From: Pseudochryseolinea flava
GTDB taxonomy: Bacteria; Bacteroidota; Bacteroidia; Cytophagales; Cyclobacteriaceae
Direction of reading: 5' to 3'
NCBI RefSeq assembly: GCF_003286915.1
Contig: NZ_QMFY01000009.1
Location: forward strand, 186,001-250,000
DNA length: 64,000 nucleotides
The translations under genes and the position numbers were made by a program. This document shows positions 1 to 64,000 of this stretch, piece by piece; position 1 is the first letter of the stretch, and the number at the start of each line of letters is the position of its first letter. Under the pieces are notes generated by a model. That model saw only the letters and a program-made list of their open reading frames with translations, was not told the origin of the DNA and made no database searches.

Positions 1-428
1 AAGATAACAGGGTTAATCGAGTGTATTTGTTCTAACAATTGAACGATACTCAGTGCGTGCGTGTAGACCCAGACGTTGGTGACGTTCTGAGAACGATGTA
101 ACAGGCGTGGAAAATGGAGACACGGTTGCGTACGACTTGCATTGCGTAAGTAATACGTTGATACGTGTGTCCTGGGGTTTGAACCGCTGTATCATATGTT
201 GGTGTCCTAAGTCTTTTTCAATTTCAACGAAAATTTGAAGGGCGTTGAGAAAGAATAAAACTGAAAGGCTTTTATCTAAGTAAATATTATTTTGGCTAAC
301 GATCAAGCGTTTAACGAAAAAGCTCTTAAAGTTTTATTCCCTTTGCATGGCTTACTAGTTCTGCGTATGGCCCTAGGGTGACCAGTTGCCCTAGCGTTGT
401 AAAATTATTGTTCTAAGTCAACGTCATG
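1..428. other. Stretch without a supportable gene
   Basis: I see no recognisable gene here. One minus-strand open frame (13-306, 97 codons) exists, but it opens with TTG, shows no domain, signal peptide or family resemblance, and has no clear upstream signal. Near 372-396 the element CCCTAGGG and a second CCCTAG form a small inverted/direct repeat of unknown meaning. The segment may be the decayed end of a neighbouring gene outside the window. Confidence 0.4.
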
Positions 429-800
429 TTAAACATGTTTCTTTTTTACAAGCACAAGAATCTCATGCGCGGCAGCGTGATAGCCCTGATCGTAGCAATA
501 GAAATACAATGATCCGTCGCGTTGCAATTCTGTGTTTGTAAAGTAATTGAAGTTGAATCCCCTCGCACGAAGTGTGTCGACATCGATTTTGGTTTTCCCA
601 TAGGGGTTGAGTTGGTGAAGAATACGCCGGTTCTTTCGCAACGCATTGTTCACATTTCGCATGTAACTGATTTCATGACTGTCGCTGTTGATACGGTTGT
701 GGTATCCTGTGCGACATTGATCGGAACAATACTTCTTGTCCCGTCTACCTTTAAATGCAGTCCCGCATTCAAGGCAACGTTTTTCTGTGATGAATGACAT
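429..800 (-). CDS. Small zinc-ribbon protein, function unknown
   Basis: A 123-residue protein whose first 30 residues carry a zinc-ribbon-like pattern, CLECG at residues 9-13 followed by KKYCSDQC at about 22-29, i.e. a CxxC...CxxxC metal knuckle. The rest is basic with no known domain; residues 50-120 contain many Tyr and Asn. Similar short zinc-ribbon proteins are common in Bacteroidota and are usually unnamed. Nucleic-acid binding is a guess from the metal knuckle and basic charge. It is divergent from ssb across a gap rich in AATCGT/ACGATT inverted repeats, which could serve both genes. ATG start. Confidence 0.7.
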   Translation of the reverse strand: MSFITEKRCLECGTAFKGRRDKKYCSDQCRTGYHNRINSDSHEISYMRNVNNALRKNRRILHQLNPYGKTKIDVDTLRARGFNFNYFTNTELQRDGSLYFYCYDQGYHAAAHEILVLVKKKHV

Positions 801-810
801 ACAACGGTGT

Positions 811-866
811 AATCGTGGAATGTTTAGAAACGATTACAAACGAATTTAATCGTTTTTTATACGATT
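811..866. promoter_or_regulatory. Two nested AATCGT/ACGATT inverted repeats
   Basis: Between the divergent zinc-ribbon gene and ssb, AATCGT occurs at 811-816 and 848-853 and its complement ACGATT at 830-835 and 861-866. They form two hairpin-capable pairs with 13- and 7-base loops. Four copies in 56 bases of a divergent promoter region suggest an operator, but AT-rich chance occurrence is possible. Confidence 0.35.
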
Positions 867-884
867 CTCAATAAAATCATTTTG
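854..884 (+). promoter_or_regulatory. Probable ssb promoter
   Basis: TCATTTTG at 877-884 matches the Bacteroidota -7 box TAnnTTTG at all but one fixed base and continues TTTGCAG as at rpsT, lepA and thiL. A TTTT at 854-857 lies exactly 19 bases upstream, where TTTG is expected. The leader to the ssb ATG would be roughly 58 bases. Confidence 0.4.
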
Positions 885-947
885 CAGATTTGGCTCATCA
901 GCAATATCGCTGCACGTTATCCATTACTTCATCAAAATTTACCCGTT

Positions 948-1280
948 ATGGCAAACCTCAGAAACAGTGTCCAACTTATTGGCCGGCTAGGAAAAGATCC
1001 TGAACTCAGAACATTCGACAGCGGAAAAAAACAAGTGCAATTCTCCATCGCAACGACCGACTCGTACAAAAACAACAAAGGTGAGAAGGTAGAGGAAACA
1101 CAATGGCACAATCTTGTTGCCTGGGGAAAGCTCGCTGATATAGCAGCACAATATCTCAAGAAAGGCAATGAAGTAGCAGTAGAGGGCAAACTGATTCATC
1201 GCGCCTACGAGACAAAAGGTGAGAAAAAATACATCACCGAAGTTATCATTAACGACATGGTGATGCTTCGCGGAAAATAA
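948..1280 (+). CDS. ssb: Single-stranded DNA-binding protein, short form
   Basis: A 110-residue OB-fold protein that coats single-stranded DNA in replication, repair and recombination. The opening NSVQLIGRLGKDPELR and the internal ETQWHNLVAWGKLA and KKGNEVAVEGKL motifs are diagnostic of bacterial SSB. I chose the ATG at 948 because the family begins right before this motif; upstream residues are not SSB-like. The protein stops right after the OB fold (ending VMLRGK) and lacks the acidic C-terminal tip (DDDIPF-like) that recruits partner proteins in canonical SSB. Such short paralogues occur in Bacteroidota beside a full-length SSB, so this may be the accessory copy. Confidence 0.93.
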   Translation: MANLRNSVQLIGRLGKDPELRTFDSGKKQVQFSIATTDSYKNNKGEKVEETQWHNLVAWGKLADIAAQYLKKGNEVAVEGKLIHRAYETKGEKKYITEVIINDMVMLRGK

Positions 1281-1288
1281 ACGAAGAA

Positions 1289-1341
1289 GCAGAAAGTTTA
1301 AGCTTAGGAATCATCAAGAATCCCTTCGCTAAACTTTCTGC
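1289..1341. terminator. Long-stem inverted repeat between converging genes
   Basis: GCAGAAAGTTTA at 1289-1300 is repeated in inverse at 1330-1341 (TAAACTTTCTGC), a perfect 12-base stem with a 29-base loop, just after the ssb stop and before the 3' end of the opposing gene. There is no T-run, so it is a transcript-end hairpin candidate rather than a classic intrinsic terminator. Confidence 0.4.
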
Positions 1342-1345
1342 ATTC

Positions 1346-1363
1346 CTTTGTGAAACTTTGCGG
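1346..1363. repeat. Intergenic GTGAAACTTTG repeat, copy 1
   Basis: CTTTGTGAAACTTTGCGG lies in the ssb 3' gap. A close relative, CTCTGTGAAACTTTGTGG, is found near 49654. Two copies of such a phrase in separate intergenic gaps indicate a dispersed simple repeat. Confidence 0.45.
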
Positions 1364-1377
1364 TATCGTATTCTAGC

Positions 1378-2466
1378 TTAAAATCGATACGTTAGCTTCA
1401 TACCGAAATCAAAATTTTTGAACTTCATATCGTGAAAGTAGAATTCAGGAATGATATTGAGTTTCCCGTTCCCAATATCACTCATCACAAAGAGCTTCAA
1501 GGTTTTTGGTCCCATAAATGATTCTCCGGAGGCAATCGAGCTTTTCTGATGAACTAGATATCCGGCACCAATGCCAACCCATCGTGGCCGCTCACTGCTT
1601 TTACGAAAGTTTCTACTGTAGCCGACAGATAAAAACGTTGCGTTAAATCGACCCGTTTCTCCTTGTGGCCAGAAGAATTTCGTTTCGAGTGTTGCTTCTA
1701 TGCGCGAACGCATTTGGCCGAACCTGTTACTGAAATACAGCGCTGCCGCTACAGAAAGTTCAGGATAGAGATTTCCCTTATATAAGCCAACCCCAGCGCC
1801 CGGGTGTATTCCGAGGAAGTCACCAGGCGTTTTGTACTCGATGGTGTTGTAGTTGACCTGACCATTTTTTAAGATCACGCGTGCTATAATACTCTTGCGT
1901 CCAATGTAGGGCGATTGTGGATCCTTTTCGATGGCTTGTGTTACAGGAGTAAAATCTTCTTTCCCCAATCTTTCGAAAGCGACAAAGTCTTCAGCGTAGA
2001 CGGTAACGCGATACCGTTCGTGGTGAATGGTCAACTTCCATGCAGGAGGAAGTACTTCGGCCACTTGTCCTTTTACGATGGTCATCGTTGTAACGGGCGG
2101 ATCTTGTTTGTGTATCGTCACCTCTAATCGCTCGTGCAATGGACGACCATTGGTTCTTTCCTTCCCCGCGATAACATCGTAATGCGTGCGCACATAACGG
2201 ACCTCTATCTTGTGCGGATCGAGTTGAGCTACATCGTCAGGCAAACCTTTGCGAATCAGCACCAGAAGACGCTTGAGTGAATCTGGAAATTGTGATAAAA
2301 CTTGCTTGTCGACAAACAGTTCTTTCATCTCGAAAGTCGCGACCGCATTGTATTCAGGTAGTTCGATACGAATAGAATCAGGAAAGTCTCTTACGCGTAT
2401 CTGTGCAGTGGCGGAAAGTATCGGCAATAGAATACCGGTCAGGCAAATTAAATGCTTGAGTTTCAT
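1378..2466 (-). CDS. Secreted protein with C-terminal outer-membrane beta-barrel-like part
   Basis: A 362-residue protein with a signal peptide (residues 1-21, cleaved after ATAQ). Residues 25-200 form an unknown periplasmic-type region. From about 215 the sequence becomes alternating polar/hydrophobic strands rich in aromatic residues (GVGLYKGNLYPELSVAAALY and similar) and ends with MKLTYRF, a terminal-Phe strand typical of outer-membrane barrels. It lies 21 bases after the putative anti-sigma gene and very likely shares its transcript, so it may be a target or sensor partner of that sigma system. No named family is recognised. Confidence 0.65.
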   Translation of the reverse strand: MKLKHLICLTGILLPILSATAQIRVRDFPDSIRIELPEYNAVATFEMKELFVDKQVLSQFPDSLKRLLVLIRKGLPDDVAQLDPHKIEVRYVRTHYDVIAGKERTNGRPLHERLEVTIHKQDPPVTTMTIVKGQVAEVLPPAWKLTIHHERYRVTVYAEDFVAFERLGKEDFTPVTQAIEKDPQSPYIGRKSIIARVILKNGQVNYNTIEYKTPGDFLGIHPGAGVGLYKGNLYPELSVAAALYFSNRFGQMRSRIEATLETKFFWPQGETGRFNATFLSVGYSRNFRKSSERPRWVGIGAGYLVHQKSSIASGESFMGPKTLKLFVMSDIGNGKLNIIPEFYFHDMKFKNFDFGMKLTYRF

Positions 2467-2487
2467 ACAAAAAGAGGTTAGATGTTT

Positions 2488-3132
2488 TTAGTTAATTCTA
2501 GCGGTTAAGGAGGTTGGTTCCGGATTGTTCAGCAAGGGAGAATCCTTGTCGTGATAGAAGAATTTGATCTTGCTGTTTTTTTTCTTCGTCATCATCATTG
2601 GTTCCGGTGTATCCTCGATAACAACACCAATGATGGGGCGGACTTTTTGCTTCGGTTCTTCTTCAATCGCTTGGGGCGCCGTGGAAGTAACAGTCGCAAG
2701 GGTGATGTCGTCTTGCATTGTTGTGAAGGTCTCGATCACAACGGAATCTTTAGACGTCGCTTCAACCGGAGCTGCAATAACTTTTTGATCAATGGGAATT
2801 TCAAGCAGCACGTTTTCCGAAGGAGGCGTCAAACTTTCAGCGCGCGTTACGGGTTGAGCTTCTTCTAGCTTCACAGCGGGTGCTATAGATTTTGAATTTT
2901 CATTCTTCGCGGTAGCAGCGGTCTCTGATTGAGATGACCATTGCCAAAACGCTCCTGACGCAACAACGAGTACGATAGCAACGGACGCGGCTGCGTAATA
3001 ATAGGACGAGCGATCTTTGCGTGCAGCGCCCCCAGCAATACGTTCCCAAGTAGCTTCTTTACGCCACGCAATCGGTCGATGTTCTTCTTTCAAGATTTTT
3101 TCTTGCAACAGTCTTTCAATGTTATGTTCCAT
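2488..3132 (-). CDS. Membrane-anchored putative anti-sigma factor
   Basis: A 214-residue protein with one membrane segment at about residues 43-62 (YYYAAASVAIVLVVASGAFW). The short N-terminal cytoplasmic part contains RPIAWRKEATWERI, and a long low-complexity periplasmic tail follows, rich in Ala, Glu, Thr and Pro. Its start overlaps the end of the ECF sigma gene by 11 bases, the usual arrangement of a sigma factor and its inhibitor. I see no zinc-binding anti-sigma motif, so the role is inferred from topology and position. The tail ends with a basic patch (KKKNSKIKFFYHDKDS). Confidence 0.6.
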   Translation of the reverse strand: MEHNIERLLQEKILKEEHRPIAWRKEATWERIAGGAARKDRSSYYYAAASVAIVLVVASGAFWQWSSQSETAATAKNENSKSIAPAVKLEEAQPVTRAESLTPPSENVLLEIPIDQKVIAAPVEATSKDSVVIETFTTMQDDITLATVTSTAPQAIEEEPKQKVRPIIGVVIEDTPEPMMMTKKKNSKIKFFYHDKDSPLLNNPEPTSLTARIN

Positions 3133-3664
3133 AATGATAGCCCTCCCGTGATAACATTTTCTTGAGTAGTGTCTTTGCTTTAAAGAGCTGCGACCGCGAA
3201 GTCACTTCACTGATGTTCAATTGTTCGGCGATTTCGGCGTGATCAAATCCTTCGATCGCAAACAAATTAAACACTGTGCGGTAACCCGTCGGAAGTTGTG
3301 AAATGAATTGTAAAATGTCGGTTGCATCCATCGATGAGAGCGAACTGATGTCTGGCTCATCCATGCTTTCATCGAGCGCCTCCGTCATGTTAAAATTGTG
3401 ATGACTGCGCAACGTCATCAGTGCTTCGTTCACAACAATTTTTCGCAGCCAGGCTTCAAAGCTTCCGGCACGCTGATAGTTAAAACCATTTACTTTCTTA
3501 AAGGCCTTCACGAAAGCACGCATCACCACGTCTTCCGCTTCTGCCTCCATCGGGATGTATCGCAGCGACAATCGAAAAAGTCGATCGGCATAGCGACGAT
3601 AAGCCGCCTCCTGTGCTTTTCCGCTGCCTTGCTGACATCCACGTACGATTTCTTTTTCTTCCAA
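3122..3664 (-). CDS. ECF-type RNA polymerase sigma-70 factor
   Basis: A 180-residue sigma factor of the extracytoplasmic-function type. Region 2 spans about residues 22-90 (RLFRLSLRYIPMEAEAEDVV, then FEAWLRKIVVNEAL). Region 4 spans about 110-170 (LPTGYRTVFNLFAIEGFDHA, then EIAEQLNISEVTSRSQLFKA, the helix-turn-helix that reads the -35 box). It redirects RNA polymerase to a regulon that cannot be predicted from this sequence. The only start that keeps the family N-terminus is a TTG; no in-frame ATG lies upstream before a stop. It heads the operon with the putative anti-sigma factor and the barrel protein. Confidence 0.92.
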   Translation of the reverse strand: MEEKEIVRGCQQGSGKAQEAAYRRYADRLFRLSLRYIPMEAEAEDVVMRAFVKAFKKVNGFNYQRAGSFEAWLRKIVVNEALMTLRSHHNFNMTEALDESMDEPDISSLSSMDATDILQFISQLPTGYRTVFNLFAIEGFDHAEIAEQLNISEVTSRSQLFKAKTLLKKMLSREGYHYGT

Positions 3665-3841
3665 AAGTTTGCTGGTTCTGGTTCTAAAATGCTGTAGAAG
3701 CCGGTTACGTTGCCTCGACCGGATAATTTTTTAGATGTTCTGGCGTACAATAAAAGTTTCGTACGACCGCTAAATAAAAAAATGGCGTTTTTAGCGTAAG
3801 ACAAGTGTTTTTTCTAGAATCCGAAAGTGTAAATTGCTGCA

Positions 3842-5836
3842 ATGAGTTTTTTGTATCCTTCCTTTTTGTGGGCTTTAGGTGTGTTGGCCGTTCCGATTAT
3901 CATTCACCTTTTCAATTTTAGAAGAACCATGCGGGTTTACTTCTCAAATAATAGGTTTTTGAAACAGGTTAAGGAAGCGAGTACGGCCAAACGAAGACTC
4001 AAACATTATCTCATCCTTTTCTCGCGTTTACTCTTTCTCTTTTTCCTGGTTATCACATTCTGTCAACCGGTAATACCGGCGAAAGAGCAATTGGGAAGTG
4101 ATCGAAGTATTGTCATTTATCTCGACAACTCTCAAAGTATGTCGGCGCAACTTGCCGATAAAACAAAAGGATTGGATGCTGCATTGGGTTTTGCAAGGTC
4201 TATCGTTCAGTTGTTTCCACCTGACACGCGCTACAAATTGATCACGAATGATTTTGCGCCTTTCTCGAACGTGTTCAAAACTAAACCTGAAATGATCGAC
4301 CTACTCACACAAATACGATTGTCGTCGGTGAGCAGAACAGCGTCCGAAATTCAAGAGCGTATTCGTCAAGATGGCATACGGGCCAAAGAAATATTTTGGA
4401 TATCTGATTTTCAAAAGTCGACGTTCGGAAAACTTCAAACAAATCGTGATTCATCAAGCAACATCCATCTCGTTCCAATTGCTTTTGCAGCCATTCCCAA
4501 CGTGTTTGTTGATTCGGCATTTCTGGAGAATCCATTTGCGGCCGGTGGTGAAAAGAATGTATTGAAAGTTCGTGTGCGCAATGATGGTATGCGCGATGTC
4601 GATCAGCTCAACCTTAAACTTGTTATTAATAATGTACAAGCAGGAACTTCATCGGTGGATATTCCACAGCAAGGTGTAGCCGAAACGTCCTTCGACATTA
4701 CTACTGGCCTATCGGGAATTAATAAAGCCAAAATTAGTTTCAACGATTTTCCGGTGAGTTTTGATAATGATTTTTACCTCGCCATGAATTTTACAGAAAA
4801 GATTCGTGTCGTAGAAATAAAAAACGCCAACACGCCAACGCCGATTGAAAAAGTGTATGGTAACACCGGCGTCTTCCAATTCACGGGCTTTTCGGCCGAT
4901 AATTTTAATTACAATTTTCTGTCGCAAGCAGATCTCGTGGTGGTTAACGGATTAAACAGCATAGACCCATCGTTGGTGTCGGCGCTTCAAGGATACCTCG
5001 ATAACTTTGGCAACGTGTTGGTGATCCCTGGCAACCGTCCTGATCTAGCAAGTTTTAAAAATTTGCTTCGATTGCCCAATGTAAACGTTATTGAAAATAC
5101 CCAGCCGATGGATTTGGATCGACCTGATTTCGACAACCCATTTTTCGAAAATGTTTTCGAGGAACGTTCGGTATCATTAGCGATGCCAAAAGCGACGAAG
5201 AAACTCGATTGGGGTGCCGATCGATCTGCGTTGTTGCGCTTCAAAAATGATCAACCATTTCTGTCAAGTTTTTCACGAAACGGCAAATTATATGTGATGT
5301 CCGGAGCACTTGAATCTGAGTTAACGGATTTTTATAATCATGCGCTATTTGTTCCGGTCATGTATCGGTTGGCGGCGAGTGGAAAGAAAAATGAAAGCCG
5401 GTTGTACTATTCGTTGCGCGAGAGCTTTATCGGGGTACGAATGGACAGCCTTCAATCAGATGAACCGGTGCGTTTGATTGGCCAGGAGGAATTGGTGCCA
5501 TCGCAGCGAAAGGTGGGGGAGAGTATTTTTATTGATCTTCCGAAGTTTTCTATTTCCAACGGGTTTTACAATCTCGTAAGCCAGGGCGACACCGTTAACT
5601 TGCTGGCTTTTAACCTCGATAAGTCGGAATCGCTTTTGGCGCAATACAGCGGCGATGAAGTGAAGAAAATGATGGGAGATGGCACAAACGTTAGTATTTT
5701 TGAAGCGACTTCCGTCGGGACTTTCAGCAACGAAATAAAGGAGCGATATTTGGGCACTCCATTGTGGAAGTACGCGCTCCTGATGGCAATTGCCTTCCTG
5801 GTCGTGGAAGTCCTTCTCATACGCTTTTTAAAATAG
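3842..5836 (+). CDS. BatA-domain (aerotolerance-type) VWA-like membrane protein
   Basis: A 664-residue inner-membrane protein. Residues 1-80 match the N-terminal BatA/aerotolerance domain: PSFLWALGVLAVPIIIHLF forms one membrane helix and a second lies at about 57-76. A von Willebrand A-like segment follows with the metal-site motif DNSQS at 95-99. A large periplasmic region reaches a last membrane helix at about 643-662. In classic Bat operons BatA lies with MoxR and BatB-E; none are here. This gene instead leads a plus-strand run of a dihydroorotase-like protein, two DUF4199 proteins and two glycosyltransferases, with a 6-base gap to the next start. Confidence 0.85.
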   Translation: MSFLYPSFLWALGVLAVPIIIHLFNFRRTMRVYFSNNRFLKQVKEASTAKRRLKHYLILFSRLLFLFFLVITFCQPVIPAKEQLGSDRSIVIYLDNSQSMSAQLADKTKGLDAALGFARSIVQLFPPDTRYKLITNDFAPFSNVFKTKPEMIDLLTQIRLSSVSRTASEIQERIRQDGIRAKEIFWISDFQKSTFGKLQTNRDSSSNIHLVPIAFAAIPNVFVDSAFLENPFAAGGEKNVLKVRVRNDGMRDVDQLNLKLVINNVQAGTSSVDIPQQGVAETSFDITTGLSGINKAKISFNDFPVSFDNDFYLAMNFTEKIRVVEIKNANTPTPIEKVYGNTGVFQFTGFSADNFNYNFLSQADLVVVNGLNSIDPSLVSALQGYLDNFGNVLVIPGNRPDLASFKNLLRLPNVNVIENTQPMDLDRPDFDNPFFENVFEERSVSLAMPKATKKLDWGADRSALLRFKNDQPFLSSFSRNGKLYVMSGALESELTDFYNHALFVPVMYRLAASGKKNESRLYYSLRESFIGVRMDSLQSDEPVRLIGQEELVPSQRKVGESIFIDLPKFSISNGFYNLVSQGDTVNLLAFNLDKSESLLAQYSGDEVKKMMGDGTNVSIFEATSVGTFSNEIKERYLGTPLWKYALLMAIAFLVVEVLLIRFLK

Positions 5837-5842
5837 AGATTG

Positions 5843-7105
5843 ATGAAAATCTTACTCCAGTCGCCTCAAATAATCGATCCAAACAGTCCTTATCATCTTA
5901 AAGAAAAAAATGTCCTCATCAACAACGGCCGCATTGTTGAAATCGGGGATAAAAACTATTCCGCTGATAAGGTGATCAAGGCGGAGGGAATGAAACTTTC
6001 AATAGGATGGTTTGACCTTGGCACTTCAATCCCAGATCCTGGTCATGAGTATAAAGAAGATTTAGATTCGGGAATGCGGGCAGCAGCAGCCGGTGGATTT
6101 ACTCAAATTGCTGTTCTTCCCAATACGTCGCCAGCGATACAAACAAAAAATGAAGTAAGCTATCTCATCAAGGGTAACGACACCAACTTGGTTAAAATTC
6201 ATCCGCTGGCATCGGTTACAAAAAACAATAAGGGTGAAGAACTCACCGAAATGATTGACTTGCATGAAGCAGGTGCCGTTGCATTTACCGACGGACTCAA
6301 ACCGGTGTGGCATACCGATATATTCCTGAAGTCATTACAATATTTGCAAAAATTTGATGGTCTGTTGATCGATCACCCCGAAGATATTTGGTTGAATCTT
6401 TTTGGCCAGATGCATGAAGGCATCAACAGCACCATGCTCGGACTGAAGGGCATGCCGCGTATTGCCGAAGATATCGTGGTGAACAAAAACCTTGAGTTGT
6501 TGGGATATGCCGGGGGAAGACTTCACATCACGCGTCTTTCATCGGCAAAGGCAATCGATATGGTTCGATCTGGCAAAAAGAAATTAAATGTTACGTGTAG
6601 TGTCACGGCTTACCAAGCGCTGTTGGATGACAGTCTATTGGCTGACTTCGATACTAACTACAAAGTAAATCCGCCACTGCGAGAAAAGGCTGATCAAGAT
6701 GCATTGATCAAAGCGTTGAAAGACGGCACGATCGATGTCATCATATCTGGCCATGTGCCGCAAGACGAAGAAAGTAAGAGCCTTGAATTTGACTTGGCAG
6801 ATTTTGGGATCACGAATCTTCAAACCACTGCAGCGAACTTGGTGAGCTTATCCAAATGGGTAGACTGGGACGTGTTGCTGGAGAAAATTACAGTAGCGCC
6901 GCGTCGATTGTTAAACTTGGAGATTCCGAAAATTGACATCGATGAAAAAGCGAATCTAACCTTGCTCGATCCGGATCGTGTTTGGAAATTTGATGAAAGA
7001 AGCAATTTCTCGAAAGCAAAAAATTCCCCTTGGTTCGGTCAGGAAATCGTGGGTAAAGCTGTGGCTGTTTTCAATAATGGAAAGCATTATTTCGACGTAG
7101 CATGA
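5843..7105 (+). CDS. Dihydroorotase homologue lacking its metal site (pseudo-enzyme)
   Basis: A 420-residue amidohydrolase-fold protein clearly of the dihydroorotase family (KEDLDSGMRAAAAGGFTQI and KVNPPLREKADQDALI at about 71 and 274). Key residues are lost. The metal motif DxHxHxR reads DLGTSIP at 58-64, so both His and the Arg are gone. The catalytic TDHAPH reads SGHVPQ at 302-307, so the Asp is gone. It therefore probably cannot hydrolyse dihydroorotate. Known non-catalytic homologues act as structural partners of aspartate carbamoyltransferase; whether this one does is unknown. I chose the ATG at 5843 over a TTG one codon earlier. Its TGA overlaps the next ATG (ATGA). Confidence 0.88.
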   Translation: MKILLQSPQIIDPNSPYHLKEKNVLINNGRIVEIGDKNYSADKVIKAEGMKLSIGWFDLGTSIPDPGHEYKEDLDSGMRAAAAGGFTQIAVLPNTSPAIQTKNEVSYLIKGNDTNLVKIHPLASVTKNNKGEELTEMIDLHEAGAVAFTDGLKPVWHTDIFLKSLQYLQKFDGLLIDHPEDIWLNLFGQMHEGINSTMLGLKGMPRIAEDIVVNKNLELLGYAGGRLHITRLSSAKAIDMVRSGKKKLNVTCSVTAYQALLDDSLLADFDTNYKVNPPLREKADQDALIKALKDGTIDVIISGHVPQDEESKSLEFDLADFGITNLQTTAANLVSLSKWVDWDVLLEKITVAPRRLLNLEIPKIDIDEKANLTLLDPDRVWKFDERSNFSKAKNSPWFGQEIVGKAVAVFNNGKHYFDVA

Positions 7106-7629
7106 AACGATCGCCCTTGGTAATGACAGGTCTGCGGGCCGGTGCTGTGGCAGGACTACTCACGTTAGCGTTAATGATCGGGTTGTTTTACATGAACCGT
7201 CATCCATTGTTGATGGCGCCATACCTCGATTTTAGAATTATCGTTTTTGGTGTGTTTATCTTTTTTGCTCAAAAGGAATTTCGGGATTACATCCAAGAAG
7301 GTGTCTTATACTTCTGGCAGGGAATGATGATTGCGTTGATATGCTTTACGGTGGCCAACATCATCAGTGCGTTGGGTATGCAGATTTTTGGCCTGCTGGA
7401 AAAAACTTTCGTCACGGTTTACGTCGAGCAGATGCGATCCTATCTTTCAACTTTTCCCGAACAGGAAGTAAAAAGAATAGGAAAGGAAGTGTTCGATAGT
7501 AATTTTAAGGCGTTGTCGTCGACTAACGTATTCGATTTGACGATCTCGTTCTTTGCAAAAGGAACGTTTATCGGTCTTTTCGTAAGCGTAATTGTGTCAA
7601 TCATACTCCGAAAACAACCAAAACCCTAA
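7102..7629 (+). CDS. DUF4199 integral membrane protein
   Basis: A 175-residue protein with about four membrane helices (near 10-30, 45-60, 75-95 and 145-170), matching the DUF4199 family found mainly in Bacteroidota. The central soluble loop carries the EQMRSYLSTFPEQE region characteristic of the family. Function is unknown. It is translationally coupled to the dihydroorotase-like gene by a 4-base overlap and followed after 5 bases by a second DUF4199 gene, so the two may form a heteromer. Confidence 0.8.
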   Translation: MKRSPLVMTGLRAGAVAGLLTLALMIGLFYMNRHPLLMAPYLDFRIIVFGVFIFFAQKEFRDYIQEGVLYFWQGMMIALICFTVANIISALGMQIFGLLEKTFVTVYVEQMRSYLSTFPEQEVKRIGKEVFDSNFKALSSTNVFDLTISFFAKGTFIGLFVSVIVSIILRKQPKP

Positions 7630-7634
7630 ACATT

Positions 7635-8213
7635 ATGGAACAAGTCCTTGATCCGAATTCAACCAACAGCAGTAACAAATACGATGGATTGGTAGCACAC
7701 GCTGCCAAGAATGGCGTCATCATGGCGGCCGTTTCTATAGCCATCACTGTTCTCCTTTATGTCGTCGACTTTACACTGTTGGCCGATTGGAAAATCGGGA
7801 TCCTGTTTATGATCCTTTCTATTGGCTACGTAATCTATGCAGGTCTTCAATACAGAAAAGAGATCGGAGGTTTTCTACCGTATGGAAAAGCTTTTCAGCA
7901 TGCACTCATATTTTTCGGGGTAAGCGGTCTTATTGCCCTCACGTTCAATGGTATTTTATACTCTTTCATCGATCCAGATTTGTCTAAAAACCTGGTGCGT
8001 ATTACGCTTGAAAGAACTGAAGAAATGTTCAAAGGCTTCGGGATGAAAGACTACCAAATTGAAGAGAAAATAGCCGAAATGGAAGTTGATTTGCCGAAAC
8101 AGTTTTCTTTATTAGGCCAATTGAAGGCGTATCTTTGGTCTTGGATATTTTATCTAATTGTTGGGGCTCTTACTTCGTTGGCTACGAAGAAAAACCCACC
8201 GGAGACTTTTTAA
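7635..8213 (+). CDS. DUF4199 integral membrane protein
   Basis: A 192-residue paralogue of the preceding protein with helices near 25-45, 50-70, 85-110 and 165-185 and a charged loop containing EEMFKGFGMKDYQIEEKIAE. Family function is not known. The stop TAA directly abuts the ATG of the glycosyltransferase, so the products are probably made together. Pairing of DUF4199 genes with a dolichyl-phosphate-type glycosyltransferase suggests a role at the membrane in lipid-linked sugar transfer, but this is context inference only. Confidence 0.8.
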   Translation: MEQVLDPNSTNSSNKYDGLVAHAAKNGVIMAAVSIAITVLLYVVDFTLLADWKIGILFMILSIGYVIYAGLQYRKEIGGFLPYGKAFQHALIFFGVSGLIALTFNGILYSFIDPDLSKNLVRITLERTEEMFKGFGMKDYQIEEKIAEMEVDLPKQFSLLGQLKAYLWSWIFYLIVGALTSLATKKNPPETF

Positions 8214-9224
8214 ATGGCAGACGAAAAAATTCAAATATCGGTAGTCATACCGGCAAAGAACGAGGAAGAATCTCTTCCTGAACTCAGTCAATGGATAAGC
8301 CGTGTCATGCAAACACACGGCTTTTCCTATGAAGTTATTTTCATAGACGATGGTAGTGATGATGGCACGTGGGATCAAATCCGGAACATCAACGAGAACG
8401 ATCGTCATTTTAAAGGCATTCGCTTCAATAGAAATTTCGGAAAGTCTGCCGCATTACAAACGGGCTTCAGAGCTGCAAAAGGTAAAGTTGTCATCACCAT
8501 GGATGCCGACCTCCAGGATAGTCCTGATGAAATTCCTGAGCTCTACAGCATGATCACCAAAGATCGATTCCACCTGGTATCCGGATGGAAAAAGCTGCGA
8601 CACGATCCGATCTCCAAAACCATCCCTTCGAAGTTTTTTAATTACATCACCAGGAAACTTTCCGGCATTAATCTTCACGATTTTAATTGCGGGTTGAAAG
8701 CATACAATTCATCGGTCGTAAAAAACATAACCGTGTATGGTGAGATGCATCGCTATATTCCACTAATCGCGAAATGGGCGGGGTTCACACGCATTACGGA
8801 AAAGGTTGTAGAGCATCGCGAACGTAAATACGGCTCTACCAAATTCGGCCTTGAACGTTTCATCAATGGCTTCCTGGATTTATTGTCGATCCTGTTCGTC
8901 AGTAAATTCAAACAAAAGCCAATGCACTTCTTTGGTATGTTTGGAACGATATCATTCTTATTCGGATTTATTTTTACAGCCAAGATTTTTTGGGACAAGA
9001 TGAATTCGTTGTTCATCGCCAAAGTTCCAATGAAACGCGATATCGCGGACCAACCTTTATTCTATTTAGCATTGGTTGCCGTGGTGATCGGCGTTCAACT
9101 TTTTCTTACAGGCTTTATTGCTGAACTGTTCGCCATGCAGTCGCTCTCTAAGCGCGATTACTTAGTGATCGAGCGTGTTGGTCTTGAAGAAGATTCAGCG
9201 CGCCAATTGCAAGAAGTGAAGTAG
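8214..9224 (+). CDS. Family-2 glycosyltransferase, polyprenyl-phosphate type
   Basis: A 336-residue enzyme resembling DPM1/GtrB/ArnC-like transferases, which move a sugar from a nucleotide donor to polyprenyl phosphate at the inner membrane. Features: VVIPAKNEEESLPEL at about 9-23, the donor-binding TMDADLQDSPDEI at about 96-108, an amphipathic region, and two C-terminal membrane helices (about 242-262 and 282-306). The substrate is unknown. It begins immediately after a DUF4199 stop and is followed 4 bases later by a second glycosyltransferase. Confidence 0.9.
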   Translation: MADEKIQISVVIPAKNEEESLPELSQWISRVMQTHGFSYEVIFIDDGSDDGTWDQIRNINENDRHFKGIRFNRNFGKSAALQTGFRAAKGKVVITMDADLQDSPDEIPELYSMITKDRFHLVSGWKKLRHDPISKTIPSKFFNYITRKLSGINLHDFNCGLKAYNSSVVKNITVYGEMHRYIPLIAKWAGFTRITEKVVEHRERKYGSTKFGLERFINGFLDLLSILFVSKFKQKPMHFFGMFGTISFLFGFIFTAKIFWDKMNSLFIAKVPMKRDIADQPLFYLALVAVVIGVQLFLTGFIAELFAMQSLSKRDYLVIERVGLEEDSARQLQEVK

Positions 9225-9228
9225 TCTC

Positions 9229-10185
9229 ATGAATCATCCAAAATATTCCATCGTTATTCCTGTTTATAATCGACCACAGGAGATTGAAGAGCTACTGGAA
9301 AGTCTTCGCCATCAAACGTATCGGAATTTTGAAGTCGTGGTGGTTGAAGATGGATCTTCTATTCGCTGCGACACCGTTGTTGATCGCTACCGCGACGCGT
9401 TTCCTTTGCATTATTTCTATAAACCCAATACTGGTCCAGGCCCGAGTAGAAACTTCGGCTATGCCAAAGCTAACGGTGACTACCTGGTTGTTTTTGATTC
9501 TGACTGCATCATTCCGCCAGGGTATTTTGATGCCGTGGAAAAATCAATGACAGTACATCAGTGGGATGCTTGGGGTGGCCCCGATCAAGCGCACGAAAAC
9601 TTTACGCTGCTGCAAAGAGCCATGGGCTACACGATGGCAAGTTTCTTTACCACGGGTGGAATTCGTGGCGGCAAAAAACACATCGGTTGGTTTCAGCCCC
9701 GAAGTTTTAACATGGGCATTTCGAAGAAAGTGTTTCAAGAAACGCAGGGATTTAAGTTCGATCGTTTTGCCGAAGACATCGAGTTCAGTATTCGCATGCG
9801 CAAAGCGGGATTCAAGGTGGGGCTCATCACCGACGCTTTTGTATATCACAAGCGACGCACAACGTTCGCGCAGTTTTATAACCAAGTTTCAAACTTTGGA
9901 AAAGGCCGCGCATTGGTGGGCAAGTCGCATCCAGAAGAGGTGAAACCGACGCATTGGTTCCCATCCGTTTTTGTGTTAGGAACGTGTAGTTTATTAGTCT
10001 TGCCATTTATCCATACCGGATTTTCAGCAATAGCCACCACGCTTTGGTTACTATACTTTTTACTGATCGGTGTCGATGCGTTACGTGTTAGCGGAAATGT
10101 TGCCGTAGCAATGCTGTCTATTCCATCGGCATTTTTACAACTCTGGGGCTACGGCATCGGATTTTTGAAAGCGCGCTTCAGTTAG
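9229..10185 (+). CDS. Family-2 glycosyltransferase with C-terminal membrane helices
   Basis: A 318-residue GT-A fold protein: YSIVIPVYNRPQEIEELLES at the start, a donor-metal DSDC motif at about residue 86-89, FNMGISK and FAEDIEFSIRMRKAGFKVG in the acceptor half, and two or three hydrophobic helices after about residue 245. This is the architecture of membrane glycosyltransferases that build surface polysaccharide or glycolipid. Donor and acceptor cannot be told from sequence. It is the last gene of the plus-strand run that starts with the BatA protein. Confidence 0.88.
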   Translation: MNHPKYSIVIPVYNRPQEIEELLESLRHQTYRNFEVVVVEDGSSIRCDTVVDRYRDAFPLHYFYKPNTGPGPSRNFGYAKANGDYLVVFDSDCIIPPGYFDAVEKSMTVHQWDAWGGPDQAHENFTLLQRAMGYTMASFFTTGGIRGGKKHIGWFQPRSFNMGISKKVFQETQGFKFDRFAEDIEFSIRMRKAGFKVGLITDAFVYHKRRTTFAQFYNQVSNFGKGRALVGKSHPEEVKPTHWFPSVFVLGTCSLLVLPFIHTGFSAIATTLWLLYFLLIGVDALRVSGNVAVAMLSIPSAFLQLWGYGIGFLKARFS

Positions 10186-10342
10186 CAATCACTACGCGCA
10201 ACGGCTGTGGTAACCGCAGCGGCTGTCTACACAAGCCGACATATTTTGCGATCACCGTTTTACCTCATTTCTCCATCGATTGAATAATGGGAAATTTCAT
10301 TTTTTTTGATCATATTGAACCAAAATCCTGACTATTCCTTAC

Positions 10343-11602
10343 ATGAAGAATTTCCTGATTCTCTTTGTCGTGACATGTGTATGCTTGCTCAGCACGGCTA
10401 CTTCGGCACAAGTTTCCAGTGAGTTGACGCCAGGTTATTATGTCGTCGTCAGCGCATACGCGAAGAGCAGGGAGAATGTCGCTCAAAACTATGTCGAAGT
10501 ACTTCGCCTGAAGGGTTTGAAAGCGGCTTACGGCTTCAATTCGTCGCGTAATTTATATTTTGTATACCTAAGCTATTTTAAAGATCTGCGCTCATCGCTT
10601 CAGGAAATGAGCAGACTTAGAAAGCAAGAAGAATTTAAAGATGCCTGGGTTCGCGTTGTGCCTGGTGAGGTGTTAGGCCCTCCACCAGTGGTAGAGCAGA
10701 GCCATAATCAACCCACGGAAAAAACCACACCGTCGTCCACACAACCATCATCTACGCAGCCATCATCAACGCAACCTTCCACAACACCGAGCAATGGTAA
10801 CAATGCCGCGGCTAAAGAACAGAATAGCGAAAGCGATACGATCACTGTAACGGATAACCCTCCGATTGTTCAACACGAAAAGATGACCTTGGGCAACACC
10901 GAAGTATTTTTGAGCTTGTACAACGGTCGTAACAACAGAATTGTAGAGGGCGAAGTACAAGTTATCGACACGGAACGTTCTCGCCCCATTACAAAAGTTA
11001 AAGGAAATGAATATCTCATTCTTCCAGATCCGAAAAGTAAATCAGGTCAGTTGACATTGGTATGCGAAGCGTTCGGATATCGTCGCTCTCAAGAGGAGAT
11101 CAATTATCCACTTCCACTAGCAGACACGGTGAAAGAGCATATCGATCTAATGGGTACTACCATTGTCATCAACTTTGATCTCGTGCGATACCATCGTGGT
11201 GATATCGTGGTGCTTTACAATGTATATTTCTTCAACGACGCGGCATTAATGCTGCAAGAATCGAAGTATGAATTAAATAGCTTGCTTGAGTTGATGAAAG
11301 AAAATTCGAAGTATCGCATTCGCCTCCATGGTCACACCAATGGAAATTACCATGGGAAAATCATTACCATGGGCGAGGACAAAAACTTCTTTTCACTTGA
11401 GGGTTCTAAATCCGGAACAGGCTCCGCGAAAGATCTTTCGTTCCACCGCGCTGAAGTAATCAAACAATATCTCGTAGCAAATGGTATTGCTGCCGATAGA
11501 ATTGAAACCAAAGCTTGGGGTGGTAAGAGACCACTATACGACAAGCGAAGCGCTAACGCACGAAAGAATGTTCGTGTAGAAGTGGAAATTATCGAAGATT
11601 AA
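10343..11602 (+). CDS. SPOR-OmpA envelope protein
   Basis: A 419-residue exported protein with a signal peptide (1-23), then a SPOR-like domain at about 28-110 (GYYVVVSAYAKSRENVAQNY, later WVRVV) of the type that binds peptidoglycan stripped of stem peptides. A Pro/Ser/Thr linker follows with three STQPS repeats (about 131-150), then a beta-rich middle, and an OmpA-type peptidoglycan-binding domain at about 300-417 (YRIRLHGHTNG, later AADRIETKAWGGKRPL). Two wall-binding modules in one protein suggest an anchor between outer membrane and cell wall, perhaps active at division sites. Confidence 0.85.
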   Translation: MKNFLILFVVTCVCLLSTATSAQVSSELTPGYYVVVSAYAKSRENVAQNYVEVLRLKGLKAAYGFNSSRNLYFVYLSYFKDLRSSLQEMSRLRKQEEFKDAWVRVVPGEVLGPPPVVEQSHNQPTEKTTPSSTQPSSTQPSSTQPSTTPSNGNNAAAKEQNSESDTITVTDNPPIVQHEKMTLGNTEVFLSLYNGRNNRIVEGEVQVIDTERSRPITKVKGNEYLILPDPKSKSGQLTLVCEAFGYRRSQEEINYPLPLADTVKEHIDLMGTTIVINFDLVRYHRGDIVVLYNVYFFNDAALMLQESKYELNSLLELMKENSKYRIRLHGHTNGNYHGKIITMGEDKNFFSLEGSKSGTGSAKDLSFHRAEVIKQYLVANGIAADRIETKAWGGKRPLYDKRSANARKNVRVEVEIIED

Positions 11603-11625
11603 AAACATAACGTTTGACGTCACGA

Positions 11626-11654
11626 TCAAAAGCCCTGGTGTTCGGGGCTTTTGA
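11626..11654 (+). terminator. Hairpin downstream of the SPOR-OmpA gene
   Basis: TCAAAAGCCC at 11626-11635 pairs perfectly with GGGCTTTTGA at 11645-11654 around a 9-base loop, 24 bases after the stop codon. No strong T-run follows, so termination efficiency is uncertain, but the position and 10-base stem fit a transcript end. Confidence 0.55.
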
Positions 11655-11722
11655 CGTTAGCGCGTATCACCATCTGAAATTCAATCGTATTATCATACAT
11701 TCATTCTAGTCTTAACATTTTC

Positions 11723-12499
11723 ATGAACAGAGTCCTCCGAAGTTTTTTTCTCATTATCAATTACAAAACCATCATCATTACGACGCTGTCGGTAATCTCT
11801 ACCTATTTGTGTTTTCATTTTGGATTCACAGCAAAATTTCCTGACATGCTTGTCGGTGTCGCGATCGTATTTCCTGTGGTGTTCTCCATCGGGTCGGCCT
11901 ACAATAGAAGAGAAACAGCGCTGCAAAGATTTTCGGATTTTAAAGGGCACGCCATCTCAATATATTTTGCCATGCGCGATTGGACTACCGACAAAGACAA
12001 TACGCTTCCGCAACAGGTGAGAACGATCATGGCTGAGCTTATCATCGTTATTCGAAAGATGTTTAAAGAATCTGAAAAAGCTGAGTGGGAAAAGAACGAA
12101 GCTCAGATCTATGAATACTTCTCTCAGCTTTCGAAACTATCCATGGAGATGCGTAAGTATGGCGTGCAAGCTGGTGAGTTCTCAAGGGTGAGCCAATACG
12201 TTAGCAAGATGATCATTGCCTTTGATAACATGAAGATTATTCATGCGTATCGAACGCCAGTAACACTGCGCGCATACAGCAAAGTGTTTATCTATATATT
12301 CCCAATCATATACGGTCCGTATTTCGCTGTAAATTTCAAAGACTTCTCCGCGCATTTGGAGTATGTCATGCCGATCTTATATAGCTTTATTTTGGTTAGC
12401 TTAGATAATATTCAGGATCACCTCGAGCATCCTTTCGATGAGGTAGGTGAAGATGATATTCATATTGATGAGAACGAATTGATTAGACACATGCGGTAG
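11723..12499 (+). CDS. Bestrophin-like membrane protein
   Basis: A 258-residue protein with two N-terminal helices (about 12-30 and 38-55), a cytoplasmic helical part, a further pair of helices (about 188-205 and 215-232), and the tail LDNIQDHLEHPFDEVGEDDI. That tail resembles the bestrophin signature in which a Pro-Phe pair is followed by an acidic cluster. Bestrophins are pentameric anion channels in eukaryotes and ion channels in bacteria. Length and topology are consistent, but overall similarity is low, so the family call is moderate. It is followed after 11 bases by a TPR membrane protein. Confidence 0.55.
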   Translation: MNRVLRSFFLIINYKTIIITTLSVISTYLCFHFGFTAKFPDMLVGVAIVFPVVFSIGSAYNRRETALQRFSDFKGHAISIYFAMRDWTTDKDNTLPQQVRTIMAELIIVIRKMFKESEKAEWEKNEAQIYEYFSQLSKLSMEMRKYGVQAGEFSRVSQYVSKMIIAFDNMKIIHAYRTPVTLRAYSKVFIYIFPIIYGPYFAVNFKDFSAHLEYVMPILYSFILVSLDNIQDHLEHPFDEVGEDDIHIDENELIRHMR

Positions 12500-12510
12500 T
12501 AATCAGCGCA

Positions 12511-13506
12511 ATGATGAAGGCAGAACCTAACCATAATCAAAACGGCATTGGTGCAAAATTTTGGTTTTTGCTGGCATGGGTTATGCTATTTCTGATGGCG
12601 CTGTTGACGAACTTAGATGGGTCGTTCTTCACTATATTTCTAGCACTTGCTTGCATTTTCTTTTTCGTTGGCTTCTGGAATTCGCCGCGCGCACCGTTTC
12701 GTTCGAGTGACGATGTCCGAGCCCAAGCGCGAGCAAAGGCTGAAGAAGCACGCAGTACATATTATCAACATACCAAAACAACGTACAGTAAAACGACGTC
12801 ATCGCACAGTACGACGTTACGTAAAATCGTTTGGATTGCCGGTACTTTTATTGCGTTCGTATTCCTTTCAATAACGCTGCCTATTATCTTCTCGTCATCT
12901 GAAACCTCGGCGGAGGAAGACGCGCAAACAGGAACACAGTTTTATGAAATGGCCGAGTATGATTCTGCACGCGTGTGGTACAGACGTGCACTCCGAAAAG
13001 ATCCGGAAAATGTTGAAGCCGTTATTGGTTATGGAAATGCTATTTGGTATTTCGATGATGAAGATTCTGCGTTAACAATGTTCAACAAAGCTTTGGAAAT
13101 AGATCCAGAAAATGAATATGCGCGCTATCGCCGTGCAGGGATGTATTCGCAAACGAGGCGATATGATCAAGCCCTGGTGGAGCTCAAAATACTGTTGGAT
13201 CAAAATCCAGAATACTACAATACTATGCAGTTGATGGGTGATGTGTATTACAATCAAAATAATTTTGATGCTGCGCTACCATGGTATGAGAAAGCCTATA
13301 ACAATGGTGTCCGCAATAGATGGATTTGTCATCTCATGGCATACCTTTATGATCGTAAGAATGAAATTCCGCGTGCGGTAGGGCTCTACAAAGAAGCCAT
13401 CTCTTATGATAGTAGCAATGTGGACGTTTACGTTCGACTGGGAGAACTACTACCCGGTAGCGATGGTGTATTCTTTCGACAACGTGCTGCCGAATTAAAT
13501 CGATAG
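12511..13506 (+). CDS. TPR membrane protein
   Basis: A 331-residue protein with hydrophobic helices at about 16-34, 36-54 and 110-130 and a C-terminal array of tetratricopeptide repeats from about 145 to 325 (for example YDSARVWYRRALRKDPENVE, then SALTMFNKALEIDPENEYAR). TPR arrays serve as protein-binding scaffolds; no partner can be named. The start could be either of two consecutive ATGs (12511 or 12514). It probably shares a transcript with the bestrophin-like gene. Confidence 0.82.
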   Translation: MMKAEPNHNQNGIGAKFWFLLAWVMLFLMALLTNLDGSFFTIFLALACIFFFVGFWNSPRAPFRSSDDVRAQARAKAEEARSTYYQHTKTTYSKTTSSHSTTLRKIVWIAGTFIAFVFLSITLPIIFSSSETSAEEDAQTGTQFYEMAEYDSARVWYRRALRKDPENVEAVIGYGNAIWYFDDEDSALTMFNKALEIDPENEYARYRRAGMYSQTRRYDQALVELKILLDQNPEYYNTMQLMGDVYYNQNNFDAALPWYEKAYNNGVRNRWICHLMAYLYDRKNEIPRAVGLYKEAISYDSSNVDVYVRLGELLPGSDGVFFRQRAAELNR

Positions 13507-13523
13507 TAAGTCAATTTGCCCCA

Positions 13524-15893
13524 TCAGTTGTTGTAGTTCTTCACGGCGAAAATCGTTCGACTCTTACCTGGTGTTCCGTCTGTGCTTATTCCTTCAATCT
13601 CTATGATGTAATTTCCAATGAGATCACTGGTCGAGAATTTTAGTTGTTGTTTCCCATCGATCGTCGAGATCTTTGGATTCCAATACAATTGTTGACGCTG
13701 ATCTGGCAATCTTGTTTCTCGATTTTTTTGAAGATCATACGTTGGTGTGTAGAACTCCCGCTGTAGTTGCAGTCCTTCGAGGTCAACCACCAGTGCGTGT
13801 TTGTTGGGAATAAAACCACCTAAGTCACCATTGTATGTTCGGAAACTCAATACGCCGGAATAGTGATTATATCCTAAATAATATCGCTGCGTCATGACGT
13901 CAAGTTGTTTCACTTTCAAAGGACTGAACGACATAATTTCATCTTCGTCAAAGAAAGGGATGCCATCGATAAGCATAAAAGGCGATTCGGAGAAGACAGT
14001 TTTTGAAGGGTGATCTACCAGCATGAAGTGAAAACCATCTCGTCTTTTCCTGACGACAACACCAACGACATATTCCCGTAGTACTTCTTCCATAACCGGA
14101 AATCGCGTAAAATCGTCTAACATATATTTTTCATCAGGTTTCCCATAGAAGGCGGTCGTATCTATTGCGGGGTGACTAAATTTTTCATGCGATGCGCGAT
14201 GATAGATGTCGTTGACTTGCATGGCAACCGTTCGCTCTTCTAACGAATTCTTAATAGAAGTATTTAATTGAAAATCATCACTGTTGGAATCTATGAAATC
14301 AGTTGCATAAGGATTATCAATTTGGATGTGGTAAATGCTGTCTAACTTTGTATTGGTCTGAAGTACAACCTTTCGAGGTCCATAAAAATTTTGCATCTCA
14401 AACTGAATATTGCCGGCAGCATCGCTCCTTGAGGTATACACACGCGGTGCTTTCGATGGCGAAGCGATGTATGTTAAAATGTTTGCTACCGGCTCATTGT
14501 TTTCGTTGAAAACTTTTCCAGAAATAATCGGTGAATTGAATTCGGGAACGAATTTTTTTTCTGACTTTTTTCCATCCAGCACATCTGTCCAATTAAAGCG
14601 TCGCCAGCCATGGGTCAGCATAAGATTATCAAGGGCGGCTTCCTTGTGCGGATCGTTGGACAAATAATACTCCGGTGATTCAACAACGCCTTTCAATTCG
14701 GATGAAAGCATGAGGTAATCCAGAATAGTGGACGACGACGGTATTGAAATTGAATCTAAACGATACACCGATACGGAAAGATTTGCAGGAGAAGATGTTT
14801 CAATGTCGAGCGTGATCGGCCTTCGTGGACTGTAGTCTTGCTGATTTAACTTTGCATTGATCGTTAATTTTTCTGTTGGATGTTTATACAAAACGCGCTC
14901 GGCAGCAGGGTACATCATAGCGTCGAATAAAGTTGCCGTACAAATACCGTCAGGGAGCGATGTTTTGTGCAATTGTATACGAGCAGGTTCACCCGTACTT
15001 TCTATTGCTTTACAAAGCACGATTTTATTACGCGCATGAATAAGTAAATAACTCGGCCAGTTGGTTGAGGTTTTATTTTCGACGACGATTTCGAAATGAT
15101 CTTTGTTGTCGATCACACGAAGCGCATAGCCTATGGGTTTCACCGTTGGCAGAGGATATGTAACGTAACCTTCGTTTGTTTTAATCACGGCCCGGTAAAC
15201 TGTACCAGCTTCGGCGGCAAAAGAAAAATTTCCTATGCCGAACTTCAGCGGAGAGAATTGCGCGAGCGTATCGTTTTTGTCATTCAACAAGAATCCGTTT
15301 GAAGCAACTCCTTTACCATCGGGCGAAGAGAGTTTAAATCCGACTTTGTTAGTGACGCCAGCAATAATATTTCCGCCTTCTGGAAAAAACGCTGCTATTA
15401 TTTTTTTGTCCACGCTAACACCTTTCTTTCGCTCCAAAGATGTAAAGGGATTAATAATCGTTAACTGTTTATGAAAGTAAAAAGACGGAGGTTGATTTCG
15501 CATCCAGTTAGTATAGGCTCGGATCTGATAGTTGCCTGCGTTGATTAATGGAGATAGGTAAAAGGAACCACTGCCAAGGCCGTTGTTAAGTGCAATTTTA
15601 GCTTGGGCTACAGCAACATTATTTTTATCCAGAATTTCAACGTAAGCAACTTTGCTTAGTTGAGTGCCCTTGTGAAAACTGCCATCAACGGCATACACAC
15701 TAAACCAAACAGTTTCTCCTACTAGAAGAGCAGATTGATTTATATGAACATATATTTTTTCGATGTAGTCAGTTCGGCGAAAGCGATCGAATTTTACGAC
15801 GAGTGAATCAGTTTGAAGTGATTGCCCGAACGTCAATGACACGGTAAGCAATACCGTGAGTAATATGAGGCTATGCTTTAAAAAAAATCTCAT
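13524..15893 (-). CDS. Large secreted protein with MG2-like and TonB-plug-like regions
   Basis: A 789-residue exported protein (signal peptide 1-23). The N-terminal half begins with IEKIYVHINQSALLVGETVW, a macroglobulin (MG2)-like strand pattern. Near 460-520 lies a carboxypeptidase-regulatory-like segment. Around residues 640-720, FMLIDGIPFFDEDEIMSFSP followed by RYYLGYNHYSGVLSF resembles a TonB-receptor plug without the barrel. Such proteins are usual companions of TonB-receptor/DUF4249 loci in Bacteroidota; their role is not established. It is the last gene of a four-gene minus-strand operon, 12 bases after the DUF4249 gene. Confidence 0.7.
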   Translation of the reverse strand: MRFFLKHSLILLTVLLTVSLTFGQSLQTDSLVVKFDRFRRTDYIEKIYVHINQSALLVGETVWFSVYAVDGSFHKGTQLSKVAYVEILDKNNVAVAQAKIALNNGLGSGSFYLSPLINAGNYQIRAYTNWMRNQPPSFYFHKQLTIINPFTSLERKKGVSVDKKIIAAFFPEGGNIIAGVTNKVGFKLSSPDGKGVASNGFLLNDKNDTLAQFSPLKFGIGNFSFAAEAGTVYRAVIKTNEGYVTYPLPTVKPIGYALRVIDNKDHFEIVVENKTSTNWPSYLLIHARNKIVLCKAIESTGEPARIQLHKTSLPDGICTATLFDAMMYPAAERVLYKHPTEKLTINAKLNQQDYSPRRPITLDIETSSPANLSVSVYRLDSISIPSSSTILDYLMLSSELKGVVESPEYYLSNDPHKEAALDNLMLTHGWRRFNWTDVLDGKKSEKKFVPEFNSPIISGKVFNENNEPVANILTYIASPSKAPRVYTSRSDAAGNIQFEMQNFYGPRKVVLQTNTKLDSIYHIQIDNPYATDFIDSNSDDFQLNTSIKNSLEERTVAMQVNDIYHRASHEKFSHPAIDTTAFYGKPDEKYMLDDFTRFPVMEEVLREYVVGVVVRKRRDGFHFMLVDHPSKTVFSESPFMLIDGIPFFDEDEIMSFSPLKVKQLDVMTQRYYLGYNHYSGVLSFRTYNGDLGGFIPNKHALVVDLEGLQLQREFYTPTYDLQKNRETRLPDQRQQLYWNPKISTIDGKQQLKFSTSDLIGNYIIEIEGISTDGTPGKSRTIFAVKNYNN

Positions 15894-15905
15894 GCTACGC
15901 TTAGA

Positions 15906-17045
15906 TTATTCCCAGAAAGTCGGTTTAGTTATTATCCCCCTATCAACGCGACAATCTGCGCAACTGCGTGTTGTATAGGTGTAACCGAGTACAACAGGGC
16001 CTTCCCTTAACTCTGATGTAATGTAATAGCTTCGGTCAAGTAAAGGAAGATCCTTTTTCATCACAGTGTCTTGTTCGCACGGTGAGAAACGAGGCACGCG
16101 CAAGTTTTCAGGCAGGTCACTATGTTTGATGAATAATCTTTTTTCTTTGATTTGCCCGCCACCGAAATAGCCAAGTACCGGCTCCTTGTCACCATTGATA
16201 CTGTGGATATTTCCAACAACTTTACCGGGTTGTGGATCGAACAAACCTCCTAATTGCTCAGTCGTTTGTTGAAGGTTTAACCAGAAATCATATGCTTCGC
16301 GACTTAATACAGTTTGTCTCACCAAGATGGAATATTTTTTTGAGAGCTTGACGTCGCCTTTGGGAATGAAATGAACAGCTTTTTGTTGAATGATGTCGTC
16401 TTCAAGACGGAAAGAACTTCCAATCGCGATGTTCGTCGAGCCTAATGTTCGCCAGCACGTAAAAACTTGTTCGTCAACTGGGCGTGGCACCACCGTTGTA
16501 TCAACAATTATAAACGGTGACAAGAGCGGTGCTGTGTACTCGTATGTTTCGTCGAAAGTCCATTGATAGTATCTGCTTTTTCCGGAGTTATCATGCGTAT
16601 TAACATGAACCGTAACGCCATCGTCTGAGGCTCTCCACGTCACACTGTCGATTTCAGGAGATGGCGTCGGGGTGATAAAATCTGAGAGGTATTCTTTGTC
16701 AGCCGTTTTAATGCGAATACGATATTGTTTCCCCTGATCGATCGTTAATCCATCAATACGAAAAAGTCCAACGGTTGTCGTTGTTCCAAGCGGCAAAATA
16801 TTATTGTCCGAATCTTCCAAATGCACTGTGGCAGCAACTACCGCCGGAGGTGCATCTGGACTTGATAAGTTTATGGCCTTTGAAAGTGTCACATTCACCG
16901 TACCGTTATCGATGTCGAGAAAACCATCGACGACAAGTATATCGATATTTTGGTTTGACTCTGGCGTAGCATAGGGATCTACGCAACTCGTAAATGCTAG
17001 CGAGAGCGCTACGATAATAATAATATAGTAATTCCGAAGTGTCAT
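15906..17045 (-). CDS. DUF4249 outer-membrane lipoprotein
   Basis: A 379-residue lipoprotein: hydrophobic start then SCVDPY, a lipobox whose Cys is residue 21. Residues 30-130 form an Ig-like beta region (LVVDGFLDIDNGTVNVTLSK), matching DUF4249, a family that accompanies TonB-dependent receptors in Bacteroidota and may be a surface partner of the receptor. It contains several cysteines near the C-terminus (RSCADCRVD). The gene starts 5 bases after the receptor gene ends, implying joint translation. Confidence 0.85.
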   Translation of the reverse strand: MTLRNYYIIIIVALSLAFTSCVDPYATPESNQNIDILVVDGFLDIDNGTVNVTLSKAINLSSPDAPPAVVAATVHLEDSDNNILPLGTTTTVGLFRIDGLTIDQGKQYRIRIKTADKEYLSDFITPTPSPEIDSVTWRASDDGVTVHVNTHDNSGKSRYYQWTFDETYEYTAPLLSPFIIVDTTVVPRPVDEQVFTCWRTLGSTNIAIGSSFRLEDDIIQQKAVHFIPKGDVKLSKKYSILVRQTVLSREAYDFWLNLQQTTEQLGGLFDPQPGKVVGNIHSINGDKEPVLGYFGGGQIKEKRLFIKHSDLPENLRVPRFSPCEQDTVMKKDLPLLDRSYYITSELREGPVVLGYTYTTRSCADCRVDRGIITKPTFWE

Positions 17046-17050
17046 GATAC

Positions 17051-19813
17051 TCAGAATTTAAAGTTGTAAGTAATGGTTGGAATTGGACGTGCGAAGATCG
17101 ACATCTTATAGCCATTGATCTTGCTGCTCTCGGATTGAAAATACACAGAGTATGCGTTTGCCCGGCCGAATAAATTATACACGGCAAACGTCCACGAGCT
17201 GTGTGCGAGTTTTTTAATGCGATGATTCCCTTCAATATTGATGGCAATGTCAGTTCTGATGTAATCTGGAATTCGGTGCGCGTTGCGATCAGAATAGTAT
17301 AAACGAGGTATGCCATCAATAACATATTTCGCGATCGGTACAGTAATTGGTCGACCCGTACTATAGGTAAAGTTCAGTGAAAAATTGAAGCGCCTGCTAA
17401 ACTTATAGTTACCGACAAAGTTTGCAGCATGCGGTTTGTCGTAACTCGCGGCATACCATTTGCCCTCATTGATCGTCTCCGTAGCGTGCTCACTTCGCAT
17501 CTGCAACAATGTGCGACTGTAGGTGTAGCTAATCCATCCGTTGAGTTTGCCTTTTTGTTTTTTGATCAAAAATTCTACACCGTATGCTTTGCCTTTCCCT
17601 TGAATAACTTCCGTTTCAAGATGCGTATTGAGAAGTAGTTCTGCGCCGTCTTTGAAGTCGATTGCATTTTCTGTCGTCTTATAATACGCTTCGACTGAGG
17701 TTTCGATTAAACCGTTTTTAAAATTCTTATAAATCCCAGCAGAGAACTGATCACCAATTTGTGGCTTAATGTGTGTGTCACTTAGCTTCCAGATATCTGT
17801 TGGTGAAATAGCAGTAGTATTCGATAACATTTGAATGTATTGGCGCATTCGGTTATAACTGAGTTTGACAGATGCTTCTTTCGAAAGGACATATCGCAAT
17901 GAAAATCTTGGCTCAGCACCAGCATATGTCTTAATAGATTTAGAACGATAGCTGATTGTGTCTTGGATGGTAGACTCTTGAAGGGGAACGCCCTCTGCAT
18001 ACGTGAACACATCGCGCGGCCCACGGTTTTGGAAAAGAGAAAATCGGACACCACCATACAACGCAATTTTGGGCGTGAGCTCATAATTATCGCCAACGTA
18101 AATCGCGTTCTCTAAACCTCGTTCACGCTGCATTACTTGCGCAACTACTTTCGACTCAATACCATAGCGATCATAATTTCCCGGTGTTAAATTGTAGTTC
18201 GTAACACTAATTCCACCAGTTACAGCATGTTTGGCATTTGGGAAATAACTGAAATCGGCTTTACCGGTCCATTGGCGAATTGAAAAGTCCAATTTATATC
18301 CTTCGGTTGGAATGCTTTTGGTATAAAGCGAGTATGTGTATTGGCTGGTGCTTGCTGTTGCAACGCCATACAGCTTACTGTTAAAAATGTGTTTCCACTT
18401 GAGTGACGCGTTCTTATCAGAATACTCATACGTCGTGTCGTTGTTGAGCTTAAATTTATCTTTGCTCATGTACCCAGAAAGATACAGTTGGTTGTCGTCG
18501 TCGATCTTGTGGTTGATACTTCCATTGAAATCATAGAATGAACCAGCGCTGTTCTTGATTTCTTTGTCTTTAAGTTGCCGCAGTATCCAATTGGAGTATG
18601 TTGATCGCGCTCCGAAAAGAAATGAAGTCTTTTCTTTCCACAACGGACCTTCAATAGTAAAACGCCCGGTAATCGGACTGATACCACCTGAACCTTCTAT
18701 TTTTTTGAGATTACCTTCACGTGTGTGTACGTCAAGCACGGAAGAAAGTCTTCCGCCATAATCAGCAGAGATCCCACTCTTATACAATTCAACATTCTTC
18801 AACACGTCGGGATTGAACGTAGAGAAGAATCCAAAAAGATGCGACGGGTTGTACACCACAGCATCGTTATAAAGTATAAGATTCTGATTCGTTGCGCCGC
18901 CACGAACGTTTAATCCTACGGTTCCTTCACCAACAGTTTGAACCCCTGGTAACGTGAGCACTACTTTCATAATGTCTGTTTCTCCTAAGGCGAGTGGAAT
19001 CTGTTTCATTGTTTTGATGTCGAGTTTGTCCATACCCATTTGCATGCCTGTAACGTTCACATCACGGTCTGACTCAACAACAACTTCTTTCAAGGGCGTT
19101 ACATCTTCATCGATCTCGATGTTAAGCTTCCCGTTATTGTATACCATTACTTGACGCCGGGTACTCTTCATGCCGACGCTTTTAATTTGAATCTCGTGAC
19201 GGCCTTTGGGGAGCGTAAGGGAGTAGTACCCAAATTGATTGGTAACTGCACCGATGAGCGGCTTTTCAAGAAATACCGACGCACCGATCACGGGCTCGCC
19301 GGATGCCGCGTCGGTGATTACACCGGAAAGTGTAGCGTTACCAACTAAATTTTCAGAACGTGGACCGATACTGTATAATTTTTCTTCCGCTTGCTTTTGC
19401 TGTTTCTCTTTTCGTTCTAATTCGGAGTAGTCGAATGCCGGTGTTGCTGATTTTGTTTTCGATGGTTCAAAGTAATCATCGGCTAGGCTTGTCATGATCT
19501 CGCGTTCCTTCGTGATGTAAATTCCGGTTTTATAAATCGCGAAGTGCAGGTCGGTAGTAGACAGGATCTTTTCAAGAATGTGTGTTATCTCTTCATTATC
19601 GGCAGTTACCGTCACTTTAATACTGTCGGTGGTAGCAGGATCAAAGTAGAAGCGATATTCAGTTTGATCTTCTATCGATTTAATAAGCTCCGAAAAGCTT
19701 GCTCCATTGAAGCTTCCGCTAATACGCGTCCGTTGCTGGCCTTTAACAGTGACGGCAGTCGTAAGTAAACAGACTAAGAGGGGTAGTATAATTTTAATGC
19801 TGAATCGTGTCAT
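17051..19813 (-). CDS. TonB-dependent outer-membrane receptor with STN domain
   Basis: A 920-residue receptor that imports a substrate across the outer membrane using TonB energy. Domains in order: signal peptide; STN domain at about 30-95 (FSELIKSIEDQTEYRFYFDP), often used for signalling to an anti-sigma factor; a carboxypeptidase-like regulatory domain at about 160-245 (LSGVITDAASGEPVIGASVF); a plug at about 250-370 (LNVRGGATNQNLILYNDAVV); and a 22-strand-type barrel to the C-terminal FNFKF. I chose the ATG at 19813 over a TTG four codons upstream. The first bases overlap the end of the upstream gene by 20 bases. The substrate is unknown. Confidence 0.92.
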   Translation of the reverse strand: MTRFSIKIILPLLVCLLTTAVTVKGQQRTRISGSFNGASFSELIKSIEDQTEYRFYFDPATTDSIKVTVTADNEEITHILEKILSTTDLHFAIYKTGIYITKEREIMTSLADDYFEPSKTKSATPAFDYSELERKEKQQKQAEEKLYSIGPRSENLVGNATLSGVITDAASGEPVIGASVFLEKPLIGAVTNQFGYYSLTLPKGRHEIQIKSVGMKSTRRQVMVYNNGKLNIEIDEDVTPLKEVVVESDRDVNVTGMQMGMDKLDIKTMKQIPLALGETDIMKVVLTLPGVQTVGEGTVGLNVRGGATNQNLILYNDAVVYNPSHLFGFFSTFNPDVLKNVELYKSGISADYGGRLSSVLDVHTREGNLKKIEGSGGISPITGRFTIEGPLWKEKTSFLFGARSTYSNWILRQLKDKEIKNSAGSFYDFNGSINHKIDDDNQLYLSGYMSKDKFKLNNDTTYEYSDKNASLKWKHIFNSKLYGVATASTSQYTYSLYTKSIPTEGYKLDFSIRQWTGKADFSYFPNAKHAVTGGISVTNYNLTPGNYDRYGIESKVVAQVMQRERGLENAIYVGDNYELTPKIALYGGVRFSLFQNRGPRDVFTYAEGVPLQESTIQDTISYRSKSIKTYAGAEPRFSLRYVLSKEASVKLSYNRMRQYIQMLSNTTAISPTDIWKLSDTHIKPQIGDQFSAGIYKNFKNGLIETSVEAYYKTTENAIDFKDGAELLLNTHLETEVIQGKGKAYGVEFLIKKQKGKLNGWISYTYSRTLLQMRSEHATETINEGKWYAASYDKPHAANFVGNYKFSRRFNFSLNFTYSTGRPITVPIAKYVIDGIPRLYYSDRNAHRIPDYIRTDIAINIEGNHRIKKLAHSSWTFAVYNLFGRANAYSVYFQSESSKINGYKMSIFARPIPTITYNFKF

Positions 19814-20513
19814 AGAACGTCGCAAGCTTTACAATGCTTAGCTGTTTGTTTTTTTTGAACTTCAATTTCTCTTGTCTCATGAATTGTTTGAGATCGGCTT
19901 TCTTGTCACTTAGTACGTTAAAAATATCTCCTTTTGTTTTGATTATGTGGAAGGCTCCGTTCTTAACAAGGTAATACCGAGTTTTTATTTCATAATCAAT
20001 GCTTAACGATCCACTTTCGATATGCTCTTGCTTGTTTTTTTCGAATCGCACATACACCGGTGTTGGCCCAGCATAGACGAGTCCATAAAACCCTGGCGTC
20101 GGTGCTGGTGCTGATAAATTTTTAAATGTGATATCGTATATATGAAAGGCTGAAACTTTTTCTTTAATCAACTTCACTGAAGCACCGGTGGAAGGCATTT
20201 CAACAACAACGTCGTCGGTAAAGATGTCGTAAAGTACGCCAACGCCCTCGAAGCGCTCACCGTCATAATGCACCCACCCTGATGTCCACTCATTTGATTG
20301 GTATTGTGGAAATTGATTGACGCTTGTTGTGTTAGGTTCAATATAAGCTACACCGTTGAATAGATGTGATTGACGTGATTTAGATTTGATCAGCACTTTT
20401 CGTGCACTTGCTGCTGCGTCATTGATAAACGTGGTGTCAGCCAAGATTTCTTGTGCGGTGACTTGCGTAATGGCAAACATCATCCACAATTGTAAAAGGA
20501 CTTTTTTCATCAT
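19794..20513 (-). CDS. Secreted protein of unknown function, first gene of the TonB operon
   Basis: A 239-residue exported protein when started at the ATG at 20513 (MMKKVLLQLW, signal peptide ending TAQ); a longer in-frame reading exists but lacks a leader. The N-terminal part has beta-strand character (SGWVHYDGERFEGVGVLYDI), the C-terminal part is Lys-rich and helical (NVLSDKKADLKQFMRQEKLK). It resembles in layout the separate protein at 59906-60631. It probably heads the operon with the receptor, DUF4249 and MG2-like genes. Function is unknown. Confidence 0.65.
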   Translation of the reverse strand: MMKKVLLQLWMMFAITQVTAQEILADTTFINDAAASARKVLIKSKSRQSHLFNGVAYIEPNTTSVNQFPQYQSNEWTSGWVHYDGERFEGVGVLYDIFTDDVVVEMPSTGASVKLIKEKVSAFHIYDITFKNLSAPAPTPGFYGLVYAGPTPVYVRFEKNKQEHIESGSLSIDYEIKTRYYLVKNGAFHIIKTKGDIFNVLSDKKADLKQFMRQEKLKFKKNKQLSIVKLATFYDTIQH

Positions 20514-20629
20514 AACGGATGTTGAGGACGTACTAAAATAGTCTTTAAAGAAGTACCGAACTAACCGGTAACATAAAAATGACACGCGTTCGTGAGGTCG
20601 GAGTAATAATGTCGATGAAAGGGGGAAGC

Positions 20630-20663
20630 AAAAAAATAAGCCTCACGTTGAGATGAGGCTTAT
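20630..20663 (-). terminator. Intrinsic terminator of the pheT-zapA-rny operon
   Basis: On the minus strand a perfect 10-base stem, ATAAGCCTCA/TGAGGCTTAT (20654-20663 with 20636-20645), with an 8-base loop is followed by seven T residues. It sits 29 bases after the rny stop. Confidence 0.9.
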
Positions 20664-20691
20664 TCGTCGATCAAAAAACTGAGATCGTCTA

Positions 20692-22260
20692 TTATTTGGC
20701 GTAAGCAACGCTGCGCATTTCACGAATGACAGTCACCTTCACTTGTCCAGGATACTGCATATCGCGCTCGATTTTTTGCGAAATATCAAAGCTTAATTGA
20801 CTAGCTCTTTCGTCGGAAGCTTTTTCAGCGTCAACAATCACACGCAATTCGCGGCCGGCCTGAATCGCATAACACTTCTCAACGCCGTCGAAGCTAAGTC
20901 CGAGCTCTTCCAATTCTTTGAGACGCTTAATGTATTGTTCCATCACCTCGCGACGTGCGCCAGGACGTGCACCGCTTATCGCATCACATGCTTGAACGAT
21001 AGGAGAGATGATGTTATTCATTTCAATCTCGTCGTGGTGAGCGCCGATGGCGTTGCATACAATTGGATGCTCTTTGTACTTCTGAGCCAACTCCATCCCA
21101 ACAATCGCATGTGGTTTTTCAAGTTCCTCAGGCCATACTTTTCCGATGTCGTGAAGAAGACCTGCGCGCTTAGCTTGTTTTACATTCATGCCAAGTTCAC
21201 TTGCCATAATAGCGCAGAGATTGGCAACTTCGCGTGAGTGTTGCAATAAGTTTTGCCCGTAAGATGAACGGAAGCGCATGCGCCCTACCATCTTCACAAG
21301 CTCAGGATGTAGACCGTGAATACCGAGATCGATTACTGTGCGTTCACCGATTTCAACAATTTCGTCTTCAATGTTTTTGGTCGTTTTGGCAACGATCTCT
21401 TCGATACGCGCAGGGTGAATGCGACCATCTTGCACCAAACGATGAAGAGAAAGTCGTGCAATTTCTCGTCTTACTGGATCGAACCCAGAGATAATGATGG
21501 CTTCGGGCGTATCATCTACGATGATTTCGACACCCGTTGCCGCTTCGAGGGCACGGATATTTCTTCCTTCTCGACCTATGACTTTACCTTTGATATCGTC
21601 GCTCTCGATGTTGAAGATAGACACGCAGTTTTCAATTGCATGTTCTGTTGCCGTACGCTGAATTGTTTCGACGACAATCTTCTTCGCTTCTTTTGTAGCC
21701 GACAACTTGGCTTGCTCCATGATATCTTTGATGTAGCTGGAAGCTTTTGTCTGAGCTTCGTCCTTCAAAGAGGCAATGAGTTGCTCACGTGCCTCGTCGG
21801 CGGTAAGCTTCGAGATATTTTCAAGAACCTGAATCTTCTGTTGGTTGAATTTATCGAGTTCTTCTTTGCGTTTTTTTACGTGCTCAAGTTGAGCCGCCAT
21901 GTCGGTCTTCAGATCATCAAGCTCACCTTCTTTACGTTTGATGGTTTCAAGCTCTTTGCTCAGCGTTTGCTCGCGTTGTTTGATCTTTTGTTCGTTAGAA
22001 ATAATTTGATTCTTCTTGCGGTTAGCCTCTTCTTCAAATTCTGAGCGCATTTTGAGGATCTTCTCTTTGGCTTCAAGGATTCGATCCTTCTTGAGGTTCT
22101 CAGCTGCAATTTCGGCTTCTTTCAGGATCAACTTCGACTTGTCTTCAGCGTCTTCCTGTTTCTTAGTCATCTTGCGCTTAAACAGGAGGTTGCCAATCAA
22201 AACAGCCAGCACAATGGTAACCAGAGCACTCACTGCGATAACGATAGCAATATCTGCCAT
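20692..22260 (-). CDS. rny: Ribonuclease Y
   Basis: A 522-residue membrane-anchored endoribonuclease that starts mRNA decay. An N-terminal membrane helix (about 5-25) is followed by a long coiled coil rich in Lys/Glu (about 30-190), a KH RNA-binding domain at about 205-280 ([20 protein letters not shown]), and an HD phosphohydrolase domain at about 335-430 with LLHDIGKVW carrying the metal-binding HD pair. Length matches the family (about 520). Last gene of the pheT - coiled-coil - zapA - rny operon and followed by a strong terminator. Confidence 0.97.
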
Positions 22261-22330
22261 AAAAAATTTAGGGTTTATGAATTAACCCCGGATATGCCGC
22301 CTTGGCACAGAAAATAAGGAGTGAGGAAGA

Positions 22331-22618
22331 TTAGAGGATAGACTGTGATACGAGGTGATTGAGTTGATTTACTTTTTCAAACACAGTTTGGTCAATGACC
22401 TGATGTGTTTCTTCGGCTGCCATTTTATCGACTAAACAGTCGAAAGCGACCATGGCTAGTAAATCTTGTTTGTCTTCAATACCAAATTGCTCACGATAAG
22501 ATTTCAGCTTTTCATTGATGAGTCTGCCGGCCATTCGAACCCGCTCCTCGTCAGAACGCTTCACCTTCATGGGGTATTCCCGGTCGGCAATTTTGATTTT
22601 TATAGAAAGATCCTCCAT
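22331..22618 (-). CDS. zapA: Cell division protein ZapA
   Basis: A 95-residue protein that binds FtsZ polymers and promotes Z-ring bundling. It has the usual IKIKIADREYPMKV start and a central segment ERVRMAGRLINEKLKSYR, ending in a coiled coil. Length fits ZapA. Start taken at the ATG (22618), one codon inside a TTG. It lies 18 bases after the coiled-coil gene and 70 bases before rny in the same direction. Confidence 0.88.
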   Translation of the reverse strand: MEDLSIKIKIADREYPMKVKRSDEERVRMAGRLINEKLKSYREQFGIEDKQDLLAMVAFDCLVDKMAAEETHQVIDQTVFEKVNQLNHLVSQSIL

Positions 22619-22636
22619 CAAATATCTTACGGTTGC

Positions 22637-22933
22637 TTATCTGCTTAAGTGAGCGATGCACTTGTCAATCTCACGAATGTATTCGTCCACTTTCTTCTTC
22701 AACTCCAGAACACTTCCGTCTTCCGGGTTTATATTATCCACAATTTTAGTGATTTTCAATTGATTATGAAAGCCATGGATTTGCTCGTCACGGGCCTTGA
22801 TAGCCGACTTCAGCGCCTGATTTTCTGTCTTCAATCCCTTGATCTCTTCCTTCAAGGTTTTGTGCTCGTTAACGAGTACCAGAATTTTGCGCTCCAACCC
22901 ACCAAGGTTAGATTTTAAAAGTTCCTGATCCAT
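22637..22933 (-). CDS. Coiled-coil protein next to zapA
   Basis: A 98-residue protein, almost entirely predicted coiled coil from residue 10 to 55 (VNEHKTLKEEIKGLKTENQA) with a second helix at about 75-95. No enzymatic motif. Position between pheT and zapA is typical of Bacteroidota, and the size and coiled-coil nature suggest a ZapB-like partner of ZapA, though sequence alone does not prove this. Confidence 0.75.
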   Translation of the reverse strand: MDQELLKSNLGGLERKILVLVNEHKTLKEEIKGLKTENQALKSAIKARDEQIHGFHNQLKITKIVDNINPEDGSVLELKKKVDEYIREIDKCIAHLSR

Positions 22934-23030
22934 GCAAGTGTCGTTTTCGCTCCCGTACGTAGTGGTTGTCCCGGCCGCGGTTATCTAATTTATCCAACCG
23001 ATTTACATCAGTCGTTTTTTTAATCTACTT

Positions 23031-25448
23031 CTATTTTCTAATCACAGCGCCAAGCTTTTGCTCAAACGCAGCCATCAACTTCGTCATCGTCGTATCAATC
23101 TCTTCGTCCGTTAGCGTTTTGGTCTCATCCAACAACGTAAATGCAAGCGCGTAAGCTTTCTTACCCTCCGGAAGATTCTGACCTTCGTAAACATCGAACG
23201 CCAAAATGTTTTTGATCAATCGTTTCTCTGTCTCTAAGATCAATTTCCGAATCTCATCGAACGTAACTTGCTTACTAAGCACTAGCGATAAGTCTCTTCG
23301 CACTTCAGGAAATTTAGTAACATCCTGAATTACTAACTTAGGATTTGCACCTTGGAAAAGCAAGGAAGTGCTAAGCTCCGCATAAAATATTTCCTGCTTT
23401 ACGCCAAAATCTTTCTGCAAGCTCGATTTTACTTTACCCAACTTTCCGATTTCTCGCTGGCCCTGCGTTAATCTAACGCCGTATTCTAGCAGTTGGTCTT
23501 TGATATTCTCTTGCGATACACTCTTCAACCCACTTTTCTGCAAGATGTTTTGTATCTGCTGGGCTAAATCATAATATGTCACAGATTGTGTCTTACGCTG
23601 CCAATTTTCGGTCTCTACATTCCCGGTCAGGTAAATGGCAAGCTTCTCTTCTTCACGATATTTACCGGCTTCACGGTAGTAAATCTTACCAAACTCGTAA
23701 AGCTTTAAGTCCTTTTGCTTACGATTGATATTGTGCGCACATACCTCGAGGCCAGTGAATAACATCGTTTGTCGCAAAATGCCTTGTTCTTCACTGAGCT
23801 TGTTCAAAATCTCAACGGTCTCGCCTTCAAACGTCAACTTGTGTTTCTGCTGATATGCAAAGTTCGTCAATGAGTTTGTCCAAATTTCGTAGAAGCCATT
23901 ACCTGTGAGTAATTCACCAATGGTGCGCTTGTACTTATCAATATTTTTAACAGGGAACTCGGCAAGAAAATCTGCACTCGCAGTGTCTGATAGTTCAATG
24001 TTGTTGAACCCGTAAATACGCAAGATCTCTTCGATAATATCAGCTTCCTGCATCACGTCTACGCGATAGGGTGGAACTGATACTGTATACCGGTCTTCTT
24101 TTTTATCGATTACCTTAATCTCGAGTTGCTCCAGAATCTCAAATACTTCTTCGCGTGGAATAGTTTTTCCAATCAGTCGATTAACATTCTTATCCTTCAC
24201 CTCGATTTTCCTGTTTTCAACCGGCGTGGGATAATGATCAATCACGTCGCTGGAAATTTGTCCGCCAGCGATTTCTTGAATCAAAAGCGCAGCACGTTTC
24301 AACGCATATACGGTGATGTTCGGATCGGTACCACGTTCGAAACGGAAAGATGCATCTGTCTTAAGCTGATGGTGTAACGACGTTTTGCGAACAAAATCAG
24401 CCGAGAAGTATGCACTCTCCAAGAAAATGTTTTGCGTAGCGGTAGTGATACCCGAGTGTTGACCTCCGAATACGCCAGCGATACACATACCTTCTGAATT
24501 GCCATTGCAAATCATGAGATCGTTCGCTTGTAAAGTTCGCTCTTTACCGTCGAGCGTAATGAATTTTGTTCCTTGCGGCAATGTCTTTACCAATACTTTA
24601 CCACCTGCAATTTGATTAGCATCAAAAGCGTGAAGTGGTTGCCCTAACTCGTGGCAGATGAAGTTTGTGATGTCGACAATGTTATTGATCGGTGTGAGTC
24701 CAATGGTTGTAAGACGATCTTTCAACCATTGTGGAGACTCTTTTACAGTGACTCCTGAAATCGTCACAGCTGAATAACGTGGACAAGCTTGCGCGTGTTC
24801 AACGACAACAGGAATGCTTAACGACGTATTGTTTGTTTTGAAAGCATCAACCGATGGCCAACGAATCGCACGACGTTTTGAAGCTTTAATGTCTCTTACA
24901 ACACCGATATGCGATGCCGCGTCGGCGCGGTTAGGTGTTAAGCCAATCTCAATAACGTAGTCAGTGCTAACGTTGAAAAATTCGGCTGCAGACGTCCCAT
25001 TTGCAACGGTGGTATTCAGCACAATGATTCCCGCGTGACTTTCTCCCATGCCAATTTCATCTTCAGCACAGATCATTCCTTCAGATTGTTCACCGCGAAT
25101 TTTTGCATTCTTGATCGTGAAAGGTTCACCCTTGGTTGGATACACCGTGGTGCCCGGCGTTGCAACAACCACTTTTTGCCCCGCAGCAACATTCGGCGCG
25201 CCACAAACGATCGGGAGAATTTTGCCACCACCTACATCTACTGTGGTCACAGAAAGTTTGTCGGCATTAGGATGTTTGGCACACGTCATGACCTCACCAA
25301 TCACCAGCCCTTTCAATCCACCTTTGATGGTCTCATGGGCTTCCACCTTTTCTACTTCAAGTCCGGTAGAAGTAAGCACTTTTCCGATGTCTTCTGCAGA
25401 CTCGGGAATGTCAATATATTCTTTTAGCCAGTTGTAGGAGATCGTCAT
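23031..25448 (-). CDS. pheT: Phenylalanine-tRNA ligase beta subunit
   Basis: An 805-residue subunit of the heterotetrameric enzyme that charges tRNA-Phe. It starts with MTISYNWLKEYIDIP, continues with the EMAP/OB tRNA-binding domain at about 40-150 (IGEVMTCAKHPNADKLSVTT), the B3/B4 editing region (about 215-380, with CHELGQPLHAFDANQI), B5 (about 405-480) and ends with the ferredoxin-fold anticodon-binding domain (FPEVRRDLSLVLSKQVTFDE). The partner pheS is not in the window. A promoter box TATTTTTG lies 47 bases upstream of the start. Confidence 0.97.
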   Translation of the reverse strand: MTISYNWLKEYIDIPESAEDIGKVLTSTGLEVEKVEAHETIKGGLKGLVIGEVMTCAKHPNADKLSVTTVDVGGGKILPIVCGAPNVAAGQKVVVATPGTTVYPTKGEPFTIKNAKIRGEQSEGMICAEDEIGMGESHAGIIVLNTTVANGTSAAEFFNVSTDYVIEIGLTPNRADAASHIGVVRDIKASKRRAIRWPSVDAFKTNNTSLSIPVVVEHAQACPRYSAVTISGVTVKESPQWLKDRLTTIGLTPINNIVDITNFICHELGQPLHAFDANQIAGGKVLVKTLPQGTKFITLDGKERTLQANDLMICNGNSEGMCIAGVFGGQHSGITTATQNIFLESAYFSADFVRKTSLHHQLKTDASFRFERGTDPNITVYALKRAALLIQEIAGGQISSDVIDHYPTPVENRKIEVKDKNVNRLIGKTIPREEVFEILEQLEIKVIDKKEDRYTVSVPPYRVDVMQEADIIEEILRIYGFNNIELSDTASADFLAEFPVKNIDKYKRTIGELLTGNGFYEIWTNSLTNFAYQQKHKLTFEGETVEILNKLSEEQGILRQTMLFTGLEVCAHNINRKQKDLKLYEFGKIYYREAGKYREEEKLAIYLTGNVETENWQRKTQSVTYYDLAQQIQNILQKSGLKSVSQENIKDQLLEYGVRLTQGQREIGKLGKVKSSLQKDFGVKQEIFYAELSTSLLFQGANPKLVIQDVTKFPEVRRDLSLVLSKQVTFDEIRKLILETEKRLIKNILAFDVYEGQNLPEGKKAYALAFTLLDETKTLTDEEIDTTMTKLMAAFEQKLGAVIRK

Positions 25449-25494
25449 AGTTGCAAAAAGCCCTTCGTATTCTAAGGGTTAAATTTTAAGACCC

Positions 25495-25502
25495 CAAAAA
25501 TA
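25495..25502 (-). promoter_or_regulatory. Probable pheT -7 promoter box
   Basis: TATTTTTG on the minus strand fits TAnnTTTG exactly; no clear TTTG lies 19 bases upstream. Between it and the pheT ATG is a short 5-base-stem hairpin (CCCTT...AAGGG) followed by CTTTTTG. This could act as an attenuator but is weak. Confidence 0.35.
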
Positions 25503-25542
25503 CGTTTTTACACGGAACCGGCTAGTGTTCGGAGGTAAAAAC

Positions 25543-26520
25543 CTAACGGATAAGTTCTTTAAGATCAGCCTCGGACACGTTTAGTACTCCAGCTTTAGGT
25601 AAACGCGAGGTTAAGGCTCGCCAATTAGGCTCTAGCGTGTAGATTTTTTGTAACATTTGACTAGCCTTTTTCACGTCTTTGTTGTTGGCCAGCGTGATGG
25701 CGGTCCAATATTGCATTTCAAGATTGTTCGGGAACATCTTCATGGCGGCGTTGTATTCGGTCATCGCCTTTTCCATTTCACCTTTTTCAACGTGAAGGTC
25801 GCCGAGGTTCATGTGCTCATAAGCTCTGAACACTTTTAGCAATCGTTCAAGTTCTGCGATTGGATCGCCGGCATCATCAACCCGAAGGTCGATCAGTCTG
25901 TCGTTCCAAGGTTCAGCGGTAGCTTTCGGGGCGACTACCAGCAATGCTGCAGATTGTTTTCCACGGATGTCACCACCAACGGCTTGCGCGGCTTTTAACA
26001 CGGCCACCATTCGCTCTCCCAAAGGAAGCGCGTGGTGTTTGAACCATGCCTTTTCCATCGCCGGAACGACCTGGTCGTTCAACATCATGTTGGCTTGTAC
26101 AGAAAAGTTACGACCATTTTTGTGGGCAGCAGATTCTACGCAACGCTCTCCCGTATGACTTGCTACATCACCCTGCGTATTCAGGACGGCTACTTGACGA
26201 AAATCTTTTCCGCTGTCATCTTGCAGTAATGTGCTCAAGACAACTTCAGGTGATTTGCCTTCTTTTAGCAACGCAAGGCCACGAATGCCAAACGACTTGT
26301 TGACAAACGACTGCGTTGCAATAACGCCTACGCCAGCTTCTCCCCATGCGACGACTGTACCGACACTAAACCAATGACTTTGTACAGCCACAGCCATTTC
26401 TCCTGTAACTGAATCACGCGCAACGATAGAAAATGTGTGTGCAAATGGTTCTGCGCGCTTTTGTGATGAAGCGTCGAAAGCAAACACGAATGCAATCAGA
26501 ACAAGTATCAGCTTTTTCAT
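25543..26520 (-). CDS. DUF1028 protein with C-terminal TPR part
   Basis: A 325-residue exported protein (signal peptide 1-19). Residues 25-230 match DUF1028, an Ntn-hydrolase-like family: FAHTFSIVARDSVTGEMAVA, then VGVIATQSFVNKSFGIRGLA and GERCVESAAHKNGRNFSVQA. The C-terminal 90 residues form TPR-like repeats (MNLGDLHVEKGEMEKAMTEY). An Ntn-type amidase activity is possible but the substrate is not known. It is the last gene of a three-gene operon with a DUF1684 protein and a serine hydrolase, all exported or membrane-anchored. Confidence 0.85.
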   Translation of the reverse strand: MKKLILVLIAFVFAFDASSQKRAEPFAHTFSIVARDSVTGEMAVAVQSHWFSVGTVVAWGEAGVGVIATQSFVNKSFGIRGLALLKEGKSPEVVLSTLLQDDSGKDFRQVAVLNTQGDVASHTGERCVESAAHKNGRNFSVQANMMLNDQVVPAMEKAWFKHHALPLGERMVAVLKAAQAVGGDIRGKQSAALLVVAPKATAEPWNDRLIDLRVDDAGDPIAELERLLKVFRAYEHMNLGDLHVEKGEMEKAMTEYNAAMKMFPNNLEMQYWTAITLANNKDVKKASQMLQKIYTLEPNWRALTSRLPKAGVLNVSEADLKELIR

Positions 26521-26526
26521 GGAAGG

Positions 26527-27138
26527 TTATTTGTAGTTTTTTTCTCCTGCACGAATGGCGATGGTTAATAGATTTTCTTTAGGCGGGAAGGGACAAGAAA
26601 ATCCATCATCATAAGCGCAATAAGGATTATAGGTTTTGTTGAAATCGAGTGTAATCGAATTGCTTCCTGAATTGCGAGATACATCGAGGTAACGTCCGGC
26701 GCCGTAGGTTTCATTGGCACTTGTTTCATCGGCGAATGCAAGGAATAATTTTCCGCGATTCGGCCCCATCTCCATCAACTCAAGGATGAGTAGACGTTGA
26801 GATTTCCCATGAAGGTTAAAATCAGCATAAGCATATTCAAGGTAGTGTTCCTCTTTGCCGTCGCTGGTGCCTAACACGATAGTTTTCTTTTGTTGAATTG
26901 GCGTTAGATCGGCAACAACATTATACTGCGGATCGGGTGGGAAATAGTTAAGTCCTTTGAATTGATCAGTTTTTCCTTTGAACGGAGAATCGTCTGCTGT
27001 GCGTAGGTATTTGTCTTTCTCGACGCGCTCTTGGGTGATCTGTTGTTCATACGTTCCATCACTTCCCGTGAACGAATAAAATACAATGACAAGGAGTGCG
27101 ACAACAACAACGACGATGGTAACATGTTTGCTCTTCAT
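26527..27138 (-). CDS. DUF1684 protein
   Basis: A 203-residue protein with a single N-terminal membrane helix (about 6-22) that may act as anchor, followed by a domain matching DUF1684: SPFKGKTDQFKGLNYFPPDP at about 52-71, YADFNLHGKSQRLLILEL, then DFNKTYNPYCAYDDGFSCPF near 166-185. Function is not established. Its ATG overlaps the stop of the upstream serine hydrolase by 4 bases, indicating translational coupling. Confidence 0.85.
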   Translation of the reverse strand: MKSKHVTIVVVVVALLVIVFYSFTGSDGTYEQQITQERVEKDKYLRTADDSPFKGKTDQFKGLNYFPPDPQYNVVADLTPIQQKKTIVLGTSDGKEEHYLEYAYADFNLHGKSQRLLILELMEMGPNRGKLFLAFADETSANETYGAGRYLDVSRNSGSNSITLDFNKTYNPYCAYDDGFSCPFPPKENLLTIAIRAGEKNYK

Positions 27139-28391
27139 GGCTGCAGGGGAGTACCTTTAATACGGTGATTTTTATCCCAAAGATGAATAGAATCTCGACG
27201 TTGCCGATACATGTGGAAAAATAAAGGTATACCATTGTCTGCAAGTTCTCCTGGCGCGTTGGCCAAGATGCACACGGCGATGTTTTCCTTCGGATTCAAT
27301 GCAATTTCACTTCGATATCCATTCACATAACCGCCGTGATAAAGCAATGTATCCGTTGGGTAATGCAACACACGCCAGCCCAAACCATAATATGAATGTT
27401 GGATGGGCTCAATTTGTCGATAACGTCTGTTTTTGGATGGTGCATCCACCAAAGGTGTATATAACTGAGAAAGCGTATTAGCATTGATCACATCTTCGCG
27501 CGTGTTTAATAGCGCCATCATCCATTGCGCCATGTCATGAACGCTCGCATTGATACCACCCGCAGGTGAAACATTATAGTATGTGTTAGAAATTCTTGCA
27601 GATGTCATTTGACCCCGGCGAACAACGTGTGGAAATGCGATGTTGGCGTTCGACATCATTGTTGCGTAATCGATCGATGCATCTTTCATTCCCAGGGGTT
27701 TGAAAACGCGCTCCATCATTTCTGTTTCGTAGCTTTTTCCAGTTGCAGATTTTACTACCTCTGCGATAAGACTATACGCTACATTTTGGTAACTATACTG
27801 TTTCCCAACATCACTACTGAGGTTAACGTCTTTTAATTGCGATAAAAGCAGGGAGAGGTCTTGTCCTTCTTCAACAAGATTGGTGTATGTATGATAAGGT
27901 AGCCCTGTGGTATGCGATAAAACATTTTTTAATAAAAGCGACTTCGTTTGATCCGGCGACTTTAATGCAAATGAGGGGACGTAGTTTGTTACAGGATCGC
28001 TCCACGACAGCACACTATCTTGCACAAGTATACCGGCGAGAAATGACGCGAAAGGTTTTGACACAGATCCTAATCTGAATACGGTATGTTCATTGATGGA
28101 ATCACGCGTGCCGATTTGTTTTACACCATACCCACGAATAAAAAGGATGGTACTGTCTTTTACGATAGCAATAGCAGCACCAGGTGTGTGTGCGATCTGC
28201 ATCAATGATGAAAACTCTTTTTGATAATCCTGAATCAGTCTTCCCAGCACAGGGTTAACGGGGCGACTCAAGGTGATGGGCGCGGCCGCTGGTAGTGTCG
28301 GCTCTTGCGGCGACGGTAATGCGAAAAAATAGACCACGGCCACAGTGAGAATCAAAGAAGTCGTGAACAAAAGAATTCTTTTTCCGGTCAT
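27135..28391 (-). CDS. Serine hydrolase, beta-lactamase/PBP4-like family
   Basis: A 418-residue membrane-anchored or exported protein of the class C beta-lactamase/D-alanyl-D-alanine peptidase fold. Catalytic signatures: SVSK at 109-112 (Ser-x-x-Lys), QYSYQNVAYS (the Tyr-x-Asn element), and a later HGGYVNGYRS (His-Gly-Gly in place of KTG). This pattern is that of esterases and peptidases rather than true resistance enzymes, so no antibiotic phenotype should be inferred. First gene of the operon with DUF1684 and DUF1028. Confidence 0.87.
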   Translation of the reverse strand: MTGKRILLFTTSLILTVAVVYFFALPSPQEPTLPAAAPITLSRPVNPVLGRLIQDYQKEFSSLMQIAHTPGAAIAIVKDSTILFIRGYGVKQIGTRDSINEHTVFRLGSVSKPFASFLAGILVQDSVLSWSDPVTNYVPSFALKSPDQTKSLLLKNVLSHTTGLPYHTYTNLVEEGQDLSLLLSQLKDVNLSSDVGKQYSYQNVAYSLIAEVVKSATGKSYETEMMERVFKPLGMKDASIDYATMMSNANIAFPHVVRRGQMTSARISNTYYNVSPAGGINASVHDMAQWMMALLNTREDVINANTLSQLYTPLVDAPSKNRRYRQIEPIQHSYYGLGWRVLHYPTDTLLYHGGYVNGYRSEIALNPKENIAVCILANAPGELADNGIPLFFHMYRQRRDSIHLWDKNHRIKGTPLQP

Positions 28392-28418
28392 TGAAAAGGT
28401 AACAAAGGTTCAAGATAG

Positions 28419-29114
28419 TTAGATCATTCCTTCATCTGCAAAACTAAAATATTTTTGACCGGCGATGATCACATGATCGAGCACTTGTATTTCAAGCAGT
28501 TTAGCGCCCTCTTTTAATTTATGAGTGAGATTGATATCCGCTTGGCTGGCTGTGAGATTTCCAGAGGGATGATTGTGCGCAAGGATCAGACCGCTCGCTA
28601 AATTTTCTAACGCGAGCTTGAATATTATCTTCGGGTCAGCAACGGTGCCAGCAACACCACCCTGACTAATCTGAAATTTTTTTGTCACGCGATTGGCGCG
28701 ATTGAGCAGTAGTATCCAAAACTCTTCGTGAGGAAGATCCATAAGATCCGATTTTAGAAGTTCGTATACATCGCGCGAGCCGCTGATCTTTGGTTTCTCT
28801 CTTACTTCTAAATCCTTCCGCCGCCGACCAAGTTCCATCGCAGCAATAATCGTGATGGCCTTTGCCTCTCCGATGCCTTTTATTTTTGTGAGTTCTTTCA
28901 GCGATAGTGACGCTAGTGTGTGAAGGTCATTATTACTCGCGTGAAGAATTGCTTTTCCCACATCAACAGCACTGAGAGTAGTGGTGCCCGTGCCGAGCAA
29001 AATGGCAATGAGTTCAGCGTCTGTAAGAGATGATTTTCCTTTTAGCAGTAGTTTTTCGCGCGGACGGTCTTCAGGAGACCATCGCTTGATGGTAAGTGGT
29101 TTTGAATCGGACAT
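28419..29114 (-). CDS. radC: RadC family JAB/MPN protein
   Basis: A 231-residue RadC homologue. An N-terminal helix-hairpin-helix-like region (about 35-95, LKELTKIKGIGEAKAITIIA) precedes a JAMM metalloprotease-fold domain with AHNHPSGNLTASQADI, the His-x-His-Pro-Ser-Gly metal motif followed by the Asp. Historically named DNA repair protein RadC, although the true role is unclear. Start chosen at the ATG at 29114: a longer reading from 29165 would begin inside the promoter at 29136-29166. Confidence 0.93.
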   Translation of the reverse strand: MSDSKPLTIKRWSPEDRPREKLLLKGKSSLTDAELIAILLGTGTTTLSAVDVGKAILHASNNDLHTLASLSLKELTKIKGIGEAKAITIIAAMELGRRRKDLEVREKPKISGSRDVYELLKSDLMDLPHEEFWILLLNRANRVTKKFQISQGGVAGTVADPKIIFKLALENLASGLILAHNHPSGNLTASQADINLTHKLKEGAKLLEIQVLDHVIIAGQKYFSFADEGMI

Positions 29115-29400
29115 AAGTAATACACAACGTTTGATCCAAGATAGTTTGAAGGTCTTGGAAATCAAAAAGCTTTAACTTCGACTTGTCGAGCATCTTTGTG
29201 CATGCTTCTTCGATCGTCACAACGACTTGCGTAGTTGAAAGGGCTTGGGTTTCCTTAATCTTGCCCATTCCATTTGTGGTTCTGCGGCCAAGGTGATGGT
29301 TAGTAGAATAGCCAGCACGCAATACATTTAATTTATTGTTCACAGGCTTAATAAATGCGATCCGTTGACCGCGCGGGCTATAAACACAAAAACCTCGCAC
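29071..29400 (-). other. Open frame of unclear status upstream of radC
   Basis: The gap between radC and rpsT holds a 109-codon open frame opening with GTG at 29400, within the rpsT terminator, and running 44 bases into radC in another frame. An internal ATG at 29268 would give 65 residues. Codon use looks gene-like, with mixed third positions, but no family is recognised and the radC promoter lies inside it. It may be a decayed or orphan gene. Apart from the two signals listed separately, I see nothing else in 29115-29433. Confidence 0.25.
29136..29166 (-). promoter_or_regulatory. Probable radC promoter
   Basis: On the minus strand TTTG (29163-29166), a 19-base spacer and TATCTTGG (29136-29143) match TTTG-N19-TAnnTTTG with one mismatch. 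Transcription would start about 15 bases before the ATG at 29114, which supports that start codon. Confidence 0.6.
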
Positions 29401-29408
29401 TGCGAGGT
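29388..29408 (-). terminator. rpsT terminator
   Basis: On the minus strand the palindromic ACCTCGCA/TGCGAGGT hairpin is followed by TTTTTGTG. It lies about 25 bases after the rpsT stop. Confidence 0.8.
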
Positions 29409-29433
29409 CTGTGATATTATGCGTACAAGCTAA

Positions 29434-29688
29434 TTAAGCGAGCTTGTTAACGAACTTCGCGAGTTTAGACTTCTGATTGGCAGCCTTCTTCCAATGGATG
29501 ATGTTCTTCTTTGCCAATTTATCGATCATCGCAGATACTTCCTTTAAAAGCGCTGAAGCTTCAGACTTCACAGTAGTACCTTTAAGTTTTTTCACGAACG
29601 TACGGGTAGTCTTGTGCTGATAGCGGTTTCTAACGCGTTTTGCATCATTTGCACGGATTCTTTTTTCTGCTGACTTATGGTTTGCCAT
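29434..29688 (-). CDS. rpsT: 30S ribosomal protein S20
   Basis: An 84-residue basic protein that binds 16S rRNA early in 30S assembly. The MANHKSAEKRIRANDAKRVR start is diagnostic. I set the start at the ATG at 29688; a longer reading would begin upstream of the mapped promoter. The gene is monocistronic, with a near-perfect promoter and its own terminator. Confidence 0.97.
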   Translation of the reverse strand: MANHKSAEKRIRANDAKRVRNRYQHKTTRTFVKKLKGTTVKSEASALLKEVSAMIDKLAKKNIIHWKKAANQKSKLAKFVNKLA

Positions 29689-29709
29689 ATCGTTTAAAAA
29701 TAAGGACTG

Positions 29710-29740
29710 CAAAGGTAGAGGGATTTGGCGTATTTGCAAA
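29710..29740 (-). promoter_or_regulatory. rpsT promoter, exact Bacteroidota consensus
   Basis: On the minus strand TTTG (29737-29740), a 19-base spacer and TACCTTTG (29710-29717) match TTTG-N19-TAnnTTTG without mismatch. The box continues GCAGTCC, as upstream of lepA. The promoter is bracketed by an inverted repeat, TAAGGACT (29701-29708) and AGTCCTTA (29743-29750), which could be a regulatory site. Confidence 0.85.
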
Positions 29741-29781
29741 GGAGTCCTTATCTTTTACCTGAAATCTTTAACCCGTTAGCC

Positions 29782-30768
29782 ATGAATAAATTAACCAGGA
29801 CCGCCGTCCTTTTGGGGATAATCCCCTTTCTATGCAGTTTTTGGGGCTTTTTTGCCCATCAGCGCATCAACAAATTAGCTGTTTTCACACTCCCGCCGGG
29901 GATGATAAAATTCTATAAAAAGAATCTGACCTATATCACTGAGGCTGCCGTGAACCCCGACCGCCGCCGTTTCTCCATGCCCGAAGAAGCACCTCGACAC
30001 TATATTGATATAGACCACTATGGCGACAGTGCACTCTATACCATACCCCGCTACTGGGATCAGGCTGTCGAGAAATATTCGGAGGACACACTGAAAGCCT
30101 ATGGCATTGTCCCTTGGCACATCAATAAAATGTATTATCAATTAAAACATGCTTTTCTCGTCGGAGACCCCGATCGAATTTTAAAACTGTCGGCTGAACT
30201 TGGTCATTATATCGGCGACGCCCACGTGCCTCTCCATACTACCGAAAACTATAATGGACAGCTCACAGGACAAGAAGGTATCCACGCATTTTGGGAATCG
30301 CGTTTGCCTGAGTTGTTTTCTGACGACTACGATTACTACGTCGGTAAAGCAACCTATTTAGAAAATCCACAAGCCGCCGCGTGGAACGCCGTGATTGGTG
30401 CGCATCATGCCGTTGATTCGGTATTGCGTGAAGAGAAAAAATTGTCGCAGCATTTCGGTGAAAAGAAATTTGCATTTGAAACGAAGGGCAAACAAACGCA
30501 AAAGGTGCTCTCGCGAAGTTATGCTAAAGCATATCACCAAATTCTTGATGGGATGATTGAGCGACAAATGCGCTCGGCGATTAAAACCGTTGGGAGCTTT
30601 TGGTATACCGCCTGGATAGATGCGGGCCAGCCTGATCTCGAGCGTTTACTTGATTATCATCCCACTGAAGAAGAACTCGAAAGGCGACGTGAAGAATTAC
30701 GACTGTGGAAGGAAAAGAAAATTCAATCGCGAGCACATGAAAGCGATACGCTCGAAATAAAAAATTAA
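29782..30768 (+). CDS. Zinc-dependent phospholipase C / S1-P1 nuclease-like protein
   Basis: A 328-residue exported protein. After the leader comes WGFFAHQRINKLA, a Trp-x-x-x-x-His start typical of the trinuclear zinc fold. Metal ligands are expected in HYIDIDHYGD, in LGHYIGDAHVPLHTTENYNG (His-x-x-x-Asp and PLHT) and in GIHAFWESRLPE. This matches zinc-dependent phospholipase C and S1/P1 nucleases, so the substrate may be phospholipid or nucleic acid. I chose the ATG at 29782; an earlier in-frame start at 29725 overlaps the rpsT promoter region and lacks a leader. Confidence 0.85.
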   Translation: MNKLTRTAVLLGIIPFLCSFWGFFAHQRINKLAVFTLPPGMIKFYKKNLTYITEAAVNPDRRRFSMPEEAPRHYIDIDHYGDSALYTIPRYWDQAVEKYSEDTLKAYGIVPWHINKMYYQLKHAFLVGDPDRILKLSAELGHYIGDAHVPLHTTENYNGQLTGQEGIHAFWESRLPELFSDDYDYYVGKATYLENPQAAAWNAVIGAHHAVDSVLREEKKLSQHFGEKKFAFETKGKQTQKVLSRSYAKAYHQILDGMIERQMRSAIKTVGSFWYTAWIDAGQPDLERLLDYHPTEEELERRREELRLWKEKKIQSRAHESDTLEIKN

Positions 30769-31046
30769 AGGAGCGCTGTGACAATGTCGTTCCACTCTTC
30801 TGACAAGGTATTGCGCTTGAAAGCTTTGTTCGCACGATGGTACCAGTACGCAGCATTGCTTTCATCGCCTTCCTTACGATGAAGATATCCATGTACCCAC
30901 GAGCCATCATGTGTATGGATATCCTGCGCAATATTGTGAGCAGCATTCCAATCACCCTTTGCATCGTACCACATGGCTTGTAGCAGTGGCGAAACTGCCG
31001 GCGGTGTTGACGCACTTACAGTGTTCTTAAATTCTTGTAGTGTCAT
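30765..31046 (-). CDS. Small conserved hypothetical protein
   Basis: A 93-residue protein with no leader. It matches a widespread short family with the phrase LLQAMWYDAKGDWNAAHNIA followed by WVHGYLHRKEGDESNAAYWY, in which repeated small helices recall a half-TPR fold. Function unknown. Start set at the ATG at 31046, since upstream residues do not fit the family. Its 3' end overlaps the opposing phospholipase-like gene by 4 bases. Confidence 0.85.
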   Translation of the reverse strand: MTLQEFKNTVSASTPPAVSPLLQAMWYDAKGDWNAAHNIAQDIHTHDGSWVHGYLHRKEGDESNAAYWYHRANKAFKRNTLSEEWNDIVTALL

Positions 31047-31203
31047 GAAAAATATTTCACGTTCAAAGTTAACGAGAAAGTCGGTGTTAGAAAGTCGTAC
31101 GCATGCTTTCATTGTTGTAAAAGCGAACAAAGAAGAGGACATTATGCACAAGTATACTTGGAAAGGAAAAATTGATCCTGCAAATTCACAGAAAAGATTT
31201 CCC

Positions 31204-32067
31204 ATGAAATACAAGGCTACGCTTATCGTAACGGTCATATTGCTTTTTCAAATCTCTTGTTCGACGAATAATAAAAATGAAAAAGTTGAAATCGATAACC
31301 AAGGCGTGCATATTCATTACACAGACAGCAAGCACGGCGACACTGCATTACTTTTTATACATGGATGGGGAATAAACCAAACATACTGGGCAAATCAGGT
31401 TGCGCATTTCTCAAAGAATTTCCGGGTTGTTACACTTGATTTACCAGGCTTCGGTCAATCAGGAAAGAATAGAGAAAGTTGGACCGTTGAAGACTATACA
31501 AGCGATATCAATAAAGTTTTAACCGACCTCGATCTGAAGAATGTTATTTTGGTTGGGCATTCGATGAGCGGTTCGATTATCGTTGAAACCGCATTAACAC
31601 ATCCCGACCGCATTATCGGGATCATTGGAATTGATAATCTAAAAAATGTAGGTACTGTCATGACACCGGAAGTAGAAAAGGAGTGGAGCACGTTCTACGA
31701 CAGCGCTAGGAAAAATTTCAAAGCAACGGTTTCCAAGGATATTCACTACCTCTTTACACCGAGAACAGATAGTGCGATACAAAAGAGAGTGACAGACGAT
31801 ATTTTTAGTTCTGATACAGTCATCGCGATTGCATGCTTGGAAAACCTGGACAAGTATCCATTCTCTGAAAAACTAAAATCATTGAGAAAACCACTTTACT
31901 TAATTAACAGTAATTACACACCAACCGATACAGCCGCGTTTAAACAGAACGAAATTGATTACAATCTTTTGGTTATCGATTCCACGGGACATTACCCCAT
32001 GCTTGAAAAGCCAAAGGATTTTAATACGCTGCTTGAAAAGGCAGTCAATGAGATTCAGCAGAAATAA
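31204..32067 (+). CDS. Alpha/beta-hydrolase lipoprotein
   Basis: A 287-residue lipoprotein: leader MKYKATLIVTVILLF followed by QISCS, with the lipid-modified Cys at residue 19. It carries an alpha/beta-hydrolase fold: oxyanion motif LFIHGWGINQTYW, nucleophile elbow VGHSMSGS, and catalytic His in STGHYPMLEKP. Substrate is unknown, probably an ester or lipid in the envelope. Start taken at the ATG at 31204 because the lipobox follows it; the upstream extension overlaps the opposing small gene. Confidence 0.85.
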   Translation: MKYKATLIVTVILLFQISCSTNNKNEKVEIDNQGVHIHYTDSKHGDTALLFIHGWGINQTYWANQVAHFSKNFRVVTLDLPGFGQSGKNRESWTVEDYTSDINKVLTDLDLKNVILVGHSMSGSIIVETALTHPDRIIGIIGIDNLKNVGTVMTPEVEKEWSTFYDSARKNFKATVSKDIHYLFTPRTDSAIQKRVTDDIFSSDTVIAIACLENLDKYPFSEKLKSLRKPLYLINSNYTPTDTAAFKQNEIDYNLLVIDSTGHYPMLEKPKDFNTLLEKAVNEIQQK

Positions 32068-32094
32068 TTGCAGTGCTTGGAATAATTTGTTCGA

Positions 32095-32658
32095 TTACTC
32101 CACAACGCCAGGTACTCTCGGGGCCGTACCCACACGTTTTTCGATGAGGTACTTAAGATCATGGAGTCCTTCTTCGTATTGCATGCCGAGTGCGCCCTTC
32201 ATAAAAAGCCAACGCATCTTTCCGAGAAAGCCGTTGTTCACGCCGTCGTATGTCCACGTTAATCGCGTTTGATTGCCGTCGGGTTCGATCAAATATTGGG
32301 CGTAGAAAACACCGTTAAGGTCTTCGAAGTTGATGCCATTTTTGATGCGCTCATCGGGAACACTTTCTTCGATCCACTGACTTCCTTTTCCAATACTTTT
32401 TCCTTCCCAAATCATTTTAGCGCCAATGCCACTCGCGGGTCCGTCGTAACTATACTTGGCATTCACATCCATCTTCGCCCAGGGAGACCATAATGTAAAA
32501 TTCTGAAACGAATTTAGCTCGCGATAAATTTCTTGCGCAGGTGCGTTGATTACAACGGAGCGCTCGACATATCCTTTTTCAGGTTGAATGAAAGTGAAGA
32601 TGATGGTGATGACGATAACAAGAAAGGCAGCGATGCCGAGGACTTTGAGAGGTTTCAT
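32095..32658 (-). CDS. SRPBCC (START-like) family protein
   Basis: A 187-residue protein with one N-terminal membrane helix or uncleaved leader (about 5-23), followed by a SRPBCC/polyketide-cyclase-like domain: VERSVVINAPAQEIYRELNS, FTLWSPWAKMD and TRLTWTYDGVNNGFLGKMRW. These domains form a hydrophobic pocket that binds lipid-like ligands; the ligand is unknown. Converges with the alpha/beta-hydrolase gene across 27 bases. Confidence 0.85.
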   Translation of the reverse strand: MKPLKVLGIAAFLVIVITIIFTFIQPEKGYVERSVVINAPAQEIYRELNSFQNFTLWSPWAKMDVNAKYSYDGPASGIGAKMIWEGKSIGKGSQWIEESVPDERIKNGINFEDLNGVFYAQYLIEPDGNQTRLTWTYDGVNNGFLGKMRWLFMKGALGMQYEEGLHDLKYLIEKRVGTAPRVPGVVE

Positions 32659-32761
32659 TGAAAGAGGGTAAAACTGAATATAAGCAAAAATCTGTATTTC
32701 GAAAACGTTGTTAATGTGTCAAAAAAAAGGAAAATTTAATGAATACCAATACCTAAATTAT

Positions 32762-33229
32762 ATGAGCTTCTTCAATGCACCTAATCGGATTCCGGAAAGT
32801 TACGGCATTAGAATAGCCGTTGGTCTCATCGTATTCTTCCTCATTATGAAATTCGCCAACCTTGGCCATCATGTCGAATTACGATTGTTGAACCTCTTCA
32901 TTTTATCAGGTGGGGTACATGCCGCACTTAAAAAGTTTAGACGCTCGCATGAGAGCCTCAATTATTTCAGAGGATTGGTTACTGGCGTATCTACTGCCGG
33001 TATCGGATCACTCATCTTCGGCATCTTTCTATTTGCCTACATGAAACTTGCTGCAGACTTGATGAAGTCCATCAAAGAAAATGAGCCAATGGGGATTTAC
33101 CTGAACGAATACATGGCATCATTCATCGTTGTGCTTGAAGGTTTCTTCTCCGGATTACTCGTAACCTTTGTCTTGCTCAATTGGGTAACAACAGACGAGG
33201 TGAGCGATCCGCAAGGGCAAGCGCATTAA
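32762..33229 (+). CDS. DUF4199 membrane protein
   Basis: A 155-residue protein with about four membrane helices and the DUF4199 layout, including RSHESLNYFRGLVTGVSTAG. Start at the ATG at 32762 (MSFFNAPNRIPESYG), because the next DUF4199 protein has the equivalent start IWNRSTRIPEIYG. Not closely similar to the pair at 7102-8213, although of the same family. Function unknown. Confidence 0.82.
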   Translation: MSFFNAPNRIPESYGIRIAVGLIVFFLIMKFANLGHHVELRLLNLFILSGGVHAALKKFRRSHESLNYFRGLVTGVSTAGIGSLIFGIFLFAYMKLAADLMKSIKENEPMGIYLNEYMASFIVVLEGFFSGLLVTFVLLNWVTTDEVSDPQGQAH

Positions 33230-33256
33230 ATGTTGTTGGAGCGCTGACGTTTTGAT

Positions 33257-33305
33257 GTGCTGACGTTATTGCCGGTCAGCTACATTGACATTAGCACGTC
33301 AGCAC
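33257..33305. repeat. Inverted repeat between two DUF4199 genes
   Basis: GTGCTGACG at 33257-33265 pairs with CGTCAGCAC at 33297-33305; GCTGACGTT also occurs as a direct repeat at 33243-33251 and 33259-33267. The hairpin lies 28 bases after the first DUF4199 stop and may end or stabilise that transcript. Confidence 0.5.
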
Positions 33306-33364
33306 CAAAGCGTTCATTGGCATTTCTTTTTCCTTGTTCATAATCACAACTTAAATATTGTATT

Positions 33365-33835
33365 ATGAACATCTGGAATAGATCAACACGTATACCCGAA
33401 ATCTATGGAACACTGATCTTCCTCGGGCTGCTCGTTTACTTTTTTGTGATGTATGCCGCTGGCCTGATTCACGTGATTGAATTACGACTCGTAAATTTAT
33501 TCATCATGTTAGCAGGCGTGTATTTCGCGATCAAACAATACCGCCGAACGCATGACGGTCACATCAACTATTTCCGCGCACTTGCTGCAGGAACTTCATC
33601 AGCTGTTATCGGTACAAGTACATTTGCGCTCTTTCTGTTTCTGTTCTTGAAGTTTGAAGGAAACCTGATGGAATCGATTCAACAAAACGAGGCGCTTGGT
33701 CCGTACCTCAACCCGTACATCGCGTCGTTCATGGTGTTCTTGGAAGGGATATTCTCCGGCTTTGGTCTCACGTACCTGTTGGTAAATTGGATTGATACCG
33801 ACCACGTGGCAGAACCAATAGGAGAAGCGCAATAA
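33365..33835 (+). CDS. DUF4199 membrane protein, paralogue of the preceding one
   Basis: A 156-residue DUF4199 protein with the same helix pattern as its neighbour and clear sequence parallels: RIPEIYGTLIFLGLLVYFF versus RIPESYGIRIAVGLIVFFL, and the shared C-terminal run of ASF, E-G-FSG and VNW before an acidic tail. A tandem duplication is the simplest explanation. Function unknown. A strong terminator follows. Confidence 0.85.
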   Translation: MNIWNRSTRIPEIYGTLIFLGLLVYFFVMYAAGLIHVIELRLVNLFIMLAGVYFAIKQYRRTHDGHINYFRALAAGTSSAVIGTSTFALFLFLFLKFEGNLMESIQQNEALGPYLNPYIASFMVFLEGIFSGFGLTYLLVNWIDTDHVAEPIGEAQ

Positions 33836-33849
33836 AACTTGCGTCAACA

Positions 33850-33880
33850 AAAAAGACGTCACAACCTGCGACGTCTTTTT
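33850..33880 (+). terminator. Bidirectional intrinsic terminator
   Basis: AAAAAGACGTC (33850-33860) and GACGTCTTTTT (33870-33880) form an 11-base stem with a 9-base loop; T-rich on either strand. It serves the second DUF4199 gene and possibly the opposing Gfo/Idh/MocA gene. Confidence 0.9.
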
Positions 33881-33913
33881 GTTTTCTATTCAAGAATTTA
33901 GTCGAGTAAACAA

Positions 33914-33952
33914 TTAACGATTAACGCTTAACGATTAACGATTACGATTAAC
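33914..33952. repeat. Short TTAACGA heptamer array
   Basis: Four heptamers (TTAACGA, TTAACGC, TTAACGA, TTAACGA) and then the degenerate TTACGA and TTAAC lie in the convergent gap and run into the stop codon of the Gfo/Idh/MocA gene. The unit is the same as in the long array at 62343-62463. Confidence 0.85.
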
Positions 33953-35105
33953 TAATTCTCACCCATCCTTGTTTACGATGACTTTCAACAATTGCATCGC
34001 ATAATCTCAGCTCGCGTAAACCTTCTTCAAAAGTAGGGTAGGTCGGCGTGGCGGGTTGTTTTCCTTCACGCACCGCGGCATAAATTTCTTTGAACAACTG
34101 CTTTGATGTGTCACCGAAACCTTCGTTGTGTCCACCCGGATAGGCGATGATACTTCTAACATCTTTATCGACGAGTGAAGGGTCGCGCATCAATACTTGA
34201 TTAGCTTCATTGCGCTTACCAATCCAAAGGTCATTCGGCGTCTCTGAATTCCACGACATAGTAACATTAGATCCATGGATCTCTAAGCCCAGGCGATTTT
34301 TTCTTCCCGCCGCCACTTGACTTACGGTTACCACACCTTTGCTACCGTTGCTGAAGCGAAGAAGTACACTTGCATAGTCTTCCGTTTTGATCGGAACATC
34401 AGCGTAATCTTCGGGGCTCAACATTTTGCCTGAATACGTTTCTACTGCTTTCAATGGTTTCTTGCGTGTAGGGTGTACCGTAGAAAAATCAGCCATCACT
34501 TCGGTGATGCTCAGACCTGAAATATATTCGATCAAATCGATCAAATGAGAACCGATGTCGGCAATGGCTTTGCTATCGCCAGACTTATCTGGTTCCAAGC
34601 GCCAGTTGTAGTCCGTTGCGTAGAATAACCAGTCTTGCAAGTAGCTGCCCATGATGCTGTACACGTTGCCGAGCTCACCATTCTCACGCATTTTTTTCAT
34701 CTGACGTACCAAGGGGTAGTATCGTAAATTAAAGCTTACAGCGTGAACGAGTTTTTTCTCGCGCGCCAAAGCAAGCAACTCTTCTGCTTCTTTTACGGTA
34801 GTGGCGAGTGGCTTTTCACAAATCACATGCTTACCGGCGAGAAGTGCTGTCTTCGCCATTGGGTAATGAAGATTGTTAGGAGTACAAATGTGCACGCAGT
34901 CTAATGCCTCTTCTTTGATCATCTTGTCGTAATCGACATAGTATTTTGGAATACCCATCGCGGCGGCTTTTTCAGCAGCTTCACTTTCGAATGGATGGAA
35001 AAGCGCTACCACGTCGAGATTCCCCGCGCGACGAATCGATTCAATGTGAACAGGCCCGATGAATCCTACACCAGCAACTGCTACTTTGATCTTTTGATTA
35101 GACAT
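33948..35105 (-). CDS. Gfo/Idh/MocA family oxidoreductase
   Basis: A 385-residue NAD(P)-dependent sugar-type dehydrogenase. Rossmann motif VAGVGFIGPVHIESIRRAGN at about 10-29; ICTPNNLHYPMAK and VICEKPLATTVKEAEEL (with the EKP motif, whose Lys is conserved and catalytically important) at about 74-110; a C-terminal domain follows with DIGSHLIDLIEYISG. The exact sugar substrate is not predictable. Probably cytosolic, as no leader is seen. The stop codon lies inside the small heptamer array. Confidence 0.92.
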   Translation of the reverse strand: MSNQKIKVAVAGVGFIGPVHIESIRRAGNLDVVALFHPFESEAAEKAAAMGIPKYYVDYDKMIKEEALDCVHICTPNNLHYPMAKTALLAGKHVICEKPLATTVKEAEELLALAREKKLVHAVSFNLRYYPLVRQMKKMRENGELGNVYSIMGSYLQDWLFYATDYNWRLEPDKSGDSKAIADIGSHLIDLIEYISGLSITEVMADFSTVHPTRKKPLKAVETYSGKMLSPEDYADVPIKTEDYASVLLRFSNGSKGVVTVSQVAAGRKNRLGLEIHGSNVTMSWNSETPNDLWIGKRNEANQVLMRDPSLVDKDVRSIIAYPGGHNEGFGDTSKQLFKEIYAAVREGKQPATPTYPTFEEGLRELRLCDAIVESHRKQGWVRIS

Positions 35106-35219
35106 CTTGTTATTTGGTTGGTTTTTATGTTGGAATTATGGAAGACGAATGAGTGTTCGGTCAATTGATTATGATATAAAATCCGTCGAAGTAAAAGAAA
35201 ATCGCCGAACTCTGAAAGC

Positions 35220-35235
35220 GCTAAATTAATTTAGC
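35220..35235. promoter_or_regulatory. Perfect 16-base palindrome, possible operator
   Basis: GCTAAATTAATTTAGC reads identically on both strands and lies in the divergent gap between the Gfo/Idh/MocA gene and the VOC gene, 113 bases before the latter. A regulator dimer site is a reasonable guess; the AT-rich core weakens the case. Confidence 0.4.
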
Positions 35236-35247
35236 CATTCTAGACTG

Positions 35248-35280
35248 AGTCGTGCGAAGTGGGCACGACTTTCTTCTTCG
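35248..35280 (+). terminator. Terminator-like hairpin in a divergent gap
   Basis: AGTCGTGC (35248-35255) pairs perfectly with GCACGACT (35263-35270), followed by TTCTTCTTC. No annotated gene is transcribed into it from upstream, so it may end a small RNA or attenuate the VOC gene. Confidence 0.45.
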
Positions 35281-35347
35281 CGAAAACGCGCCCGTTCCGA
35301 CTTTCGTCTTTCAGCTTTAAACACTACATTCGAAAAAACTACTCACT

Positions 35348-35734
35348 ATGAATCTGCCACAAGGACATCAAACAGTTATGCCTTATCTGATCATGGATAG
35401 CGCTGAAGAGTTTATAGACTTCGTCAAAGATGTTTTCAGTGCCATTGAGAAAATGCGCGTACCTTCTCCCGAAGGTGGCATCATGCATGCCGAAATTATG
35501 ATCGGCACATCAACGTTGATGTTTGCAGGCGCAACAACCCAGTTCGAACCAGACACAGCAAATTTGTTTGTGTATGTAACAGATGTTGATTCAACGTATC
35601 ACCGCGCGCTAAAAGCAGGATCAATCTCCATCAGGGCGCCACGCCAGGAAGATTACGGTTACAGCGCAGGTATCGAAGACCCGTTTGGAAACACCTGGTG
35701 GCTTACGGCGCCAGATACCAGTAAGAATGGATAG
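35348..35734 (+). CDS. VOC/glyoxalase-fold (PhnB-like) protein
   Basis: A 128-residue vicinal-oxygen-chelate protein related to PhnB: start HQTVMPYLIMDSAEEFIDFV, then GGIMHAEIMIGTSTLMFAGA and EDPFGNTWWLTAP near the C-terminus. These small proteins are dimers that may bind metal or small molecules; the reaction is not predictable. Possible control by the palindrome upstream. Confidence 0.87.
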   Translation: MNLPQGHQTVMPYLIMDSAEEFIDFVKDVFSAIEKMRVPSPEGGIMHAEIMIGTSTLMFAGATTQFEPDTANLFVYVTDVDSTYHRALKAGSISIRAPRQEDYGYSAGIEDPFGNTWWLTAPDTSKNG

Positions 35735-35760
35735 TCTCTGGGTCAGTAGTTTGACTTTCG

Positions 35761-36480
35761 CTAAAATGTGACTTCGAATGTTTTGGTTTGTCCCGAAGGA
35801 ACATTTATTGTTTTGCGTTCTTCGCTTACAACCCCATCTTTCTTCCTCGTAATAATTAGCTCCACAGGCTGGTCGCCGCCAACTGTCCACCGCTTATCCG
35901 ACGTGAAAAAACTTTGGTCGCCACCAGTGGTAAACGTATTCATGCCATCTAACCCCATGGTTGTCGATAAATTAATATTCATGTAATCGTCACCCTTGAT
36001 ATCTTGACGATTCGTGATCGTCACAACCGCATAGGCTAGTCGGGCAATCTGAAAGTCATAATAGAATACGCTGTCAGGCACAACATCCCACAGCGCAAAT
36101 GAACGGTCACCATTGCCGACGTGGAAGATTTTCTCATTCACATAGTAGATAAGCTCGTAATATCCTTCACGTCTTTCGTCTTCTCGTTGTGCAAACTGGA
36201 CGCTGAACGCACCATTGGTATTTGTTCTACTCTTGGCCTTGGCGCGAATTACACCACCACCCTCCATCGCGACATTTACCCATTGAATTTTTAAATCAAC
36301 ATTCGGAATAGCTTCCACACCGCCCGCTGTCGTTAGCCGCCCCTGAATAAGAATGCACTCGTTGCTACACCTTTGGCTGTTTAGATCATTCTGCTCGTCG
36401 ATACAACCTGAAAAAGCAAACCATGATCCGATCAGGATGAAGATTACAAGAAGGAATTTCAATTGTGTAACGCGTTTCAT
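35761..36480 (-). CDS. Lipoprotein with carboxypeptidase-regulatory-like domain
   Basis: A 239-residue lipoprotein: a long hydrophobic leader ends in FSGCIDEQ (Cys at residue 26). Residues 40-120 carry a beta-sandwich CNA-B/carboxypeptidase-regulatory-like domain (GRLTTAGGVEAIPNVDLKIQ, later TNTNGAFSVQFAQ). The C-terminal half is beta-rich without recognised family. Stands alone on the minus strand; function unknown. Confidence 0.65.
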   Translation of the reverse strand: MKRVTQLKFLLVIFILIGSWFAFSGCIDEQNDLNSQRCSNECILIQGRLTTAGGVEAIPNVDLKIQWVNVAMEGGGVIRAKAKSRTNTNGAFSVQFAQREDERREGYYELIYYVNEKIFHVGNGDRSFALWDVVPDSVFYYDFQIARLAYAVVTITNRQDIKGDDYMNINLSTTMGLDGMNTFTTGGDQSFFTSDKRWTVGGDQPVELIITRKKDGVVSEERKTINVPSGQTKTFEVTF

Positions 36481-36581
36481 GATGTTTTTTAGATAGACAC
36501 GGATGCGGTCTAAATGGTTGGTTTATGGTTGTATAATAACAGGCAAGCTAGGCAACTCACCGATTGTCCTAATTATAACCT

Positions 36582-36595
36582 TCTTCATGAAGAAT
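36582..36595. promoter_or_regulatory. Perfect 14-base palindrome before pepP
   Basis: TTCTTCATGAAGAA is fully self-complementary and lies 37 bases before the aminopeptidase start, in a divergent gap. Possible operator; no regulator is identified. Confidence 0.3.
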
Positions 36596-36632
36596 TCTTT
36601 TAAATTGCACCGGTTGAAATTAGACTTCTATC

Positions 36633-37928
36633 ATGAGATACAAAAGTATTAGTAAAGAACTCTTCGTTAACAATCGGAAGAATCTCCTTAAAACACTCAA
36701 GCCAAATTCAGTTGTTGTTGTCAATGCGAACGACATCATGCCGACGAATTCGGATGGCACCATGCGTTTTAAACAGAACAGTGATCTGTTCTATTTTACC
36801 GGTGTTGACCAGGAGGAAACAATTTTGGTGCTGTGCCCCGATTTTCCGGATAAGCGCTATCGCGAAATTCTTTTCCTTCGTGAAACGAGTGAATTGATTT
36901 CTATTTGGGAAGGTCACAAACTCACCAAAGAAGAAGCACGAAATCTTACCGGAATTGAAACTATACTTTGGACATCAGAATTCCCGAAGTGGTTTAATAC
37001 GATTATGCTTATGGGCGACACGGAGCATGTTTACCTGAATACGAATGATCACTACCGCGCGGAAACAGTGGTGGAAACACGAGAAGCCAGATTTATAAAA
37101 TGGTGTCAGGATAAATTTCCGCTGCATAAATATGAAAGACTTGCACCCATCATGCACCAGCTCAGAAGCGTGAAGTCTGCTGAAGAGATAAACCTGTTGC
37201 AAGAAGCTTGTGATATCACCGAGAAAGCTTTTAGACGTGTTCTTGGCTTCGTAAAGCCTGGTGTGATGGAGTATGAAATCGAAGCCGAGTATGCGCATGA
37301 ATTTTTGCGGTTGGGCTCTCGTGGATTTGCCTACACTCCAATTATTGCTTCGGGTGCCAATGCCTGCGTACTACATTATATTGAAAACGATCAACAGTGC
37401 ATGGATGGCGATCTGCTGTTGCTAGACGTCGGTGCTGAATATGCGAACTACAATGCTGATCTAACCCGCACCATTCCTGTTAGCGGAAAGTTTACAAAAC
37501 GTCAACGCGATGTGTATAACGCCGTGCTTCGTATAAAAAAAGCGGCAACAAAAATGCTAAAACCTGGTGAGCTTTATTATGAGTATCACAAGGAAGTACA
37601 AAAGATAACGGAAAGTGAATTGATAGGACTCAAGTTGTTTGATAAGAAGGATGTGAAGAATCAACCCAAAGACAAACCGTTGTTTTCAAAATATTTCATG
37701 CATGGCACTGGTCATCAGTTGGGACTTGATGTGCACGATGTCGGAAGTATGTATCACAAAATGAAAGCGGGCCAGGTGTGGACCGTTGAGCCGGGCATCT
37801 ATATTCGTGAAGAGCGTATCGGTATTCGAATCGAGAACAACGTGCTCATCCAACGTTCAGGCGTAAAAGACCTGATGAAAAATATTCCGGAAGAAGCAGA
37901 CGAAATAGAAGATTTAATGAACGCCTAA
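36633..37928 (+). CDS. Aminopeptidase P family protein
   Basis: A 431-residue M24 metallopeptidase that removes an N-terminal residue preceding proline. The N-terminal creatinase-like domain (about 1-165) is followed by the pita-bread catalytic domain: LLLDVGAEYANYNADLTRTI (Asp ligands), HGTGHQLGLDVHDVG (His ligand) and EPGIYIREERIGIRIEN (Glu ligands). All five metal-ligand motifs are visible, so it should be active. No leader. The next gene starts after the stop with only one base between. Confidence 0.92.
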   Translation: MRYKSISKELFVNNRKNLLKTLKPNSVVVVNANDIMPTNSDGTMRFKQNSDLFYFTGVDQEETILVLCPDFPDKRYREILFLRETSELISIWEGHKLTKEEARNLTGIETILWTSEFPKWFNTIMLMGDTEHVYLNTNDHYRAETVVETREARFIKWCQDKFPLHKYERLAPIMHQLRSVKSAEEINLLQEACDITEKAFRRVLGFVKPGVMEYEIEAEYAHEFLRLGSRGFAYTPIIASGANACVLHYIENDQQCMDGDLLLLDVGAEYANYNADLTRTIPVSGKFTKRQRDVYNAVLRIKKAATKMLKPGELYYEYHKEVQKITESELIGLKLFDKKDVKNQPKDKPLFSKYFMHGTGHQLGLDVHDVGSMYHKMKAGQVWTVEPGIYIREERIGIRIENNVLIQRSGVKDLMKNIPEEADEIEDLMNA

Positions 37929-37929
37929 C

Positions 37930-38727
37930 ATGTTATCAAAAATTTCCTTAGCGCTTTTAGTTGTTGCTTTACTTGATGCGCCTGCTTTCATGCCGCGTAT
38001 TTGGGTGAATGCATCTCAGTATCGCGTAAAGCCCAACGAGAAGGTTACATTCAATGTAATCCATCGCGAGAAATTGACTGACGTGCCCCATGGTATAACC
38101 CGATCAACCTTTGTGAAAGCAGCGGTTCAATCGGTCCAGGGCAATACAGATTTGCTTCCGCTTTTGGCGCCAGCGGAAAAAGATAATTTTGAAGTGTCGT
38201 TTCAAAAAGAAGGAACGTTTGCTGTAATGATGAGAGCAAATCCCTCGCTTCTCACACTTTCCGCGGATAGCATAAATGCCTATGTGAAAGAGTTTGATTT
38301 GGAAGATGTTGCTTATGGCAGGTCAACTAAAAACCTTTTGGATAAAGCTGCACGGGTAACGACTTCTTGGCATTCAACAGTGTTGCTACAAGTAGGCGCG
38401 GCTACGGACGATACATTTCAAAATTCTTCTGGTTATCCTTTGGAGATTGTTCCAGCGAAAAATCCTTACGATATGAAAGTCGGAGAGAAGATGAAGTTCA
38501 CGATACTGTGGAATGGTCAACCGCTTTTCGGAGCAAGGGTAATTGTTCGCGTGACCGCCGATAACAACACCGGCGTGCAACATATTTACTCAGGCAAAGA
38601 TGGTGTTATTGAAGCGCCGTTGGGGAGCGAAGGAACTTGGGTTGTGATGGTATCCAAAATGATTGCGTCGAGAAATGCCGAAGCGGATTGGCAATCGTAT
38701 TTAGCAAGTTTGAGTTTCGGACATTAA
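37930..38727 (+). CDS. DUF4198 protein
   Basis: A 265-residue protein with an N-terminal hydrophobic leader (1-20). It matches DUF4198, a periplasmic beta-sandwich family often linked to metal (nickel/cobalt/copper) handling: FMPRIWVNASQYRVKPNEKV at the start and YPLEIVPAKNPYDMKVGEKM near 175. The family's usual metal context is absent here, so I make no substrate claim. Starts one base after the aminopeptidase stop. Confidence 0.8.
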   Translation: MLSKISLALLVVALLDAPAFMPRIWVNASQYRVKPNEKVTFNVIHREKLTDVPHGITRSTFVKAAVQSVQGNTDLLPLLAPAEKDNFEVSFQKEGTFAVMMRANPSLLTLSADSINAYVKEFDLEDVAYGRSTKNLLDKAARVTTSWHSTVLLQVGAATDDTFQNSSGYPLEIVPAKNPYDMKVGEKMKFTILWNGQPLFGARVIVRVTADNNTGVQHIYSGKDGVIEAPLGSEGTWVVMVSKMIASRNAEADWQSYLASLSFGH

Positions 38728-38756
38728 AAAGATAATTGCGAGGTATTATTAAAGAT

Positions 38757-39170
38757 ATGCTGTACTCCGACAAAGCTCCCGATCCTGTAGGTCTTTATCC
38801 ACACGCACGCCGAGTGGGTAATTTACTTTTTCTCTCTGGCGTTGGCCCGCGTAAAAAAGGATCGAAAGATATTCCTGGCGTAACGCTCGACAATCACGGC
38901 AACATCATCGCCTACGACATTGAACAACAGTGTCATGCTGTATTTGAAAATGTGCGTTTTATTCTTGAAGCCTCGGGGGCACGTTGGGAGAATCTAGTGG
39001 ACGTAACCGTTTACCTCACCAACATGAAAGCTGACTTCGCAACATTCAATAAAATTTATGCAACCTACTTCAAAGAAAATCAACCCTGTAGAACAACGGT
39101 GGAAGTGAATGCACTGCCGACACCAATCGCGATTGAATTAAAATGTATTGCAGCGTTCGAGGACAAATAA
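38757..39170 (+). CDS. RidA family protein
   Basis: A 137-residue trimeric Rid/YjgF-type protein. Signatures: GNLLFLSGVGPRKKGSKDIP, a middle HAVFENVRFILEASGARWEN, and CRTTVEVNALPTPIAIELKC including the conserved Arg and a Glu near the C-terminus. Many family members hydrolyse reactive enamine/imine intermediates; this subgroup resembles 2-aminomuconate deaminase-like proteins, so the exact reaction is open. I prefer the ATG at 38757 to a TTG seven codons upstream. Confidence 0.9.
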   Translation: MLYSDKAPDPVGLYPHARRVGNLLFLSGVGPRKKGSKDIPGVTLDNHGNIIAYDIEQQCHAVFENVRFILEASGARWENLVDVTVYLTNMKADFATFNKIYATYFKENQPCRTTVEVNALPTPIAIELKCIAAFEDK

Positions 39171-39197
39171 AAAAGCACCTCGTGATAAAGGTGCTTT
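39166..39197. terminator. Convergent terminator between ridA-like and iscA-like genes
   Basis: AAAGCACCT (39172-39180) and AGGTGCTTT (39189-39197) form a 9-base stem. On the minus strand a T-run follows, terminating the IscA-type gene; on the plus strand it is T-poor. Confidence 0.75.
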
Positions 39198-39219
39198 CGA
39201 TTGTATCTTCCAATGAATA

Positions 39220-39546
39220 CTATACTGAAAAACTTTCACCGCATCCGCAAGTACGGCTTGCATTAGGGTTGATGAATTGAAATCCTTTTCCATTCAATCC
39301 ATCTGTAAAGTCTAACGTGGTGCCGAGTAAGTATAACAAGCTCTTTTTGTCAACGAGGATTTTGATCCCTTTATCTTCAAATACTTGATCGGCAGGATTT
39401 ATCTTGTCGTCGAAACCAAGGTCATACATCAAACCAGAACATCCACCACCTTTAACCGATACGCGAATGTTATGCTCATTGGTTTTTCCTTCTTCAACTC
39501 TCAAGGCCGTTAACCTTTCCTTAGCCTTATCTGTAACCGTAATCAT
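39220..39546 (-). CDS. IscA/SufA-type iron-sulfur assembly protein
   Basis: A 108-residue A-type carrier that delivers iron-sulfur clusters to apoproteins. The three conserved cysteines are visible: Cys36 in GGGCSGLMYDLGF and Cys100/Cys102 in SRTCGCGESFSV. Length and motif agree with IscA, SufA and ErpA; which of these is not decidable from the sequence. No other suf or isc genes are in this window. Confidence 0.94.
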   Translation of the reverse strand: MITVTDKAKERLTALRVEEGKTNEHNIRVSVKGGGCSGLMYDLGFDDKINPADQVFEDKGIKILVDKKSLLYLLGTTLDFTDGLNGKGFQFINPNASRTCGCGESFSV

Positions 39547-39593
39547 TGTATAATTCTTTAAATGTCTATCTAATCCTTTAACACTCGAACACC

Positions 39594-40010
39594 TTACGAC
39601 ACTGGATTCAGCACCACGCTAAACACGGTGATCGTATTCATATCTCTGCCGTAATAAAGTTTCTGCAATGCATCCATAATATTTCCCGCGCGGAAGTATG
39701 ATGTATTTAACTCTGCATCGCCGCCTTTCACGACCCACTGAATGGTGTAAGAGTTTTCTTTCTCCTTATAGTTCTGCACGTAACGAAGCATCTTGTTTAG
39801 CGATTCCACTTTGTCACTTCCGGTTTCGCTGTGAAATAGAAATGCTTGGTTGTGACGTGGATTGATCGTGATCAAATCAAGCTTTACCTTGCCATCAATC
39901 GTGGTGTACTCGAATACTAAATCTGCAGTTCGTAAGCCGAGATAATCCTTAATCTCCTGCTGAATGCGGGCAGCTTCTACATGCATATCGCTGGTGGTTT
40001 CGAGTATCAT
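39594..40010 (-). CDS. Conserved hypothetical protein
   Basis: A 138-residue protein with no leader or membrane helix. The middle holds alternating beta-strand character (DGKVKLDLITINPRHNQAFL). No family is recognised. Start set at the ATG at 40010 (MILETTSDMHVEAA); a longer reading would open with TTG right beside the divergent epimerase start. Possible promoter box TACCTTTA (40071-40078, minus strand). Confidence 0.7.
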   Translation of the reverse strand: MILETTSDMHVEAARIQQEIKDYLGLRTADLVFEYTTIDGKVKLDLITINPRHNQAFLFHSETGSDKVESLNKMLRYVQNYKEKENSYTIQWVVKGGDAELNTSYFRAGNIMDALQKLYYGRDMNTITVFSVVLNPVS

Positions 40011-40084
40011 CTTTCTAATATTCAGTTGACTAAACTTCCGATTTTGGCGAAAAGTTTCTTCTTTGGATTGTAAAGGTAACAAAT

Positions 40085-40501
40085 ATGGAAAAACTTGAAC
40101 ATATCGGTATTGCAGTCAAAAATCTGGACCAGGCAAATGCGCTTTTTGCTAAACTTTTGGGAAGAAATCATTACAAAATAGAGGAGGTTGTCTCTGAAGG
40201 GGTTAGGACCTCATTTTTTGATCTTTCGGGTGTAAAAATCGAACTTTTGGAGGCAACGCGTGCGGATTCTCCGATTGCGAAATTTATCGATAAACGTGGG
40301 GAGGGAATTCATCACCTTGCCTTTGAGGTGAACGACATCGCTCAGGAAATTCAAAATTATCGAGATAAGGGTTTTGAATTGATCAACCCAGAGCCGAAAA
40401 TGGGGGCAGACAATAAAAAGATATGTTTTTTACACCCTAAATCGACACAGGGTGTATTGGTTGAACTGTGCGAAGAAATTAAGGACGCTGCATCTCACTA
40501 G
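40085..40501 (+). CDS. mce: Methylmalonyl-CoA epimerase
   Basis: A 138-residue VOC-fold metal enzyme that interconverts the R and S forms of methylmalonyl-CoA between propionyl-CoA carboxylase and the B12 mutase. Start LEHIGIAVKNLDQANALFAK, metal ligands His6, GIHHLAFEV and the C-terminal Glu in GVLVELCEE match the family. Length is standard. A small lipoprotein gene on the opposite strand overlaps its last 23 bases. Confidence 0.93.
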   Translation: MEKLEHIGIAVKNLDQANALFAKLLGRNHYKIEEVVSEGVRTSFFDLSGVKIELLEATRADSPIAKFIDKRGEGIHHLAFEVNDIAQEIQNYRDKGFELINPEPKMGADNKKICFLHPKSTQGVLVELCEEIKDAASH

Positions 40502-40640
40502 CGCGCTTCCCGCCGTACTGGATGTCGTTGTAGTACTTCTGCTTCTTCTTACCCGCTTTTGTCTTGTAATATGGCTTTTGACCACAGGCGCTGATCAGGA
40601 AAGCAAAAATCACCATCACGATTACAGCTGTCTTCTTCAT
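40479..40640 (-). CDS. 53-residue lipoprotein
   Basis: A very small gene: ATG at 40640, 53 codons and a TAA. The peptide begins MKKTAVIVMVIFAF and has the lipobox LISAC (Cys at residue 19), so it should be lipid-modified and exported. The mature part is only about 35 residues, Lys- and Tyr-rich (KPYYKTKAGKKKQKYY), then acidic/polar. Its 3' end overlaps the mce stop by 23 bases on the other strand. The reading frame, leader and lipobox together make a real gene likely. Function unknown. Confidence 0.7.
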   Translation of the reverse strand: MKKTAVIVMVIFAFLISACGQKPYYKTKAGKKKQKYYNDIQYGGKRASEMQRP

Positions 40641-40711
40641 CTTCTTGGTTGTTTGTCGTTCAAAATTATAGCGAACTTATCAAGTAAACCACTCAGTTTC
40701 ATACAGAATCT

Positions 40712-40719
40712 TACTTTTG
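40712..40719 (+). promoter_or_regulatory. thiL -7 promoter box with leader
   Basis: TACTTTTG is an exact TAnnTTTG match and continues CAGG, like rpsT and lepA. The leader to the thiL ATG contains a 6-base-stem hairpin (GCCCCT 40731-40736, AGGGGC 40748-40753) and a 13-codon open frame from ATG 40724 to TGA 40763, ending 2 bases before the thiL start. Confidence 0.55.
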
Positions 40720-40767
40720 CAGGATGAAACGCCCCTTCACACGCTGGAGGGGCCACAAAAACTGAAT

Positions 40768-41802
40768 ATGAGTGAAAATAGAGCAGAGATCAGTCAACTT
40801 GGTGAGTTTGGATTGATCGATCGCATTAGCGGCAACGTTGCCCTTACACAAGCATCAACACTAAAAGGCATTGGCGACGACGCCGCGGTAATCGATATCG
40901 GCCATGAAGCCCTCCTCGTGTCTACCGATATGCTCGTGGAAGGAATTCATTTTGACCTCGCATACATGCCACTCCAACACCTCGGTTATAAGTCTGTCGC
41001 CGTGAACGTGTCTGATATCGCAGCCATGAATGGCAAAGCGGAACAAATCACGGTGAGCATCGCACTCAGTAGTCGGTTTTCACTCCAAGCAGTTGATGCA
41101 TTGTATGAAGGTATTCGCGCAGCCTGTGCAAATTATAACATCGACCTTGTTGGTGGCGACACAACGTCATCAACATCTGGATTGATCATATCCATTACCG
41201 TACTTGGACGCGCGCAGAAAAATAGGATCACCTATCGTAGTGGCGCTAAAGCCAATGATATTATCTGCGTAACGGGCGACCTAGGCGCCGCTTTTATCGG
41301 CTTACAAATTCTGGAACGTGAGAAAGAAGTTTTTCTAACGGATCCAAACATGCAACCTGATCTGGAAAACTTTGAATACCTCGTAGGGCGTCAACTACGC
41401 CCTGAGGCTAGAACAAATATCGTCTATGATCTGGCAGAACTTGGTGTTCAGCCTACATCCATGATTGATGTATCGGATGGACTTGCATCGGAGTTGCTAC
41501 ACCTGGCAAAAAATTCGAAAGTGGGCGTGCGTTTATTTGAAGACAAAGTGCCCGTTGATCAATTGACATACAACACGGCAGTAGAATTCAATATCGATCC
41601 AATTACCTGCGCGTTAAATGGCGGTGAAGACTATGAACTGCTCTTTACGATCTCTCAAGAAGATCACGAAAAATTAAAGAACCACCCAGACATTCATTTG
41701 ATTGGCTACATGCACGATAAAATAGATCAAAACATCATGATCACCAAGCAAGGAAATGTTGTGCCGATCACAGCGCAGGGATGGAATCATTTTCGGTCGT
41801 AA
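40768..41802 (+). CDS. thiL: Thiamine-monophosphate kinase
   Basis: A 344-residue PurM-fold enzyme that phosphorylates thiamine monophosphate to the cofactor thiamine diphosphate. GIGDDAAVIDIG at about 36-47 binds Mg-ATP, followed by LLVSTDMLVEGIHFDL, VNVSDIAAMNGKA, and LVGGDTTSSTSGLIIS. The C-terminal MIDVSDGLASELLHLAKNS and NGGEDYELLFT complete the signature. Start taken at the ATG at 40768 (MSENRAEISQLGEFG); an earlier open start lies upstream of the promoter box. Confidence 0.95.
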   Translation: MSENRAEISQLGEFGLIDRISGNVALTQASTLKGIGDDAAVIDIGHEALLVSTDMLVEGIHFDLAYMPLQHLGYKSVAVNVSDIAAMNGKAEQITVSIALSSRFSLQAVDALYEGIRAACANYNIDLVGGDTTSSTSGLIISITVLGRAQKNRITYRSGAKANDIICVTGDLGAAFIGLQILEREKEVFLTDPNMQPDLENFEYLVGRQLRPEARTNIVYDLAELGVQPTSMIDVSDGLASELLHLAKNSKVGVRLFEDKVPVDQLTYNTAVEFNIDPITCALNGGEDYELLFTISQEDHEKLKNHPDIHLIGYMHDKIDQNIMITKQGNVVPITAQGWNHFRS

Positions 41803-42157
41803 ATTCTTAATGTTTCCTGTTATCTGTTGCCGGTTGCTAGTTTTTTTTCATTATTAAACTGGCAGCCGGAAATCGATTCTCCAGTCATCCTGGCTTGATC
41901 CTCTAGAGAAGCTATAGATGTTCGCTCATTTTCTCCAGATGTTCTCCCTACGCGTCCAGTACTAGAGAGCTGCGAGCTTCGAGCTACGAGTTGCGAGAAA
42001 TGCGTTAGACGTCAGGAAAGTTGCGAGCTACGAGAAAAATGGGGTAGACGTCAGAATCCTAGATATCGCATAACAATACCTGAAAAACGTATTCAACACC
42101 AACACATCAACACATTTCTTGAACACTCGAACACCTGAACACTTGAACACCCTGAGG
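41803..42157. repeat. Non-coding gap rich in simple repeats
   Basis: A 355-base convergent gap without a gene. It holds (a) a 14-base hairpin, CCGGTTGCTAGTTT at 41830-41843 with AAACTGGCAGCCGG at 41856-41869 (two G-U pairs); (b) runs of GCGAG-type words at about 41970-42030, with the phrase TAGACGTCAG repeated near 42006 and 42049; (c) four copies of an 8-base GAACAC unit at about 42118-42150. These look like the same class of intergenic simple repeats found in other gaps. Confidence 0.65.
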
Positions 42158-42535
42158 TTAATCTTCTGGATACGGAATAAATACAAAGTTGGTAAACTGT
42201 TCGTCGATTACGAATAGACAGCAAAACTCATCAGGATCTTTGTATGCTGCTTCAAAGTCTTCTTTTTTATCGGCAGTCACCAATCCGCGTTGGAGAAATT
42301 CATCGAGAAACGAGGCAAAGTAATTCCATGCAGTGCCGTTCATCTTTTGATCTAGCAACAGTTGTCCAACCGGCTGTGCTTCTTTGCAGATCGCGAAGAT
42401 TGGAAAATCAAACCCTGCCGTTCTAATCTGGTAACTGGCTTCTTTTAACGTGTCGGACACACGGACAAAATCTTGCGATATCGTTCCTAAATACTTGCCA
42501 CTTAACTCCGGGTCGTTCTGCATATTTATAGACAT
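42158..42535 (-). CDS. Conserved hypothetical protein
   Basis: A 125-residue soluble protein with no leader. It contains LKEASYQIRTAGFDFPIFAI, WNYFASFLDEFLQRGLV, and ends FVFIPYPED. I recognise no family, though such short proteins are conserved in Bacteroidota. Two candidate starts, at 42535 and 42523 (MQNDPEL), cannot be separated by eye. The 184-base gap to the next gene (42536-42719) holds nothing I recognise. Confidence 0.65.
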   Translation of the reverse strand: MSINMQNDPELSGKYLGTISQDFVRVSDTLKEASYQIRTAGFDFPIFAICKEAQPVGQLLLDQKMNGTAWNYFASFLDEFLQRGLVTADKKEDFEAAYKDPDEFCCLFVIDEQFTNFVFIPYPED

Positions 42536-42719
42536 TCAAAAAGTCGATGCAAGTTAAGATTTTTTTAGTTTGACTTTGACCGCTAAGAATGAAGTTATCT
42601 CAATCTTCAAATTCGTACTCTGGCTAGGAACGCAGGCAAAGATTTTACTCAGCTAACGAAGGTTGAGTGAAGACGAACAAGAGTCGTTCGGTAAAAGTAT
42701 CTCAAACTCGAACTATTCT

Positions 42720-43298
42720 TTAAAGCATCTGATCGACATGGGCTTTTAGCAGCGGGAGGAATTCTTTGAATTCTTTTTTAAACGCCTGATAGTGCTCGCG
42801 TAAATCGTTCACCGCTTCATCCATTCGTGAATTGTATTTCGTTCGTCGCGCCATACCGGTGAGCGCGCGTTGTATACCTTCAAGCCCGGCGTAATTCACG
42901 AGCCAATTACCGCGGATCATGTAGGGCAACATATGTTTTACATTTTCGGGCAGAATGCTGTCAAAAGATGAAATGGTGTTGTACGACTCCTCAGCGAACA
43001 ACGTGAGTGGTTGAGGATGAAATTTTTCCCAGTTGGCAGCGAGGTAATGGTCATAGAAAACGTCCACGATAACGGATGAATAGTGTCGATAAACGGGACG
43101 TAAACGCTGTTTACTTTCACTTACAACGGGATGGGTATCGGTATACAGATCGATCGCACGATGGATCTCGATGCCGCGCGCGATGTCACGCTCGTAGTGA
43201 TCATACACATGGCGGCCTTTTACAAAATCACCAATGAAATTGCCAACCAGAATTTTAGAATTATTTCCCGATAAGTATAGATGTGCAAGAAAATTCAT
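42720..43298 (-). CDS. acpH: Acyl carrier protein phosphodiesterase
   Basis: A 192-residue protein of the AcpH/DUF479 family, which removes the phosphopantetheine arm from acyl carrier protein. Opening MNFLAHLYLSGNNSKILVGN, then GNFIGDFVKG and YERDIARGIEIHRAIDLYTD carry the HD-like conserved His and Asp residues. C-terminal NYAGLEGIQRALTGMARRT matches too. Length as in E. coli (193). Confidence 0.92.
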   Translation of the reverse strand: MNFLAHLYLSGNNSKILVGNFIGDFVKGRHVYDHYERDIARGIEIHRAIDLYTDTHPVVSESKQRLRPVYRHYSSVIVDVFYDHYLAANWEKFHPQPLTLFAEESYNTISSFDSILPENVKHMLPYMIRGNWLVNYAGLEGIQRALTGMARRTKYNSRMDEAVNDLREHYQAFKKEFKEFLPLLKAHVDQML

Positions 43299-43386
43299 TG
43301 CGAATAAAGTTATTGGTAATTTGTCATTTACTTGTTAGGTTAACAGCTCAATGTTGTGTTAGAAATCATTATTTTAAATAATTGTC

Positions 43387-43788
43387 ATGTCTGCACTTGC
43401 TCAAATGAAACTTCTGATCAACCTCGCGCAAATCGACGGGAAGGTGGCAGATCGTGAACGTAATTACATCATCAATATTGGCCGGGCAAATAATATCTAT
43501 CCAGATGAAGTAATACCGATGTTTGACCAACGTCACAGCCTTATCGTTCCTGATAACTTGAACGTCGACCAGAAATTCTCCTACATCTTTAGTTTGGTGC
43601 AGTTGATGAAAATTGACGAAAGAATGTATAAGGAAGAGATCATGTTCTGCTCAAAAATTGCAGCCACGCTCGGCTACGATCAGCAAGTGATGTTTGACCT
43701 GATGTTGCACGTAAAAAGCGCGGCCATGGCTCCCGATGAAATGGAGGCCCTCAAAGTACTCACTTTAAGATATCTTCGAGATAAATAA
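43387..43788 (+). CDS. TerB-like protein
   Basis: A 133-residue all-helical protein resembling the TerB/DjlA-N fold: [20 protein letters not shown] at the start, a further [20 protein letters not shown] helix and a metal-binding-type acidic residue in each. TerB family members bind metal and take part in stress responses; true tellurite resistance is not implied. It precedes the exported amidohydrolase by 5 bases, so it may belong to the same operon even though it is cytosolic. Confidence 0.75.
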
Positions 43789-43793
43789 TATTT

Positions 43794-45071
43794 ATGCGGT
43801 CATTACTCGTCATCGTATTTTTTGTCGTGGGTCTACAAGCCGACATCTTCGCGCAGAAAACTTTTATTCATTGTGGAAATCTGATCGATGGAAAAAACAC
43901 GGAAGTCCAAGTTCAGGTGACGTTGATTGTTGAGGGGAATAAGATTGTTGCCATTGAGAAAGGTTTTTCAAAACCAGGCAAGGCTGATAAACTGATCGAT
44001 CTCAGTAAGAAGACCGTACTACCCGGCCTGATCGATTTGCATGTTCACCTTGAAAGTGAAACGAACAAAGATGCACTGTTACAACGATTCACGATGAGTG
44101 ATGCGGATATCGCTCTTAAATCTACGGTTTACGCAAAGCGTACGATTATGGCGGGCTTTACAACCGTGCGAGACCTCGGCGGGAGTGGTGTGAACATTGC
44201 ACTGCGTAATGCCATTAATCAAAACCTTGTTGTCGGACCACGCGTACTCACAGCGGGAAAATCCATCGCCACTACAGGTGGTCATGCCGATCCAACCAAC
44301 GGTTATCGGCGCGAGAGTATGGGAGATCCCGGACCAAAGGAAGGGGTTATTAACGGACCTGACGATGCGCGCAAAGCGGTTCGCCAGCGTTACAAAGATG
44401 GCGCAGACCTTATCAAAATTACCGCCACTGGCGGCGTGTTGAGCATTGCAAAAGACGGTTCAGGCCCACAGTTCACAGACGAAGAATTGGCGGCGATAAT
44501 CGAAACAGCAAAGGACTATGGGATGCATACTGCAGCGCATGCGCATGGCGCCGAAGGAATGAAACGCGCCGTATTAGCAGGAATCACCACGATTGAACAC
44601 GGTACAAAAATGTCGGATGAAGTGATGGACCTCATGGTTCAAAAAGGTACGTACTATGTACCAACGATATCCGCGGGAAAGTTTGTAGCGGCAAAGGCGA
44701 AAGAGCCGGGCTATTATCATCCGCTTGTAGTTCCAAAGGCGCTCGAAATTGGCCCACAAATTCAGGCTACGTTCGCGAAAGCATATAAGCGTGGGGTGAA
44801 GATTGCATTCGGAACTGACGCTGGCGTATTTCCGCATGGTGAGAACGCGAAAGAGTTCGGCTATATGGTAGAGGCTGGCATGTCGCCCATGGATGCAATC
44901 CAGTCGGCAACTATTGTTGCGGCAAAAGTGCTTCAAATTGACGATAAGATAGGAACTTTGGAAGTTGGTAAGTTAGCGGATCTTATTGCTACCGAGGAAA
45001 ATCCAATCAACAACATTAAGACACTGGAAGCTGTTATGTTTGTGATGAAAGATGGGGCAGTGATCAAATAG
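43794..45071 (+). CDS. Exported metal-dependent amidohydrolase
   Basis: A 425-residue amidohydrolase with a signal peptide (1-20). Metal motifs: HVH at 83-85 ([10 protein letters not shown]), Lys in [11 protein letters not shown] that may be the carboxylated ligand, [22 protein letters not shown], and the Asp in [13 protein letters not shown]. This resembles the imidazolonepropionase-like and Xaa-Pro dipeptidase subgroup, so a peptidase or lactam/cyclic-amide hydrolase role is plausible. It lies 2 bases before the thioredoxin-like gene and forms an operon with it and the copper monooxygenase. Confidence 0.9.
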
Positions 45072-45073
45072 CA

Positions 45074-45610
45074 ATGACGACAAAACTTGTGCTCACTTTT
45101 TTTATCATCGGAGTAGGCTTGAAAACTCACGGGCAGCTTTCAATGCCCTCGGAGTTATTCATTGCCGATAAAATTAACGTTGTCGTTTTTCTTTCGGTAG
45201 ACTGTCCAATCAGTCAAAAGTACATTGGTACATTAAATGAATTGTTGGGCGAGCGATCGGGTCAGGTTGTGATAACGGGGATCATTCCGGGGCGCGTTCA
45301 AAAAAGTGATGTAAAGAAATTCAAACAGGAATATAAGATTGCATTTAAAATTGTCAGAGACGAGAATTATCATTTTACCGACTGGTTTAAAGCGGGATTC
45401 ACGCCGGAGGTGTTTGTCTTTAATACGCATCAGAAATTTATCTATCAAGGCGCTGTCGACAATTGGTTTTACGATCTTGGTAGCTATCGGCAACAAATTA
45501 CAGAGAACTACCTTCGGGATGTTATAACAGCAGAGGTGGAGGGACAAAATCCCTCTTTTAAGAAAACGGAAACAGTAGGATGCATTATACAAAAACCAGT
45601 CAAGCGATAA
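45074..45610 (+). CDS. Thioredoxin-fold (redoxin-like) exported protein
   Basis: A 178-residue protein with a signal peptide (1-20). It has a peroxiredoxin/TlpA-like fold: VVVFLSVDCPISQKYIGTLN carries one redox Cys (Cys44, in the sequence DCPISQK, so no CxxC). A second Cys is at 170 in TVGCIIQKP. In Planctomycetota and Acidobacteriota such domains are followed directly by a cytochrome c and copper monooxygenase in one polypeptide; here the next gene supplies those. The last 31 bases overlap that gene in a different frame. Split-partner role is inferred. Confidence 0.85.
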   Translation: MTTKLVLTFFIIGVGLKTHGQLSMPSELFIADKINVVVFLSVDCPISQKYIGTLNELLGERSGQVVITGIIPGRVQKSDVKKFKQEYKIAFKIVRDENYHFTDWFKAGFTPEVFVFNTHQKFIYQGAVDNWFYDLGSYRQQITENYLRDVITAEVEGQNPSFKKTETVGCIIQKPVKR

Positions 45611-46887
45611 AACTAGCCCTCATCTATTTGGCAGTTGTGATTTCAATTACAGCGCAAGCGCAAAAAAAAGTTACCTATAGTGAACATATAGAACCTCTGC
45701 TTTTAAAAAATTGTGCACCCTGCCATCGCCCGGGGACTGCCGCACCCTTTTCGTTACTCACGTTCGACGACGCGGTAAAGCACGGATCGATGATAAAATA
45801 TGTTACCGGAAAACGGTACATGCCACCATGGAAAGCAGATCCTGCGTATCGGTCATTTGCGAATGAGAAAATGTTGACAGATGAAGAGATTGTGCTTATT
45901 GCTAACTGGGTCGACGGTGGAATGTTTAAAGGGAAGTCGACGAAGAAATCAAAAGTATCATTATCAAATGCGAACACGCGTACAGCTGATGCTTTACTCG
46001 CCGCCCAGCCGATAAGCATCAAAGGGGACAATAAGGAGAATTTTACACTTGCGATCATTCCCTTTGAGTTTAATCAAGAAATGAATGTTGAAAGTGTTGA
46101 GTACCTATCCTCCACGATGAAGATCATTCATCATGCAAATTTTGGCATTTATGCGGTACCCGATCCCGCCATTGATATTCATGCCCTAAAGGATCCCATC
46201 GATGCCAACTTCGTAGGAGCCAAGGCAAATCAGCTCGCGCTACTTTCTCAGCATATCGTGTATTATAATGGATGGGTACCAGGGTCGACCCCGATCACCT
46301 TTCCAAAAGGCCTTGGATTTAAAATGCCACGGCGTGGGGTAATAATTTTGACGAACCACTACGCGCCGTCTCCGGTGGACGTCACGGAAATTTCCTCACT
46401 AAAGTTTTTCTTCTCAAAAAGTGAAATCACGAGAACCGTTCAAACACTGAGCATTGGATCTGGTGGGGTGGGTGAAATACAACCTTCATTAATGTTAATG
46501 CCCGAGGAAATCAATGATTTTAAAATCCAGATGGAAATAGTGGAGCCCCTGTCGTTGATGTACGTCTGGCCACACATGCATCTTCTAGGGAAATCATACA
46601 CAGCGTATTATGCGCTGCAAGGTGACACTATTCCTTTAGTGCGCATCAATAACTGGGATTTTAATTGGCAGGAAGCCTATAAATTTAAAAAGCTTCAAAT
46701 ACTGCCAAAAGGTGCAGTCTTAACGATTGAGGGGCGATACGACAACACAAGCAAAAATCCGCGAAATCCGAACATTCCGCCGAAGATTGTCTTCTCCGAT
46801 GGGCTTATGGGGACCAAAAACGAGATGCTAAGTCTCATCCTCGTTTACCTGCCATATAAAGAGGGTGATGAAAATACAGGCCTTTGA
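45580..46887 (+). CDS. Cytochrome c / PHM-like copper monooxygenase
   Basis: A 435-residue exported protein. Leader 1-28. A cytochrome c module follows, with CAPCH at 45-49 for covalent heme, MPPWKADPAY at 81-90 and WVDGG at 110-114. From about 140 onward comes a copper type-II ascorbate-dependent monooxygenase (peptidylglycine alpha-hydroxylating, PHM-like) part in which the expected copper ligands are visible: His184-His185, His260, His332 and His334 (PHMH), and Met416 in GTKNEMLSL. It is thus likely to hydroxylate a C-H bond in the periplasm with two coppers. Substrate unknown. Confidence 0.88.
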   Translation: MHYTKTSQAIKLALIYLAVVISITAQAQKKVTYSEHIEPLLLKNCAPCHRPGTAAPFSLLTFDDAVKHGSMIKYVTGKRYMPPWKADPAYRSFANEKMLTDEEIVLIANWVDGGMFKGKSTKKSKVSLSNANTRTADALLAAQPISIKGDNKENFTLAIIPFEFNQEMNVESVEYLSSTMKIIHHANFGIYAVPDPAIDIHALKDPIDANFVGAKANQLALLSQHIVYYNGWVPGSTPITFPKGLGFKMPRRGVIILTNHYAPSPVDVTEISSLKFFFSKSEITRTVQTLSIGSGGVGEIQPSLMLMPEEINDFKIQMEIVEPLSLMYVWPHMHLLGKSYTAYYALQGDTIPLVRINNWDFNWQEAYKFKKLQILPKGAVLTIEGRYDNTSKNPRNPNIPPKIVFSDGLMGTKNEMLSLILVYLPYKEGDENTGL

Positions 46888-46923
46888 TCCCGTAATTACC
46901 TCGGCCATGCGCCAAATAATTCC

Positions 46924-46931
46924 TACTTTTG
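46924..46931 (+). promoter_or_regulatory. lepA -7 promoter box
   Basis: TACTTTTG fits TAnnTTTG; the extended CTACTTTTGCAGTCC differs by one base from the rpsT box. It lies 28 bases before the lepA ATG. No TTTG at -33. Confidence 0.55.
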
Positions 46932-46959
46932 CAGTCCAAAATTCGAGGAATAGACGGGT

Positions 46960-48744
46960 ATGGAGAACATCCGAAACTTTTGCATCATTGCACACATCGA
47001 CCACGGTAAAAGTACGCTGGCAGACAGACTGTTAGAGTTTACCGGTACGCTAAATGAGCGCCAGATGCAGGCGCAAGTACTGGACAACATGGATTTGGAA
47101 CGTGAAAAGGGCATTACCATCAAAGCCCATGCGATCCAAATGTCGTATAAATTCGAGGGCAAGGAATATATCCTCAACCTAATCGACACGCCAGGTCACG
47201 TCGATTTTTCTTACGAAGTGTCACGCTCGATTGCCGCCTGCGAAGGCGCTTTGTTGATCGTTGACGCCAGCCAGGGAATCGAGGCACAAACCATCTCCAA
47301 CCTCTATTTAGCGCTCGAGCACGACTTGGAAATTATTCCGGTCATGAACAAAATCGATCTTCCGCACGCCATGCCTGAGGAAGTTACCGACGAAATCGTC
47401 GACCTGATCGGTTGTAAGCGCGAGGATGTAATTCGGGCCAGTGCAAAAGAAGGTAAGGGTATTGAAGATATTCTTCGCGCGGTAGTAACACGCGTAAAGC
47501 CTCCTAAGGGCGATCCGAAGGCTCCGCTTCAAGCGATGATCTTCGACTCGGTTTTTAATTCATTCCGCGGAATTGAAGTATACTTTAAAGTTGTTAACGG
47601 AACGATCAAGAAGGGCGACAAAGTAAAATTTGTGAGCACCGGTCAAGAATACGGCGCCGACGAAATTGGTGTGTTGAAACTTGATAAGGCCGCGCGAAAT
47701 GAAATCAGTGCTGGTAACGTTGGATACCTGATATCGGGAATCAAGGTTGCCAAAGAGGTACACGTCGGCGATACCATCACCCACGCTGCTAATCCAGGCG
47801 AGCAATTAAAAGGGTTCGAAGAAGTGAAGCCAATGGTGTTCGCGGGTATCTATCCTGTGGAAACTTCAGAGTTTGAAGAGCTTCGTGATGCCATGGAGAA
47901 ACTTCAATTGAACGATGCTTCATTGGTGTGGGAACTTGAAACATCTGCTGCCCTTGGTTTTGGTTTTCGATGCGGATTTCTCGGGATGCTGCACATGGAA
48001 ATTATCCAGGAACGTCTGGAGCGCGAGTTCAACATGACGGTAATCACCACGGTTCCATCGGTGCAGTTCAAAGCTTTCCTTACCAACGGCGAGGAAATCA
48101 GTGTAAGTGCGCCTTCTGAAATGCCGGATCCAACAATGTTGAAATCCATCGAAGAGCCTTACATCAAAGCGCAAATTATCAGCAAGTCAGAATATATCGG
48201 GCCGATCATCAATTTGTGTATCGATAAACGCGGTATCATCAAGAATCAAAATTATCTCACTACCGACCGTGTTGAGATGACATTCGAAATGCCGCTCTCC
48301 GAAATTGTATTCGACTTCTTCGATAAACTCAAATCCATTTCACGCGGCTATGCATCATTGGATTACCATTTGATTGGCTTCCGTGAATCAGACATGGTGA
48401 AGCTTGATGTAATGCTGAATGGTGATAAAGTTGACGCGTTGAGCGCTATCGTTCACCGCGGAAAATCACAAGAGTGGGGGAGAAAGCTTTGTGAAAAATT
48501 AAAAGAACTTATTCCGCGTCACATGTTCGAAGTTGCGATCCAAGCGGCAATCGGACAGAAAATTGTTGCGAGAGAAACCATCTCTGCTATTCGCAAGAAC
48601 GTAATTGCGAAATGTTATGGTGGTGATATTTCTCGTAAACGTAAACTCTTGGAGAAACAGAAGAAAGGTAAAAAACGGATGCGCCAGATTGGTACTGTCG
48701 AGGTGCCGCAAGAAGCATTTATGGCCGTACTTAAAATAGATTAA
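46960..48744 (+). CDS. lepA: Elongation factor 4 (LepA)
   Basis: A 594-residue translational GTPase that acts on stalled or mistranslocated ribosomes. GTPase motifs: [17 protein letters not shown] (P-loop), DTPGHVDF, and MNKID. The C-terminal part includes a LepA-specific [20 protein letters not shown] end. No Cys-type features. Length is typical. folD follows after 6 bases, so both are likely cotranscribed. Confidence 0.97.
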
Positions 48745-48750
48745 TACGCA

Positions 48751-49641
48751 ATGGTCGAGACAAAATCCAACTACACCCTCATTGACGGTAAGAAAGTATC
48801 TGCAGACATTAAAGCAGAGATCACGCAACGTGTTGCTGAGCGCAAAGCACAAAATAAGAAGATCCCTCACTTGGCGATCATTCTTGTTGGCGACGACGGG
48901 GCTAGTCAAACTTACGTTGATAATAAAGTGAAGTCATGTAAGTCGGTAGGTTTCCATTACACCATGATGCGTTTCGCGGATACCATCAGCGAAGAAAAAT
49001 TGATGAAGCATATCGACCACGTGAACAACGACGACGATGTCGATGGTTTTATCGTTCAGCTTCCGTTGCCACCGCATATTTCAGTGGAAAAAATCACTGA
49101 GAAAATTCGTTCCGACAAAGATGTCGACGGATTTACCAATCAAAATTTCGGTAGTATCATTTCTAAAAATCCATTGCTCATGCCCGCGACGCCGTTTGGA
49201 GTAATGGAATTGTTGAGACGCTATAATGTACAAACAGAAGGTAAGCATGCAGTGGTTATCGGCGCGAGTCGCATTGCCGGCGCACCCTTAAGTATGATGC
49301 TCACCGAGCAAGGACATGCCACCGTTACAATTTGCCATAAGTACACCAAAGATTTGGCGAGCTACACACGCGCTGCCGACATTCTTCTTACAGCAGTAGG
49401 AAGACCTGGATTAGTAACAGGCGACATGGTGAAAGAAGGTGCTGTGGTAATCGACATTGGAACTACTCGTGTTGAAGGTCCGGAATATCCGAAGGGCTGG
49501 GCCATCAAAGGCGATGTGGATTTCGATGCCGTCGCTCCCAAAGCGTCGCTAATCACGCCCGTACCAGGAGGCGTAGGCCCAATGACCATCGCGTCATTAT
49601 TGTTGAACACGCTAAAAGCAACAGAATTCCGGTACCCATAG
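48751..49641 (+). CDS. folD: Bifunctional FolD (methylene-THF dehydrogenase / cyclohydrolase)
   Basis: A 296-residue enzyme of one-carbon metabolism that makes 10-formyl-THF from 5,10-methylene-THF. Motifs: SQTYVDNKVKSCKSVGFHYT with the catalytic Lys and Tyr, DVDGFIVQLPLPPHISVEKI, KDVDGFTNQNFG, and the NADP-binding VVIGASRIAGAPLSMML; ends TPVPGGVGPMTIASLL. Length matches. Confidence 0.97.
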   Translation: MVETKSNYTLIDGKKVSADIKAEITQRVAERKAQNKKIPHLAIILVGDDGASQTYVDNKVKSCKSVGFHYTMMRFADTISEEKLMKHIDHVNNDDDVDGFIVQLPLPPHISVEKITEKIRSDKDVDGFTNQNFGSIISKNPLLMPATPFGVMELLRRYNVQTEGKHAVVIGASRIAGAPLSMMLTEQGHATVTICHKYTKDLASYTRAADILLTAVGRPGLVTGDMVKEGAVVIDIGTTRVEGPEYPKGWAIKGDVDFDAVAPKASLITPVPGGVGPMTIASLLLNTLKATEFRYP

Positions 49642-49653
49642 CGTGAACCCTCT

Positions 49654-49690
49654 GTGAAACTTTGTGGTTCTTTGTGCATCTCTGTGAAAT
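49654..49690. repeat. Intergenic GTGAAACTTTG repeat, copy 2
   Basis: CTCTGTGAAACTTTGTGG and then CTTTGTGCATCTCTGTGAAA lie in the folD-queE gap, related to the phrase at 1346-1363. CTCTGTGAAA itself occurs twice, at the start and end. A dispersed simple repeat of the same class as elsewhere. Confidence 0.5.
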
Positions 49691-49693
49691 AAT

Positions 49694-50323
49694 TTGCGCT
49701 TAAAGGAAAACGATATTACCATCACCGACGCACTCCCCGTAATGGAAGATTTCTACACCATTCAAGGTGAAGGATTCTATCAAGGACACGCGGCATATTT
49801 TGTAAGACTTGGTGGATGCGACGTCGGCTGTGTCTGGTGTGATGTGAAAGAATCGTGGGATGCATCGCTTCATCCGATGCTTTCGATAGCGGAAATTGTA
49901 TCGCGTGTTAAAACTGGCAAAGGAAAGATTGTGGTAATCACCGGTGGCGAACCTGTGATGTACAACCTCGAAAAACTTACCCATGCGTTGAAGGATTCCG
50001 GCCTCAGAACACATATCGAAACTTCAGGTGTGTATCCATTAACAGGCACGTGGGATTGGGTTTGTTTTTCACCAAAGAAATTTAAGAAGCCTGATACTTC
50101 TATTTTTGAGAAAGCTGATGAACTTAAGGTGATCATCAACCACAAAAGCGATATTGCCTGGGCGGAAGAATTCACGTCTAAATTGAAACCTTCTTGCCAG
50201 CTTTTCCTTCAACCGGAATGGTCGAAAGAAAAAGAAATGCTCCCCTTGATCATTGAGTATGTTAAGGATAATCCGAAATGGCAGGTATCGTTACAGGTTC
50301 ATAAGTATATGAACATTCCATAG
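49694..50323 (+). CDS. queE: 7-carboxy-7-deazaguanine synthase (radical SAM)
   Basis: A 209-residue QueE of the pathway to queuosine and other 7-deazapurines. The radical-SAM cluster motif is CDVGCVWC in GGCDVGCVWCDV (Cys-x3-Cys-x2-Cys), preceded by FYTIQGEGFYQG and followed by ITGGEPVMYNLEKL. QueE uses SAM to contract 6-carboxytetrahydropterin. I use a TTG start at 49694 because the family has a strand before MEDFYTIQ; the alternative ATG is at 49742. The partner queD lies at 60785-61204. Confidence 0.93.
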   Translation: MRLKENDITITDALPVMEDFYTIQGEGFYQGHAAYFVRLGGCDVGCVWCDVKESWDASLHPMLSIAEIVSRVKTGKGKIVVITGGEPVMYNLEKLTHALKDSGLRTHIETSGVYPLTGTWDWVCFSPKKFKKPDTSIFEKADELKVIINHKSDIAWAEEFTSKLKPSCQLFLQPEWSKEKEMLPLIIEYVKDNPKWQVSLQVHKYMNIP

Positions 50324-50344
50324 TGCAACGTGGTTAATGCGAAC

Positions 50345-51313
50345 ATGGAGATTTCAAAATTTATTGAAACGATGAACAGGTGGGGACGAGATAAAGTCCC
50401 TTTTCTGTTTGCTATAGATTTTGAGATGGAGCAACCGTGGATAGTGAAGGAAAGCGACCTCGACTCAACACAAATTCAATTTGCTATTGACGGCGTGACG
50501 AATGCCGTACCAAATAAGAAACAAGCGCCCATTGCACTGGCGAAGAAGGTGATACCGCTTGAGATTTACCGCGCTAAGTTTGATAGAGTTATGGCGGGGC
50601 TTGCATACGGAGATTCATTCCTGACGAACCTCACCATTAAAACGGAGATCGAAACGACATCGACATTGCAGGAAATTTTTGCCGCGAGCAAAGCAACTTA
50701 TAAATTGTTGTGGCGAGATCGATTTCTTGTTTTCTCTCCAGAAACGTTTGTAAAGATTGGCAACGGTAAAATTCTGTCTTATCCGATGAAGGGTACTATC
50801 GATGCGGATCTTACCGGAGCCGAGCAGAAGATTCTGACAGATCAGAAGGAACTCGCCGAGCACGTTACCATTGTTGATCTTATTCGAAACGATATCAGTC
50901 AAGTAGCAGACAACGTACGCGTAACGCGTTTTCGTTACATCGACAAGATTCGCACGAGCCATAAAAATCTACTACAAGTAAGTTCGGAGATTACAGGCGA
51001 CCTGCCCGCAGATTATTCTTCGCGGTTGGGAGACATTATCGTGAAACTTCTCCCTGCAGGATCGGTTAGCGGTGCGCCTAAGAAGAAAACCGTGCAAATA
51101 ATTCGTGAAGCAGAAAGGGAAAAAAGAGGTTTCTACACGGGAGTTTTTGGTTATTTTAATGGTTCAGTGCTGGACAGTGGCGTGATGATCCGCTTCATCG
51201 AAAAAGATGGCGATAAATATTTTTATCGCAGCGGAGGCGGAATCACCACACAAAGCGTTGTGTCATCAGAATACCAAGAAGCTATCGACAAAGTTTATGT
51301 CCCTGTTGATTGA
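50345..51313 (+). CDS. pabB: Aminodeoxychorismate synthase component I
   Basis: A 322-residue chorismate-binding enzyme that makes 4-amino-4-deoxychorismate for folate. The C-terminal signatures LLPAGSVSGAPKKKTVQIIR, GFYTGVFGYFNG and YRSGGGITTQSVVSSEYQEA are diagnostic. SYPMKGTIDAD corresponds to the PIKGT region of the family. Shorter than E. coli PabB (453) because the N-terminal part is reduced. Start at the ATG at 50345; a GTG lies five codons upstream. It overlaps pabC by 17 bases. Confidence 0.93.
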   Translation: MEISKFIETMNRWGRDKVPFLFAIDFEMEQPWIVKESDLDSTQIQFAIDGVTNAVPNKKQAPIALAKKVIPLEIYRAKFDRVMAGLAYGDSFLTNLTIKTEIETTSTLQEIFAASKATYKLLWRDRFLVFSPETFVKIGNGKILSYPMKGTIDADLTGAEQKILTDQKELAEHVTIVDLIRNDISQVADNVRVTRFRYIDKIRTSHKNLLQVSSEITGDLPADYSSRLGDIIVKLLPAGSVSGAPKKKTVQIIREAEREKRGFYTGVFGYFNGSVLDSGVMIRFIEKDGDKYFYRSGGGITTQSVVSSEYQEAIDKVYVPVD

Positions 51314-51893
51314 ATCCATTAAACTGCTAGACGGAAAATTTTATAATCTTTCCTATCATGAACAGCGCATGCACCGCTCGCTGCAAATGCTTTGTGGCGA
51401 TGACGAGCCTATAGAATTAGAAGGTTTTCTCAACCGATTCAAACATCCGCAATCCGGGCTTTATAAATGTCGGATTGAATACGACGAAAAATCAAAAGAC
51501 GTTGAGTTCGTGCCTTATCAACCCAAAACAATTCAGTCGTTGCGCATTGTAGAACATGATCGAATCAACTACGAGTTCAAATACAAAGATCGCAAGACGA
51601 TTGATCGATTGTTCGACTTACGCCGTGATTGCGACGACGTGCTGATTGTGAAACGAGGTTATATTACTGATACGTCTTATTGCAACATCGTTTTTAAAAG
51701 GAATGGGAAATGGTACACGCCCTGGTCAGCATTATTGAAAGGAACACAACGCCAAAATCTTTTGGAAAGAAACCTTATCCGTGAAGAAGATATCGCGCCG
51801 GAAGATTTGAGCTCTTTCCAGTCATTCAAACTCATCAACGCCATGCTCGAATTTGACGGCCCGGAAATTGATGTGTCAAATATTGTTTTATAG
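51297..51893 (+). CDS. pabC: Aminotransferase class IV, aminodeoxychorismate lyase
   Basis: A 198-residue PLP-fold class IV protein that, next to pabB, would release pyruvate from aminodeoxychorismate to give 4-aminobenzoate. The central INYEFKYKDRKTIDRLFDLR, then DDVLIVKRGYITDTSYCNIV and LLKGTQRQNLLE match the class. The Lys that binds PLP would be in the KYKDRK region. Start at the ATG at 51297, within the end of pabB. Adjacent order pabB-pabC supports the role; a generic class IV transaminase is the alternative. Confidence 0.85.
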   Translation: MSLLIESIKLLDGKFYNLSYHEQRMHRSLQMLCGDDEPIELEGFLNRFKHPQSGLYKCRIEYDEKSKDVEFVPYQPKTIQSLRIVEHDRINYEFKYKDRKTIDRLFDLRRDCDDVLIVKRGYITDTSYCNIVFKRNGKWYTPWSALLKGTQRQNLLERNLIREEDIAPEDLSSFQSFKLINAMLEFDGPEIDVSNIVL

Positions 51894-51902
51894 TTTTATC
51901 GC

Positions 51903-53828
51903 ATGAAGTGTTTTATTTTTTTCCTGTTAACAGTCGCGGCATTTCAAAGTGTTGCGCAAGTGCAGTTGAGTACAAAATCAAAGAAAGCCATTGAACTCTA
52001 CACGGAAGCAGACAACTATCGCGTAAGAGGCCAGTTTCAAGAAGCCATCGCACTGCTAAATCAAGCGCTTCAAAAGGACGACGAATTTGTGGAAGCCTAC
52101 TATCGATTAGGATTGGTGTACCTGAACATGAAGCAGTACGATCCGGCAATTCTACAACTTGAAAAAGGATTGTCGCTCACCGCCGACATCCGGAAACAAA
52201 AAGTCTTTTGGTTCGACCTCGGTGATGCCTATCTCGCGAAAGGCCGTTATGAAGATGCCATGAAAACACTTGGCGCCTTTATCAAAAACGAAATACAGAA
52301 CAAACAAAAAGTGGACCGCGCGACAATGATGTATAAAAGCGCGGAGTTTGCTTTCAAAAATAAAGATAACATATCGGCCTATAAGCAACGCCCACTGAGC
52401 GACACGGTAAATTGTTTCGCGATGCAGTACTTTCCCGTATTAACGGCAGATCAACGGCAACTTATTTTTACACGGCGTTTGAGTAATGACCCAAACGACG
52501 ATGAAGATCTTGTTGTGGCTACAAAGAACGATAAAGGGCAATGGCAAAAGCCGGTGTCCATTTCGAAAAATATCAATACACAACTCAATGAAGGTACCTG
52601 CACCATTTCAGCCGATGGTCGCAAATTGATTATGACTTCATGTACAGGGCGGGAGGGGATTGGAAGTTGTGACCTATACGAGAGTACAAAAATAGGAGAT
52701 GAGTGGAGCGAACCGAAAAATCTTGGAACGAATGTAAATAGCCCTTCATGGGAATCACAGCCCTCGTTGTCCGCCGATGGAAGGACGCTGTATTTTATTT
52801 CCGATCGCCGCTCGGGATACGGACGACGCGATATCTGGATATCACAACTCGACGACAATGGGAAGTGGAGCAAAGCCGTCAATGCCGGGAAGACCATCAA
52901 CTCTCAGTTCGACGAGATGTCGCCATTCATCCATGCAAACAATAAGGTGTTGTATTACGCTTCCAATGGCTTGCCGGGTTTTGGTGGCTATGATATCTAC
53001 TTTGTAGAGCGTAAAGATTCCATCGGTTGGAGTGCGCCGCAGAATTTTGGCGCACCCGTAAATACGCACGAAGATCAATTTTCGCTTTTCATTACAGCCG
53101 ATGGGAAGAAGGGATATTACTCGCAAGATGAAGCGGCGCTGCGTGCAGGAGAATCGAAGAGCAGGTTGTTTGAGCTTGTTATTCCTACAGAGAATCAGAT
53201 CAAGTTCAGAAGCAATTACGTGAAGGGCATCGTCCGTGATAAAAAAGATCGTCATCCACTCCGAGCAAGAATTGAATTGATCAACATTGAGAAGAACGCC
53301 GTCGAGTCGCTTGTTGAATCCGATTCAGTAACAGGAGAGTACCTCATTGTGTTGACGCAAGGGGCAGACTATGCATTGTATGTAAATCGGAAAAGTTATC
53401 TCTTCAAGAGTTTGAATTTTAATTATTCAGAAGTGAAAGATTTTGCTCCAATCATTTTAGATATCGATTTGGAGAAAGCTGTAGCGGGATCCGTTGTTGT
53501 TCTGAATAATATATTTTTTGAATTTGATAAGTTCGATTTGAAGGATTCCTCCATTCCGGAGCTCAATAAGATTCTCACCTTTCTTACCGAAAATCCGCGT
53601 GTGAAAGTGGAAATAGCTGGCCATACCGACAATGCGGGTACAGCAGATTACAATCGGCAGCTTTCTTTAAAGCGCGCACAGTCGGTGTTTAATTACCTAG
53701 TCGAAAAAGGGATAGACAGCAGGCGCCTACAACCCATGGGATACGGGCCAGACCGTCCTATAGCGGCCAACGATTCAGAAGACAATAAAAAAATGAATCG
53801 TCGGATAGAATTTAAATTAATTCAGTAG
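51903..53828 (+). CDS. PorE-like OmpA protein with TPR and beta-propeller
   Basis: A 641-residue exported protein (leader 1-18). Order: TPR repeats at about 25-155 (AIALLNQALQKDDEFVEAYY), a WD40-like/PD40 propeller at about 175-420 (LTADQRQLIFTRR, then LSADGRTLYFISDRRSGYGR), a carboxypeptidase-regulatory-like strand set at about 435-505, and an OmpA peptidoglycan-binding domain at about 520-641 (VKVEIAGHTDNAGTADYNRQ). This is the architecture of PorE of the type IX secretion system, but related OmpA-WD40 proteins of other function also exist in Bacteroidota, and no other por gene is here. Confidence 0.82.
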   Translation: MKCFIFFLLTVAAFQSVAQVQLSTKSKKAIELYTEADNYRVRGQFQEAIALLNQALQKDDEFVEAYYRLGLVYLNMKQYDPAILQLEKGLSLTADIRKQKVFWFDLGDAYLAKGRYEDAMKTLGAFIKNEIQNKQKVDRATMMYKSAEFAFKNKDNISAYKQRPLSDTVNCFAMQYFPVLTADQRQLIFTRRLSNDPNDDEDLVVATKNDKGQWQKPVSISKNINTQLNEGTCTISADGRKLIMTSCTGREGIGSCDLYESTKIGDEWSEPKNLGTNVNSPSWESQPSLSADGRTLYFISDRRSGYGRRDIWISQLDDNGKWSKAVNAGKTINSQFDEMSPFIHANNKVLYYASNGLPGFGGYDIYFVERKDSIGWSAPQNFGAPVNTHEDQFSLFITADGKKGYYSQDEAALRAGESKSRLFELVIPTENQIKFRSNYVKGIVRDKKDRHPLRARIELINIEKNAVESLVESDSVTGEYLIVLTQGADYALYVNRKSYLFKSLNFNYSEVKDFAPIILDIDLEKAVAGSVVVLNNIFFEFDKFDLKDSSIPELNKILTFLTENPRVKVEIAGHTDNAGTADYNRQLSLKRAQSVFNYLVEKGIDSRRLQPMGYGPDRPIAANDSEDNKKMNRRIEFKLIQ

Positions 53829-53912
53829 AAACTACCATTCGTTAAAGCAACCGTTTTAAACAGGCCGAAAACCGCATTTTTCGGACTAACGTGGATTAGC
53901 ACAATCGTTTCC

Positions 53913-53940
53913 AATCCCTCAATTTGGGGGATTTTTTTTA
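53913..53940 (+). terminator. Terminator after the PorE-like gene
   Basis: AATCCCTC and GGGGGATT pair (one G-U) around a short loop, then eight T residues follow. It separates this gene from the SusC promoter. Confidence 0.85.
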
Positions 53941-53994
53941 TGCGTGCATACTAAATTTTGCGTGAGGTCACTTCCGGGAGTTATTATTTTGTTA

Positions 53995-54002
53995 TAAGTT
54001 TG
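53995..54002 (+). promoter_or_regulatory. Probable SusC operon promoter box
   Basis: TAAGTTTG matches TAnnTTTG exactly; a -33 TTTG is not clear. The box lies 39 bases before the susC-like ATG, giving a short leader. Located right after the upstream terminator. Confidence 0.5.
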
Positions 54003-54041
54003 ATCGCATATTTAAATTTTCATTAACCTAACTAACACAGT

Positions 54042-57000
54042 ATGAAGAGAATTCTACTCTTATGCTTAACAGCGGTGTTTGCACTCGTATCCAGCGAGCT
54101 GTGGGCACAGGAGCGAACGGTCACTGGCCGGATCACCTCCCAGGAGGACGGCTCAGGCCTCCCAGGTGTCAACGTAGTTTTGAAAGGAACTACGCAAGGA
54201 ACCGTATCGAACGCAAACGGAGACTACACTATCAGTGTACCTGCAAGCGGGGGAACTTTGGTATTCACATTTATCGGCTTACTCAGCCAGGAAGTTGAAA
54301 TCGGATCACGCAATGTTGTTGATGTGCCGATGCAACAGGATGTTACACAGCTTTCAGAAGTTGTTGTAACTGCTCTCGGTCAGGAGCAATCTAAGAAAGA
54401 AATCGGTTATGCTGTTCAGGAAGTGAAAGGAGAAGATCTTCTCAAGTCACGCGATCAGAACATCGTAAACTCACTTTCTGGTAAGATTGCAGGTGTACAA
54501 GTTACAGGATCATCAGGTGCGGTTGGCGCGTCTTCCCGTATCCTCATCCGTGGTGCAAACTCGTTTGGAAATAACCAACCATTATTCGTAGTAGATGGTG
54601 TTCCAATCAGCAACGGTAATTTCGGAGGTACAGGAAATGAAGACGTGAACCGTGGTAACGGTGCAGCGGACATTAACCCTGACGACGTTGAATCTGTTAC
54701 AGTACTTAAAGGTCCAAATGCTTCGGCGCTTTACGGATCACGTGCATCTAACGGTGTTATCTTGATTACCACGAAGAGAGGAAAAAAAGGATCTGGACTA
54801 GGTATTTCCTTCAATTCAAACGTTACGTTTGAAAATCCAATGAAATTGCCGGATTATCAAAATGGCTACGGTCAAGGATCGAATGGTGAATTTGAATTTG
54901 TAGACGGCAAGGGAGGTGGAATAAATGACGGTGTTGATGAAAGCTGGGGACCTCGTCTCGATGTAGGTACTAAAATCCCGCAGTTTAACAGCCCGGTAGT
55001 TAACGGTGTAAGAGAAGCTACCCCTTGGGTGTCGCATCCAGATAACGTAAAAGATTTCTTCAACACAGGTACGACGATTACTAACAGTGTTGCTATTAAC
55101 GGTGGTACCGACAAGGCTGGTGTACGTCTGTCATACACAAATTCTAAGCAAGAAGGTATGGTTCCTAATACCGATCAGACTAAGAATACGGTTGCCCTGA
55201 ATGCCAATGTGGAACTTACGGAAAGATTCAGCCTCAACGCATCCGGAACATTTGTAAAAACAAATAGTGATAACCTACCAGGTTACGGCTACAGCGCACA
55301 GAACGTGATGCAGCAATTCAACTGGTTCGGACGTCAGGTGGATATTGCGGCTTTGAAAAATTATAAGAATGCGGATGGTTCAAAGTTCAGCTGGAACTAC
55401 AACTATCATAACAACCCGTACTTCATCCTATACGAAAATTTAAACACTTTGGATCGCAGCCGTATCTACGGAAACGCGAGATTAAACTATCGGATTACTG
55501 ATTGGTTAAGCGCATTTGTACGTACTGGTACTGACTATTATACAAACACGAACACAGGAAGAACTGCCCTCGGCGATCTGGATACACCTCCGGGTTCTTA
55601 TAGCGAGACGACAAATACAGTTTCTGAAACAAACTCTGACTTCTTGATCTCTTTCAATAAGGACGTCGCACAAGATTTCAACCTTAATATCAATGCAGGG
55701 GGTAACCAAATGAACCAGAAGTCTCATCAGATTTTTGGTGCAGCGGATGAACTTTCGGTAGCAGACGTGTTTACGCTGAATAACTCAAGAGTTCCATTAA
55801 GAACAAGCAGCGAATGGAGAGAAAAACGAATCAACAGCTTGTATGGAGCCGTGAAGCTTTCTTACAAAGAAGCGCTTACGTTAGAAATCACTGGTCGCAA
55901 TGACTGGTCAAGTACGCTTCCAGAAGCAAACAATTCATACTTCTATCCTTCCGTTAACGTAAGTGCATCGCTTGCGGACTTGTTCGATCTTCAAAGCAAC
56001 ACACTCTCTTTCTTAAAGGTTCGCGGAGGATGGGCACGTGTAGGTTCTGATACAGATCCATATCAATTACTGAACACGGTTTCTTTTGGAGACAGCTGGA
56101 ATTCTGCAACGAAACTTCCAAACCTTTTTGTCCCAAATAGAATTCCTAACTCAGAGCTTGAACCTGAGGAGAGTGAAAGTTTTGAAATTGGAGCAGATGT
56201 GAATTTCTTCACGGACAAGTTAAGATTTGAGCTTACCTATTACGATCGTAAAACAAAGAATCAGATCATTGATATTCCAATCTCTGGGGCATCAGGTTAC
56301 ACAACAAAAACAATCAATGCGGGCCAAATCTCAAATAGAGGTATAGAAATCCACGTTGGTGCAACCCCAGTAAGTCTTTCAAACGGATTCCGTTGGGATG
56401 TTGACTTGAACTTCGCGAAGAACATCAACCAAGTTGATGAATTATATCCTGGCGTTGAGCAGTATTTGATTGCAACATATTGGAGCCTTCAAGTAGTGGG
56501 TATTCCTGGACAAAGACTTGGTTCCCTCTTTGGATACGGTTTCGAGCGTGACCCGAATGGAAACATTATTCACGAGGACGGTCTTCCAGTAACTTCAACT
56601 ACAGCGAAAGTTCTTGGGAATTATACGCCCGATTGGACAGCTGGCTTCAACTCGCAGTTCAGCTACAAAGGCTTCACACTCTATGGTCAGATCGACGTAA
56701 AACGCGGTGGTGATCTTTATTCAATGACAACGTCATGGGGTCGTTATGCTGGTATACTCGAAGAAACACTTCTTGGTCGTGAGGATGGTATCGTAGGTGA
56801 CGGTGTTAAAAACATCGGAACTGCAGAAAATCCTGAATACGTGCAAAATGATATTGTAGTAACGGCTGAACAATATAATAAGGCTGCTTACTCAAACTCT
56901 ATTGCCGAATCAAGCGTGTTTGATGGAAGCTACGTGAAACTCAGAGAGGTTAGACTTGGCTACACTGTGCCAAACAGCATCTTCGGAAGATTGCCGTTCA

Positions 57001-57170
57001 AGGATTTGAATGTTGCTCTCGTTGGAAGAAACCTTGCGCTCTTGTATAGCACAGTGCCTCATGTTGATCCTGAAACTTCTTTCAGCAACACGAACGCACA
57101 GGGACTTGAGTTCGGTCAATTGCCTAGCGCTAGAAGCATAGGTTTCAACATCAGCTTTAAACTTCAGTAG
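54042..57170 (+). CDS. SusC/RagA-type TonB-linked outer-membrane protein
   Basis: A 1042-residue TonB-dependent transporter. Leader 1-22; carboxypeptidase-like regulatory domain at about 24-110 (VTGRITSQEDGSGLPGVNVV); plug at about 120-225 with LIRGANSFGNNQPLFVVDGV and VLKGPNASALYGSRASNGVI, the SusC signature; barrel to the end (SARSIGFNISFKLQ). The companion SusD-type lid is the next gene. The nutrient is not predictable: no glycoside hydrolase or protease is encoded in this locus. Confidence 0.96.
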   Translation: MKRILLLCLTAVFALVSSELWAQERTVTGRITSQEDGSGLPGVNVVLKGTTQGTVSNANGDYTISVPASGGTLVFTFIGLLSQEVEIGSRNVVDVPMQQDVTQLSEVVVTALGQEQSKKEIGYAVQEVKGEDLLKSRDQNIVNSLSGKIAGVQVTGSSGAVGASSRILIRGANSFGNNQPLFVVDGVPISNGNFGGTGNEDVNRGNGAADINPDDVESVTVLKGPNASALYGSRASNGVILITTKRGKKGSGLGISFNSNVTFENPMKLPDYQNGYGQGSNGEFEFVDGKGGGINDGVDESWGPRLDVGTKIPQFNSPVVNGVREATPWVSHPDNVKDFFNTGTTITNSVAINGGTDKAGVRLSYTNSKQEGMVPNTDQTKNTVALNANVELTERFSLNASGTFVKTNSDNLPGYGYSAQNVMQQFNWFGRQVDIAALKNYKNADGSKFSWNYNYHNNPYFILYENLNTLDRSRIYGNARLNYRITDWLSAFVRTGTDYYTNTNTGRTALGDLDTPPGSYSETTNTVSETNSDFLISFNKDVAQDFNLNINAGGNQMNQKSHQIFGAADELSVADVFTLNNSRVPLRTSSEWREKRINSLYGAVKLSYKEALTLEITGRNDWSSTLPEANNSYFYPSVNVSASLADLFDLQSNTLSFLKVRGGWARVGSDTDPYQLLNTVSFGDSWNSATKLPNLFVPNRIPNSELEPEESESFEIGADVNFFTDKLRFELTYYDRKTKNQIIDIPISGASGYTTKTINAGQISNRGIEIHVGATPVSLSNGFRWDVDLNFAKNINQVDELYPGVEQYLIATYWSLQVVGIPGQRLGSLFGYGFERDPNGNIIHEDGLPVTSTTAKVLGNYTPDWTAGFNSQFSYKGFTLYGQIDVKRGGDLYSMTTSWGRYAGILEETLLGREDGIVGDGVKNIGTAENPEYVQNDIVVTAEQYNKAAYSNSIAESSVFDGSYVKLREVRLGYTVPNSIFGRLPFKDLNVALVGRNLALLYSTVPHVDPETSFSNTNAQGLEFGQLPSARSIGFNISFKLQ

Positions 57171-57200
57171 GCGGAAGATTAACCTTAAATGGACTAGAAC

Positions 57201-58796
57201 ATGAAAAAAACATTAAAATATGCCTCAGTATTGGCAGCTGCTCTCGTGGTGAGCTCCTGTACAAAAGACTTTGAGGAAATAAATACAAACAACAACGCGC
57301 CTTCCAATGAGCAGGCTGCACCAGATTATCTCTTGACCAATGCCATCGAATCGTTGACGGATCGTGTCCATGAGATTTTCTTGGGACATGAAATGGGCTC
57401 AGGCTGGGTACAGCACATGGCAAAGGTTCAATACACGGACGAGGATCGTTATCAATTTCGCCCAGGTACTGTAAACACGACTTGGAATAGCTTCTACGCT
57501 GCATCCGGAATGGACGTAGTGACTATTTACAAATTGGGAGAGAAGCTTCAGCACGACAATTACAAAGGTGTCGCATTAGTATTGAAGGCTTACATTATCT
57601 CTGTATTGACTGACCTTCACGGTGACATTCCTTACGAAGAAGCATTCAAAGGTGACGTCGTTGATGGTGGTATCCTTAGCCCTACGTATAACACGCAGGA
57701 AGAGGTTTACCGTGATATCATCGCAAAATTGAAGGAAGCTAACACGTTGCTTAGCGCCGATGGAAAAGAAATTGGTGGAGATCTTCTTTTTGGTAATGAT
57801 ATCGATATGTGGAAGAAATTTGCAAATTCACTCCGTTTGAGATTACTCCTCCGTATGTCTGATAGGGATCCTGGATTCGTTACAACAGAGATGACTGAGA
57901 TCGTGTCAACTCCGGCGACGTATCCAATCTTCGAAAGCCATGACGCACTGTACGAGGCGGATGATGAGGTATATGCCGATAATACGCCAGATGATATGGC
58001 ATATCTAAAATACCTTGGTTCAGCGCCAAATAACAACCCGATCCACGAAAATCGTAAGACAAGAGATGATCACCGCGTGAGCGAAAACTTCATCGATCTT
58101 TTGAAGGATCTTGGGGATTATAGAATTATGGCATTTGCGCTTCCTGCCGGTACAGGTCAGTTCGTTGGATTGCCTAATGGATTAACCTCAGCGAAAGCGG
58201 CTGCTTTTAATGGTGGTGGTTTGAAAAATACATCAAAAATCGGCGCATATTTCTCTGCGGCTGAGGCACCTGGTATGCTCATGAGCTTTGCCGAATTGCA
58301 ATTCATTCTTGCAGAAGCAGCAAAGAGAAACTTTATCCCTGGCGGCGATGCTGCGGCTGAGTCTTATTACATCCAGGGATTTGTTGCGTCTTATAATCAA
58401 TTCCGCGAACCACTTCAGGAAGAATTTGACGCGCATGCTGGATCATCTTACGGTGGACTCGCTATCCCAGCTGACTATACCGTTGATGCTGAAATTTTTG
58501 GTCATCTGACAGAAAATGCAATAGTGATTTACGATCCTGCTAAAGCGCTTGAGCAAATTGCAACGCAAAAATATGTTGCTATGTTTGATCAGGGGTTACA
58601 AGCTTGGTTCGAATGGAGACGCGTAGATTTTCCTGTACTCACTCCAGCACAAGATGGTCTGAATGGCGGTAAAATTCCAGTGCGTGTTCCTTACCCGTTG
58701 GATGAGCAGTCTAAAAATCCTTCGAACTATGCTGCCGCTGTACAGCACAATGGCGCAGACAATCTCAACACCAGAGTGTGGTGGGATGTAGACTAA
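57201..58796 (+). CDS. SusD/RagB-type nutrient-binding lipoprotein
   Basis: A 531-residue outer-membrane lipoprotein. Leader ends VVSSCTKDFEEINTN with the lipidated Cys at residue 20; the DFEEINTN start is typical of the SusD-like_2 subgroup. The helical TPR-like core includes VLTDLHGDIPYEEAFKG, ending WFEWRRVDFPVLTP. It forms the lid of the adjacent SusC-type channel. A strong hairpin follows its stop. Confidence 0.95.
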   Translation: MKKTLKYASVLAAALVVSSCTKDFEEINTNNNAPSNEQAAPDYLLTNAIESLTDRVHEIFLGHEMGSGWVQHMAKVQYTDEDRYQFRPGTVNTTWNSFYAASGMDVVTIYKLGEKLQHDNYKGVALVLKAYIISVLTDLHGDIPYEEAFKGDVVDGGILSPTYNTQEEVYRDIIAKLKEANTLLSADGKEIGGDLLFGNDIDMWKKFANSLRLRLLLRMSDRDPGFVTTEMTEIVSTPATYPIFESHDALYEADDEVYADNTPDDMAYLKYLGSAPNNNPIHENRKTRDDHRVSENFIDLLKDLGDYRIMAFALPAGTGQFVGLPNGLTSAKAAAFNGGGLKNTSKIGAYFSAAEAPGMLMSFAELQFILAEAAKRNFIPGGDAAAESYYIQGFVASYNQFREPLQEEFDAHAGSSYGGLAIPADYTVDAEIFGHLTENAIVIYDPAKALEQIATQKYVAMFDQGLQAWFEWRRVDFPVLTPAQDGLNGGKIPVRVPYPLDEQSKNPSNYAAAVQHNGADNLNTRVWWDVD

Positions 58797-58804
58797 ATTA
58801 ATTA

Positions 58805-58827
58805 GCGTACCGGGTGAACCGGTACGC
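58805..58827 (+). terminator. Intercistronic hairpin after susD-like gene
   Basis: GCGTACCGG (58805-58813) and CCGGTACGC (58819-58827) form a perfect 9-base stem with a 5-base loop and no T-run. It lies between the SusD and third gene and could stabilise the upstream mRNA or lower expression of the downstream gene. Confidence 0.7.
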
Positions 58828-58844
58828 AAAATACTTAACTAAAC

Positions 58845-59663
58845 ATGAGTAATATGATTAAGAAAATATTTGCACTTAGCCTTTCAGCGGCTGTTGCGCT
58901 CAGCGCAATGTCATGTGGCGACCCGGAAGATTTGGTGACGGAGGATGCAAAAGCTGGTGGCCTTGTTGTCCCAGTGGATGATGAACTGTCATATGTAACC
59001 GGCGCAACAATTGATGTCGCGGTTGTTCCAACTGTAGGGATCAAACAAGTTAAATACTATAAAACGTTTAGTATGGACGGTGAGGTTTCAGCTGAAGTGT
59101 TGGCTGGTACTGTTGACGTTGCTGCCGATGATGATGTAGTGAGCTACACAGCTGATTATGCATCATTAAAAAATGGCATTGCAGGGCTTCCTGATACTGA
59201 TGCTGGGCTAGTTGTCGGTGACTTCTGGTCATTCAGAGTTGTGGCTGTGCTCGAAGATGGTAGAGAAGTTCAAAGCGCGGTGATCAAAGCTATCGTTGAT
59301 AACCCATATTCAGGCGACTATGAAACTGAAGGCACAATCGTTAGAGAGACATCGCCTGGTGTATATGCAACAAACGAATACACTGATGAGAAAGCGTTGT
59401 CTACAATCGACGGAAATACTTGTCAGACTTTCGGTGCGTTAGGATGGTTTAACAACCCTACGATCTTCTTTAATCTAACGGTTAATGAAGATAACACGGT
59501 AACTATCGAGGCTGCTCCAGATGCAGGGGTGGCAATCACTCCTACACCTGGTAAGACATCAACTTACGATCCAGAAGCGAAAGTGTTTACGCTTTATTAT
59601 CAGTATGCAAACGCAAGCGGATTGACACGCGTAATTACTGAGACTGTGACGCGTGTTGAGTAA
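58845..59663 (+). CDS. Third lipoprotein of the SusC/SusD locus
   Basis: A 272-residue lipoprotein (leader, then SAMSCGDPED with Cys near residue 24). Residues 35-150 look like an Ig-like beta-sandwich; the C-terminal part (about 160-272) has strands GDYETEGTIVRETSPGVYAT and GALGWFNNPTIFFNLTVNED resembling a DUF4361-like domain. Such surface lipoproteins often follow SusC/SusD and help bind the substrate. The start may be the ATG at 58845 or the one at 58854. Confidence 0.72.
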   Translation: MSNMIKKIFALSLSAAVALSAMSCGDPEDLVTEDAKAGGLVVPVDDELSYVTGATIDVAVVPTVGIKQVKYYKTFSMDGEVSAEVLAGTVDVAADDDVVSYTADYASLKNGIAGLPDTDAGLVVGDFWSFRVVAVLEDGREVQSAVIKAIVDNPYSGDYETEGTIVRETSPGVYATNEYTDEKALSTIDGNTCQTFGALGWFNNPTIFFNLTVNEDNTVTIEAAPDAGVAITPTPGKTSTYDPEAKVFTLYYQYANASGLTRVITETVTRVE

Positions 59664-59689
59664 CCTTAAGAATATTTAAATTAAAAAAA

Positions 59690-59719
59690 GGGATTCAGAA
59701 CTTCTGAATCCCTTTTTTT
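59690..59719 (+). terminator. Strong intrinsic terminator of the SusC/SusD locus
   Basis: GGGATTCAGAA (59690-59700) and TTCTGAATCCC (59702-59712) form an extended palindromic stem followed by seven T residues; a preceding A-run lets it work in both directions. Confidence 0.92.
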
Positions 59720-59784
59720 GTGCGTCTGCCATCTTTTCGACCGATACGGTGTGGTGTAAGTCCCTAAAAAAGACGGAAAAAGAA

Positions 59785-59824
59785 AATCACTACTACAACT
59801 AAGGGATTAGTAGTAATAGTGATT
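59785..59824. repeat. Bulged hairpin in a non-coding gap
   Basis: AATCACTA and CTAC (59785-59796) pair with GTAG and TAGTGATT (59810-59813 and 59817-59824) with a 3-base bulge. It sits between the strong terminator and the 3' end of the opposing gene. Purpose unknown. Confidence 0.4.
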
Positions 59825-59905
59825 CAATCTGAAGGTCGTCTGAGAGGACAGGAGATGTAATCGCTATGTCCTCCTACTTGATGAACCTTTTAGGAAGCCG
59901 AACAA

Positions 59906-60631
59906 TTAATTTGCCGCACTAGCACTTGAATTTAAAAGTGAAACCAACGAAGTAAGTCCAACTATACTTTTGGTGTTAAAGTTGGAATCTATTATCTGTT
60001 GACGAACATTTTCAGGTTGATTTTTGAAAATATCATGAACCGTTTTCTTTTTGATTTTCTTTGGATCGATCAAGTTACTGTCCTGGGCGATGAAATAGCG
60101 GACGTCCTTTACGATTTTTTCTTTGCGGTCGCCAGCGTCGAGAGAGCTCACATATGTTGATTTTTGAATTTTGGTATCTGTTTTTGAGAGAACTTTCCAG
60201 GTGCCATCTGCAATTACATTGAAGAATCCGATCAGGGGCGTACCGTTCAATTTAAATTCCGCGGCATTGATGAAAGTCTTTGATCCCTCTGCCGTAACAA
60301 GGTCAAATTGCTTCACCCTACGACCATCAAGAACTTTAACTTCGTTGCCTAACTTAATCTCCATCTGGTTGAGTTTGATGTCGTACTTGAAATAATGATT
60401 TTCAATTTTTACCGACTCCAAATAAATTGTTCCTGTCGACCATTCATCGAATAGGTAATAGTTGCCTTCTCTTGCTAACGGAGCTAAAGGTAGTCCTGTA
60501 ACATAGCCGTTTGGCGCAGTTTGCATGTCTAATCCTTTTCCTTGGATTCCTCCAACAACGCTTTGCCCATGGACTCCGGTGGTGGCGATTGATAAAAATA
60601 ATGCTCCAACGACAATGAAATTCTTTTGCAT
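59906..60631 (-). CDS. Secreted protein of unknown function
   Basis: A 241-residue exported protein (leader 1-22, HGQ). The middle is beta-strand-like (FDEWSTGTIYLESVKIENHY, then YDIKLNQMEIKLGNEVKVLD) and the end helical and Lys-rich (IDPKKIKKKTVHDIFKNQPE). It has the same layout as the protein at 19794-20513: a strand segment of about 60 residues, then a lysine-rich YF/YY...K region ending in helix. No recognised family. Confidence 0.65.
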   Translation of the reverse strand: MQKNFIVVGALFLSIATTGVHGQSVVGGIQGKGLDMQTAPNGYVTGLPLAPLAREGNYYLFDEWSTGTIYLESVKIENHYFKYDIKLNQMEIKLGNEVKVLDGRRVKQFDLVTAEGSKTFINAAEFKLNGTPLIGFFNVIADGTWKVLSKTDTKIQKSTYVSSLDAGDRKEKIVKDVRYFIAQDSNLIDPKKIKKKTVHDIFKNQPENVRQQIIDSNFNTKSIVGLTSLVSLLNSSASAAN

Positions 60632-60772
60632 ACTTTGTCAAATTTATTTTAACGATGTGTCTTTAATTGAGGCTCTGTCTAATTTAAATAGCAAATATCG
60701 GTAGTATTTACGCCACAAAATGAGTTATTATAAGACTGTTTAAAAAATCCATTTAATCGGTCTTTGTCGCTG

Positions 60773-60780
60773 TATATTTG
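60773..60780 (+). promoter_or_regulatory. queD -7 promoter box
   Basis: TATATTTG matches TAnnTTTG exactly but ends only 4 bases before the queD ATG at 60785, which would make the transcript leaderless or nearly so. No clear TTTG at the -33 position. Confidence 0.45.
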
Positions 60781-60784
60781 CGCT

Positions 60785-61204
60785 ATGATCTACGTTTCGC
60801 GAAAAGAGCATTTTAACGCTGCCCATAAACTCTATAATCCAAAATGGACGAAGGAAAAGAATGTAGAAGTATTTGGCCCTTGTGCCAATGAAAATTGGCA
60901 TGGTCATAACTTTGACCTTATTGTTACAGTGAAGGGAATACCTGACCCGGAATCGGGATTCGTTGTTGATCTAAAGAAGTTGAGCACCCTCATTCGTAAC
61001 GAAGTCATTGAAAAACTCGATCATAAAAATCTTAATACCGATGTAGATTTTATGAAAGATAAGCTCGCAAGTTGCGAGAATTTAATTGTTGAAATCTGGA
61101 AAATATTAAATAGCCATCTCCCGTCTATAACTTCAAGAGGTAAACTACACTGCATCCGATTGTATGAGACGCCTCGTAACTATGTTGAATATTATGGCGA
61201 ATAG
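60785..61204 (+). CDS. queD: 6-carboxytetrahydropterin synthase / PTPS family
   Basis: A 139-residue member of the 6-pyruvoyl-tetrahydropterin synthase family. Zinc-binding His in HFNAAHKLYN and ENWHGHNFDLIV, a catalytic Cys in FGPCANENW, and HCIRLYETPRNYVEYYG near the end. In bacteria with QueE (also here, 49694-50323) the product would be 6-carboxytetrahydropterin for queuosine. Start at the ATG at 60785 rather than the earlier one, which precedes the promoter box. Confidence 0.9.
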   Translation: MIYVSRKEHFNAAHKLYNPKWTKEKNVEVFGPCANENWHGHNFDLIVTVKGIPDPESGFVVDLKKLSTLIRNEVIEKLDHKNLNTDVDFMKDKLASCENLIVEIWKILNSHLPSITSRGKLHCIRLYETPRNYVEYYGE

Positions 61205-61220
61205 TCTCCTACATTAGATT

Positions 61221-62345
61221 ATGCGATACTACATCATTGCCGGCGAACGATCAGGAGACTTACACGGAGGAAATCTTGTTAAATCCATTAAGCAACGTGA
61301 CCTCAACGCGGAGTTTCGCGGCTTTGGTGGCGAATACATGGAAGCTGCCGGCGTTCAGTTAGCTGTACATTATAAAGAAATGGCGATCATGGGATTGTTC
61401 GAGTTGCTCACCAACATGAACAAGATCGCTAAGTTTATCAAGCGGTGTAAAGTTGATATCGATCAATACAACCCTGATGTGATCATCCTGATCGATTATG
61501 GTGGATTCAATTTGCAGATCGCCAAGCATGGCAAACGTACGGGAAAGCTCGTATACTTTTACATTCCTCCAAAATATTGGGCATGGTATTCCAAACGAGC
61601 AAAGTGGTTGAAGCCGCACGTCGACCGACTCTTTGTTATTTTGCCTTTCGAGAAAGACTTCTTCAAACGTTACGATTGGGAAGCGCATTATGTCGGTAAT
61701 CCAGTGCTCGATGCCGTTAAAGCGCATCGATCAAACGATGATTTTTTAGCGAAGCACAATTTTACTGATCCGGGTAAACTGATCGCCCTACTGCCGGGTA
61801 GCCGTAAGCAAGAACTGCAAACGATTATTCCGCTCATGGCACAAGTAGTTAAATATTTTCCGCAATATCATTTTGGATTGGCTGCTGTCAACAACCTTGA
61901 CCGATCGATGTATGAGGCTGTAAGTCAATATTCGAATGTAACTTTCGTTCTTGAAGATACTTACAATTTATTAGAGCATGCTAAAGCTGCGATCGTCACA
62001 TCTGGAACGGCTACATTAGAGACTGCACTCTTCAAGGTTCCTCAAATTGTAGTGTACAAGGCCAACAAAATCTCTTACTGGTTGGCGAAGAAATTAATCA
62101 GTGTACAATTCATTTCTCTTGTCAACCTCATCGCCGGAAAGGAAGTGGTCAAAGAGATGATTCAACATGAGGCCAATGTCGAGAGTGTTTCTTTGGAGTT
62201 GGAGAAAATGATGACAAATGCCGCTTATCGCGAGCGAATGGTTGATGAATACGAAGAAATTATTCGAATCCTAGACACCGGATCAGCATCAGAAAACGCA
62301 GCGACGTTGATGTTGGATTTTCTTAAGCAAGACCTAAAAAAATAA
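61221..62345 (+). CDS. lpxB: Lipid-A-disaccharide synthase
   Basis: A 374-residue GT19 glycosyltransferase that joins UDP-diacylglucosamine to lipid X in lipid A assembly. Start YYIIAGERSGDLHGGNLVKS, then GFGGEYMEAAGVQL, IDYGGFNLQIAKHGKRTGKL, YIPPKYWAWYSKRAKWLKPH and LPGSRKQELQTIIPLM all match LpxB. The TAA stop is the first three bases of the heptamer array. Confidence 0.96.
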   Translation: MRYYIIAGERSGDLHGGNLVKSIKQRDLNAEFRGFGGEYMEAAGVQLAVHYKEMAIMGLFELLTNMNKIAKFIKRCKVDIDQYNPDVIILIDYGGFNLQIAKHGKRTGKLVYFYIPPKYWAWYSKRAKWLKPHVDRLFVILPFEKDFFKRYDWEAHYVGNPVLDAVKAHRSNDDFLAKHNFTDPGKLIALLPGSRKQELQTIIPLMAQVVKYFPQYHFGLAAVNNLDRSMYEAVSQYSNVTFVLEDTYNLLEHAKAAIVTSGTATLETALFKVPQIVVYKANKISYWLAKKLISVQFISLVNLIAGKEVVKEMIQHEANVESVSLELEKMMTNAAYRERMVDEYEEIIRILDTGSASENAATLMLDFLKQDLKK

Positions 62346-62463
62346 CGATTAACGATTAACGATTAACGATTAACGATTAACGATTAACGATTAACGATTA
62401 ACGATTAACGATTAACGATTAACGATTAACGATTAACGATTAACGATTAACGATTAACGATTA
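62343..62463. repeat. Heptanucleotide (TAACGAT) tandem array, 17 copies
   Basis: TAACGAT repeats 17 full times plus two bases with no substitution seen (121 bases), filling almost the whole convergent gap between lpxB and clpX. The lpxB stop codon is the first TAA of the array. Because of the 7-base unit every reading frame on both strands meets a TAA within each 21 bases. The same unit occurs in a short degenerate array at 33914-33952. Not CRISPR: no spacers. Confidence 0.98.
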
Positions 62464-62467
62464 TTTC

Positions 62468-63703
62468 TCAAGCAACCTTCAACTTACTATACTGCGACTT
62501 ACTGAATTTCTCTTCCGCGTAAGCACGGTTGATAATCAATCTGTCTGAGTTTTTTTCTGAAGGAAGTTCAAACATCGCGTCATTGATGATGGCTTCACAA
62601 ATGCTTCTCAATCCGCGTGCGCCAAGTTTAAATTCCATCGCTTTTTCTACGATGAAGTCAATCGCGCCATCTTTGAATTCAAGTTCAATGTTCTCCATGT
62701 CAAACAATTTCTTGTATTGTTTGATGAGGGCATTCTTAGGCTCCGTAAGGATTTTACGAAGGGCCTCGTTGTCTAACGGACTGAGGTATGATACCACAGG
62801 CAAACGTCCAATCAACTCTGGAATCAAACCAAAGCTCTTGAGGTCTTGCGCCGTGATAAATTGAAGGAGATTATCTTTATCAATATCCCCAGGATGCAAA
62901 CCATCTTGGTTCGCTGCAAATCCGAGTGGACGTGTGTTCAATCGGTTCGCAATGTATCTTGAAATACCTTCGAATGCACCACCGCAAATAAACAGGATGT
63001 TCTCTGTGTTTACCGTGATCATCTTTTGATCAGGGTGCTTACGTCCGCCTTGTGGTGGTACGTTTACGGCAGTTCCCTCTAATAATTTCAGAAGTGCTTG
63101 CTGCACACCTTCCCCGCTCACATCGCGCGTGATCGAAGGGTTATCAGACTTCCGAGCGATCTTATCGATCTCATCGATATACACAATACCACGTTCAGCA
63201 GCTTCCACATTATAGTCGGCAGCTTGAAGTAATCTTGTTAAAATGCTTTCAACATCTTCGCCTACATACCCGGCTTCGGTAAGTACCGTAGCATCTGCAA
63301 TACAGAATGGTACCTGTAGTGTTTTGGCGAGTGTGCGCGCTAAGTACGTTTTGCCGGTACCAGTCTCACCAACCATGATGATGTTAGATTTTTCAATCGT
63401 TACATCATTGTCGAGCTTACGTTGCATCAATCGCTTGTAGTGATTGTAAACAGCAACCGACATAATTTTCTTTGCTTCGTCTTGGCCGATTACATATTCA
63501 TCCAGAAACTTCTTGATTTCTCTTGGCTTGATCAGCTTGAAGTTCGGGGAAAAGCCTGTCTCGGTCTTACTTTTTTTCTCTTCGCTCAAGATTTGATTTG
63601 CCTGAGTCACACATTTATCGCAGATGTGCGCATGTATCCCTGAGATCATCAGATCAACATCTTTTTTGCTTCGACCGCAAAATGAACATGTAACTTCGGC
63701 CAT
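62468..63703 (-). CDS. clpX: ATP-dependent protease ATP-binding subunit ClpX
   Basis: A 411-residue AAA+ unfoldase that feeds proteins to ClpP. An N-terminal four-Cys zinc domain ([18 protein letters not shown], then CDKC) is followed by Walker [16 protein letters not shown], Walker [14 protein letters not shown] and the sensor region [13 protein letters not shown]. The pore and C-terminal domains continue to the end. It follows clpP on the same strand. Confidence 0.97.
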
Positions 63704-63738
63704 GATTTCTTAAGTGTTATATAGAAAATTAAAAGAGC

Positions 63739-63775
63739 GTGCCAAATAAGTATCAAAGGTACAAATATTTAGCAC
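63739..63775 (-). promoter_or_regulatory. clpP-clpX intergenic hairpin with a promoter box in its loop
   Basis: GTGCCAAATA (63739-63748) and TATTTAGCAC (63766-63775) form a 10-base stem (one G-U on the minus strand). On the minus strand the stem is followed by a short T-rich tail, so it may partly terminate clpP transcripts. Its loop contains TACCTTTG (63754-63761, minus strand), an exact TAnnTTTG box that would drive clpX alone. Confidence 0.5.
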
Positions 63776-63804
63776 ACCCTTGTGAGCGTATTTTGTGCTA
63801 TTCT

Positions 63805-64000
63805 TTAGCTTTTCTTACGTTCTAGTACATCGTCAATAAGACCGTATTCTTTGGCTTCTGCAGCTCTCATCCAGTAATCGCGGTCTGAATCTTTCTCAAT
63901 TTTCTCGTATTTCTGACCGCTATGCTTCGAAAGGATGTTGTAAAGGTCTCTTTTTACCTCCAACGTCTGACGAAGTGAAATTTCCATATCTGAAGCCTGC
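63805..64000 (-). CDS. clpP: ATP-dependent Clp protease proteolytic subunit, 3' part
   Basis: The C-terminal 64 residues or so of ClpP, cut by the window edge. Residues read QASDMEISLRQTLEVKRDLY and then AEAKEYGLIDDVLERKKS, the typical tail after the catalytic Asp. The Ser and His of the catalytic triad lie outside the window. Cotranscription with clpX is likely given the shared strand and order. Confidence 0.93.
   Translation of the reverse strand, partial: QASDMEISLRQTLEVKRDLYNILSKHSGQKYEKIEKDSDRDYWMRAAEAKEYGLIDDVLERKKS

Follow-up and report, generated by a model that had tools for sequence, protein, structure and literature searches.

Peptidylglycine α-hydroxylating monooxygenase (PHM) and dopamine β-hydroxylase (DBH) have been studied as ascorbate-driven animal enzymes. 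Animals use the PHM fold to finish peptide hormones; PHM has several disulfides and clamps the carboxylate of its substrate with Arg240, Asn316 and Tyr318, and DBH carries a DOMON domain and acts, with ascorbate, on amines. The supply of a copper oxygenase by a heme domain is known from cellobiose dehydrogenase, which feeds LPMO; this pair serves here as a working analogy only, being made of separate proteins with a different heme type and fold and being no relative of the protein described below. None of the titles listed in our literature search, which lay outside most subscription journals, concerned a bacterial cytochrome c–PHM protein, and bacterial PHM is not treated in the passages found in PMC3494510, PMC6919629 and PMC5461114.

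The window analysed here, a 64,000-nucleotide stretch of the genome of Pseudochryseolinea flava (Bacteroidota), contains three consecutive open reading frames (ORF1–ORF3; Table 1), of which the first two are separated by 2 bases and the last two overlap by 31 bases. A hydropathy test, rather than a signal-peptide predictor, showed a hydrophobic, signal-like N-terminus for each of the three. This layout, described in the initial annotation, was reproduced in our ORF calls, and the two phrases to which that annotation drew attention were both found in the translations: VGCIIQ in the C-terminal end of ORF2 (VGCIIQKPVKR) and VTYSEHIEPLL in ORF3, which also contains the heme motif CAPCH. The genome holds one copy of the cytochrome–PHM monooxygenase gene.

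Table 1. Coordinates of features at the window locus, with the number of aligned sequences that hold each residue
Feature	Position in window	Strand	Conservation
Amidohydrolase, judged a bystander outside the system	43794..45071	+	
Redoxin, thioredoxin fold (predicted), 178 aa, signal-like N-terminus	45074..45610	+	
Redoxin Cys44, CPIS motif	45203..45205	+	57/57
Redoxin Cys170, VGCII motif, within the overlap with the monooxygenase gene	45581..45583	+	57/57
Cytochrome c/PHM-fold copper monooxygenase-like protein (predicted), 435 aa, signal-like N-terminus	45580..46887	+	
Heme c motif CAPCH, residues 45–49	45712..45726	+	Cys, Cys and His, 134/135 each
Met81, possible distal heme ligand	45820..45822	+	135/135
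His184-His185, HH pair of PHM (CuH site)	46129..46134	+	135/135, aligned register
His260, His of PHM HY (CuH site)	46357..46359	+	135/135, aligned register
His332-x-His334, HTH of PHM (CuM site)	46573..46581	+	135/135, aligned register
Met416, EM Met of PHM (CuM site)	46825..46827	+	134/135, one gap; aligned register

Fold and ligands of the cytochrome–PHM protein

ORF3 is predicted to link a cytochrome c to a domain pair of the PHM/DBH fold. The best 31 PDB matches that Foldseek returned for its AlphaFold model (pLDDT 92.4, 84 input sequences) are all PHM or DBH, with E values of 4e-13 to 9e-9; the TM-scores normalized to the query (TMq) are moderate (0.37–0.52), as one would expect when a further domain is attached to a two-domain protein, yet they are no proof of the assignment. 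On the structure check envisaged in the initial annotation, the model agrees with that annotation as far as the fold is concerned. A broader family profile (A3, 54 rows) matched DBH (E 4.3e-10) and PHM (E 7.4e-8) in the PDB, and in its alignment with PHM the motif pairs HH/HH, HY/HY, HmH/HTH and EM/EM are all in register. This broader profile was needed because a narrower one (A1, built without L054, whose ORF start is too early, and L079, whose ORF is cut by a contig end) gave only weak cytochrome and chance matches in the PDB. A phmmer search of the PDB with ORF3 alone gave no match, and one homologue (L229) matched DBH at 6e-8 with its HxH pair out of register. Against Pfam, ORF3 scored 19.4 bits with Cu2_monoox_C (PF03712; cut-off 23, passed by six of the seven relatives tested) and 19.4 bits with Cytochrome_CBB3 (PF13442; cut-off 27). 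The assignment therefore rests on family profile and predicted fold.

Conservation was assessed over 135 distinct homologous cores, comprising 85 from contig-scan loci, 49 from later genome fetches and the window copy, after removal of six duplicates from 141 and exclusion of ORFs with a PHM match of at most 80 bits or over fewer than 300 profile positions; the cores are not independent, as some genera, Dyadobacter and Chitinophaga among them, were sampled repeatedly. The five proposed copper-binding histidines are identical throughout, and the rare misses at Met416 and at the three CxxCH positions are each a gap (Table 1); CxxCH and Met81 lie in the same chain as the copper ligands in every core that has residues at these places. 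Conservation at this level is, on these alignments, far beyond chance. The PHM-like ligand pattern and the heme domain that had been read from the window alone are accordingly near-invariant in the family, and in all 13 fused forms described below the copper ligands, CxxCH and Met81, ten positions in total, are kept. ORF3 would thus combine the features of a c-type cytochrome, CxxCH and a conserved downstream Met, with those of the PHM/DBH superfamily, a predicted two-domain fold with a CuH site of three His and a CuM site of two His and one Met.

Compared with PHM (PDB 1opm, 1yjk and 3mll), the protein shares the predicted fold, and its two sets of copper ligands align in register; it differs in carrying a c-heme domain in the same chain, in having no Cys in its core apart from the heme-motif pair (81 of the 135 cores have 3 to 6 Cys), and in its substrate residues. 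The same predicted fold is shared with DBH (PDB 4zel), which is without a c-heme. The positions of PHM Arg240, Asn316 and Tyr318, assigned by spacing from the aligned ligands, are Trp330, Ser418 and Ile420 in the window protein, and among the 135 cores Asn and Tyr occur there 14 and 15 times, respectively, and Arg never. Complete absence of the substrate Arg makes PHM-type peptide hydroxylation, which the initial annotation had suggested, unlikely. The metal ligands are thus retained and the PHM substrate clamp is not; judged by these residues, the protein would not be a peptide-amidating enzyme.

Redoxin partner and amidohydrolase neighbour

ORF2 is, by sequence and model, a thioredoxin-fold redoxin. 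Of the Pfam matches foreseen for the gene pair, AhpC-TSA (PF00578) was borne out for this protein (26.9 bits, cut-off 26) and Cu2_monoox_C, as described above, fell short for ORF3; the score with Pfam Redoxin (PF08534) was 25.0 bits, below the cut-off of 26.6. The AF2 model (pLDDT 92.1) is nearest to the Thermus thermophilus thioredoxin-like structures 2ywo and 2cvb (TM 0.74), with which it shares the fold and an aligned C-terminal GC motif; the window redoxin is paired with a copper-enzyme gene, whereas the Thermus proteins are linked here to none. Cys44 and Cys170 are invariant among 57 redoxins, but the second Cys of the CxxC motif is present in only 40 of these; in a wider set of 70 distinct separate redoxins, it is found in 42 and the GC motif in all. 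Among the 13 fused forms, 12 have both Cys44 and Cys170, and the second CxxC Cys is missing from every one of those 12. Cys44/Cys170 is therefore the probable working pair. The context of Cys44 (S-V-D-C-P-I-S, with E/D-C-P in 56 of 57 rows and Q in one) does not match PxxxTxxC, the peroxidatic motif of typical peroxiredoxins. That the redoxin forms disulfides in the copper domain was rejected for the window case, as the core contains only the heme Cys.

In 64 of the 135 loci the redoxin gene immediately precedes the monooxygenase gene on the same strand; it is divergent in three, fused in 13 and elsewhere in the stretch in six. These counts uphold the redoxin as a recurrent partner. No redoxin was found in the stretch for the other 49 monooxygenases, three of these stretches having fewer than 700 bases upstream, and in one fused form (L177) neither redoxin Cys motif was found; both observations suggest that the redoxin may be unrelated to catalysis. 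In all six congeners (G060–G065) a redoxin lies beside lepA, its frame open in G060, G062, G063, G064 and G065 and, in G061 (L242, about 3927–4360), split between two different frames. Only in G063, which appears to be Ohtaekwangia koreensis and whose stretch is identical to L002, does a full monooxygenase gene stand beside it. In G065 (L232, about 11172–11972) such a gene is represented behind the redoxin only by its final 51 codons, apparently a deletion remnant, and no monooxygenase was found at this place in G060, G061, G062 and G064, so that in four of the six the redoxin frame is open there with no full monooxygenase gene adjoining. All congeners except G061 carry a SusC–SusD-type monooxygenase without an adjoining redoxin. 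G061, the sole genome of the six to give no monooxygenase match, also has the only broken redoxin, which hints at a link between the two proteins after all. Taken together, the congeners point to an association of redoxin and monooxygenase that is not inseparable.

ORF1 is, by its matches, an ordinary amidohydrolase: it matches Amidohydro_1 at 2e-60, scores 401 bits with the NCBIfam Xaa-Pro dipeptidase model (cut-off 500) and closely resembles amidohydrolases of known structure, among them 9kov and 2qs8. Only at the window locus, among the 135, does an amidohydrolase adjoin the redoxin and monooxygenase (11 stretches, with less than 2 kb upstream, being too short for this count); at two other loci one lies 2.7–4.5 kb away, and the gene occurs in five of the seven genomes of the genus. 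In the window it ends a seven-gene block (39594–45071: the gene at 39594, VOC, thiL, the gene at 42158, ACP phosphodiesterase, TerB and the amidohydrolase) that is inverted relative to all six congeners. In G060, G063, G064 and G065 the block runs opposite to that of the window, with the amidohydrolase at its far end on the other strand; G061 and G062 share this orientation, and no amidohydrolase was found there. An inversion in the P. flava genome has thus placed the amidohydrolase only 2 bases from the redoxin gene, and, contrary to the system membership first ascribed to it, the amidohydrolase is probably a bystander whose adjacency is accidental.

Family distribution and gene neighbourhoods

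Judged by sequence matches, relatives of the cytochrome–PHM monooxygenase are widespread. The gene was found in 15 of 59 genomes of relatives at E 1e-30. A family sample of 60 genomes gave matches in 34 at E 0.001, only seven being full-length, below 1e-100, and the others short and mostly over the heme domain. Matches were present in 21 of 296 Bacteroidota genomes at 1e-20 (G351, in which the match is broken over two contigs, was left out of the fetch of these 21) and in 15 of 240 Verrucomicrobiota genomes at 1e-12, an Opitutaceae genome (G088) included. A plasmid search gave no match. Tandem duplicates of the monooxygenase gene were seen in Bacteroidota (L008, 6016–8627; L010, 6004–8579; L071, 50–2581).

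The initial annotation had named a single redoxin–cytochrome–PHM polypeptide from Planctomycetota and Acidobacteriota and had read the window pair as its fission product. The 80 loci used from the 164 of the contig scan included none titled as from these phyla; a fused form does exist, at 12 loci in 11 of the 15 Verrucomicrobiota genomes, the other four holding split pairs, and at one Bacteroidota locus (L230, genome G445). The Verrucomicrobiota proteins (L171–L182) have the same three domains, order and ligands as the window pair and differ in being one chain, in some cases with added domains (EF-hands in L174, Ig domains in L177), and in forming a separate clade. Split pairs are the commonest arrangement (64 of 135). 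In a quick tree of 135 rows all 13 fused copies form one clade (support 99, with the caution that the long branches of L177 and L230 meet in it), and in a careful tree of 55 rows, with L177, L179 and L230 left out, the remaining ten do so (100/100); in both trees the fused clade adjoins three split pairs from Verrucomicrobiota. A fission origin was not upheld by these results: as the trees are unrooted and without an outgroup the direction of change is not proven, and a single fusion would account for them at least as simply as a single fission. On two Opitutaceae contigs (L073 and L074) a split pair is nested within sequences from Bacteroidota, reflecting either gene transfer or wrong binning.

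A recurrent gene order in Bacteroidota is SusC–SusD–(redoxin)–monooxygenase–UnbV/VCBS–PAP2 (haloperoxidase-like). SusC and SusD are both upstream of the monooxygenase in 52 of the 135 loci, UnbV/VCBS and PAP2 are nearby in 36, and all four are present in 21 (L009, L025, L027 and L033 among them), many stretches ending too early for these counts to be complete. Neighbours were labelled by BLAST against one reference protein each; domains in examples include SusD-like_2, FG-GAP/UnbV_ASPIC, PAP2 and the TonB plug. Among 37 PAP2 neighbours, K-x6-RP occurs in 37, (P/T/S)SGH in 36, SR..(G/A)G.H in 36 and SR...G.H...D in none; by these motifs the neighbours are haloperoxidase-like at most. Fifteen non-fused homologues have a C-terminal extension of 80–120 residues, with a Pfam T9SS sorting tail in all four extensions tested (three above cut-off) and an NCBIfam T9SS tail in the one tested, which suggests export to the cell surface in lineages carrying it. 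No neighbours of the SusCD, UnbV or PAP2 type were found around the window copy (40000–51000). A search for UnbV_ASPIC gave no match in the P. flava genome, but none in 14 control genomes either.

Proposed mode of action and alternatives

We consider it likely that ORF3 is an exported PHM/DBH-fold copper monooxygenase fed by its own c-type heme, with the redoxin as a thiol helper and the amidohydrolase outside the system. The exported chain would carry the heme domain at its N-terminus, and the heme would most likely accept single electrons from a periplasmic pool and hand them on to the copper bound by three His; the other copper, at the HxH/Met site of two His and one Met, would activate O2 and hydroxylate a substrate, a chemistry suggested by the fold. 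This substrate is probably no peptidyl-glycine, and where SusCD neighbours are present an imported organic molecule may be the best guess. Through Cys44 and Cys170 the redoxin would act as an accessory thiol protein, not as an obligate electron donor, most likely keeping the heme-binding Cys reduced or loading metal.

Direct donation of electrons from the Cys44/Cys170 dithiol to heme or copper at each turnover would fit the 13 fused and 64 closely paired genes and the retention of both Cys in 12 of the 13 fused forms; we nevertheless regard it as unlikely, given the 49 monooxygenases with no redoxin in the stretch, the four congeners that keep an open redoxin frame with no full monooxygenase gene adjoining, and the fused form without either Cys. 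It is also quite improbable that the PHM-like domain binds metals but is no oxygenase, serving instead in electron transfer, copper binding or sensing. The literature search gave no activity for the cytochrome–PHM family, in keeping with such a protein, but the six ligands of both copper sites are invariant over two phyla, which would be unusual without catalytic selection.

The reading of amidohydrolase, redoxin and cytochrome–PHM protein as one peptide-trimming and peptide-hydroxylating operon born by fission draws on the tight spacing in the window and on the existence of fused forms, and the three genes may indeed be co-transcribed in this single genome; with the amidohydrolase adjoining in a single locus, the block reversed or without an amidohydrolase in all six congeners, the fused copies confined to one clade and the PHM substrate Arg absent, that reading is very improbable. 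Scarcely credible is a programmed frameshift at the 31-base overlap that would yield a fused redoxin–monooxygenase, although the genes do overlap in different frames: a separate signal-like N-terminus is present on the monooxygenase in 62 of the 64 split pairs, on which ground this candidate was ruled out, and the spacing varies from an overlap of about 86 bases (counted from longest-ORF starts) to a gap of 38 bases.

For the favoured reading, a copper monooxygenase fed by its own heme, the built-in c-heme of this bacterial PHM branch suggests a different electron supply. Having few Cys, the protein offers a model in which to study electron transfer between the two coppers, and the occurrence of fused, split and redoxin-less forms puts the role of the redoxin within reach of a direct test. 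More tentatively, and with somewhat less than even confidence, the Bacteroidota cytochrome–PHM protein could lie at the centre of a so far undescribed locus for oxidative uptake at the cell surface, in which SusC–SusD, redoxin, UnbV/VCBS and PAP2 would take part in oxidizing an extracellular compound and importing the product. Such a locus would be a PUL-like system for oxidized non-glycan substrates, with heme taking over from ascorbate in driving a PHM-fold enzyme. The family may bring to light a new kind of oxidative system among the Bacteroidota.
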